Source: an uncultured Rubritalea sp.
GTDB lineage: Bacteria; Verrucomicrobiota; Verrucomicrobiia; Verrucomicrobiales; Akkermansiaceae
Assembly: GCA_937132085.1 (NCBI GenBank)
Contig: CAKZNV010000223.1
Coordinates: forward strand, 1-39,751
DNA length: 39,751 nt
Reading direction: 5' to 3'
Positions within the stretch are counted from its first letter, which is position 1, and each line of letters opens with the position of its first letter. The position numbers and the translations under genes were made by a program. Shown here piece after piece: positions 1 through 39,751 of this stretch. A model generated the notes under the pieces. It saw only the letters and a list, made by a program, of their open reading frames with translations, did no database searches and had not been told where the DNA came from.

Positions 1-89
1 CACCTTTCACCTTTCACCTTTCACCTTTCACCTTTCACCTTTCACCTTTCACCTTTCACCTTTCACCTTTCACCTTTCACCTTTCACCT
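1..89. repeat. Heptanucleotide tandem repeat (CACCTTT)n
   Basis: About 12.7 perfect head-to-tail copies of the 7-bp unit CACCTTT run from the first base of the window to position 89, so the left end of the array is not seen. It lies in the non-coding stretch 54 bp ahead of coaX. The copies show no sequence divergence, which suggests a recent or slippage-prone array. One strand is purine-rich (AAAGGTG) and the other pyrimidine-rich. A faint echo of the unit, CTTTTACCTTTTAC, follows the coaX stop codon at about 903-916. Any regulatory effect on coaX is unproven. Confidence 0.95.
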
Positions 90-143
90 AATCCATTATA
101 TCCTTGCTCCATCATCACCCTCTCGGATAAATTCCAGACCAAG

Positions 144-902
144 ATGCGCTACTTACTCATAGATAACTCCAACACTCGCACCAAATTCTCCCTTTGTGAA
201 AATGGTCAACTGTGCTCAGACATTATTCACCTATCTACTAGAGAAATCACTCACCGTAGCGTCACTGAGGCTCTCGCAGGTTCAGACTGCACTCGCTGGG
301 ATGGCGTATTGCTCTGCTCAGTAGTCCCTGACAAAGCCAAGATTCTCAGTGAAGCACTAGCCGACATCAGCGCCAAGCCACTGCACCAGCTTAACTACCA
401 AAGTAATCTCGGTATCGGGATCGACTACCCCACCCCGAGCCAGATCGGTGCAGACCGACTGGTCAATGGCATCGCAGCCAATCATCTTTATACCGAAAAC
501 GGTTCTGCCGCCATCGTCATCGACTTCGGCACAGCAGTCACCTTCGACGTCATTTCTAACAACAACTACCTAGGCGGAGTCATCGCCCCAGGTCTAGGAG
601 CCATGACTGACTACCTAGCGAACAAAACCGCCCTGCTCCCCAAGATCACTCTCACAGAACCTGACACAGCTATCGGAAAATCCACAGAAGAAGCCATGGA
701 TATAGGAGCAGTCTACGGATACAGAGGTCTAGTCAGAGAAATCATCACCGAACTGAAGAAAGAACTCCCAGCCAACCCAAGCATCATCTGCACTGGTGGC
801 GACGGCGAACTCATCGCCAATGGCCTCAAAGACCTTATTCACCACTACCACCCCACCCTCACACTCGAAGGCATAAAAATAGCTGCTGACCTAAATCTTT
901 AG
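144..902 (+). CDS. coaX: Type III pantothenate kinase (CoaX)
   Basis: Catalyses ATP-dependent phosphorylation of pantothenate, the first step of coenzyme A synthesis, in the cytoplasm. The 252-residue product has the usual family length and the acetate/sugar kinase fold motifs: DNSNTRTKF at residues 7-15 (phosphate loop), GADRLVN at 102-108 with the likely catalytic Asp104, DFGTAVTFD at 127-135, and GGVIAPG at 144-150. Type III enzymes need a monovalent cation and are not feedback-inhibited by CoA (family knowledge). The ATG at 144 starts directly at the conserved N-terminal strand, so the start is secure; no Shine-Dalgarno sequence precedes it. A ROK-family kinase follows on the same strand 45 bp downstream, so the two may share a transcript. 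The CACCTTT array lies just upstream. Confidence 0.95.
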   Translation: MRYLLIDNSNTRTKFSLCENGQLCSDIIHLSTREITHRSVTEALAGSDCTRWDGVLLCSVVPDKAKILSEALADISAKPLHQLNYQSNLGIGIDYPTPSQIGADRLVNGIAANHLYTENGSAAIVIDFGTAVTFDVISNNNYLGGVIAPGLGAMTDYLANKTALLPKITLTEPDTAIGKSTEEAMDIGAVYGYRGLVREIITELKKELPANPSIICTGGDGELIANGLKDLIHHYHPTLTLEGIKIAADLNL

Positions 903-947
903 CTTTTACCTTTTACAGCACTCCATTTGCCACTAAGTATCACCACC

Positions 948-1874
948 ATGAAAAGCATCGGAATCGACTTCGGAGGAACCTCCATCAAAATAGGCGTAGT
1001 AGAAGGCAAGGAAATCATCGCCTTCGCTGACCCAGTTATCACTGGCGACTACCCTACACCTGCCGCACTGATCGATGCGATTGCTGACGTAGTTACATCA
1101 CTCAGAGAACAATACTCGGACATCGTCGCCATCGGCTGTGGAGTCCCAGGATTCGTAGATTTCCCTACTGGCACCATTCATAATCTCACCAACGTCCCCG
1201 GCTGGAAGAACATTCCACTCAAAGACGAACTCAAGAAACGCACCGGACTACCGACAGCTATCGACAATGATGCCAATGCCATGGCGATCGCAGAATGGAA
1301 GCTCGGAGCTGCTAAAGGCTGCGATCATGCAGTCTGCCTCACACTCGGCACAGGTGTCGGCGGTGGAGTCATCGCTAATGGCGCTATGGTTCGTGGCGCA
1401 CAATTCGTAGCCGGTGAGCTAGGCCAGACCTCTATCAGTTACTCAGGCAGACTCGGCGCATACAATAACCCGGGAGCTCTAGAAGCTTACCTAGGTAATA
1501 ATGAATTCGCAGCGGATGCGATCCACGACTACGCCGCAGCAGGTGTCGACAAAAACATCTCCGACTGCACACCAGTAAAGCTCGCTAAGCTGGCTGAAGG
1601 AGGCTGTGAAATTGCGCTCAAATGCTGGGACAAGTTCGCCCAACGTCTAGCCACAGGACTAGCCTCCACATGTTGGTTACTCAACCCAGAGATTCTCGTC
1701 ATCGGTGGCGGTGTAGCAAACGCAGGACCGATCCTATTCGATCCACTCACTAAGCACCTACACGCTCAGCTCAGCGCACCATTCAAAGATCACCTAAAGA
1801 TCGAAAAAGCCCACTTCTCAAACAACGCCGGCATCCTAGGCTGCGCAGCGCTTGCGCTTGATGAGGTTGAGTAA
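948..1874 (+). CDS. ROK-family sugar kinase (glucokinase-like), zinc site lost
   Basis: Predicted cytoplasmic ATP-dependent sugar kinase of the ROK family, most likely a glucokinase-type enzyme. From the ATG at 948 the 308-residue protein has the phosphate-1 loop DFGGTSIK (7-14), the substrate region GVPGFVD (65-71), the IDNDANA segment with likely catalytic base Asp108, and the glycine-rich LGTGVGGG loop (133-140). A TTG at 927 would add seven residues, but the ATG puts the start exactly at the family N-terminus. Oddity: the usual ROK zinc site is absent. The normal GELGH is GELGQ (Gln160), and the following CxCGxxGC stretch reads GRLGAYNNPG with no cysteine. It is therefore either a zinc-independent ROK kinase or has altered activity. 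It contains no DNA-binding domain, so it is not a ROK repressor. Sugar specificity cannot be read from the sequence. Confidence 0.85.
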   Translation: MKSIGIDFGGTSIKIGVVEGKEIIAFADPVITGDYPTPAALIDAIADVVTSLREQYSDIVAIGCGVPGFVDFPTGTIHNLTNVPGWKNIPLKDELKKRTGLPTAIDNDANAMAIAEWKLGAAKGCDHAVCLTLGTGVGGGVIANGAMVRGAQFVAGELGQTSISYSGRLGAYNNPGALEAYLGNNEFAADAIHDYAAAGVDKNISDCTPVKLAKLAEGGCEIALKCWDKFAQRLATGLASTCWLLNPEILVIGGGVANAGPILFDPLTKHLHAQLSAPFKDHLKIEKAHFSNNAGILGCAALALDEVE

Positions 1875-1901
1875 AAGTTGCATCGCTTTCTGGCGATAAC
1901 C

Positions 1902-2230
1902 CCAAAGCCAACGCTACATGTTCCGCTGTGCCTCCAGCACAGTCTTTGGATGGTGTTCACCCAGCACCATCCATGGCTGAAGCCATTCGCTTTGCACATT
2001 GTGTCCTGTCAGGACGGGAATTATCCTGAAGGTCGATCGACTGTATAATCCAGCGTTTTGCCCCCTTGCATCGTTCTAACAGATATCCACGTATTTCAGA
2101 CATTCAGTCTACCCATTGTGTCCAACAGGGACACTAATTCTCCTGAAGGGAGAACATGTGCATAGCCCAGCTTTTCAACGCTGAGTTACCATCAAAAAGA
2201 GATCACCGTGCTGAAGGCACGGCGTAGAGA
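1902..2230. repeat. 329-bp direct repeat, copy 1: array of small hairpins
   Basis: This block is repeated at 3319-3647 with a constant offset of 1417 bp, no indels and only four mismatches (2172, 2184, 2191, 2201). It is packed with short inverted repeats: 1926-1942 (CTGTGC/GCACAG), 1948-1972 (GGATGGTG/CACCATCC), 1973-1986 (ATGGC/GCCAT), 2003-2015 (GTCCT/AGGAC), 2118-2134 (GTGTCC/GGACAC), 2138-2154 (TTCTCC/GGAGAA), 2166-2185, and 2206-2222 (CCGTGC/GCACGG). Several loops are TGAAG or close to it, and the core CCTGAAGG occurs twice. In this copy the 2166-2185 hairpin is damaged at both 2172 and 2184, the two sites where it differs from copy 2. It has no credible coding content and no transposase. 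It resembles REP-type or MITE-like palindromic elements, but I do not recognise a named family. Confidence 0.93.
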
Positions 2231-2268
2231 AGTATCTACAAGCTTACTTATACTAGACTCGGTTCGTA

Positions 2269-3270
2269 TTACATATCAGTGATTGAGATGGTATACTCAG
2301 GTCTAGGATAGCGCTCGCAGATACATTTTAACAGCTTTCGAATAGCCTCATCGTTGCTATTTTTAGAGATCAATATTCTCACTTGAGGTCTCTTTCCGGC
2401 ATCCCTCCGAATTTCATCTATCCGCCTCTTAAGCTCGTATCTATAGATAGCCTGCTCAAAAACCACTCCATCAATCTTCACTTTTTCACCTTCTAGAATT
2501 TCGAATTCAATTGGATAGATATTGAAATCATCGATCAAGGCATCAAACTTAAACTTGATTGCGGGATAGCCCCTTCTTTCAATTTTAGATCTAACGTAAC
2601 ACTCCTTTTTTCCTTTTGAGGCAGTTCTAAATTGCTCAATCATCGGAGTATCAACAAAAGTAAACACACTAGCCGTCTTAGGCTCTTCATTATAACGAAT
2701 ATCAGACGCCTTGCTACTCCAGCCTTTGTTAGGATCATACTTAATCTCTACATCTTGTTCGATTTGACCGTTACTAAACGTTAATGAAAATTCCATGGTT
2801 TCAGACATCTTCATTCTAAACCCATGTCCCAGTTCAATGCCAGGTGGTCTGAAATCTTTAAATTCGATCTCAGTCATGTCAGTATAATCGACTTCTACCA
2901 AGACAGCCTTTCCGTTTTTCTCGACGAGGCATTGTGCTTGTCTTGACCTTTTAATGGGTTCTCCATTCACCTTTAAAACCAAGGTCTCCCTTTTAGCAAG
3001 ATAACCCGGCTCAGTAAAAATAACAACCTTCTCGCTAGTCTCGTTGTAAAAGAAAAGCACACTATGAAAATCATTCACGACAGCTGCTTTAAGACGAAAA
3101 TCTGGTAAGTTTCGATCAAAGAATCGAGTTACCCCCATTTCAAATAATTGAGATTCTATGTTAACCTTTTTCTCAACAGCAGGCTCAACAACTTCCACCT
3201 CTTCAGTCACCGCCTTCTTCTCAGAGCAACCGACCAGAATGATTCCCAGCACACAAAGTAAAAATTTCAT
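2269..3270 (-). CDS. Orphan lipoprotein, possible ExbD/TolR-like C-terminal domain
   Basis: The N-terminus is a lipoprotein signal peptide: a hydrophobic stretch ending in LVGC with the lipidated cysteine at residue 15, followed by an acidic, proline-containing linker. I chose the ATG at 3270; a TTG at 3276 would only add two residues. The middle region is a beta-rich segment I do not recognise. The last 80 or so residues (YELKRRIDEIRR, then PQVRILISKNS and a helix) resemble the periplasmic fold of ExbD/TolR proteins, which is a tentative pattern match only. There is no ExbB/TolQ partner in the window and no transmembrane anchor. The gene is alone between two copies of the 329-bp hairpin array, which suggests it was brought in or duplicated together with that sequence. 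Function unknown. Confidence 0.7.
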   Translation of the reverse strand: MKFLLCVLGIILVGCSEKKAVTEEVEVVEPAVEKKVNIESQLFEMGVTRFFDRNLPDFRLKAAVVNDFHSVLFFYNETSEKVVIFTEPGYLAKRETLVLKVNGEPIKRSRQAQCLVEKNGKAVLVEVDYTDMTEIEFKDFRPPGIELGHGFRMKMSETMEFSLTFSNGQIEQDVEIKYDPNKGWSSKASDIRYNEEPKTASVFTFVDTPMIEQFRTASKGKKECYVRSKIERRGYPAIKFKFDALIDDFNIYPIEFEILEGEKVKIDGVVFEQAIYRYELKRRIDEIRRDAGKRPQVRILISKNSNDEAIRKLLKCICERYPRPEYTISITDM

Positions 3271-3318
3271 GACCAAACAATGCTCGATCTCAGTAAACTA
3301 AGCAAATGTATTTAACCA

Positions 3319-3647
3319 CCAAAGCCAACGCTACATGTTCCGCTGTGCCTCCAGCACAGTCTTTGGATGGTGTTCACCCAGCACCATCCATGGCTGAAGC
3401 CATTCGCTTTGCACATTGTGTCCTGTCAGGACGGGAATTATCCTGAAGGTCGATCGACTGTATAATCCAGCGTTTTGCCCCCTTGCATCGTTCTAACAGA
3501 TATCCACGTATTTCAGACATTCAGTCTACCCATTGTGTCCAACAGGGACACTAATTCTCCTGAAGGGAGAACATGTGCATAGCCCAGCGTTTCAACGCTG
3601 GGTTACCTTCAAAAAGAAATCACCGTGCTGAAGGCACGGCGTAGAGA
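3319..3647. repeat. 329-bp direct repeat, copy 2: array of small hairpins
   Basis: Second copy of the block at 1902-2230, in the same orientation. Here the hairpin at 3583-3602 is perfect (CCCAGCGT, loop TTCA, ACGCTGGG), whereas copy 1 carries two disrupting differences. That suggests this copy is closer to the ancestral sequence. The left boundary falls right after the upstream end of the lipoprotein gene, and the right boundary is 27 bp beyond the stop of the minus-strand sulfatase gene at 3675. It could therefore also serve as the 3' end of the sulfatase transcript. No target-site duplication is evident at the edges of either copy. Confidence 0.93.
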
Positions 3648-3674
3648 TACTGCTAGATGAGCAGTAACTGCTAA

Positions 3675-5138
3675 TTATTTCTCTTTCTTAGGCTTCTTGC
3701 TCCCCTTCTTCCACTTATCCACTTTGATATCGGCATCATTAGTTTGAGCTTTGCCCTTGGTGGTTCTTCCAGCCGCTATTTGTGCATCTAGCTTTTTGCG
3801 CAGGCGTTGCACGATCTCAGGATGCTTTTCAGCTAGGTTATTCTTCTCAGCTTGATCCTTAGACATGTCGTAGAGTTGGTAATTCAGAGGACTATCGACT
3901 CCATTCTTCTTAAGAGCAGCTCCGTCTCTAGGAGATCCCCAGCCACCAGAACCTGGACAGCAAGCGAGCTTCCATTGCTTTTCACGGATAGAAAATAATC
4001 CACTGATAGAGTGGTGAATCACATCTTCACGTGTCCCTTTCTCACCAGCGAGGGACGAGATAAAACTGAAACTATCAACTGCGTCTTCGTCCTTGAATTC
4101 ATAGCCTATGATCTCAGCTGTTGTAGCAATAAGGTCGGTGATGCAAACGAGATCATAACAGCGAGAGCCGGCTTCCACTTTACCTGGCCAAGTCACAATG
4201 AAAGGCACTCGATGCCCACCATCCCAGATATCAGCCTTCATCCCACGTAGCCCGCCACTAGGATCATGCCCAGCCGCAGTTAGAGCTTTCACTCCTGATG
4301 TCCCTGGCGATGTGCCATTATCTGAGCTACAGATGATCAAGGTGTTTTCAAACTTACCTGCATCTTTCAATGCCTGAACGACTCTAGCATAGCTATTGTC
4401 AGTCTGCATCACGAAGTCAGCATGCTTGTTGATACCGCTTTTACCTAGCCATTCAGCGGACGGAACCACAGGACTGTGAGGAGCATTCCATGGGATATAC
4501 ATGAAAAACGGTTTTTTGCTGTCTTTACGAGCTGCTATGTAGCTCTCTGCAGTCTCTGTTAGCTTGGGCAACATTTCCTCAGCCTCTAGGTTTTGAGTCA
4601 CTTCCATGTCCTCAATCCATAGATCCATTTGACGAGCATAGTGAAATCCATAGAACTTATCGAACCCAGCATAGTCAATCGGTCCATGAGTGACCTTGGC
4701 TCCTTTTTTCACTTTGCCTTTTCCTTGCTTATGCTCACCGTCAAACTTCATGCCTAAGTGCCATTTACCAATCATAACCGTTTCATAGCCCTTAGTCTTG
4801 AGCATTTCTGCGATGGTGAGAGTTTCTTTTGCTACCAATGAATCACCTCCAGTCATCACACCTTTTTGCAATTTCGTCCGCCAAGCATAGCGCCCAGTGA
4901 TCAGTCCATATCGAGTCGGAGTGCAGACAGATGAGCCACTATGAGCATCGGTGAAAATCATTCCTGACTTCGCAATGCTATCTAAGCCTGGGGTTTTAAT
5001 TTTCCCTTTAGAGTTGAGACATTGGAGTTCTCCGTAGCCCATGTCATCTGCTAAAATAACTACGATGTTTGGCCGCTCTGCAGCTTGGGCGGATCCTATT
5101 ATTAGACAGGTTGCTGCCATGGTTAGAAATTTTTTCAT
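3675..5138 (-). CDS. Secreted type I sulfatase (third gene of the operon)
   Basis: Hydrolyses sulfate esters, probably on algal or animal polysaccharide, after export. The 487-residue protein has a signal peptide cleaved after AQA (about residue 19), the metal-binding Asp pair in ILADDMGYG (Asp31/Asp32), and the formylglycine motif CTPTR with Cys72 followed by LITGR. The GKWHLG motif near residue 125 supplies active-site Lys and His, and SSDNGT in the second half supplies further metal ligands. Length is normal for the S1 sulfatase family. Maturation needs a formylglycine-generating enzyme, which is not encoded here. The C-terminus is an unusual lysine-rich tail (KKGSKKPKKEK). It lies 24 bp behind the second sulfatase, in one operon read from 8060 downward. 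Substrate cannot be assigned. Confidence 0.95.
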   Translation of the reverse strand: MKKFLTMAATCLIIGSAQAAERPNIVVILADDMGYGELQCLNSKGKIKTPGLDSIAKSGMIFTDAHSGSSVCTPTRYGLITGRYAWRTKLQKGVMTGGDSLVAKETLTIAEMLKTKGYETVMIGKWHLGMKFDGEHKQGKGKVKKGAKVTHGPIDYAGFDKFYGFHYARQMDLWIEDMEVTQNLEAEEMLPKLTETAESYIAARKDSKKPFFMYIPWNAPHSPVVPSAEWLGKSGINKHADFVMQTDNSYARVVQALKDAGKFENTLIICSSDNGTSPGTSGVKALTAAGHDPSGGLRGMKADIWDGGHRVPFIVTWPGKVEAGSRCYDLVCITDLIATTAEIIGYEFKDEDAVDSFSFISSLAGEKGTREDVIHHSISGLFSIREKQWKLACCPGSGGWGSPRDGAALKKNGVDSPLNYQLYDMSKDQAEKNNLAEKHPEIVQRLRKKLDAQIAAGRTTKGKAQTNDADIKVDKWKKGSKKPKKEK

Positions 5139-5162
5139 AAGGTAATAAGGTAGGTTCTATAA

Positions 5163-6581
5163 TTATTTCTTCTTGTTCTTTTTAACAGGAATAGCATCAA
5201 CATCCAATGTATCTGCCATTTCTTTCTGTAGCTTGAGGAAATCCATCTTGAGCTGAATCCGTAGGTCCTTGAACTCAGGCTTGTCAGCGAGGTCATTCAT
5301 TTCCTCTGGGTCTTTCACGGTGTTGAATAAGCGCACTTTCTGAGCTTTGGGATACATGATGAGTTTGTAGTCGCCTTTAGCGATCATGCGTTGAGAGTTG
5401 ATATACTTTCCGTAGATCTCAGAATACTGCACTTTCTTTTCACCACGGATTAGAGGTAATACGCTGTTAAATTCTACGTGAACAGGCTTCTCTACTTTGG
5501 CTAATTCCAATGAGGTAGCCATCGCATCTTGCAGATAGATCGGCATCTTGAATTCGCTGCCAGCTTTGATCCCAGGACCTGAGATGAAGAATGGCACCTT
5601 CATGCTATGATCATACATACTTTGCTTCCCCACCAATCCATGACAGCCGACAGAAAGCCCATGGTCAGCAGTGAAGATGATGTAAGTATTGTCAGCCTGA
5701 CCACTCTTTTCTAGTGCTGCGAAAATTCTGCCTATCTGGACATCCATGTGCGTAGCGAGTGCGAAATATTCTTGGCGATGCACCTTCACTGCATACTCAG
5801 TGCGTGGTGAGGGCATGAGACGCTCATCACGAAGCCCTTTTGGAGGACAGCCGATCTCTGAATCATATGGGTAGTTCGCTAAGAAATTTTGGGGAATCTT
5901 GATGTCCTCTAATGGATACATATCGATGAATTCCTTAGGTGCTTGTCTAGGATCATGGGTGGCATTGAAAGCAATATACATGAAGAATGGCTTAGGATCG
6001 TTCTTAGCTTGGCCGATAAAGTCTATAGCTGTATTCGCCTCAACTTCACTCCAGTGTGTGCCACCTTGCCAGAATCCACCTTTAGATTTATCCCATGGCT
6101 TCCAGCCCTTTTCGTAGTCTTCTGGACTGAGTGGGCGGTTGTATCCTTCTTTCACTGCTCTAGGCATTCCTGGCCTCACATTTTTTGCATGATTAAAAAT
6201 CTTCTTAGCATCAGCTCTGACGTGCCACTTGCCTGTCATGTAAGTTGTGTATCCAGCTTTTGACATGAGTTCTGGCCATGTGACTTCATTTTTAATCGCA
6301 TTCTGGGCACGATTCACAAATGAACCAGACACTAACATCGCTCGACTAGCGGCACAAACAGCACCATTCCAAGCTCCCATATTATAGCTATTACTAAAGT
6401 TCGCTCCATTAGCTCGTAGCTTATCCAGGTTTGGAGTTTTGACGCAAGTTCTGCCAGATGAACCAATGGCGTCTAAGCTCATGTCATCCGCAAAGATAAA
6501 GAGGATGTTAGGTTTTTCTGTCTTTTCAGCGGCTTGCAGCGATAAGATCGATGCGAATAGAATCAGTAGAGTATGTTTCAT
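5163..6581 (-). CDS. Secreted type I sulfatase with CAASR active-site motif (second gene)
   Basis: A secreted sulfatase of 472 residues with signal peptide (cleavage around LQAAEK, residues 15-20), metal-binding ADDMS (Asp32/Asp33) and GKWHVR in the active-site region. The formylglycine signature is CAASR at Cys76, with Ala in place of the usual Pro of CxPxR, followed by AMLVSG. Alanine at this place is found in some bacterial sulfatases and is probably still processed, but this is the least canonical member of the trio. The central TADHGLSVG segment matches heparan N-sulfatase/iduronate-sulfatase-like members, without fixing the substrate. The protein ends in a lysine run (VKKNKKK). It starts 6 bp after the stop of the first sulfatase, so translation is likely coupled. 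No ribosome-binding sequence lies at the usual distance. Confidence 0.93.
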   Translation of the reverse strand: MKHTLLILFASILSLQAAEKTEKPNILFIFADDMSLDAIGSSGRTCVKTPNLDKLRANGANFSNSYNMGAWNGAVCAASRAMLVSGSFVNRAQNAIKNEVTWPELMSKAGYTTYMTGKWHVRADAKKIFNHAKNVRPGMPRAVKEGYNRPLSPEDYEKGWKPWDKSKGGFWQGGTHWSEVEANTAIDFIGQAKNDPKPFFMYIAFNATHDPRQAPKEFIDMYPLEDIKIPQNFLANYPYDSEIGCPPKGLRDERLMPSPRTEYAVKVHRQEYFALATHMDVQIGRIFAALEKSGQADNTYIIFTADHGLSVGCHGLVGKQSMYDHSMKVPFFISGPGIKAGSEFKMPIYLQDAMATSLELAKVEKPVHVEFNSVLPLIRGEKKVQYSEIYGKYINSQRMIAKGDYKLIMYPKAQKVRLFNTVKDPEEMNDLADKPEFKDLRIQLKMDFLKLQKEMADTLDVDAIPVKKNKKK

Positions 6582-6587
6582 AAATTG

Positions 6588-8060
6588 TTATTTGTTAGAT
6601 TTTCTCCTCTTTGGAGCAAGGTATTCAGGATGACCTTTTTTATGCGTCTGTGACTTAACGGAAGATATTTTTTCCCAATCTGTAGCTGGGAGACGAGTGT
6701 AGGATGGATCATTATCTTGCTTCGGAAGTAAGGGAATCACTGCGATTAACTTGTCGCATTCAGCTTTAAATTTAGGCTTACCGATGAGATTTACTTTTTC
6801 ATCTAGATCATTGAGCACATCGACCACTTTCACTGGCTTACGGTTGACGTCGATGAAAAGTTTGTAGCGTTCATTTCGGATCACTCGATCACGGAAGTAG
6901 TAAACATTTTCTACTCCCTTCTCGGTAAGGCGAGCTGGATGCGAACCCATACCTAGAATCCATGGTCGTTGGTTTTTCTCCTCCGTTCCTAAGAATACTT
7001 TTTTAAGAGAAAAGCCATCATAGTCATATCCAGCTTCAGGCTTTCCGCCTGCTAGATCCGTGAAAGTCTGATGCATGTCAGTGAAGTCGACTAAGGCATC
7101 ACTCTTCTTCCCTGCTGGCACCATCCCTGGGCAGCTGACGATAAATGGCGTATTGACGCCATTCTCAGTCGTCTTGGTTTTCCCCCCTCTTACTTTTCTT
7201 CCATTACGAAGATTCGTCATTGCTCCTGATGTGCCATTATCACAGGTCCAAATCACGATGGTGTTGTTACGGATCTTTTCACTTTCTAACTTAGCAATGA
7301 TCTTCCCTAACAGGTGATCCGTGTATTCCACCATGGCTACGTGCTTCTCATGCTTAGTCTTCGCATTCAGACTGAGTGGTGTGTGAACGAATGGTCCGTG
7401 AGTCAGAGCCATAGGATAATAGATGAAAAATGGCTTCTCTTTGTTGTCCGAAATAAAATCTAACACAAAGTCATTATAGACATCAGGCCCAAACTTACCC
7501 TTGTAGGTTTTGCTTCCTTGTTTGGTATGAATGTAGGGATCCCAGTAGCGTTGAGTGCTAATATTAGCATGACCTTTCACCTTCGATCCTTCAGCGCCAG
7601 TCCACATGCAATAGTCGTCAAAGCCATGCTTCACCATCGCCTCTGGGTGTGTTCGGAAATCATTTAGTTGCCATTTACCAGCTACACCGGTCGTGTAGCC
7701 TGCTGCCTTCATACTCCGAGCTATCGATGGATTCTTGCTCCAGTCAAAGTAACCAGCACCCCATCGTGGAGAGTCCCAATGATTCACCCAGCCATTACGG
7801 AATGGATATTGGCCAGTCATAAAACATGCACGACTAGGTGTGCACTGAGGCATGGAGTAAGCATTGTTAAACATGGTGCCACTAGCAGCCAAGGAATCAA
7901 TCTGAGGAGTCTGAATCCCCTCGCCTCCATAACAACTCAACCATTCCTTACCGAGATCATCGATGAGGATGAAAATGATGTTTGGCTTATCAGCAGGCTC
8001 TCTTGCCTCTACTACGGCGGCAGAAAACATTAGCAGAATACTGTAAAAGATTGTTTTCAT
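6588..8060 (-). CDS. Secreted type I sulfatase (first gene of the operon)
   Basis: The promoter-proximal gene of the three-sulfatase operon. The 490-residue product has a signal peptide ending near VEA (residue 18), metal-binding LIDDLG (Asp34/Asp35), a canonical formylglycine motif CTPSR with Cys73 followed by CFMTGQ, the AGKWQLN segment, and TCDNGTSG. GKWQ replaces the more common GKWH, so one active-site histidine may be substituted. The C-terminus is basic (APKRRKSNK), as in the two downstream sulfatases. The upstream region (8061-8100) shares a block with the glycosidase-like gene starting at 11975 and contains a 7-bp inverted repeat. The three enzymes belong to different subfamilies and would be made together, which fits stepwise desulfation of one complex polysaccharide. 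Confidence 0.95.
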   Translation of the reverse strand: MKTIFYSILLMFSAAVVEAREPADKPNIIFILIDDLGKEWLSCYGGEGIQTPQIDSLAASGTMFNNAYSMPQCTPSRACFMTGQYPFRNGWVNHWDSPRWGAGYFDWSKNPSIARSMKAAGYTTGVAGKWQLNDFRTHPEAMVKHGFDDYCMWTGAEGSKVKGHANISTQRYWDPYIHTKQGSKTYKGKFGPDVYNDFVLDFISDNKEKPFFIYYPMALTHGPFVHTPLSLNAKTKHEKHVAMVEYTDHLLGKIIAKLESEKIRNNTIVIWTCDNGTSGAMTNLRNGRKVRGGKTKTTENGVNTPFIVSCPGMVPAGKKSDALVDFTDMHQTFTDLAGGKPEAGYDYDGFSLKKVFLGTEEKNQRPWILGMGSHPARLTEKGVENVYYFRDRVIRNERYKLFIDVNRKPVKVVDVLNDLDEKVNLIGKPKFKAECDKLIAVIPLLPKQDNDPSYTRLPATDWEKISSVKSQTHKKGHPEYLAPKRRKSNK

Positions 8061-8100
8061 TATAAGTATAAGCGCATCCTATTTGGTTTTTTGGATGCGA
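8061..8100 (-). promoter_or_regulatory. Upstream control region of the sulfatase operon, shared with 11976-12015
   Basis: Immediately upstream of the first sulfatase ATG. An ungapped comparison with the region upstream of the gene at 11975 gives 27 identical bases of 40. The identities concentrate in two blocks at identical spacing: ATCCAAAAA and, 13 bp later, CGCTTATA, which ends six bases before ATG. A 7-bp inverted repeat (CGCATCC at 8073-8079, GGATGCG at 8093-8099) overlaps the conserved block in this copy only. A TATACT hexamer lies at 8065-8070, only 4 bp before the start codon, so the transcript would be leaderless or nearly so if that is the -10 element. Promoter versus operator role is inferred. 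Confidence 0.5.
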
Positions 8101-8196
8101 CTTTGTAAATAAATGATATTTTTTAGGAGCCATTGACAGTTAGCTTATAGATGAGATAATTTCCTCAGCGTGGATACACACACTCCACCGATCGCC

Positions 8197-9126
8197 ATGC
8201 ATATTAAACATCTAGAATCACTCAAGTTTGGACTCGCGATTGTCATCGCTCTTGTGTTTACGGCGACCTTTACCATGAACTATTTTCATGAAGGCACGTC
8301 TCTGAGCAAATATATCACTAAGCAACTAGAGCTAGACCGAGTGAAGGAAGTAGAAGCTGTGGCCTACACAGACATGATGCTCTACGCGGACGAACTCACC
8401 CCTGTGTCAGAGGATGTGGACTTGACGGAAAAAGCTGGTAGCGAAGAAGGCTTCCAGCGTTCCCAGCAAATCCGATTTGTGGATAAAAATGTGACACTGG
8501 TGCTGATGATAGTGGCTTGGCTCATGCTAATTCCAGCATTGCAGCGAAAGCGGGCGTTATCCTTTATCTATCTACTAATGGGAATGTATCTCGCTCTATT
8601 GTCAGTCTGTAAGGGGCTAAATGGAGGCTCAGCGTTCAGTGAATGGGCGGTGCCGGCTCATGCTACGCGTTGGTTGCCCTGTATTGCACTTTGGCTGTGG
8701 TTGTATTTGAAACCATCCTCTGCCGAGAATCCATACCGAGTAGTGAAGTGGATGCTCATCGTCTCGGTCTCCATGACATTTGCCACTCACGGAATGGAGG
8801 CCATTCAGCTCAACCCAGCATTTCGAGATCTACTCATCGGCGGATTTGAAACTATCTCAGTAACTGTATTTGGGCCAGTCAGTGAGGTGCTCTTAAGATT
8901 AATTGGTGTCATGGATGTAGCATTGGCATTGCTAATCATTTTTTTTCAGCGCAAGCTGTGGTTCTTGTGGATGGCTGCATGGGGTGCTCTAACCGCTCTA
9001 TCTCGGCCGATTGCATTTGGTGATATTCTATGGGAAGATGCATTGCTACGCTCAGGAAATTGCCTAATCCCAGTGATTATCATTTTGTGGATTTATAGAA
9101 AGAACACTCAAACAACTAAAGTATAA
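8197..9126 (+). CDS. Polytopic membrane protein of unknown function
   Basis: I do not recognise the family. From the ATG at 8197 the protein has 309 residues with about eight hydrophobic segments. One lies at the N-terminus, then comes an acidic extracytoplasmic loop of about 70 residues (ELTPVSEDVDL region), and then seven more segments up to the C-terminus. A GTG at 8170 in frame would add nine residues and is the alternative start. The pattern of a long first loop followed by a tight bundle recalls DoxX-like or small integral proteins, but no diagnostic motif supports this. It lies 6 bp ahead of the phosphatase-like gene, on the same strand, so the two are probably co-transcribed, divergent from the sulfatase operon. 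Confidence 0.75.
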   Translation: MHIKHLESLKFGLAIVIALVFTATFTMNYFHEGTSLSKYITKQLELDRVKEVEAVAYTDMMLYADELTPVSEDVDLTEKAGSEEGFQRSQQIRFVDKNVTLVLMIVAWLMLIPALQRKRALSFIYLLMGMYLALLSVCKGLNGGSAFSEWAVPAHATRWLPCIALWLWLYLKPSSAENPYRVVKWMLIVSVSMTFATHGMEAIQLNPAFRDLLIGGFETISVTVFGPVSEVLLRLIGVMDVALALLIIFFQRKLWFLWMAAWGALTALSRPIAFGDILWEDALLRSGNCLIPVIIILWIYRKNTQTTKV

Positions 9127-9132
9127 CAAACA

Positions 9133-10416
9133 ATGAAAATTCTAAATACAGCACTAGGGATCGCAGCATATTGCATGCTCAGTATGACCAACTTGTCTGC
9201 GACGAGTATGACAGACGATGAAATAACGAAAGCTGATTACAAAAAGCTGATTAAGATGCTCACCCCACTCGCTGGATCGACTCCAGCACAGTGGAGAGTG
9301 GTCTGGTCTGGTGATACTACAACTACTGCAACTGTGTCATGGAGCACCGCTGTCTCAGGAAAAAAGCACACACTGCATTATGGAACGAAGCCATTCGGAA
9401 CAGATGTCGCTAAGTATGAAAATCACCTAGAATGTAAAAAATCTGGCGCTTACTCGATCAATGCCAAGGAAGCGGAGACTACAAAAACAGCTTTTTACCA
9501 CCATGTCCCGATGACGGGTTTAATGCCGAATACCAAGTATTACTTTGTGATGGAAAGTGATGGGGAATTCTCTCGTCAGCTATATTTCAAGACCTGCCCA
9601 AAGGCTGAGAATTTTAAATTACTCGTAGGAGGAGATTCACGATCAGGACTAGCTTCGCGTTGCAGAATGAACCTAAGGTTAGCAAAAGAGCTAAAAGAAA
9701 AGCCTGAGATTGTGGCGTTAAATCATGGAGGTGACTATATCGGCTCTGGACACAGCTGGCGCCAATGGAGACAGTGGCTCAGCCATCATGAGTTGACTAC
9801 TCTTGAGGATGGACGAGTCCTGCCAATAATCCCTACTCGTGGTAATCACGATGGAGGCCCAATATTTTTCGAGGTATTCAACTTAGATAAAATGACTGAC
9901 AAGCATAGTTTTTGGCACACTATCTCACTCGGAGAAGACGTCCAAATCATCACTTTAGACACGAACTACAGCGCCAAAGGCCCACAGGAAAAGTGGCTAA
10001 CTAAACAGCTATCTACGATCCGACCTAAAACGACTTGGCTACTCACCAACTACCACCGCCCACTCTACCCAGCGGTAAAAAGCCCAGCTGGTCAAACTGC
10101 TGTTTTCGTCCCATTGTTCGAAAAATACAATGTCGATCTAGCTCTAGAATCAGATGGTCACTGTATCAAGCGCACTGTTCCTATTCGTGATGGCAAGAAA
10201 GATGCTAGTGGTGTGGTTTACATTGGTGAAGGAGGACTTGGAGTTGGCCAATATAGACCAAAGGAAGACCTCTGGTATCTAAAAAATGGTGGATATGTAA
10301 GCCGTGGTCACCACGTCATGCAGCTAAGCTTTAGCAAGGACGCTCTCAACATTGAGACTATCTTAATGAATGGTAAAGTAACCGATACTCACACTCTTAA
10401 ACCAAGAGCGAAGTAG
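9133..10416 (+). CDS. Secreted purple-acid-phosphatase-like metallophosphoesterase
   Basis: Predicted exported two-metal phosphoesterase of 427 residues. After a signal peptide (about residues 1-23) comes an N-terminal fibronectin-III-like domain typical of purple acid phosphatases, with ATVSWST near 66-72 and PNTKYYFVME near 132-141. The catalytic domain follows with GGDSRSG (Asp168), NHGGDYIGSG (Asp201), RGNHDGG (Asn238/His239), NYHRP, and finally ESDGHCIKR. The last motif is GHxI, not the normal GHxH, so one histidine metal ligand is missing or supplied elsewhere; this may mark a subfamily. It follows the membrane protein by 6 bp. The stop codon is only 8 bp from the stop of the convergent glycosidase-like gene, with no terminator between. 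It could release phosphate from phospho-sugars or extracellular phosphoesters. Confidence 0.85.
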   Translation: MKILNTALGIAAYCMLSMTNLSATSMTDDEITKADYKKLIKMLTPLAGSTPAQWRVVWSGDTTTTATVSWSTAVSGKKHTLHYGTKPFGTDVAKYENHLECKKSGAYSINAKEAETTKTAFYHHVPMTGLMPNTKYYFVMESDGEFSRQLYFKTCPKAENFKLLVGGDSRSGLASRCRMNLRLAKELKEKPEIVALNHGGDYIGSGHSWRQWRQWLSHHELTTLEDGRVLPIIPTRGNHDGGPIFFEVFNLDKMTDKHSFWHTISLGEDVQIITLDTNYSAKGPQEKWLTKQLSTIRPKTTWLLTNYHRPLYPAVKSPAGQTAVFVPLFEKYNVDLALESDGHCIKRTVPIRDGKKDASGVVYIGEGGLGVGQYRPKEDLWYLKNGGYVSRGHHVMQLSFSKDALNIETILMNGKVTDTHTLKPRAK

Positions 10417-10424
10417 ACAAGAGA

Positions 10425-11975
10425 CTACTCAAAAGTGAGCGTTACTTTATCAAGTATAGGCTTGGCATCATTTTCAGTAGTGTCTGTTAGCTTTAGCTCA
10501 AACTGGAAGCCATGACCAGCAGGAAGATTTGAGGTGTCTAGCTGCGCTGGAGTTTTCTTCACCTGCTTGGCGAATCCTGGCTTATGAGCGTAACTCTCTT
10601 TCACAGTCTGCCACTCTGACCATTGATCTACCTTCCCGTCATTGTCTGTATCCACACCCGCTCTAGCTTGAACTCCATTCACCCAAGGACCAGGACTTAC
10701 AAAGTCTTGGTTGAACTGTGTGATCAAATAAAACTGACCTTCAGCAAACGTGATATCTGGGTCAGGGTGACCTTGGCCAATGTTGTCACAAAACGTAAAT
10801 TTCTTGTCCAAGCTGTCCGATGTGAACCAAGCGCAGCTCATGCCTTTTCTGCCTTTTTTATTAGTGGATGGATCATAGTCAGCAAACAAATAATAGCGCT
10901 CCCCAATCGTGATTGCCGCCCAGTCGCCATAGGCATTCTGTTTCGGCAAGTGTTCCTTGTATTTCAAAATACTAGGATTTTGAAAACCATGTCGATACGT
11001 TAGAATTTTACCTGTAGGTTTAGTGCGATGATCGATCGCTGGTGCTAATATTTTCCAATCCTTGATCCCATCATCTGAGATCGCATGCCCTGCCAATGGG
11101 GAATCCCATGCCTGCTTACTTGCATTAAGAGGAGTCCAATCTTCATAGATGAAATGGAATTTTCCATCCAGTCCACGAATCACGGCATTGTCAGATCCAT
11201 CCGAAGGATCAGCAAAAACAAGTCCATGATCTTTTCCCATTTTTCCATCCTTGAGATCGCTATCCACGATCAAGTGAGGATCTTGGTCATTAGGGTTATC
11301 ATAATACAAATAGAACTTACCATCAACATACTCAGCAGTGGTCATCCAACGCGATTTGTAATTAGAAACAGGTCCATGGTGCGTCCACTTTTCCATATCA
11401 GTAGAGTGCCAGGCATGGTATCCACCGAGACCTAATTTCTTACCTCCAGAACCATTGGTTTGATTCGGATCTTTGTTAACGAAATTGCCACCTAGCCCTG
11501 GAGTATCAGGAGCAGCATTAATCTTAGCGATTGCAGCATCGCCCTCGTTCTTGGTCATCTTCCCCATGTAAACTTTCTCCTCTATCTTCAAACGTCTAAC
11601 CACTTTCTGATCCACTTGCCCACCGCCATAGCGAGCGAACATCCAGTAATCATCATCACCAATAGAGAGCATTACAGGCGCATCCTGTGCGTTTTTAGGC
11701 CCAACATTCGGCACCTTCTTCCAGTTCTGCCAAATCGCCGACTGCTCAATCACCATGGAGCGTAGCTTTTGTTTCGTCGCTAGCTTTTTCAGCTTACTTT
11801 TATAAGTTGCTGTCTTACCTTTAGGAGATGCAAAGCCGAGTTTCAGCTCTACTCCTTCATTTTCTGCCTGTTGATTTGTCCATTGTTCCAGAGTATCCAC
11901 ACTCCAGGTTTCCTTAGCTGTCGCGAAAGAAGTTAAACAAAGTGGGATCGTTAAGTAAGCGAGTAATTGTTTCAT
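10425..11975 (-). CDS. Secreted beta-propeller glycosidase-like protein
   Basis: A 516-residue exported protein with signal peptide ending near FATA (residue 20). The central part has repeated beta-propeller-like blades with acidic residues typical of GH43/GH32/GH117-type glycosidases: MLSIGDDDYWMFARYGGG, GGYHAWHSTDMEKW, TTAEYVDGKFYLYYDN, and AVIRGLDGKFHFIYEDW. Near the C-terminus a Ca-binding-like DTDNDGKVD motif precedes a short beta-sandwich domain. I infer a polysaccharide-cleaving or -binding enzyme but cannot assign the family or bond. Genomic context (three sulfatases, a phosphatase, a shared upstream sequence block) supports a role in sulfated glycan degradation. It is transcribed alone, with its stop 8 bp from the convergent phosphatase gene. 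Confidence 0.7.
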   Translation of the reverse strand: MKQLLAYLTIPLCLTSFATAKETWSVDTLEQWTNQQAENEGVELKLGFASPKGKTATYKSKLKKLATKQKLRSMVIEQSAIWQNWKKVPNVGPKNAQDAPVMLSIGDDDYWMFARYGGGQVDQKVVRRLKIEEKVYMGKMTKNEGDAAIAKINAAPDTPGLGGNFVNKDPNQTNGSGGKKLGLGGYHAWHSTDMEKWTHHGPVSNYKSRWMTTAEYVDGKFYLYYDNPNDQDPHLIVDSDLKDGKMGKDHGLVFADPSDGSDNAVIRGLDGKFHFIYEDWTPLNASKQAWDSPLAGHAISDDGIKDWKILAPAIDHRTKPTGKILTYRHGFQNPSILKYKEHLPKQNAYGDWAAITIGERYYLFADYDPSTNKKGRKGMSCAWFTSDSLDKKFTFCDNIGQGHPDPDITFAEGQFYLITQFNQDFVSPGPWVNGVQARAGVDTDNDGKVDQWSEWQTVKESYAHKPGFAKQVKKTPAQLDTSNLPAGHGFQFELKLTDTTENDAKPILDKVTLTFE

Positions 11976-12015
11976 TACTACTATAAGCGAATGCTAAGAT
12001 AGTTTTTGGATACCA
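11976..12015 (-). promoter_or_regulatory. Upstream control region of the glycosidase-like gene, shared with 8061-8100
   Basis: Matches the region upstream of the sulfatase operon without gaps: ATCCAAAAA, 13 bp, then CGCTTATA, then six bases to ATG. A TATAGT hexamer occupies the same place (11980-11985) as TATACT in the sulfatase copy. The inverted repeat present in the sulfatase copy is not conserved here, so the conserved direct sequence, not the palindrome, is the better candidate for the recognised element. The same ATCCAAAAA-N13-CGCTTATA arrangement was not seen upstream of the other genes of this window. Confidence 0.5.
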
Positions 12016-12035
12016 GCAGTGAAAAAATTACTTAA

Positions 12036-14129
12036 TTATTTTGGGGAAATATCATCAGTGAGGAACTTAGCTTTGAGTAAAGTGACCTCATCAGCACCTA
12101 AAAGCTTACTATCAAAGATTATCTGCTTCACTCCACATTTTTTTAAGATTTGGCAGCGAGTATTATTAATATTGTTCACTGAACATCCAGCGATGTTCAA
12201 TACCTTTACATCGAGACCTCGCAGCTGGAAAAACTCAAAAAACATCGTGTCACTTAAATCTACTTGATTTGCCATGAAGGGAGTCAGGATGTTATAGCTT
12301 TGGCCGTAGTGATTACATAAATTACGATACTTGCGCCCACTGAGATCAAGCTTCTCATCTTGAAAGCCAATTAGATTAGAATGCTGAGTGCCGTCCCAGA
12401 TACGGTTATTCATATTTAGCATGATGGTTGCCAGCTGAGTGTATCCCTCAATGGGAGCATCAGCATCACGGTAGAATCTCATATGCTTCTCATACATACT
12501 GAAAATAACATCTGCGTAATTCGCACCCATTTGTGAAAGTATTTTAGCCAATCCATCATCGGTAAGATACTCAGCATCTCCCTTTAACTCCACCCCTTGT
12601 TTAGCCAACCTATAGTAGATAGATCGTTTCTTCTTACTACACGCATCTAGGCTAGCCAAGGTCTCATCAAACTCCTGAATCACAAAATGCAGTATTGCCT
12701 TACGCCTCCTCAGCGCATCTAGTTCTTTGATCTCTGTCTCTCGTGAAATGGCTTGATCCAAGAGGACTATCTTTCTTTTAGCTGAACTAACATCCTCGGA
12801 ATGCAACACATCAAAGATTAAACCATCCACATTTTCTCGAAGGGTATTACTCACACCTTTTTCTTGCGCTAGCATTACTAAATTCTGTTCAGCTATACGT
12901 TGTGAAGCTTCTGCATTATTACGTTCTCGCTGAATATGGATAAATGAATACGCCAAAATACTAGCAATGGTAAGGAGAGAAAACAGCATCAAGCTCACCA
13001 TCTTTTTGTGACGTTTAAGCAATAATACGAGCTGAGTCATAGAACTGGCATCCTCAGCGGAAGTAGCGAAACCACCGCTGTATTTATCCAGATCATTTTT
13101 AAGGGCAGCTACTGTTTGGTAACGCTCATCAGGATCTACTGCCAGTGCTTTTGACACCAATGCTTCGAGCCCAAGAGGAACCTTATTATTCCCTAACAGT
13201 TCATTAAGATTGCGAATTTCACCCTTCTGGGTTCTCTCTAACATTTCATCTACACCTCCACCTTCCACTGGTGATTTACCAGTAAGACAAGCATAGAGAA
13301 TAGCTCCAAGAGCATACACATCTGACCGCACATCCTTGTTACCATAAGACATTGTTTGCTCTGGAGCCATATAGCCAGGTGTCCCTTTGATCTGTCCTTG
13401 CAGGGTTGCATGATTCAGCTCATTGGGATCTAGCTCATCAGGCATAATGAAGTCCTCATCGTCTGTCAGAATTTTAGCCAAGCCCCAGTCCATGACGACT
13501 ACTTCTCCATATGAACCTACATTGATGTTCTGCGGTTTGATATCGAGGTGAATCACCTGTTTGGAGTGGGCATAGGCGATCGCATCACATACTTTAGAAA
13601 AAATCCCTACCAACTTGTCCCTAGTCTCTTTGCACCCAGAAGCTGACTCTTGATAATTTTCCTTCAACACCTCCGCTAAAGTCTTACCTTTCAGAAGCTC
13701 CATGGTGAAATAGGGGTTAGCGTCTTCGTCTAAGCCAATCGAATGCACCGTCACAATGTTTGGATGCTGAAGCGATGACGTCAAGCGAGCCTCACGTAAG
13801 AAATATTCAACGCCCTCCCTAGTTGCGGTCGATGACATCTTTGCCATTGCCACATAGCGATTCGTCTTTCTTTCCTTAGCCTTATAAACGGCCTTCATCC
13901 CCCCCTGCCCTACTTTTTCAGACACTTCGTATTGTTGCTCAATCGTGGTTAACTCCGTCAAAATCGGGAAAGAATAGTTCAGCTCTTGATCGCTCACATC
14001 AGACTCAGTCATTCCAAAAAAAGAAGTCAACTGAGGGTCCAAGCGACTATAGAAGGTTTCGTTATTCTCGCTATTTCCCTCTGAGTTCATCATTATTTTT
14101 CTATGTTTCTGCAGTGACTTAGGTATCAT
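12036..14129 (-). CDS. Membrane-anchored Ser/Thr protein kinase with LRR-like C-terminus
   Basis: Predicted active Hanks-type kinase of 697 residues. Motifs in order: glycine loop GQGGMKAV (74-81), Lys97 in VAMAK, catalytic loop HLDIKPQN (194-201, Leu in place of the usual Arg of HRD), DWG (214-216, for DFG), and GTPGYMAPEQ (249-258). A single membrane segment at about 377-398 is followed by a predicted coiled coil (RERNNAEASQ region). The last 120 residues carry leucine-rich-repeat-like turns (LDLSG, VDLSDT, VLNIAGCSV). The cytoplasmic kinase is thus N-terminal and the sensory part C-terminal outside. The start at 14129 leaves only 36 bp to the divergent ECF sigma gene; ATGs at 14093 and 14090 are plausible alternatives. 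In planctomycetes and relatives, kinases next to ECF sigma factors are thought to control them. Confidence 0.9.
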   Translation of the reverse strand: MIPKSLQKHRKIMMNSEGNSENNETFYSRLDPQLTSFFGMTESDVSDQELNYSFPILTELTTIEQQYEVSEKVGQGGMKAVYKAKERKTNRYVAMAKMSSTATREGVEYFLREARLTSSLQHPNIVTVHSIGLDEDANPYFTMELLKGKTLAEVLKENYQESASGCKETRDKLVGIFSKVCDAIAYAHSKQVIHLDIKPQNINVGSYGEVVVMDWGLAKILTDDEDFIMPDELDPNELNHATLQGQIKGTPGYMAPEQTMSYGNKDVRSDVYALGAILYACLTGKSPVEGGGVDEMLERTQKGEIRNLNELLGNNKVPLGLEALVSKALAVDPDERYQTVAALKNDLDKYSGGFATSAEDASSMTQLVLLLKRHKKMVSLMLFSLLTIASILAYSFIHIQRERNNAEASQRIAEQNLVMLAQEKGVSNTLRENVDGLIFDVLHSEDVSSAKRKIVLLDQAISRETEIKELDALRRRKAILHFVIQEFDETLASLDACSKKKRSIYYRLAKQGVELKGDAEYLTDDGLAKILSQMGANYADVIFSMYEKHMRFYRDADAPIEGYTQLATIMLNMNNRIWDGTQHSNLIGFQDEKLDLSGRKYRNLCNHYGQSYNILTPFMANQVDLSDTMFFEFFQLRGLDVKVLNIAGCSVNNINNTRCQILKKCGVKQIIFDSKLLGADEVTLLKAKFLTDDISPK

Positions 14130-14165
14130 TTAGAAGCTATTACCGATGGCTGTTTATCAATACTA

Positions 14166-14771
14166 ATGGAACCAACCTACTCAACAAGTTATACTTTGCT
14201 GGAACGAGCAAAAAACCAAAACGATAACCAAGCATGGGATCAACTCATCGCTAATTATCGAAAATATATCTATGTCGTGATCCGGTCGATGAATGTTAAC
14301 AGTAGTGATGCAGATGACATTCTCCAACAAGTTCTCATAGAGCTCTGGAAATACCTTCCTAAATACGAAAACACTGACAAGAAGTCTAAGTTTCGCTACT
14401 GGCTAGCTAAGATCACACGCAACCAAGTGATCAGTTTCATTCGCAGAGAGCAATCACACCTTAAAAAATGTGACCATGCTAAACGTGAAGCTCAAGACCT
14501 CTATTTAGCATCGATCGAACCTCCAGAGATCGAGCGCATCATCACTCAAGAGTGGCAGGTATTTCTAACTAACTCCGCCATGGAAAAAGTCGAAGTCCAT
14601 TTCAGCGCCACTGCGTTAAAAGCCTTCGAGCTATTCAGAAATGGCCAGACACCAAACGAAATCGCAGAGCTGTTAGAAGTCAAACCAGACTCAGTCTACA
14701 AATATATCAGCCGAATCAAGCTCAAGCTCATCCAAGAAATCGAGCACCTCCAAAAAGAGTTAGACTTCTAA
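14166..14771 (+). CDS. ECF-type RNA polymerase sigma factor
   Basis: A 201-residue sigma-70-family factor with only regions 2 and 4. Region 2 contains DADDILQQVLIELWKYL and then FRYWLAKITRNQVISFIRR, the core-binding and -10 recognition helices. Region 4 is a C-terminal helix-turn-helix (TPNEIAELLEVKPDSVYKYISR) for -35 recognition. It has no anti-sigma gene beside it; instead a Ser/Thr kinase gene lies divergently 36 bp away, so phosphorylation may replace anti-sigma control, as proposed for kinase-linked ECF groups. Its stop is 21 bp from the stop of the convergent giant surface-protein gene. Target promoters cannot be named from this window. The divergent spacing is short enough that the promoters of the pair must overlap. 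Confidence 0.92.
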   Translation: MEPTYSTSYTLLERAKNQNDNQAWDQLIANYRKYIYVVIRSMNVNSSDADDILQQVLIELWKYLPKYENTDKKSKFRYWLAKITRNQVISFIRREQSHLKKCDHAKREAQDLYLASIEPPEIERIITQEWQVFLTNSAMEKVEVHFSATALKAFELFRNGQTPNEIAELLEVKPDSVYKYISRIKLKLIQEIEHLQKELDF

Positions 14772-14792
14772 CTCTTCATAGAGAAACCTCCA

Positions 14793-17700
14793 TTACTGAC
14801 TACTTGCATTTATCCGTAGAAACTGGCGATTAATCGCCGCACTAGTAGGCGTTGGATGTCTATAACGTAGTGTCTCTGTTCCATCTGCATTGGATGTTCT
14901 ATCAGTGAGAATGGCATCAGTCCCCCACCCTGAAAGGTCATCTGATGCCTGCGCATTGACATTACTCGCTATCAGAGCATTACGGGTCAGGGTAATCGTG
15001 AGATAAGTTTCACCGTCTGGGTAGGTTGCCATCCCAAGGACTGGAGCAGGTATTAGATTAGGATCTGCATCTGAACTACCAAGTGTCAGCTCAATCAATG
15101 CCGAATAGCCATCACCGTCAGCATCCTCTCCTGGATTCACTGGCAGAGCAATCGAGTCATTACTGGCCGGATTTCCATCGTTCATTGTGCTAGGGCGCCA
15201 CTCCCTAGGGTCACTGAGATCCACTCCGGTTCTAGGATTGATCAGCACTAAACTTGGACCACTGCCATCTGGACTAGTCGGCCAGAACAGATCATCTACG
15301 CCGCCCCTATCAGTGCCATCGCTATAGGTAAAGCTCAGTAGAGTAGTGCTCGTAGCAGATACTAGAGTGACCGTTTCGCTAGAGTTTTTCAGACCTCCGG
15401 TGAACTCTCCTTGCACTGATGTAGCAGAATGACGCAATGCGAATGCCTCAGCATTTGCCACGATAACGATCCTCTCACCTGGCTGAATGATACTATCTTC
15501 TGGGAAAATATAACCAATTCCCTGTGTAAAACTACATCCATCTAGACGCAGTGGGCTTGCTGAAATATTCGCCAATTCTAAGAATTCAAAATCACCATCT
15601 ACCACATCTGGTATGGAGATCAGTTCAGCACTTGAAGGGTTGTCTGGATGATAATGAAGTTCTGTCACTAGCAGATTCGCTGGCAGAGGATCTACTGGTG
15701 GGATGGAAATAATGAAATCCACACTATTCACAGCACTCCAGTTTCCCCCATTGTATAGCCGAGCATTGATCGTAACATCAGAACTCAGTGTGATCTGCGA
15801 TGCTTGACCAGATTCTACTCCAGTTAAAGTCAGGTCAAAACTAATATCTGAGCTATCGAGTGCGGTTTGGTGTATTTCTACAGCGATCGTATTATTACCA
15901 GTTTGGAGTGCACTAACAGGTATACTAAATTGGTTGAAAGCATTCTCATCCGCACCTCCAATAGCAGATGATGCTAGAGTCGTGTATGTTGGGCTTCCAC
16001 TAGGCATATTGGAACGCGATACTTCCACTCCATTCAGATACACCACCGCCCCATCATCCCGCTTGATCGTGAGACTTAGACTAGTAAACACTGACGCATC
16101 CGTGACGTTGAACGATTTACGAAAGTAGGTGGTAACATGCTTATTATTCCCATCACTACCAAATGACACCGTGCTTTCCTCATCGCCATCTCCGTAGCCT
16201 AGCTCAGCATCTCCACTAGCCCAGCCACTGTCATCAAAGGCAGTTGCTCTCCATGCCGTGCCTTGGTTACTGCCATCATCGAGATACTTCCACTCACTAC
16301 CTACCGTGATGAGTGATGAGGTAGTTCCTCCAGACTGATTGATCGCAGTAGCATTTGGATTAATCCCGCCACCTGCTAACCGAGGATCAGTCCCATCCAG
16401 AGTATAGTAGATCACACCACTATCTTCCGCGTCTAAGATAACCTTAAAGCCGCTAGGAACAATGCCTCCATTCTGATTGTAGGTAGGAGCATCAAGGGCT
16501 GGATACCAACCTTGGTTTTTGAAATCACTTATCTTATCCGAAGTCAGAGAAGGAAACACGTTGTTGATGATGTTCTCTTGGAAATTATTGTATGAAGTTG
16601 GAGTGTGCTCACCCCAGCGTGCTGATTCACTCAGAAATGACAGCTTCGTCTCATCATAACGACGCTGTAATCGAGCGGTAGTTTTATCAGGAGTGAAGGC
16701 TCCGTTATTGAAAAAGTGTAAATGGATACGATCAGATAGCAGAGCCATGAAGTCTGGGTGAGCCTCTGCGAGAAGTTCTCCAAAGATATTCCCTGGCCCA
16801 CCAGCATCATTATTTTGACCTATGCCTGAGGTGTTGAAATACCCATCTGCATCGTTGAGATACATTTTCGAGGTCACTCCATTATCAATCGCCTGTAACA
16901 AAGTTCTGTATTCATTTTCACATTTACCAGAATTGTAGAGCAACATGAAATCAATGTAGTTTGCTATATCCACTCTAGCCTGCAAATCCGCCCATGGGTT
17001 AGCACCCGCTGCTAAATTCTTGATGTGAGTCCAGCCAGCATCAGTTCCATCATACGCTTCACCTGGCGACCAGCCGCCTACGTTGGCATTGCCATTGATC
17101 GCATCATAGCTGTCCTTATCATTTCCTAAATACTGTTCTGCGAACGATGCACTCCATCGCTCACGAAGATGATATTGCCCCCAGTAAACTCCATTTCGGA
17201 TCACATGCACAAACCTCCCATGTGGCGCCACATGACCCATCTCTAGTGTAGAGTCATCTGTAAATCTGTTAGAGAGGTAAGCTCCTCGTAGCGACATATC
17301 ATGCGAGCCACTACGCAGGTCTAGGTGATCAAAAGTATCTGTCGGTGCTCGGCCATTAGAGAAGCCATCAAAAAGAGCATGTTTCAGCTTACCTGGCCCA
17401 TATTGCTTGCGGAAGTAGATCCGATAACTCTTCTTGTCAAAATTCGTAAAGTAACCACCAAATCGAGTGATCCCAGCATCGTATTGAAACCCCTTGCTGC
17501 CATCTGGATTGATCAGCTCGACAGATGTCATTTTCTCAGAACTATTACTGAGGTTAGCAACATCATCAATATTAATAGAAATTACTGGTAACGCTTTCAG
17601 AGAGTCTACCATTTGGCCTGAATAAGTAGGGTCCTGCGTCACGTCCGTATCCATGTTCGATGCGGCAATGATGTCAGCAGCAAATAAGTAAGTATGGGTA

Positions 17701-19256
17701 TCTACATCAGTCGGCTCATAGTCTGTTAGTGATGCGTAAGCTCGCACCACAGTAGTCTCATCAATAAGAATCGGCCCACTGTATGTCATCCCATTTGAAG
17801 CCGTAGGAATACTGCCATCAGTCGTGTAGCGAATCGTCGCAGATGGAGTAACACTAGTAATAGTGAGCATAAATGCGGTTTCATAAAAGCCACGGTCATG
17901 GCTGAACTTAGTATCTGCCACAAAGCCTATATAGCTCGCAGTTGTATTCTCTGCACCAGGTGTTGGAACTGGGAAATATTCATATTCATCATTACTAGAC
18001 AGTCCATATGACACATCTTCTCCCAGCTCTGGATACATGGTAGGAGTAGGATAATTTTCAGGAACTTGGCTGATAATCAGAAGGCCAGCGTCATTAGTCA
18101 GCGCCACATAGTCCCCCGCTGAACTGAGTTTGAAATCTGTATGTAGTTCACCTACTATTCGATTCTTACCGGATGCAAAAATAACGATATATCCATTTGC
18201 AGGAATCATCGTCCCATTAGGAATATCCCAAGTAGTCACAAGCGTAGGATCATCCGTGAGACGGTAATCTCCAGCATCGATAGGATACGGATTAGGATTA
18301 TACAGCTCGATCCAATCTGACTGCTCTCCATCCATATCTGTAAGCCCATCTTTGTTAGAAGCCACTAGTTCATTGAGCACAGGTGGCAGCGGAGTAGCCC
18401 CCACATAGATCGTCAAACTCTGCGTTATACTACCCGCTACATTTGTCGCCGTGAGTGTGTAGGTTGTCGTTACGGTAGGGCTTACAGTAGTATTTCCAGT
18501 CGTTGCCACACTACCAACACCTGATGAAATGCTCGCACTGATAGCATCTTCCGTCTCCCAGCTGAGTGTCACGCTCGTGCCAGAGCTCACATTGAGACCG
18601 CTTGAAGATGTGTTAGAGCCGTCACTTGCATCAAATTTAATAATCTTAGGAACAGGCTGCCCAAGATCTCTCACCATGATCGCATTGAACTGAGGATGGT
18701 CTGCCCCAGCTCCCCCCACAAAGCGGATCGGATGGCTTGTCCCTGTTGCGATAAATTCTCCGATAACATATTCTGAAGGAGGACCACTATCCAGAGTCAC
18801 TGAATCCGTGCCAGCACCACTATCAAAGGTCTTCTGTCTATTCGACGTAGAAGGTCGAGTATCTGCTATCCACAATTGAACAAGATACTTATTTCCAACA
18901 GTCAGCCCACCTATAGAAACCGTCTCTGTCTGAAATGCATAAGTGAAAGTGCCTAGCAAATCTTCATAAGCTTGATCCTCTCCTCGGTTATGAGGGTCGA
19001 TATTACTAACAGAAAGTCCAAGATCATTACTGTTGGTGAAATTGATCACTTCAACACCTGTATTAATACTTACTAAGCCTCCACTACCTCCTCCATTTTT
19101 AGCCTCCAGTAAAACGCCATCTGTATTAAAATCGGTCACCATCCCTGTAATGACCTTTGGATCCTCCCATATAATTTCCGCCGAAGAGCGAAGAGTGATG
19201 AGTAAAAATACCAGTAATTGAAGGCTGAAAATGGGAGTAATTCTTTTAAAAGTCAT
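14793..19256 (-). CDS. Giant secreted surface protein with lamin-tail, CotH and chitobiase-like domains
   Basis: A very large exported protein. I use the ATG at 19256 (1487 residues) because it starts a signal peptide (FSLQLLVFLLITLRSSA, residues 10-26); an in-frame start at 19379 would put 41 unlikely residues before it. Domains in order (numbering from 19256): a beta-sandwich at about 30-200, an Ig-like domain (205-286), a lamin-tail domain with SDWIELYNP (about 292-400), a chitobiase/hexosaminidase C-terminal-like domain (TIRYTTDGSIPT, about 455-525), and a CotH-like kinase fold (about 555-900). A second chitobiase-like domain (VIYYTLDGTDP), a carbohydrate-binding-like domain (DDGAVVYLNG) and a second lamin-tail domain (FEFLELANIS) follow. 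CotH proteins can phosphorylate proteins; activity here is unproven. No PEP-CTERM or LPXTG-type anchor was seen. It probably works at the cell surface in adhesion or polymer binding. Confidence 0.85.
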   Translation of the reverse strand: MTFKRITPIFSLQLLVFLLITLRSSAEIIWEDPKVITGMVTDFNTDGVLLEAKNGGGSGGLVSINTGVEVINFTNSNDLGLSVSNIDPHNRGEDQAYEDLLGTFTYAFQTETVSIGGLTVGNKYLVQLWIADTRPSTSNRQKTFDSGAGTDSVTLDSGPPSEYVIGEFIATGTSHPIRFVGGAGADHPQFNAIMVRDLGQPVPKIIKFDASDGSNTSSSGLNVSSGTSVTLSWETEDAISASISSGVGSVATTGNTTVSPTVTTTYTLTATNVAGSITQSLTIYVGATPLPPVLNELVASNKDGLTDMDGEQSDWIELYNPNPYPIDAGDYRLTDDPTLVTTWDIPNGTMIPANGYIVIFASGKNRIVGELHTDFKLSSAGDYVALTNDAGLLIISQVPENYPTPTMYPELGEDVSYGLSSNDEYEYFPVPTPGAENTTASYIGFVADTKFSHDRGFYETAFMLTITSVTPSATIRYTTDGSIPTASNGMTYSGPILIDETTVVRAYASLTDYEPTDVDTHTYLFAADIIAASNMDTDVTQDPTYSGQMVDSLKALPVISINIDDVANLSNSSEKMTSVELINPDGSKGFQYDAGITRFGGYFTNFDKKSYRIYFRKQYGPGKLKHALFDGFSNGRAPTDTFDHLDLRSGSHDMSLRGAYLSNRFTDDSTLEMGHVAPHGRFVHVIRNGVYWGQYHLRERWSASFAEQYLGNDKDSYDAINGNANVGGWSPGEAYDGTDAGWTHIKNLAAGANPWADLQARVDIANYIDFMLLYNSGKCENEYRTLLQAIDNGVTSKMYLNDADGYFNTSGIGQNNDAGGPGNIFGELLAEAHPDFMALLSDRIHLHFFNNGAFTPDKTTARLQRRYDETKLSFLSESARWGEHTPTSYNNFQENIINNVFPSLTSDKISDFKNQGWYPALDAPTYNQNGGIVPSGFKVILDAEDSGVIYYTLDGTDPRLAGGGINPNATAINQSGGTTSSLITVGSEWKYLDDGSNQGTAWRATAFDDSGWASGDAELGYGDGDEESTVSFGSDGNNKHVTTYFRKSFNVTDASVFTSLSLTIKRDDGAVVYLNGVEVSRSNMPSGSPTYTTLASSAIGGADENAFNQFSIPVSALQTGNNTIAVEIHQTALDSSDISFDLTLTGVESGQASQITLSSDVTINARLYNGGNWSAVNSVDFIISIPPVDPLPANLLVTELHYHPDNPSSAELISIPDVVDGDFEFLELANISASPLRLDGCSFTQGIGYIFPEDSIIQPGERIVIVANAEAFALRHSATSVQGEFTGGLKNSSETVTLVSATSTTLLSFTYSDGTDRGGVDDLFWPTSPDGSGPSLVLINPRTGVDLSDPREWRPSTMNDGNPASNDSIALPVNPGEDADGDGYSALIELTLGSSDADPNLIPAPVLGMATYPDGETYLTITLTRNALIASNVNAQASDDLSGWGTDAILTDRTSNADGTETLRYRHPTPTSAAINRQFLRINASSQ

Positions 19257-19472
19257 GAGGTCTATGAAATCGTTGCTGGTTAACCTATAACTTGTCATAC
19301 AGAAAGCAACTCTTATATCATCTAAGTCATTAGACGTTACACACCTAGGATGAATTAAATCCACCGAATGGATTATCAATCAAAGTAAACTTGAATCTAC
19401 CAGCTCCCCTTCCCTCATTGTTCATACTCCACACTTTACAATTACTGGGGTTTCTGGCATTCCCTCCGCACT
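19257..19472. other. Divergent intergenic region, giant surface protein / valS
   Basis: A 216-bp non-coding gap between the CotH-type gene (minus) and valS (plus). It must hold both promoters. Near the CotH start there is a GGTTAACC palindrome at about 19280-19287. I see no convincing -35/-10 pair, no T-box leader in front of valS and no Shine-Dalgarno sequence. The in-frame upstream extension of the CotH ORF crosses this region but looks non-coding. Confidence 0.5.
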
Positions 19473-22145
<2,673 letters not shown>

Positions 22146-22160
22146 ACAAAAAACATTACA

Positions 22161-22206
22161 GTAGCGACTATCATGCAGTTTTAATGCTTGCCGTGGTAGT
22201 CGCTGC
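22161..22206 (+). terminator. Terminator-like hairpin after valS
   Basis: The two arms (22161-22174 and 22193-22206) pair over 14 bp with several G-U wobbles around the perfect core AGCGACTA/TAGTCGCT, with an 18-base loop. The sequence after it is AATTTATTTCTTAT, U-rich but interrupted. It lies 16 bp after the valS stop codon and 48 bp before the next start codon. Rho-independent termination is plausible; a role in the leader of the downstream gene cannot be excluded. Confidence 0.65.
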
Positions 22207-22253
22207 AATTTATTTCTTATACTTCCCTGTGATTCCTACGGGAAAAAATTTCC

Positions 22254-23462
22254 ATGAAACGACTCAAAGATATTCCTAATCTCAGCCCTGAAGCCATCGA
22301 ATTACTCCAATCCGCTGGCTATCTCGATGTGGCTTCTCTCAAGAAACACACACTTGAGGAGATCACAGTAGAAACGAGTAAAACCAACGAGATTTTAGAT
22401 ATCTTTCCAGAGTCCCCTACCGATGAACTCTTGGCAGTATGGCTGGAGCCACTTGGTTTTAAGGCATCACAGCCAGACATAACGCAATCAACGTCCAAGC
22501 ATGTTATCGCTCCTCAATCATTGCTTTCTGCGTCGTTTGCTATCCCTATTTCTCCAAAGTTTGCTGAAAGCAACAACATCACTGTCGAGAACCTACCTGC
22601 AGGCTCAGTGAAATTCATCTCTGAAGGAGAGGCTCTTAAGCACATGAGCGTTGAGGAATTAGAAGCAACTCCAAGCTCTGAATCAGAGCCCGAAAAAGTC
22701 CAGATCCAGAATAAGCCTATCGAGCTACTAGAAAACACGACTCGTGTCGAAGTTTCTGCACCTAAAACTAGCTCAAATGACGAAAGAGCTGACAATCTAA
22801 AAAGAGCGTCTGAGTCTGCTAAGGCTGAGCTAGACGCGGCTGAAGCAAAAGCAAAAGCGAAACCACAGGTTCATGATCAACCTCACACAGACATCGAGGA
22901 TCTTTTTTCTGACCCAGTATTCAGTGATAATTCTGAGGGTATCATCAACAAGAGCCGCATCATCGATATGGAAACTTTCCGTAAGGCAGGTAGCAGAATC
23001 GAGCCTCTAGTCAGTGCCTCAGCGCATGATCTCACCCGCTCTACTAAGCAGGAAACAAACGAAGGTGTAGATCCTTCATCACGTAGATTCATCAAAGGTG
23101 TGCTTCATAGCCGAGCTGGTGATTTCATGGTCAGCACATTCTTCTTTTTACTTTCGATCGCTCTATTCCTCTCAGCATTCGTGCTTACACCACTACTATT
23201 CCTCGATAAACATGAATACTGGTGGGCGGCATTTGCTCCCCTTCTCATGGTAGTGGGAATCTTCGTATACTTTGCATTCACCCGTAGAGCGATGTGCCCT
23301 ATATGCAATCAGAAGCAATATGCCATCAAACGCTGTCTCAAACACCGTAATGCTCACCATTGGGGAATGCTAGGCTACATGCTGCCTACAGCGATCCACG
23401 TGGTTCTCTTTAAGTGGTTCCGCTGTATCTTCTGCGGAACATCAGTTCGCCTGAAAGAGTAA
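22254..23462 (+). CDS. Membrane protein with helix-hairpin-helix-like N-terminus and C-terminal zinc ribbon
   Basis: Unrecognised 402-residue protein. The first 70 residues (RLKDIPNLSPEAIELLQSAG onward) read like a helix-hairpin-helix or DUF4332-type domain. They are followed by a low-complexity, Glu/Ser-rich linker with a coiled-coil stretch (SESAKAELDAAEAKAKAK). Two clear membrane segments lie at about 291-315 and 322-344, and a third possible one at 365-386. The C-terminal part has CPIC (Cys348, Cys351), KRCLKH and CIFC (Cys391, Cys394), probably a zinc ribbon split by a hydrophobic segment. The topology would put the N-terminal domain and the ribbon in the cytoplasm if there are two segments. 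It sits between valS and serS but has its own upstream gap, and nothing ties it functionally to translation. Confidence 0.8.
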   Translation: MKRLKDIPNLSPEAIELLQSAGYLDVASLKKHTLEEITVETSKTNEILDIFPESPTDELLAVWLEPLGFKASQPDITQSTSKHVIAPQSLLSASFAIPISPKFAESNNITVENLPAGSVKFISEGEALKHMSVEELEATPSSESEPEKVQIQNKPIELLENTTRVEVSAPKTSSNDERADNLKRASESAKAELDAAEAKAKAKPQVHDQPHTDIEDLFSDPVFSDNSEGIINKSRIIDMETFRKAGSRIEPLVSASAHDLTRSTKQETNEGVDPSSRRFIKGVLHSRAGDFMVSTFFFLLSIALFLSAFVLTPLLFLDKHEYWWAAFAPLLMVVGIFVYFAFTRRAMCPICNQKQYAIKRCLKHRNAHHWGMLGYMLPTAIHVVLFKWFRCIFCGTSVRLKE

Positions 23463-23542
23463 ATTTCTGTTACTGATTACTAAGCACTGGTAATTTCCAC
23501 GATATACGTTATTGCTCTGCCCACTAAATAACCAATCTTACT

Positions 23543-24811
23543 ATGCTAGACATCAAAGACATCAGAGAAAACGCAGAAGCCATCAAAGCGAAACTTGCCA
23601 CACGTGGCGGAGACGCACACACACTTATCGATGAAGTCCTCGCCTCTGATGAATCTCGTAGAAAGATCGAGACTGAGAAACAAAAGCTTCAATCTGAGCG
23701 CAAAACTGCTTCTAAAAGCATTGGCGCTCTCATGGCAAAAGGTGAAGACGCTGAGCCAGCAAAGGCAGCAGTCAAAGTGATTGGTGACCAGATCAAAGAG
23801 CTCGAAATCGCAGCTGATGAAGCTAGCACACGTCAGGAAAGCTTACTCATGAACATCCCTAACATTCCCCATGCGGAATGCCCAGTGGGTGCTGATGAGA
23901 ATGATAACCCTGAGGTAAGAATCTGGGGTGATAAGCCAGCAATCGCTGAGCCTAAAGACCACGTCCAGATCGCTGAGCAGCACGGCATCATCGACTTTGA
24001 AGCAGCAGCTAAAATCTCTGGTTCAGGCTTCGCTATGTATCGTGGAAAAGGCGCTCGTCTTGAACGTGCGTTGATTAATTTCCTACTAGACCTACAGACT
24101 GAGGAACATGGCTACACTGAGGTCAACGTGCCTCACATCATCCGTAGATACTGCATGGAAGGCACTGGCCAGTTACCTAAATTTGAAGACGACATGTATG
24201 GCATCGAGGACAACCAAATGTTCCTTGCTCCTACTGCAGAAGTCCCAGTCACCAATCTACTCCGTGACATGATCCTCACTGAAGATGAGCTTCCTGTGAA
24301 AATGACTGCACACACACCATGCTTCCGCCGTGAAGCTGGCAGCGCAGGCAGAGACAACAAAGGCATCATCCGCACGCACCAGTTCGATAAAGTAGAGCTC
24401 GTCCAAGCTGTCCACCCTGACAACTCAATGCAGGTGCTCGAAGAACTCACTGGTCACGCTGAAGCAGCGCTGCAGAAGCTAGAGCTTCACTACCGCACTA
24501 TCGAGCTATGCACAGGCGATGTAGGATTCAGCGCTATGAAGACCTACGACATCGAAGTCTGGGCTCCTGGCCAAGGCAAATTCCTCGAAGTCTCAAGCTG
24601 CTCAAACTTTGGCGACTACCAAGCCCGCAGAATGAAGCTTCGTTTCAAGAACAGCGATGGCAAAAACCAATTCTGCCACACACTCAACGGCTCAGGCACC
24701 GCACTGCCAAGACTCTACGTAGCGATCCTAGAGCAACACCAACAGCCAGATGGAAGCATCAAGATTCCAGCAGCTCTTGTGCCGTATTTCGGCTCAGAAA
24801 CGATTGGATAA
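23543..24811 (+). CDS. serS: Seryl-tRNA synthetase
   Basis: Class II aminoacyl-tRNA synthetase that charges tRNA-Ser (and tRNA-Sec where present). The 422-residue protein begins MLDIKDIRENAEAIKAKL, followed by the long antiparallel coiled-coil arm (to about residue 100) that grips the tRNA long variable arm. The catalytic core has motif 2 TPCFRREAGSAGRD at about 258-271 and motif 3 NGSGTALPRLYVAILE at about 382-397; ISGSGFAMYRG lies earlier. The length is normal. The start codon is unambiguous and lacks a Shine-Dalgarno sequence. A small membrane-protein gene follows after 21 bp with no terminator, so read-through into 24833-27083 is likely. Confidence 0.98.
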   Translation: MLDIKDIRENAEAIKAKLATRGGDAHTLIDEVLASDESRRKIETEKQKLQSERKTASKSIGALMAKGEDAEPAKAAVKVIGDQIKELEIAADEASTRQESLLMNIPNIPHAECPVGADENDNPEVRIWGDKPAIAEPKDHVQIAEQHGIIDFEAAAKISGSGFAMYRGKGARLERALINFLLDLQTEEHGYTEVNVPHIIRRYCMEGTGQLPKFEDDMYGIEDNQMFLAPTAEVPVTNLLRDMILTEDELPVKMTAHTPCFRREAGSAGRDNKGIIRTHQFDKVELVQAVHPDNSMQVLEELTGHAEAALQKLELHYRTIELCTGDVGFSAMKTYDIEVWAPGQGKFLEVSSCSNFGDYQARRMKLRFKNSDGKNQFCHTLNGSGTALPRLYVAILEQHQQPDGSIKIPAALVPYFGSETIG

Positions 24812-24832
24812 TAGCAACCTTCTAAAAAGACA

Positions 24833-25255
24833 ATGAGCTACGAACCCATCATGGATTTCTATTTCTGGGTCGATAAGCTGTGGCTCATTGTTCTCATTGC
24901 TCTGGCTATTATCAGCCTAGAGCTTCTAGTAAGAGCGAACAATATAGAGCTCTCAAAGAAGATAGTTTTTTGGCCATGCATGCTTTGCGCATCTCTTTCT
25001 GCGATCATTCTATTCGGCCACATCTCAGAGATTTATGTGGCTTACTATTCTGGAGCTAAATATGAATGGGAGGCTTTCAAGCTACGCATGACTGGACCAT
25101 ATTGGTATTTTTACGTGCTAATTATGCTTTCTGTTTTCGCTCCTATGCTATTATTCTTTAGCTACTTTAGAAAATCGGCATCGACTATTTTTATTCTGGC
25201 TCTACTTGCTCTAAGCTTCTATCTCTGGGATAATTATTACTTAATATTCGGCTAA
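24833..25255 (+). CDS. Small four-helix membrane protein, unknown function
   Basis: A 140-residue protein made almost wholly of four hydrophobic segments, with short polar loops. The segments are at about 14-33 (LWLIVLIALAIISLELLV), 43-67 (IVFWPCMLCASLSAIILF), 85-110 (YWYFYVLIMLSVFAPMLL), and 115-135 (TIFILALLALSFYLW). It contains no recognisable motif, no signal-peptide cleavage site and no charged functional residues beyond loop positions. It lies 21 bp after serS and 5 bp before the VanX-like gene, so it belongs to the same short operon. Family unknown. Confidence 0.75.
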   Translation: MSYEPIMDFYFWVDKLWLIVLIALAIISLELLVRANNIELSKKIVFWPCMLCASLSAIILFGHISEIYVAYYSGAKYEWEAFKLRMTGPYWYFYVLIMLSVFAPMLLFFSYFRKSASTIFILALLALSFYLWDNYYLIFG

Positions 25256-25260
25256 GACTC

Positions 25261-25875
25261 ATGATAAAACTCCTCACATTTCTCAGTATCCTTATTATGC
25301 TGAACTCATGCTCTACCTATGATGAATATGCTGGAATGGTTAATGTCCAGCACACTGACCCGAACATTCTAGTAGATCTTAAATACAAAGGCTCTGACAA
25401 CATCACAGGCAAACCACTTTACAAAAAGAACATGCCAGCGCTGCTCAGACAAGCCACCGCAAACCGCCTTGCTGACGCTAACCGTAGAGCAACTGTCTAT
25501 GGCTACAGAATACTAGTCTGGGACGCCTACCGCCCACAGGAAGCCCAAATAGCACTCTGGGAAGCATCCGGCAAGAAAGCTGGCTACGTTGCCGATCCCT
25601 ACACCAAACCATCGCTCCACACCAAAGGCGTAGCTGTAGATGTCACCCTCGCCTACCCAGATGGAACAACAGTCGTGATGCCTACTAAATTCGATGACTT
25701 TTCTCACAAAGCAGCTCCAAGCACTTTCCAACCAAATCCTCTAGTTAGAAGAAACCTACGTATTCTCCGAGAAGTCATGACTGAATCTGGATTCCAACAC
25801 ATCAAAACAGAATGGTGGCATTTCCTAGATCAGAACTTTGAAAAATACGAAACCATCCCTAAAATAGATTCGTGA
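25261..25875 (+). CDS. VanX-like D-Ala-D-Ala dipeptidase lipoprotein
   Basis: Predicted zinc dipeptidase of the VanX/DdpX family that splits D-Ala-D-Ala, most likely for peptidoglycan turnover. The 204-residue protein has the lipoprotein signal MLNSC (lipidated Cys17), so it acts in the periplasm. The family signature is intact: DAYRP with Arg91, SLHTKGVAVDVTL with zinc ligands His120 and Asp127, and TEWWHF with catalytic Glu184 and zinc ligand His187. Secreted and lipidated forms usually serve peptidoglycan recycling, not vancomycin resistance, and no VanH or VanA is seen here. Its last four bases overlap the GTG start of the next gene, so the two are translationally coupled. Confidence 0.92.
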   Translation: MIKLLTFLSILIMLNSCSTYDEYAGMVNVQHTDPNILVDLKYKGSDNITGKPLYKKNMPALLRQATANRLADANRRATVYGYRILVWDAYRPQEAQIALWEASGKKAGYVADPYTKPSLHTKGVAVDVTLAYPDGTTVVMPTKFDDFSHKAAPSTFQPNPLVRRNLRILREVMTESGFQHIKTEWWHFLDQNFEKYETIPKIDS

Positions 25876-27083
25876 GCGAGACATCAACAACTCGAAAAGT
25901 AGCGATCATCGGAGCTGGACCAGCAGGTCTCAGAGCCGCAGAAGTCGCTGCGGAAAATGGTGCCTCAGTCACCGTCTTCGATGCCAAACCATCCGCAGGA
26001 CGTAAATTTCTAGTAGCTGGTAAAAGCGGACTCAACCTGACCAACGATGACGCCTGGCCGATCTTTCTAGATCGCTACACTGGCAACGATCTGCCCACCG
26101 AACAATGGAAAAAAATTCTTACAGGATTCGATAACGCCGCCTTAAGAGAATGGGCTGGATCACTAGGGATCGAAACCTACGTTGCTTCTTCCAATAAGGT
26201 TTTCCCCGTCAACATGAAGGCCGCTCCCCTACTACGTCGCTTGATAGAGAAGCTCCGCAGACTCGGCGTCAACTTCCAGTTCAAACACCAACTAACTGAC
26301 CTCAACAGCACTGAAAATGGTGCTTCTGTCTCACTTTTATCAGCAGAAGGCGAATCGACTAAGCACTTTGACTGCATCGTTCTAGCTCTAGGTGGTGGCT
26401 CATGGAAATCCACTGGTTCAACTGGCGCTTGGGTAGACATTTTCCAGCGTCACATCATCGGAACTACTCCTCTAAGCGCAGCCAACTGTGGCTGGCACAC
26501 TGATTGGCATCCGTCTATCCTAGAGAAAGCCGAAGGACTCCCCCTGAAGAACATCGTGGTCAGCGCTGGCGACAGCACTCGACAAGGAGAGCTCGTCATC
26601 ACCAAATACGGATTAGAAGGTGGCCCAATCTACCGACTAGGTCCTTTCATCAAATCTCTACCCTCACCACAGATAGCCATCGATTTCAAACCTAGCTTCA
26701 CCGTTGAAAAATTGATTGCTAAAATGGAATCCGCGAAGCGAAACCTACTGAAAGAAGCCAAGATCCGCTGGAAACTCAGCCCCTCAGTCATCGCAATTCT
26801 AGAAACTTATCCAGAGTGGACCTCAGTCCCTGAGCTAGCAGCAACAGTGAAACACTGTGTCATCCCGCTAACTCAAACCAGACCTATCGACGAGGCTATT
26901 TCCAGCGCAGGCGGAGTCAAATGGAGCGAACTCGATGACAACCTCATGCTAAAGAAACTCCCTAACATCTACTGTGCAGGAGAAATGTTAGACTGGGAAG
27001 CTCCCACCGGAGGCTACCTACTCCAAGCCTGCTTCGCCACAGGTAACTGGGTTGGTGAAGCTGCCTCCGTAAAGTTAACGTAA
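25872..27083 (+). CDS. HI0933/BaiN-like FAD-dependent oxidoreductase (TIGR03862-type)
   Basis: A 403-residue flavoprotein. The N-terminal Rossmann motif GAGPAGLRAAE (14-24) binds FAD, GRKFLVAGKSGLNLTN (about 43-58) is the family signature, and APTGGYLLQACFATGNWVGE near the end is the closing FAD-binding motif. The physiological substrate of this family is not established. The start is GTG at 25872, the only in-frame start that keeps the full dinucleotide fold, and it overlaps the VanX-like stop by four bases (GTGA). This coupling to a periplasmic dipeptidase is probably operon packing, not shared biochemistry. It is followed by 44 bp before the Hsp70-like gene. Confidence 0.88.
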   Translation: MSETSTTRKVAIIGAGPAGLRAAEVAAENGASVTVFDAKPSAGRKFLVAGKSGLNLTNDDAWPIFLDRYTGNDLPTEQWKKILTGFDNAALREWAGSLGIETYVASSNKVFPVNMKAAPLLRRLIEKLRRLGVNFQFKHQLTDLNSTENGASVSLLSAEGESTKHFDCIVLALGGGSWKSTGSTGAWVDIFQRHIIGTTPLSAANCGWHTDWHPSILEKAEGLPLKNIVVSAGDSTRQGELVITKYGLEGGPIYRLGPFIKSLPSPQIAIDFKPSFTVEKLIAKMESAKRNLLKEAKIRWKLSPSVIAILETYPEWTSVPELAATVKHCVIPLTQTRPIDEAISSAGGVKWSELDDNLMLKKLPNIYCAGEMLDWEAPTGGYLLQACFATGNWVGEAASVKLT

Positions 27084-27127
27084 ATCGTGCTAGCCAAGAC
27101 CGCTGATTTTTGAAGAATCATTTTTTA

Positions 27128-28816
27128 ATGAGTGTGATTATTATTGGTATCGATTTAGGAACTACAAATAGCTTGGTCAGTTGTATGCGTAACGGTGTGC
27201 CTGAGATTTTCAGCAATGAACTAGGTCAAGACCTTACACCTTCGGTAGTAGCTTTCGCTGAGGACGGCGCCCTCATGGTCGGCCAGCCAGCGAAAGACCG
27301 TATTGTCACTCACCCTCATTCAGGAAAAGCATGCTTTAAGCGTGATATGGGAAATAAGGAACCATATTTATTCGATCAAAAGTCGCTCACTCCTGTAGAA
27401 TGCTCCGCCCTCATTTTAAAGGAAATGAAACGCATTGCAGAACTAAGGTTAGATCAGCCTGTATCAAAAGCTGTGATTTCAGTGCCTGCCTATTTCCGAG
27501 ATTCACAGCGAAATGCCACCCTAGAAGCCGCAGCTATTGCGGGATTGAAAGTAGAACGTATCATCAATGAACCGACTGCTGCCGCACTCGCTTTTGGCTA
27601 CAAAAATCCTGAGAAAGAATCTAACGTTCTCGTCTTTGATCTCGGAGGCGGCACCTTTGATATTACCTTGCTTGAGATTTTCGATGGAGTCATCGAGGTA
27701 AAGGCCTCAGGTGGAGAAAGCCACCTAGGTGGAGAAGACTACACCTCTGCACTGCTAGATCACCTACTCAAAAAAAATGAATGGGAAATAAACTCAGATG
27801 AAGGTAACAGGTGGAGAGAGAAAATTGATTCAGTCAAAGTGGAACTCAGTAAAAACGAGTCTACCACATTGAAAGTTGGCGACCAAGAAGTCGTTATCAC
27901 TCAAACCGATTTGGCATTAGCAGGAAAGAACCTCAATGCTAGGATGAGACCAATCATCCGCAAGTGCCTAAATGACGCTAGAGTCTCTCCAGATGAAATT
28001 GACGATGTATTACTGGTAGGAGGAGCTAGTAGAATGTCGGTGATTTCCGAAATCGTCAGAGCCATTGTGCCCATCGAACCAAACCACACGATCGACCCGG
28101 ACAGAGCGATTGCATTAGGCGCTAGTATACAAGCGGCTTTATCTGCGCAAGATTCAGCAGTGGATGATATTGTTTTGACCGACGTCAGCCCCCACACACT
28201 CGGTGTAGAAGTGGTGCGAGACAGTCCAGATGGCAACCACAAAGAAGGATACTTTGCTCCGGTGATCAACCGAAACTCTACCCTCCCTACTAGTCACAGC
28301 GAAATTTTCCACACCATGCACCCTAAACAAGATGTGGTAGATATGAAAATTTATCAAGGTGAGAGCAGACTCATTGCTGACAATCACTTCCTAGGAGAGA
28401 TCGTCATCAAAGGACTCAGAGAACAACGTGGCCAGAAGAACCCAGGTCAAGTAGATGTCCGATTCACCTACGATATGAACGGTATTCTAGAGGTCGAGAT
28501 CACTATCTTATCCACTGGTGTAAAACTCAACAAAGTCTTCGAGCAACGCCCTGGCACAATGACTGCAGCGGAAGTGAAGGCAGCTATTAAGCGACTACAG
28601 CCATTAAAAATACACCCTCGTGACACACTACCTAACAGAACTAGATTAGAACGAGCAAACCGACTCTATGAAAACCTAAATGCTGAAGAACGTGACGAGC
28701 TATCCAGAATCATCAATGAGTTCGAAACGGCTCTAGATCAGCAAAACAGTGAATACATCGAACACATCATTAGTATTCTTGATCAATACCTAAACCGCTA
28801 CAAAGACCTCATCTAA
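27128..28816 (+). CDS. hscC: HscC-type Hsp70 chaperone
   Basis: A short Hsp70 homologue that binds and refolds client proteins with ATP hydrolysis. The ATG at 27128 gives 562 residues beginning MSVIIIGIDLGTTNSLV; a TTG at 27110 would add six. The ATPase domain shows the phosphate-1 loop (about 6-17), INEPTAAALAFGY, phosphate-2 DLGGGT (171-176) and the adenosine motif LLVGGASRMS. The substrate-binding domain includes NRNSTLPTS and MHPKQD near residues 385-405. At about 560 residues it lacks most of the DnaK lid and C-terminal tail. This matches Escherichia coli HscC in length and in the HPRDTLPNRT region, and not DnaK or HscA. The next gene, 2 bp downstream, is its J-like partner. A specialised stress or assembly role is inferred. 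Confidence 0.9.
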   Translation: MSVIIIGIDLGTTNSLVSCMRNGVPEIFSNELGQDLTPSVVAFAEDGALMVGQPAKDRIVTHPHSGKACFKRDMGNKEPYLFDQKSLTPVECSALILKEMKRIAELRLDQPVSKAVISVPAYFRDSQRNATLEAAAIAGLKVERIINEPTAAALAFGYKNPEKESNVLVFDLGGGTFDITLLEIFDGVIEVKASGGESHLGGEDYTSALLDHLLKKNEWEINSDEGNRWREKIDSVKVELSKNESTTLKVGDQEVVITQTDLALAGKNLNARMRPIIRKCLNDARVSPDEIDDVLLVGGASRMSVISEIVRAIVPIEPNHTIDPDRAIALGASIQAALSAQDSAVDDIVLTDVSPHTLGVEVVRDSPDGNHKEGYFAPVINRNSTLPTSHSEIFHTMHPKQDVVDMKIYQGESRLIADNHFLGEIVIKGLREQRGQKNPGQVDVRFTYDMNGILEVEITILSTGVKLNKVFEQRPGTMTAAEVKAAIKRLQPLKIHPRDTLPNRTRLERANRLYENLNAEERDELSRIINEFETALDQQNSEYIEHIISILDQYLNRYKDLI

Positions 28817-28818
28817 TC

Positions 28819-30258
28819 ATGCCTTGGAACACCCTAGAAATCTCAGATTCAGAAAGTATATCTAAACGTGATGTAAAAAGAGCTTATGCCAAAAAGCTAA
28901 AAGTCACACGTCCAGATCGTGACCCTGAGGGCTTTCAAAAACTACGTGAAGCCTATGAAAGCGCTCTAAATATCCTCAGCTATAGAGAATACGATGACGA
29001 ACACAGCAATGACGAAGGTGATACCGACAACTATACTGAGTCAGAGGAAGATTTTCTAAATATGTCCGAGTCGCAAGTGGAGACTCAGATACTAGAAAAA
29101 ATCAATAACGCTCAGCCTGAGATCTCACTGATCATTGATGCGATCATACTCGACCTAAAATCTGACAACATCACATCAGCCCAAAGCAATCTTGAGAGAT
29201 CTGCAGAGTATATTTACACACACCCTGGAGCTATCGATGCATGGTCTCAGAAGATGGTCTATGCCCTTAACTCTTCAGGTATCCTCAAATTAGAATTTAG
29301 TGATGAGCTGCTCTGCTACGAAATTCAATCTGATAACAACCATGTAGCGATATCTTGCATTGAGGCTTGGTATCAGGCTCTAAATTTCACTCGGCTCAGG
29401 CAACTCAGCCTATACATTACAAATAATCCTGAATCTATAGCTAGCCCACAAGCAGGATTTTTCTGTGAACGCTTGGCCTGTATGATTGCTATCTATGATG
29501 TAGATTCAGCAACAAAGCTTTCTCGATTGACTGCCAACCTCATGGAAAGTCAGTCGTATTTCGGAGATCTCGCGAGTGAAGGTAGAATCTATCTAGGGCT
29601 GATATTTAAAGGCCTTACCGATGAAGACCGCATATTCTGGCATCGTGCGGTCAATGAGGAAGTCACCGATGAAGAGTGGAATGCTCCAGACATCAACCAG
29701 ACATTTAAAAACCTTAATGCAAAAGCAAACATCACGATAGAGACTCTGCCCATTGTGCGAAGCTTCGTGCCCGATCAACACCTGCTCAATGTCAGAGTAT
29801 TGTTCAAAGACAATGCACCTGCGACGACAGTCTCAATGTCTAGCTCGTCCGGCAGAGATTACACTCCTGGTCCATATGAGTCTGGTGATCATCACCAGCC
29901 CCATAGATCAAGAAGGCGACGACAACAAGTCACCTACGAGAAAAGCTCAGGAAGTAACTGGCCTATCCTCATAGGAGTATTTGTCTTAATAAAAATATGC
30001 GTATTCGCCTCAAAAGATTGCTCTAGCAGCAGCAGCAGCAGTAGTAGCGGCAGTGGTAGTTATTACGATTACGACCAGATTGAGGATCCTATAAGAATCA
30101 CTGGAGAAGATATCAAACTACCTGAGAGGCTCCAAGAACGCCTCGACAAGTTAAGAAGAGAAAATCAACACCTGGATATCCCACCATACACTCCAACCGA
30201 GCCAGTAGAACCTCGATCATTTGATTTGGAATCCATGCCAGAGCTACATCGGCCATAA
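28819..30258 (+). CDS. DjlB/DjlC-like J-domain co-chaperone, membrane-anchored
   Basis: A 479-residue partner of the adjacent Hsp70. The N-terminus (MPWNTLEIS, VKRAYAKKLKVTRPDRDPEG, FQKLREAYESAL; residues 1-51) is the J-like domain of the DjlB/DjlC class. Where classic J-domains have HPD it reads RPD, which is worth noting because HPD is needed to stimulate Hsp70 ATPase in canonical pairs. A long helical central region (about 75-330) may bind clients. A single membrane segment near 375-398 (WPILIGVFVLIKICVF) anchors it, followed by nine serines (30022-30048) and a proline-rich tail. In E. coli djlC and djlB sit next to hscC, and similar lengths support the same pairing here. A hairpin follows at about 30264-30289. 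Confidence 0.85.
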   Translation: MPWNTLEISDSESISKRDVKRAYAKKLKVTRPDRDPEGFQKLREAYESALNILSYREYDDEHSNDEGDTDNYTESEEDFLNMSESQVETQILEKINNAQPEISLIIDAIILDLKSDNITSAQSNLERSAEYIYTHPGAIDAWSQKMVYALNSSGILKLEFSDELLCYEIQSDNNHVAISCIEAWYQALNFTRLRQLSLYITNNPESIASPQAGFFCERLACMIAIYDVDSATKLSRLTANLMESQSYFGDLASEGRIYLGLIFKGLTDEDRIFWHRAVNEEVTDEEWNAPDINQTFKNLNAKANITIETLPIVRSFVPDQHLLNVRVLFKDNAPATTVSMSSSSGRDYTPGPYESGDHHQPHRSRRRRQQVTYEKSSGSNWPILIGVFVLIKICVFASKDCSSSSSSSSSGSGSYYDYDQIEDPIRITGEDIKLPERLQERLDKLRRENQHLDIPPYTPTEPVEPRSFDLESMPELHRP

Positions 30259-30263
30259 CCAGC

Positions 30264-30289
30264 CGAGCAGTATTCATCAATACTGCTTG
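30264..30289. terminator. Hairpin between convergent djl-like and cytochrome genes
   Basis: An inverted repeat with perfect 9-bp arms AGCAGTATT (30266-30274) and AATACTGCT (30279-30287) around the loop CATC, extended by a G-U and a C-G pair to 11 bp. It lies 6 bp after the stop of the J-like protein gene and 29 bp before the end of the convergent minus-strand gene. Neither side has a clear U-run, so it may act as an mRNA 3'-end stabiliser or a weak bidirectional terminator. Confidence 0.6.
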
Positions 30290-30317
30290 CTGATCATTTC
30301 ACCTCTAGAATAAGAAC

Positions 30318-32519
30318 TTACTTTTGGCTCTTGATCCATTCTACCAGAGCCTTGATTTCGGCCTCTTTCATGGTCTTGCTGAGGTCAGGCATGATTGGTT
30401 GGTAGCCTTTTGGGTGGAATGCTCCAGGATTAGTGATGGCTTGGTGGATGTAGTCTGTGTCTACGGTGATTTGCTTCTCTTTACCTTTGCTGTCGATCAC
30501 TGTTTGTTTCCTGCCTAGTAGTCCTTTAAACGATGGGCCCACTAGCTTTTTACCATCGAGTGTGTGGCAACTGGCGCACATGTTTCTGTGAAGGACGAGT
30601 GATGGGTTTTCCTTCTTGATAGTGACTGCTGATAAGCGAATGTGGTCAGTTGGTGCTTTGGCAATTAGACCTTTTCTCTTAGCTGGAATGTAGTTCATCG
30701 TAGTCCAACTCTCTGCGGTGAACAGAGTGTCGTCATTTTCAGAAACGAGTCCTTCATTGAGGATTAGGTGAGCGAGGTATTCAGGCTGAAGATTGTCGAC
30801 TTCTAGGAAGACTGTCTTACGATCTTTCGATACCGAAGCGGATTTGATAGTGAGCGAGTGTTGATCAATTTTGGGCCCACCGTAGTTGATCGTTGGTTTG
30901 TATTTCCATGTATCTAGTCGGTAGTAGTTGGTGTCCCAGCCCTGACCTTTTTTGAGTGGCTTAGTGAATTCGATTTCTAGTCCATTGCTCTGGACTAGCA
31001 CATTCTTCATTTCGAAGGTTACTTTATCATTCCACTTCATCATGAGTAATCCGTCACGTTTTCCGTGACCCCAGTTACCGCGTGATCCATTGATACCTAT
31101 AGCGATACTGCCGTCTGGTGCTCGGCGTATTCGGTTGGTGCCACCGCGGAGATTCTGGGCAAAGCGGAAGATGGTGCCCTGATAAGTTCCATTGATCTTA
31201 TCCAGTGCTAGCCTGCGGAGGCCGCCGTGATGGATATCACCGATGAGGACATCGCCTTTGAATGGGCCTTGCTTGATTTCAAGCATGTCGGTAGGTGAAT
31301 TTCCAATTTCCACATGAGGCAACCAAGCCACTGGAGGAGTGACCTTTTCTTTAGCTAGTGGGTGGAGAGGTGTGTATTTATGGTTAAAGAATGTATCTTT
31401 CTGCATGTGCATTACTTTAGAGCCCGGTAGGTAGTCACCTTGGTTATCTGAGATGAAAACATCACCAGATTCTAACATCCCTATGCCATTGGGTGTTCTG
31501 AGTCCTGCGGCGATGACTTCGTATTTACCAGTCTTCGAATCAATCTTGATAAAGGTTCCACGGTCTTTCACTTGAGGTTTGGTAGTCGCTCCACCTTTCT
31601 CAATAGCAATGGCTAGAGCTAGGTAGAAATGTCCATCCTTATAGACTGGTCCAAAGCAAAATTCGTGGAAGTTATTACTCACCTCCCAGCTATTACAGAT
31701 ACATTTGTAGTAATCGCAGACACCATCATTGTCTTCATCGATGAGTTGGGTGAACTCTTGTTTTTGCAATATGTAGATCTTGTCATCCACTACTTTGAGA
31801 CCTAGTGGTTCTTGGATACCAGTGGCAAATTTCTTGATACTCATCTTCGTCTTGTCTTGATAATTTGTAATGAAATACACTGATCCAGTTGGCTCCCATG
31901 CTCCCACCACCATGGTGCCGTCACTAAGAAAATCGATGCCGTTAATCTTGAGCTGATCACCATCAGGAGTTTTAATAGAGATGTCTGTAACGTCGATAGA
32001 TGGATGAATCGATCTGAGACGCTTGAGTCTTCCCGGTCTTGGTGAGAATGGTTGCGGTTTTGGTTTTACCAGAGTGAGAGCGTTAGTGTCTCCTTTGAGG
32101 ATCACTGCTTGGCAGTCCATGACTGCTCTACCAGGTTTCGAGGTAGCTCCTACGGTGAGAGTGTGTGATCCTTTCTTGAACTGGATTTCACCGAGAGAAA
32201 CAGGTTGATAAGTTGTCCATGATCCAGTCTCAATGACTTTACCTTTCAAGTGTCGACCAGCAAAGTCCACATAGATTTCGCTACCTGAGAACCCTTCATT
32301 AGCCATCATGATGATGACCTCCACTGTGCCCGCGTCTTTAGCCTCTAGGTTCCATATTATTTTAGAATTAATATCTTCCCAAAAGCGGAATCGGCCTTGG
32401 TCAAATTTTAATCTAGATGGGTTGATGACTTGATGTTTTTCACCAGCAAGTTTTAACTCACCAGCGTTACTTGTAGCGATTTGAAAAATGAGCGCTATCG
32501 ATAGAATAAGATATTTCAT
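30318..32519 (-). CDS. PVC-type heme-binding (CxxCH) beta-propeller protein
   Basis: A 733-residue exported protein of a family typical of Planctomycetes and Verrucomicrobia. A signal peptide (to about SNAGE, residues 15-20) is followed by a carbohydrate-binding-like beta-sandwich (to about 145), then a six-bladed sorbosone/SMP-30-like propeller (INGIDFLSDGTMVVG, RTPNGIGMLESGDVFISDNQG, GPFKGDVLIGDI), and a C-terminal cytochrome c. The haem motif is CASCH at Cys648/Cys651/His652 with VGPSFKGLLGR after it, and IMPD provides a Met axial ligand. A DEDNDGVCD calcium-like loop lies in the propeller. It probably oxidises a sugar or similar substrate and passes electrons to a respiratory acceptor in the periplasm; the substrate is unknown. 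It is the second gene of the operon, 12 bp after a small secreted protein. Confidence 0.88.
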   Translation of the reverse strand: MKYLILSIALIFQIATSNAGELKLAGEKHQVINPSRLKFDQGRFRFWEDINSKIIWNLEAKDAGTVEVIIMMANEGFSGSEIYVDFAGRHLKGKVIETGSWTTYQPVSLGEIQFKKGSHTLTVGATSKPGRAVMDCQAVILKGDTNALTLVKPKPQPFSPRPGRLKRLRSIHPSIDVTDISIKTPDGDQLKINGIDFLSDGTMVVGAWEPTGSVYFITNYQDKTKMSIKKFATGIQEPLGLKVVDDKIYILQKQEFTQLIDEDNDGVCDYYKCICNSWEVSNNFHEFCFGPVYKDGHFYLALAIAIEKGGATTKPQVKDRGTFIKIDSKTGKYEVIAAGLRTPNGIGMLESGDVFISDNQGDYLPGSKVMHMQKDTFFNHKYTPLHPLAKEKVTPPVAWLPHVEIGNSPTDMLEIKQGPFKGDVLIGDIHHGGLRRLALDKINGTYQGTIFRFAQNLRGGTNRIRRAPDGSIAIGINGSRGNWGHGKRDGLLMMKWNDKVTFEMKNVLVQSNGLEIEFTKPLKKGQGWDTNYYRLDTWKYKPTINYGGPKIDQHSLTIKSASVSKDRKTVFLEVDNLQPEYLAHLILNEGLVSENDDTLFTAESWTTMNYIPAKRKGLIAKAPTDHIRLSAVTIKKENPSLVLHRNMCASCHTLDGKKLVGPSFKGLLGRKQTVIDSKGKEKQITVDTDYIHQAITNPGAFHPKGYQPIMPDLSKTMKEAEIKALVEWIKSQK

Positions 32520-32531
32520 AGTGATAAAAGA

Positions 32532-33179
32532 TTACTTAGTGAGAGAAATAGAGAGACTAATCGTAGTCGACTTCTTGATGTTAAATGTGCTGAGTATTTT
32601 GCCGTTGAGCATCCATTTCTGCTCTGCAGGTTGGTTGAATTGGATAGCCCCCCACTCGTCATGATCACTCAGCGTTATCTTGAAGGATCTTGAGACGATA
32701 TTGTTTTTAATCATGGGCGTTTCCTCAATCACAGCGAGTTCATGGCCCTGATCATCTAAGTAAGCATAGATGAGTGTCGTTTTCTCCTCATTTAGCTTGT
32801 GACCACGGTATTGGAGACGAGGCAGAGAGCTATCACGAACTGCAGATCTGTAGCTGAATAGAGCCGCTTTTTCTGTGACTAAAGTCTCACCAATGGAGAG
32901 TGGTTGCTTGCCATGCTGCCCATTGAATACTGGACCTGTTAGATCAATGAGCCTTCCATCTTTGCTCTGCCAAATTTTGATCATCTGACATTTTCCAGTA
33001 TCGTAGGCTATCGCAGTGGTATCATTGAGTTTTACCACGAGCACACGAGTATTTTTATCTAATACACAGCGAAATGCATTAGGCATATCTTTCCAAGTTA
33101 GTTTGGCGTCTAGGCTATGAGATGAGGCACACAACAGTGGTATGGTTAGTAGGAAAGTTAATTTTCGAAAAGTGATCAT
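32532..33179 (-). CDS. Small secreted protein next to the cytochrome, possibly DUF6797-like
   Basis: A 215-residue protein with signal peptide (about 1-25, LLTIPLLCASSHS). The rest is beta-rich: RVLVVKLNDTTAIAYDTGKCQMIKIWQSKDG and then NGQHGKQPLSIGE. That pattern (a value-type strand, then a tyrosine-Asp pair, then a WxxG-like strand) resembles modules that accompany PVC-type cytochrome c proteins. It may be a detached form of such a module, which is inference only. It lies 12 bp upstream of the cytochrome gene and is certainly co-transcribed with it. Beta-lactamase-, hydrolase- or metal-binding motifs are absent. The divergent PEP-CTERM gene begins 147 bp away. Confidence 0.65.
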   Translation of the reverse strand: MITFRKLTFLLTIPLLCASSHSLDAKLTWKDMPNAFRCVLDKNTRVLVVKLNDTTAIAYDTGKCQMIKIWQSKDGRLIDLTGPVFNGQHGKQPLSIGETLVTEKAALFSYRSAVRDSSLPRLQYRGHKLNEEKTTLIYAYLDDQGHELAVIEETPMIKNNIVSRSFKITLSDHDEWGAIQFNQPAEQKWMLNGKILSTFNIKKSTTISLSISLTK

Positions 33180-33205
33180 GCTAGAGATACATATTAAATT
33201 CTCAA

Positions 33206-33257
33206 AGGTAACGCTAATTTATTTTAATAACATTATTTTAGATGTGAACCGTTACCT
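33206..33257. promoter_or_regulatory. Spaced inverted repeat between divergent genes
   Basis: AGGTAACG (33206-33213) and CGTTACCT (33250-33257) form a perfect 8-bp inverted repeat with centres 44 bp apart, about four helical turns, in the gap between the small secreted protein and the PEP-CTERM gene. Such a pair could bind a regulator that loops or acts on both divergent promoters. A second inverted repeat, AACAGT (33283-33288) with ACTGTT (33300-33305), lies nearer the PEP-CTERM start codon and could be a leader hairpin. Neither is proven functional. Confidence 0.4.
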
Positions 33258-33326
33258 ATTCTCAGAACTGATGTATGCTTGTAACAGTTGATTTTAATGA
33301 CTGTTGAACCACAACTATAACTTAAA

Positions 33327-34007
33327 ATGAAATTACAAAATACCAATCTAACAGCGGCTCTCGCTATACTGAGCCTTACGGCTTCACTCCCTGCTGCAAC
33401 TACATTATTAGGCACACATGTGAAAAACACAGATGGCGATGAGACATTTGCTACAGTATTTGGGTCAAGCTTCACGTTCACTTCAGGCAATGTGTATCTC
33501 GTGTATGATATGACATTTGATAATGCTACAAATCCTGGAACACTAGACACCACATCCTCTTACGGTGGCTATTCTCATAGCGCTGGTGACTTAATTGGTC
33601 AGAATTGGCAACAAAGCACAGTCGGTGCGATCTATTATGGAACGCGTAATGACATCGCTGGAGCTACAATAACATCAGGGACAGCGATTAAGATCGTGGT
33701 CAAGTATGAGCTGAATGCAGTAGGACTTGATGGCGACACGATCAAAGTATGGGTTGACCCGACATTAGGAACTGGAACTGAAAGCGCTGCTGATGACGCT
33801 GACCCGACTAGAATATGGAATCCAACTACTATTAGTAGCAGTGATATGAGATTCCGTAGAGGTAATAGTTCTGATAACGAGATTACCTTTTCTAATGTGA
33901 CGATCTACTCAGATGGAGACAGCCCATTCGCAGTAGTTCCTGAACCTAGCTCGACATCATTGCTTGGACTAGGAGCTCTTGCTCTGATACTAAGACGCCG
34001 TAAATAG
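33327..34007 (+). CDS. PEP-CTERM surface protein
   Basis: A 226-residue exported protein with a signal peptide (cleaved around SLPAA, residues 20-24), a beta-rich Thr/Ser-rich body, and the sorting tail VPEPSSTSLLGLGALALILRRRK at the C-terminus (VPEP motif, transmembrane helix, basic end). The tail is recognised by an exosortase, which trims and passes the protein to the cell surface or matrix; no exosortase lies in this window. The body has repeated DGD- and NNE-rich turns but no assignable fold; a carbohydrate-binding or matrix role is only a guess. A strong terminator follows at about 34025-34064. The gene is single and divergent from the cytochrome operon. Confidence 0.9.
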   Translation: MKLQNTNLTAALAILSLTASLPAATTLLGTHVKNTDGDETFATVFGSSFTFTSGNVYLVYDMTFDNATNPGTLDTTSSYGGYSHSAGDLIGQNWQQSTVGAIYYGTRNDIAGATITSGTAIKIVVKYELNAVGLDGDTIKVWVDPTLGTGTESAADDADPTRIWNPTTISSSDMRFRRGNSSDNEITFSNVTIYSDGDSPFAVVPEPSSTSLLGLGALALILRRRK

Positions 34008-34024
34008 AGTAAATTTAACGATAT

Positions 34025-34064
34025 AGCCCTTGGCTCCTTTTGTGAGTCAGGGGCTTTTTATTTT
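34025..34064 (+). terminator. Rho-independent terminator after the PEP-CTERM gene
   Basis: A 12-bp stem (34025-34036 with 34044-34055), AGCCCTTGGCTC pairing with GAGTCAGGGGCT through two G-U pairs, loop of seven bases, followed by TTTTATTTTA. The U-run overlaps the stop codon of the convergent FecR gene (which ends at 34058), so the two convergent genes share this short region. Confidence 0.88.
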
Positions 34065-35629
34065 ACAGGGAGGACAGAGTCCCAGGTCAGCCCAACACGG
34101 ATTTCATCGAAGCGGACTGGAAAATCATTACCAGAGCGCACAGTAATACGGTCAAGGTCTGGAATACCTTGGTAACGTTGTTTCGGTTTAGCAATAGTCT
34201 CTAGTTCGCCTAAAACGGGATCACAGTAAATATCCGTAAGACGCCTTGTTCGGTCTATCTTTATGACAAAAAGATGAGGTTTATCATCGTGAGGTATGGC
34301 AAAATAATCTTGTTTGTTACCTGCTTTGAAGCGAGATCCATAACCATCAACGGTGGAGAGCTCTCCTACAAATAATTGTTCACTGAATTTGTTTAAATAG
34401 AGCAAGAGACCAGAGAAATGACTCTTATTATCTTTGGCTGGTTGCTGCATGAGAAAACTAATATAGATGCTACCCACTTCTGGCAGATCACCCTTATCTA
34501 TAATCATAGTAGCACCTTCTCCACCATGACCAGTCGTCTCAATACTCCCCTGAGAAGTGATGAGTTGTTTCCCATTCGTCTGGTAATTTAAACCTTGCTC
34601 AAGAAATTTGCCAGCACCTTGCCATTCACTCACTTTCCCGAGCCCTAAAAACTTACTAGCATTCCGAAATGATCCTGATTGATAACCAGTAAAACCTTCT
34701 TCAAGTCTTAACAGATTGGGTTTAGAATCTGCATTATTAGGCTCTGTATTATAATGGACTTCTATTTCATCTGCCACACCGTCACCATCTGTATCAATTA
34801 GATCAGGGTTGATCGGAATATGTAGGCGCTTAGAAAGGTAATCGATCGATACTAAATTACCATCATGTAGAGCTCCTGCCTGTTGATTGCCGATCATATA
34901 GGTCTGATCTTCTTTATTGATTGCGCTGGCTTTAACTAGTCCCTCCATAACATGAATCTCAGTTCCTTGATCTCCGCCAGTAGAGGTGACAAATTTCGTT
35001 CCTAAATCAATGACCTTACCTTCATTAGTATCAATAGAAAATCCGTGTGCATACTCAGGAGCATATGTTTTTACTCTTCCGTTATAGAGATAAATTTTCT
35101 CTGGGCTATCAATGCGTAGTTTAGCTGGTCCATTGATTTCTAATCTGGCTCCACCACGCATGGCTATTCCTATCTCAGCATTCTCTGGAATATTGATCTC
35201 TCCCTGTTTAAGTAACTGACCAATCTGCATTCCATTTGCATCCGCTACTTCATTAGTATCAGTGATCGTTGCTATCGTAGCATTCTCACCAGTATATTTA
35301 CTCTCTGTGTTATGCTGCCCTAAAATATAGGCCAGTCCAAAAACGAGCGCTACACTAGCAACCATAGGTAAAGCAAATGTCTTCCAATACCTTTTCAGTT
35401 TAATTGGCTGATTTGAAGCGGTATCGATTTGAACAGGAACATGATGCTGTGAATGAACGCCAGACTCATAGTGCTCGATTTCCAAAGCGGATTCAGTGAG
35501 TAAAGCCTCCACATATTCTCGCTGGTTTTCAGGTGAATTATTAAGGAGGTCTTGGAACTCGATCAATTCTTCCTCACTAACATGCTTGTTAGCGATGCGG
35601 TCGATCCATTCTTGCCAATTGTGTTTCAT
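34058..35629 (-). CDS. FecR-domain transmembrane regulator (anti-sigma-like)
   Basis: A 523-residue protein encoded behind the ECF sigma gene. The N-terminal 80 residues (HNWQEWIDRIANKHVSEEELIEFQDLL) are cytoplasmic and probably bind the sigma factor. One membrane segment lies at about 84-104. A FecR-type domain (about 150-245) follows in the periplasm, containing EIGIAMRGGARLEINGP and the DLGTKFVTSTGGDQGTEIHVMEG stretch. DTDGDGVADE (about 280-289) is a calcium-like loop, and the last part resembles a LamG-like jelly roll. It likely transmits a periplasmic ligand signal to the sigma factor. It starts 53 bp after the sigma stop, and the two form an operon with the sigma first. Partner genes for a TonB receptor are not in the window. 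Confidence 0.9.
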   Translation of the reverse strand: MKHNWQEWIDRIANKHVSEEELIEFQDLLNNSPENQREYVEALLTESALEIEHYESGVHSQHHVPVQIDTASNQPIKLKRYWKTFALPMVASVALVFGLAYILGQHNTESKYTGENATIATITDTNEVADANGMQIGQLLKQGEINIPENAEIGIAMRGGARLEINGPAKLRIDSPEKIYLYNGRVKTYAPEYAHGFSIDTNEGKVIDLGTKFVTSTGGDQGTEIHVMEGLVKASAINKEDQTYMIGNQQAGALHDGNLVSIDYLSKRLHIPINPDLIDTDGDGVADEIEVHYNTEPNNADSKPNLLRLEEGFTGYQSGSFRNASKFLGLGKVSEWQGAGKFLEQGLNYQTNGKQLITSQGSIETTGHGGEGATMIIDKGDLPEVGSIYISFLMQQPAKDNKSHFSGLLLYLNKFSEQLFVGELSTVDGYGSRFKAGNKQDYFAIPHDDKPHLFVIKIDRTRRLTDIYCDPVLGELETIAKPKQRYQGIPDLDRITVRSGNDFPVRFDEIRVGLTWDSVLPVK

Positions 35630-35682
35630 AAAGTTGACTGGGTTGTAGTTAGCTTACTGACAAAATATCATTAAGTAACGGT

Positions 35683-36243
35683 TTAATCAGAGTTATTAGT
35701 ATCCTTTGGTTCATTTATTTTCTGAGCAATACACTTCTTTAAATTAACCCTAATTCGATAAAGCTTTTGTTTGACTGCTGTGACAGTGGTGGCTTTCTGC
35801 AAGGCAACCTTTTCTAGAGGAACTCGCTGCTTGTAACGAAATTGAATGAGCTCCTTAAAATCTGCAGATAATGACTGTATACAGACACGAAGAGCTTTTA
35901 ATCTAGGTTCCATCGAATCTGATTGCTCTTCTACAATATCCGCCAGCGAATCTAGCAAGCCAGTATCCAATGTGCTCCATTGAATTTTCTTATACCTACT
36001 GAGGTAAGAAAGGCACTCAAAGCGTGCAATGGCGAATGCCCAAGCTTTGAAATTAGTGCCTAGCTCAAAGCTTTGACGCTTTCTCAGCAAAATGATATTA
36101 ACATCCTGAAGCGCATCTCTAGCATCATCAGGATTAAAAATCATGGCCCTGATAAACCCATAAATTTGATTCTGGTGCTCTATCACTAGTTTATCAAAAT
36201 CAAGATCACGCGGAGGTGGATGATTTTGATCTTTGGAAAACAT
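35683..36243 (-). CDS. ECF RNA polymerase sigma factor paired with the FecR protein
   Basis: A 186-residue ECF factor. Region 2 includes DDARDALQDVNIILLRKR and FKAWAFAIARFECLSYLSRYK, and region 4 is ELIQFRYKQRVPLEKVALQKATTV with the helix-turn-helix VTAVKQKLYRIRVNLKK. It resembles the planctomycete/verrucomicrobial gvs1-type sigma group (TIGR02989), which is usually coupled to a FecR-like gene exactly as here. It is the first gene of the pair, so the sigma is likely held inactive by the downstream FecR protein until a signal arrives. The start (ATG 36243) has no Shine-Dalgarno sequence. Confidence 0.92.
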   Translation of the reverse strand: MFSKDQNHPPPRDLDFDKLVIEHQNQIYGFIRAMIFNPDDARDALQDVNIILLRKRQSFELGTNFKAWAFAIARFECLSYLSRYKKIQWSTLDTGLLDSLADIVEEQSDSMEPRLKALRVCIQSLSADFKELIQFRYKQRVPLEKVALQKATTVTAVKQKLYRIRVNLKKCIAQKINEPKDTNNSD

Positions 36244-36379
36244 AGATGGATAGAGCTAGATAGGTTAAGTGTAGAAATAATATATCTGCAGAACCAGTGT
36301 CGATACAGCTAATAGAAAGTCAAGTCCAAGAGAAATTCCTGGACTATCAGATCCACGCAGTAAGCATAAATAAACTGAA

Positions 36380-36404
36380 CCTCTCAACACGATTGTCTGA
36401 GAGG
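36380..36404 (-). terminator. Terminator-like hairpin after the CvfB/kinase/TPR operon
   Basis: A 7-bp perfect inverted repeat (CCTCTCA at 36380-36386, TGAGAGG at 36398-36404) with an 11-base loop lies 38 bp beyond the stop of the minus-strand cvfB-like gene. On the minus strand the bases after the stem are TTCAGTTTATTTATG, moderately T-rich. It also lies upstream of the ECF gene, so it would insulate that gene's promoter. Confidence 0.5.
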
Positions 36405-36441
36405 CTCTGAAAAAGGTTAAATATTGATTAGTCCAGCGAAC

Positions 36442-37272
36442 TTAAATCAATTTCACTCCGCCGCCTTCGAGTAAGACCTTACGCTCTCGGTAGAGCTGGC
36501 CTAATGCTTTCTTGTAAGTCTTCTTGCTGACTCCAAACATTGCTTGGATCTCTAGAGCGTCACTCTTATCGCCTACTGAGATGAATCCGCCGCCTTGCTG
36601 GAGCTTATCCATGATCTGTTCAGCAAGTGTGCCTACTTTCTCAGCACCTGGCTTTTGTAGAATAATGTCGATCTTGTTATCTTCTCTTGTCCCTAGAACA
36701 TAGCCTTTGACTTTATCTCCAATGCTCACTGGTTGGAAAATCTGGTCGTGATAAATCATTCCCCAGTGTGTTCCTTCTACGATGACATTGTAGCCAGGAG
36801 TAGATCTTCTAACGATGAGTAGGTCGACTTGCTCGTCTTCGAGGAATCGGCGCTCTACTTTATCGAGAAATCTTCCTAGCTTGGTAGTAGCTGCGATACG
36901 CCCTGTCTCTTCATCCACATAGGCACGAACCACGAGGCTCACACCTTGGCTTACTCTACGCTTTTGCTCACCGAATGGCAGCATAAGATCTTTAGACAGT
37001 CCCCAGTCGAGGAATGCACCCACTTGGTTCACCTGAGTTACATTGAGAAGAGCATACTCATCTACTTGTATCTTAGGTGTCTTAGTGGTCGCTATCAGCC
37101 TATCCTCTGAATCCTTGTAAAGGAAGACCTTTAGCCAAGCTCCGAGTTCCTGATCCTTACCGCCTTCGAAAGTTGGTAACAAGATTTCTCCACTTTCGTG
37201 GCCATCTAAGTAAACTCCCCTATCTTCTATACGAACTACCTCAAGGGTGTTCCATTTTCCTAAATCTATCAT
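36442..37272 (-). CDS. cvfB: CvfB-like S1 RNA-binding protein
   Basis: Predicted cytoplasmic RNA-binding protein of the CvfB (YitL) family. The 276-residue protein has three S1-type OB-folds in a row (GKWNTLEVVRIEDRGVYLD near the start; ALLNVTQVNQVGAFLDWGL about 80-100; VGDKVKGYVLG about 190-205) and a winged-helix C-terminus (ALEIQAMFGVSKKTYKKALGQLYRERK). CvfB affects virulence-factor expression in Staphylococcus by unknown RNA-related means. It is the last gene of an operon headed by a secreted TPR protein and a degenerate kinase, 17 bp after the kinase stop, so it may be part of a signalling unit, or just accidentally adjacent. Confidence 0.9.
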   Translation of the reverse strand: MIDLGKWNTLEVVRIEDRGVYLDGHESGEILLPTFEGGKDQELGAWLKVFLYKDSEDRLIATTKTPKIQVDEYALLNVTQVNQVGAFLDWGLSKDLMLPFGEQKRRVSQGVSLVVRAYVDEETGRIAATTKLGRFLDKVERRFLEDEQVDLLIVRRSTPGYNVIVEGTHWGMIYHDQIFQPVSIGDKVKGYVLGTREDNKIDIILQKPGAEKVGTLAEQIMDKLQQGGGFISVGDKSDALEIQAMFGVSKKTYKKALGQLYRERKVLLEGGGVKLI

Positions 37273-37289
37273 AAAATTATTTTGTCAAC

Positions 37290-38165
37290 CTAGTCCCTCA
37301 GCATTGGCGTTTCTGACTGAGAGTCTCCCTCACTTTTCATATCATTCAAAGCCGGCATTCTAGAAAGGGCTTCTGAAATGGTTTGTGGACGCTGTTTCCA
37401 GTCTGGATTGATCAAACTATTGAGCCAATTAACGAAGCTCTCTGAAAGCCCATATCTGTATCCTTTGATTGAAGGCAATTCACCTACACGGTGCTTAGCG
37501 TAGCTAGTCTCAAGCGACATCCCGTCCATAGGATGCTTGCCAGCTAGCATCGTATAACAGAGCTGACCTAGCATAAACATACTGGTGATAACTCCTTGCG
37601 CATTTCCATCGTAAAGCTCAGGTGCTACGAATGCTGGATCATAAAGACCATGACTAACATTAGCATTTTTCCCATACAACAGCTCAGTCAGCTTATTGTA
37701 ACCAAGATCCATCATAACATAGTGCTTTAAACCATCCACTCTAGGCTGAGCAACCACAGAGGTGGTGCGCAGGTGATAATGATAAAAGCCATGTTGCTGA
37801 CTATCGTCAATCGCTTCAAGCAATTGAGCTATCATAGTATGAATATGGCGTAGAGAAATGGGACGCTCTGTCTTTTTAGCATGAGAGAGAAGGTCACGCA
37901 CAGTAGGACCTTTTACCCTGGCTCCTACAATGTAAGGACCAGAATCGTCAAACCCAGCATCTAGTATCGACAGGACATTAGGATGCTCGACCTGAACCAT
38001 CTTACGAACTAACTCTAAAAAACCATCTCGAAACTCCTGTGTCTGCGGAGCATCTTCAAACCTTCTAAGCGTGACTTGACGCCCCATAAGTGTATCTTGA
38101 GCTAGGTAAATGTTACCAGCTCTGCCTTTTCCTAAACTTTTTTCAATAAGGTATCGTTCACTCAT
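37290..38165 (-). CDS. Degenerate Ser/Thr protein kinase (probable pseudokinase)
   Basis: A 291-residue protein with a Hanks-type kinase fold but missing catalytic residues. The glycine loop GKGRAG (12-17) is present. The VAIK lysine is replaced by Arg34 (VTLRR), the catalytic loop HRDLKPxN reads HYHLRTTS (129-136), so Asp is His131 and both the Lys and Asn are lost, and DFG reads DLG (153-155). The C-lobe (FVAPELYDG, MFMLGQLCYTMLAGKHPMDG) is normal. There is no membrane segment. I read it as a pseudokinase acting as a scaffold or allosteric partner. It lies 2 bp after the TPR protein gene and 17 bp before cvfB, which suggests one regulatory unit. Residual activity through non-standard residues is possible but unlikely. 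Confidence 0.85.
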   Translation of the reverse strand: MSERYLIEKSLGKGRAGNIYLAQDTLMGRQVTLRRFEDAPQTQEFRDGFLELVRKMVQVEHPNVLSILDAGFDDSGPYIVGARVKGPTVRDLLSHAKKTERPISLRHIHTMIAQLLEAIDDSQQHGFYHYHLRTTSVVAQPRVDGLKHYVMMDLGYNKLTELLYGKNANVSHGLYDPAFVAPELYDGNAQGVITSMFMLGQLCYTMLAGKHPMDGMSLETSYAKHRVGELPSIKGYRYGLSESFVNWLNSLINPDWKQRPQTISEALSRMPALNDMKSEGDSQSETPMLRD

Positions 38166-38167
38166 GA

Positions 38168-38938
38168 CTATTCTTCGTGGGCTTTTCTTTTAAATAAAAT
38201 TTCGTGGGCTCCTATGTATCCAGTGTCTACTAGCGCCTTATTCCAAGTCTCAATCATCGTAGGGCTATTAAAAATTAGATACGCTTTAAGAATCCAGATT
38301 AAACCTTCTTGTTTATCATTAACATCAAAGGCTTTAAGCGCATTTGCATAATAATAATAAGGATTATCACTCATATAATCATACCGACTCTGCATCTTCT
38401 TCAGACGCTCATTATACTTAGGGTCTGTTTTAGCTAGCTTGGTTAAACAAATTAGATACTTGAAATCCAGTAATGGCAATGTCGCATTCGCTCTATTATC
38501 GAGCAGGTTATTCATGTGCTCAATGTGCTTTAGAGCCTTTTCATAGCGACCAGCAAAGAAATTAATCTCAACCATGTTCATCAATGAAGGGATATGAATA
38601 GGATTCACCTTTAACACCTTCTCATAATACTCGATCGCTCCATCAACATCCTGAATCTGAGCTAAACAAATACCATAGAGCCATGTAAGATCCATGTCTC
38701 CCTTAAAAATCAGACGAGCATCATCAATCGCCACCATACTAGTAAAAAACTTACCATCTCTACTCGCTTCTGAGGCCTTTTGCTTCAAATTCAAAAAATT
38801 AATCCGTTGATCTTTCTTAAGAGCATCAAACTCTTTAGCGAAATCATCCATCTTCTTTTTCAGAGCAGGATCTTGGGCTTTCACAACACTAGAGAGAGTT
38901 AATAAAGCAATGAGGGATACTTTTATATAATGTTTCAT
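38168..38938 (-). CDS. Secreted TPR-repeat protein
   Basis: I use the ATG at 38938 (256 residues), which begins a signal peptide (MKHYIKVSLIALLTLSSVVKA); a longer in-frame start at 39019 would place 27 residues before it and cross the promoter. The mature part starts with a helical, charged region (PALKKKMDDFAKEFDALKKD) and continues with several TPR-like repeats: WLYGICLAQIQDVDGAIEYYEKVLKVNP (about 87-115), LMNMVEINFFAGRYEKALKHIEHM, and further degenerate helices. TPRs mediate protein-protein contacts, here probably in the periplasm. First gene of the operon with the pseudokinase (2 bp away) and cvfB. Confidence 0.8.
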   Translation of the reverse strand: MKHYIKVSLIALLTLSSVVKAQDPALKKKMDDFAKEFDALKKDQRINFLNLKQKASEASRDGKFFTSMVAIDDARLIFKGDMDLTWLYGICLAQIQDVDGAIEYYEKVLKVNPIHIPSLMNMVEINFFAGRYEKALKHIEHMNNLLDNRANATLPLLDFKYLICLTKLAKTDPKYNERLKKMQSRYDYMSDNPYYYYANALKAFDVNDKQEGLIWILKAYLIFNSPTMIETWNKALVDTGYIGAHEILFKRKAHEE

Positions 38939-38957
38939 AATATTTCTTACGTATGCT

Positions 38958-38988
38958 GATATAGTTAACTTTCCTATAGTTTTGTCAA
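38958..38988 (-). promoter_or_regulatory. Candidate sigma-70-type promoter of the TPR/pseudokinase/cvfB operon
   Basis: On the minus strand a perfect TTGACA (38983-38988) is followed after 19 bp by TATATC (38958-38963), 19 bp upstream of the ATG at 38938. The spacing is longer than the usual 17 bp, so the -10 assignment is uncertain. It supports the internal start codon, because the longer reading frame from 39019 would begin upstream of the promoter. Confidence 0.45.
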
Positions 38989-39114
38989 GGCTATTGAAAC
39001 CACCTGCGAGACATAACATTCAGATATATAGCGATCAGAAGCTTGAATAATAGGCTAATTTAGCCGATAAAACGACTAATTTAGAAAAAAAACACAAAAC
39101 AACTTAATTTTATT

Positions 39115-39142
39115 TTGACAGATTGCTTGCCTCTGCTAGTTT
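39115..39142 (+). promoter_or_regulatory. Candidate promoter of tRNA-Thr / tuf
   Basis: TTGACA (39115-39120) and TAGTTT (39137-39142) with 16 bp between, placing the start of transcription near 39149, about 55 bases before the tRNA. The upstream flank is A/T-rich (AATTTTATTT), like an UP element. This fits strong expression of a tRNA-tuf unit. Confidence 0.65.
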
Positions 39143-39149
39143 CCGCCCG

Positions 39150-39177
39150 CATGTCCAGAGGGATTCCTTTAGACATG
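39150..39177 (+). other. Stem-loop at the predicted 5' end of the tRNA-Thr/tuf transcript
   Basis: A 12-bp stem (39150-39161 with 39166-39177) with one C-A mismatch and one G-U pair, closed by the loop GATT. It lies right at the predicted start site, so the primary transcript would begin with a hairpin. It might protect the leader or affect processing before RNase P releases the tRNA. No riboswitch class is recognised. Confidence 0.45.
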
Positions 39178-39203
39178 TGTCTGATAAAGACTATCACATA
39201 GAC

Positions 39204-39278
<75 letters not shown>

Positions 39279-39380
39279 TGACGATAGGATTTAGAAGAAA
39301 ACAAACAAGATAATCCAGCTTGCGATGCAAAACGTATTCGCTAGCTACTAACAAAGCGCAAAAAAAGAAAAACAAATATT

Positions 39381-39751
<371 letters not shown>

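Follow-up and report, generated by a model that had tools for sequence, protein, structure and literature searches.

Inverted double-hairpin repeats flanking a lipoprotein gene of an uncultured Rubritalea belong to a multi-copy family associated with subclass 1.2 TnpA-Y1 transposases

The closest described relatives of the repeats presented here are the REP/RAYT REPtrons with their REPINs or BIMEs (PMC3116915, PMC8266576, PMC2817692), with which they share the occurrence of extragenic palindromes both scattered through the genome and to either side of a Y1 HUH transposase gene, a unit consisting of an inverted pair, units that outnumber the gene and one repeat family per transposase. The two differ in the enzyme, which belongs to class 2 (motif Y...NP) in REPtrons and to class 1, subclass 1.2 (Y...Q..HH), in our case, and also in the unit, here composed of two hairpins with a linker of 10–13 nt (~20 nt in the own genome) and devoid of a conserved GT[AG]G foot. 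Subclass 1.2, with its signature Y...Q..HH, was described mainly from Cyanobacteria and Bacteroidetes and listed as having no REP association (Quentin et al., 2018, PMC6006769). Class 3 of the same classification resembles our system in its atypical flanks with several structures, the high copy number of these structures and its presence in Planctomycetes and Acidobacteria, but has a Y....Q motif, a longer core and the foot CnGA (PMC6006769). Finally, Acido-Lenti-1 (RF01687) was reported as a probable small RNA of Acidobacteria and Lentisphaerae (PMC2864571) and is typed as sRNA in Rfam. We found no link of subclass 1.2 or Acido-Lenti-1 to REPs in the open literature consulted.

The window (the whole stretch of 39,751 nucleotides that was analyzed) comes from a metagenome-assembled genome of 4.46 Mb in 254 contigs (G000, referred to as the own genome). 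It contains two direct repeats of 329 bp each (1902–2230 and 3319–3647), offset by 1417 bp, with four mismatches and no indels, and a single ORF between them (2269–3276, minus strand), just as the sequence-only reading had described. The features of this region are the following:

927–1874, plus strand: ROK-family gene bordering copy 1; the order coaX–ROK is kept in relatives, the following gene is not
1902–2230, plus strand: block copy 1, an inverted (-,+) pair of double-hairpin units
1918–2000, minus strand: left double-hairpin unit of copy 1 (covariance model R1, 45.1 bits), with the terminal hairpin 1926–1942 outermost
2155–2230, plus strand: right double-hairpin unit of copy 1 (R1, 78.8 bits, the unit being itself a member of the seed alignment), with its big hairpin 2166–2185 broken
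2269–3276, minus strand: lipoprotein gene enclosed by the blocks, 335 aa if started at TTG, with an in-frame ATG at 3270 and a lipobox-like LVGC at the start (sequence inspection)
3319–3647, plus strand: block copy 2, with every hairpin intact
3335–3417, minus strand: left double-hairpin unit of copy 2 (R1, 45.1 bits)
3556–3602, minus strand: match to RF01687 in copy 2 (28.9 bits against a gathering threshold of 37, E 0.00046), covering the big and the inner small hairpin
3572–3647, plus strand: right double-hairpin unit of copy 2 (R1, 89.8 bits, the best of the genome, with copy 2 in the seed alignment), big hairpin 3583–3602, terminal hairpin 3623–3639
3675–5138, minus strand: sulfatase gene bordering copy 2 (Pfam)

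The sulfatase gene is the first of three successive sulfatase-like genes on the minus strand (3675–8060, Pfam having been applied to the first alone), and a 7-bp tandem repeat (CACCTTT) occupies the contig end ahead of coaX (1–89). The four differences between copies (2172 T/G, 2184 A/G, 2191 A/T, and 2201 G/A) are all confined to the right-hand unit. Two of them, 2172 and 2184, fall one on each arm of the hairpin at 2166–2185 and break two pairs, while the copy 2 counterpart (3583–3602, CCCAGCGTTTCAACGCTGGG) is a perfect 8-bp stem, which bears out another of the initial observations. Counting strictly, with stems of at least 6 bp and no overlaps, there are six hairpins in copy 1 and seven in copy 2, against a mean of ~0.45 and a maximum of 3 in dinucleotide shuffles; the figure of at least eight per repeat proposed initially is reached only by including overlapping hairpins such as ATGGCTGAAGCCAT. 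BLAST lengthens the match between copies to 335 nt at 98.5% identity, a value derived entirely from the assembly of this MAG. An assembly artefact or gene conversion could have produced such near-identity, the duplication then being unreal or not recent, and the genome is indeed fragmented, with several contigs ending near units (C7, C51, C88, and C246), as expected of sequences that are hard to assemble. However, the copies carry four mismatches, the sequence outside them differs on both sides, and other, independent loci show the arrangement block–gene–block with less similar blocks (see below), so that we regard this explanation as improbable.

When the block was searched against the own genome, 31 places were found, mostly matching its right-hand end. 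The repeated entity is a 76-nt double hairpin, each block being an inverted pair of such units. An alignment of 18 units (A2; 16 gathered by similarity to the window unit and two read off the contig C199 locus) gave the consensus GTGCAAAGC, with an 8-bp hairpin with a TTCA loop, ~20 nt, a 6-bp hairpin with a TGAAG loop, and a tail. Within the stems 97.2% of the cells are paired and nine of the 14 pairs have changed on both sides, a result reached by none of 500 shuffles, bearing in mind that most rows were chosen by similarity to the block and that this alignment also served to draw the structure. Choosing rows in this way biases their identity, yet it produces no compensatory changes by itself. 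The covariance model R1 detected at least 46 units in the own genome (a lower bound, with 150 candidates scored), which answers the question of copy number raised by the sequence-only reading and discards a unique duplication or purely local array. None of the 45 units tested overlaps an ORF of at least 120 aa, whereas 83% of positions drawn at random from these loci do. They pair as (-,+), spanning ~190–320 nt with the terminal hairpin outermost, in 11 of the 12 close pairs (counted by hand), and several of the blocks are located between convergent genes. Multiple extragenic copies of short palindromes in inverted pairs are what characterizes REPs and REPINs. The GT[AG]G that canonical REPs have at the foot of the hairpin is not conserved here, however; on inspection of A2, only the two window copies have a GTAG next to the terminal hairpin, and it lies 3' of it. 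Just past a unit in contig C102 there is a tandem repeat with a 7-bp period (2925–3039 of the extracted locus).

The comparison with relatives provided one presence/absence site. In contig C32 a unit sits between the stop and start codons of a LYS1-like/nspC-like gene pair, and the syntenic pair in G005, of the same genus, is separated by ~11 nt with no unit (81% identity in the first gene). Our searches found neither units nor subclass 1.2 tnpA in G005. This is a single site and could also reflect loss, and neither an insertion polymorphism among strains nor a target site was found. Two other relatives (G001 and G008), both incomplete genomes, contain a few units and no transposase that we could find. 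Regarding the window itself, in no relative examined (flanks of up to 1.5 kb) is the ROK gene followed by the lipoprotein or sulfatase gene, which discards a conserved two-copy arrangement in these genomes. A block restricted to this locus, in an arrangement shared by all relatives, had been named beforehand as the outcome that would speak against mobility; instead, the unit is multi-copy and the genes following ROK differ.

Six Y1 genes score well in the own genome, five of which encode HUH proteins with the common motif Y...Q..HH that assigns them to subclass 1.2; the Y...NP motif of class 2 TnpA-REP is absent. Two of them lie between unit blocks, the arrangement that defines a REPtron:

C129: units at 17633 (-) and 17765 (+), tnpA 17894–18334, units at 18370 (-) and 18515 (+)
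C199: units at 22740 (-) and 22988 (+), tnpA 23079–23522, units at 23579 (-) and 23774 (+)

After the second block of C199, a short segment (4860–4890 of the extracted locus) resembles the 3' end of tnpA and is possibly a remnant of a duplicated block–tnpA. Two of the own-genome proteins were compared with NCBIfam models, and they stay far from the REP-transposase model NF047646 (25.9 and 19.5 bits, cut-off 80), and the transposase type, like the unit motif, discards a canonical GTAG-REP with a classical RAYT. Thus, the suggestion of REP/RAYT-like elements mobilized in trans was right in that the units are dispersed and flank Y1 genes elsewhere in the genome, and the RAYT-type search that it called for did retrieve such genes, but what they represent is subclass 1.2 with a double hairpin. 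The two genes tested exceed the cut-off of NF033573 (transpos_IS200; 61.5 and 59.6 vs. 55), as they would if the blocks simply bounded an ordinary IS200/IS605 insertion sequence. We find this highly improbable, given that the five genes are divergent single genes (41–68% identity to the first) rather than mobile copies, that the repeats are far more numerous than the gene, and that subclass 1.2 transposases were not found in viral contigs and had only two full-length matches, at 37–41% identity, in 72,556 plasmid records. Phage carriage can be discarded on the same viral search, in which a subclass 1.1 query likewise found nothing. Around a further subclass 1.2 gene, in contig C34 (region 21695–22428), there is a second, sequence-distinct family of units with 50 matches, also matching beside the C172 gene, which is what a separate set of repeats for each transposase would predict. 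In the window the layout is (-,+) lipoprotein gene (-,+), and it is not alone in enclosing something other than tnpA. By inspection, four genes lie between blocks 93% identical to each other in C244, a small lipoprotein gene lies between direct block repeats in C86, and a PIN-like gene is surrounded in C97 by a shorter 84% repeat and a duplicated gene end. Two details of these loci were recorded. Between the two C86 blocks (2833–3746 of the extracted locus) the small lipoprotein gene is accompanied by an incomplete, truncated second copy of its start, and in C97 (43–1567 of the extracted locus) the duplicated 3' end of the gene and unit sequences bracket the PIN-domain-like ORF. The window lipoprotein could not be assigned to a known family, neither Pfam nor NCBIfam giving a match above cut-off, and its gene is patchy in the genus, being found in three of the 58 genomes searched (the own, G003 at 35% identity, and weakly G024). 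This patchiness, these other loci and the same layout around tnpA at C129 and C199 would fit a composite mobile unit in which the lipoprotein gene is carried between the blocks. We consider it rather unlikely. The own genome has neither a second copy of the gene nor of the whole block–gene–block, and the G003 relative, which is located at the end of a contig and adjoins a gyrA-like gene, has no double-hairpin unit in the stretch examined. We saw no evidence that the gene moved with the blocks, and the layout is explained more simply, in fewer steps, if the blocks were duplicated in tandem or recombined homologously with each other.

To extend the comparison, the five own-genome transposases were used to scan contigs, and the best 80 of 521 loci were analyzed, a sample that leans toward closer relatives. 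They span Verrucomicrobiota, Bacteroidota, Planctomycetota, Chlamydiota, Calditrichota, Armatimonadota, and others. Carriers include a cultured strain, Flavipsychrobacter stenotrophus RB1R16, with ~25 units. The motif Y...Q..HH is present in 78 of the 80, and this, together with the five own proteins, a length of ~148 aa and a low copy number, agrees with the published subclass 1.2 (PMC6006769), from which they differ in the wider range of phyla and in the flanking double-hairpin repeats. In 31 of 76 loci the two flanks of the gene had repeats in common above the 99% level of a mispaired-flank null, compared to none of 43 with distal flanks. The double-hairpin motif was detected in 36 of 79 upstream and 33 of 76 downstream flanks (~45%), against five of 497 distal windows (~1%) and one of 465 shuffled windows, although in 30 of the 75 loci having both flanks the strict motif is missing on both sides. 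Toward the gene, the recurring form is a small hairpin GCCC(TGAAA, CAACG, CAAAG or CGAAG)GGGC, 10–13 nt, and a big hairpin (CCCAGGGC-AAC-GCCCTGGG) followed by ~50 nt to the gene, all mirrored on the other side. Neither a cleavage site nor a guide sequence was identified, and where a guide tetranucleotide was looked for, the big hairpin is preceded by no more than a weak AG (A 85%, G 63%, n = 71 units). The absence of REP association attributed to subclass 1.2 does not hold at these loci, and the association of the repeats with the transposase is well supported.

Acido-Lenti-1 was the only non-tRNA Rfam family found at gathering threshold in the 80 loci. Its sequence and two-hairpin structure match units at that threshold in many phyla, including sister units of C199 (42.6 and 41.1 bits, threshold 37); since the window block scores below it, the link between window and RF01687 runs via these C199 units. 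Fifteen of the 18 matches fall within 350 nt of tnpA, a zone comprising 14% of the sequence (p 7e-11). Among 115 sampled genomes of the phylum, eight had both RF01687 and subclass 1.2 tnpA, two only RF01687, six only tnpA, and 99 neither (Fisher p 2e-7, a test that ignores phylogeny, although the eight co-occurring genomes represent eight genera). The extreme case was a Desulfobacteraceae MAG (G170) with at least 113 RF01687 copies in regular inverted pairs, 23 of the 30 close pairs among the listed copies being (-,+) at 143–160 nt. Acido-Lenti-1 thus seems to be the double-hairpin unit, likely a mobile DNA hairpin rather than a small RNA, judging from sequence comparisons. Were the hairpins to act as RNA, be it a small RNA or 3'-UTR terminators or mRNA stabilizers, the link with the transposase would be secondary, and both the Rfam typing and the blocks between convergent genes, where bidirectional terminators would be useful, could be taken in this sense. 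The RNA explanation is made unlikely by three observations that fit a DNA element, namely over a hundred copies in one genome in inverted pairs at fixed spacing, mirror-image units to either side of a single transposase gene in many phyla, and a conserved gene pair that has a unit in one genome and lacks it in another. A host role of the unit after insertion is possible.

Overall, we consider it quite likely that the window blocks belong to a non-canonical (GTAG-less) REP/REPIN system mobilized in trans by subclass 1.2 TnpA, the best candidates for the cognate enzyme being the chromosomal single-domain HUH/Y1 proteins of C129 and C199. Each 329-bp block would be a REPIN/BIME-like non-autonomous element, made of two inverted REP units with extra hairpins in the spacer. 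On the model of IS200/IS605 and TnpA-REP, the units would fold as DNA hairpins when a single strand is exposed (on the lagging-strand template or otherwise), and the transposase, presumably dimeric, would recognize one at each end of the block and nick with its tyrosine. The block might then be moved or copied to a different intergenic position, often one where two genes converge, and neighboring blocks could serve as substrates for homologous recombination, the simplest route to block–gene–block loci such as that of the window. A more speculative extension, to which we give little credence, is that subclass 1.2 Y1 proteins form a separate REPtron lineage on the IS200 side, present in many phyla, with REPIN-like blocks that also carry host genes; if true, block–lipoprotein–block would be the gene-carrying counterpart of block–tnpA–block.

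These results give a repeat partner to a widespread group of transposases that was thought to be without repeats (and is annotated by NCBI models as IS200/IS605 transposase), and imply that what Rfam lists as a small RNA is likely a mobile hairpin of DNA. They suggest that a REP-type association also arose within the IS200 side of the family, and provide a candidate cognate enzyme and its single-stranded unit as a directly testable pair.
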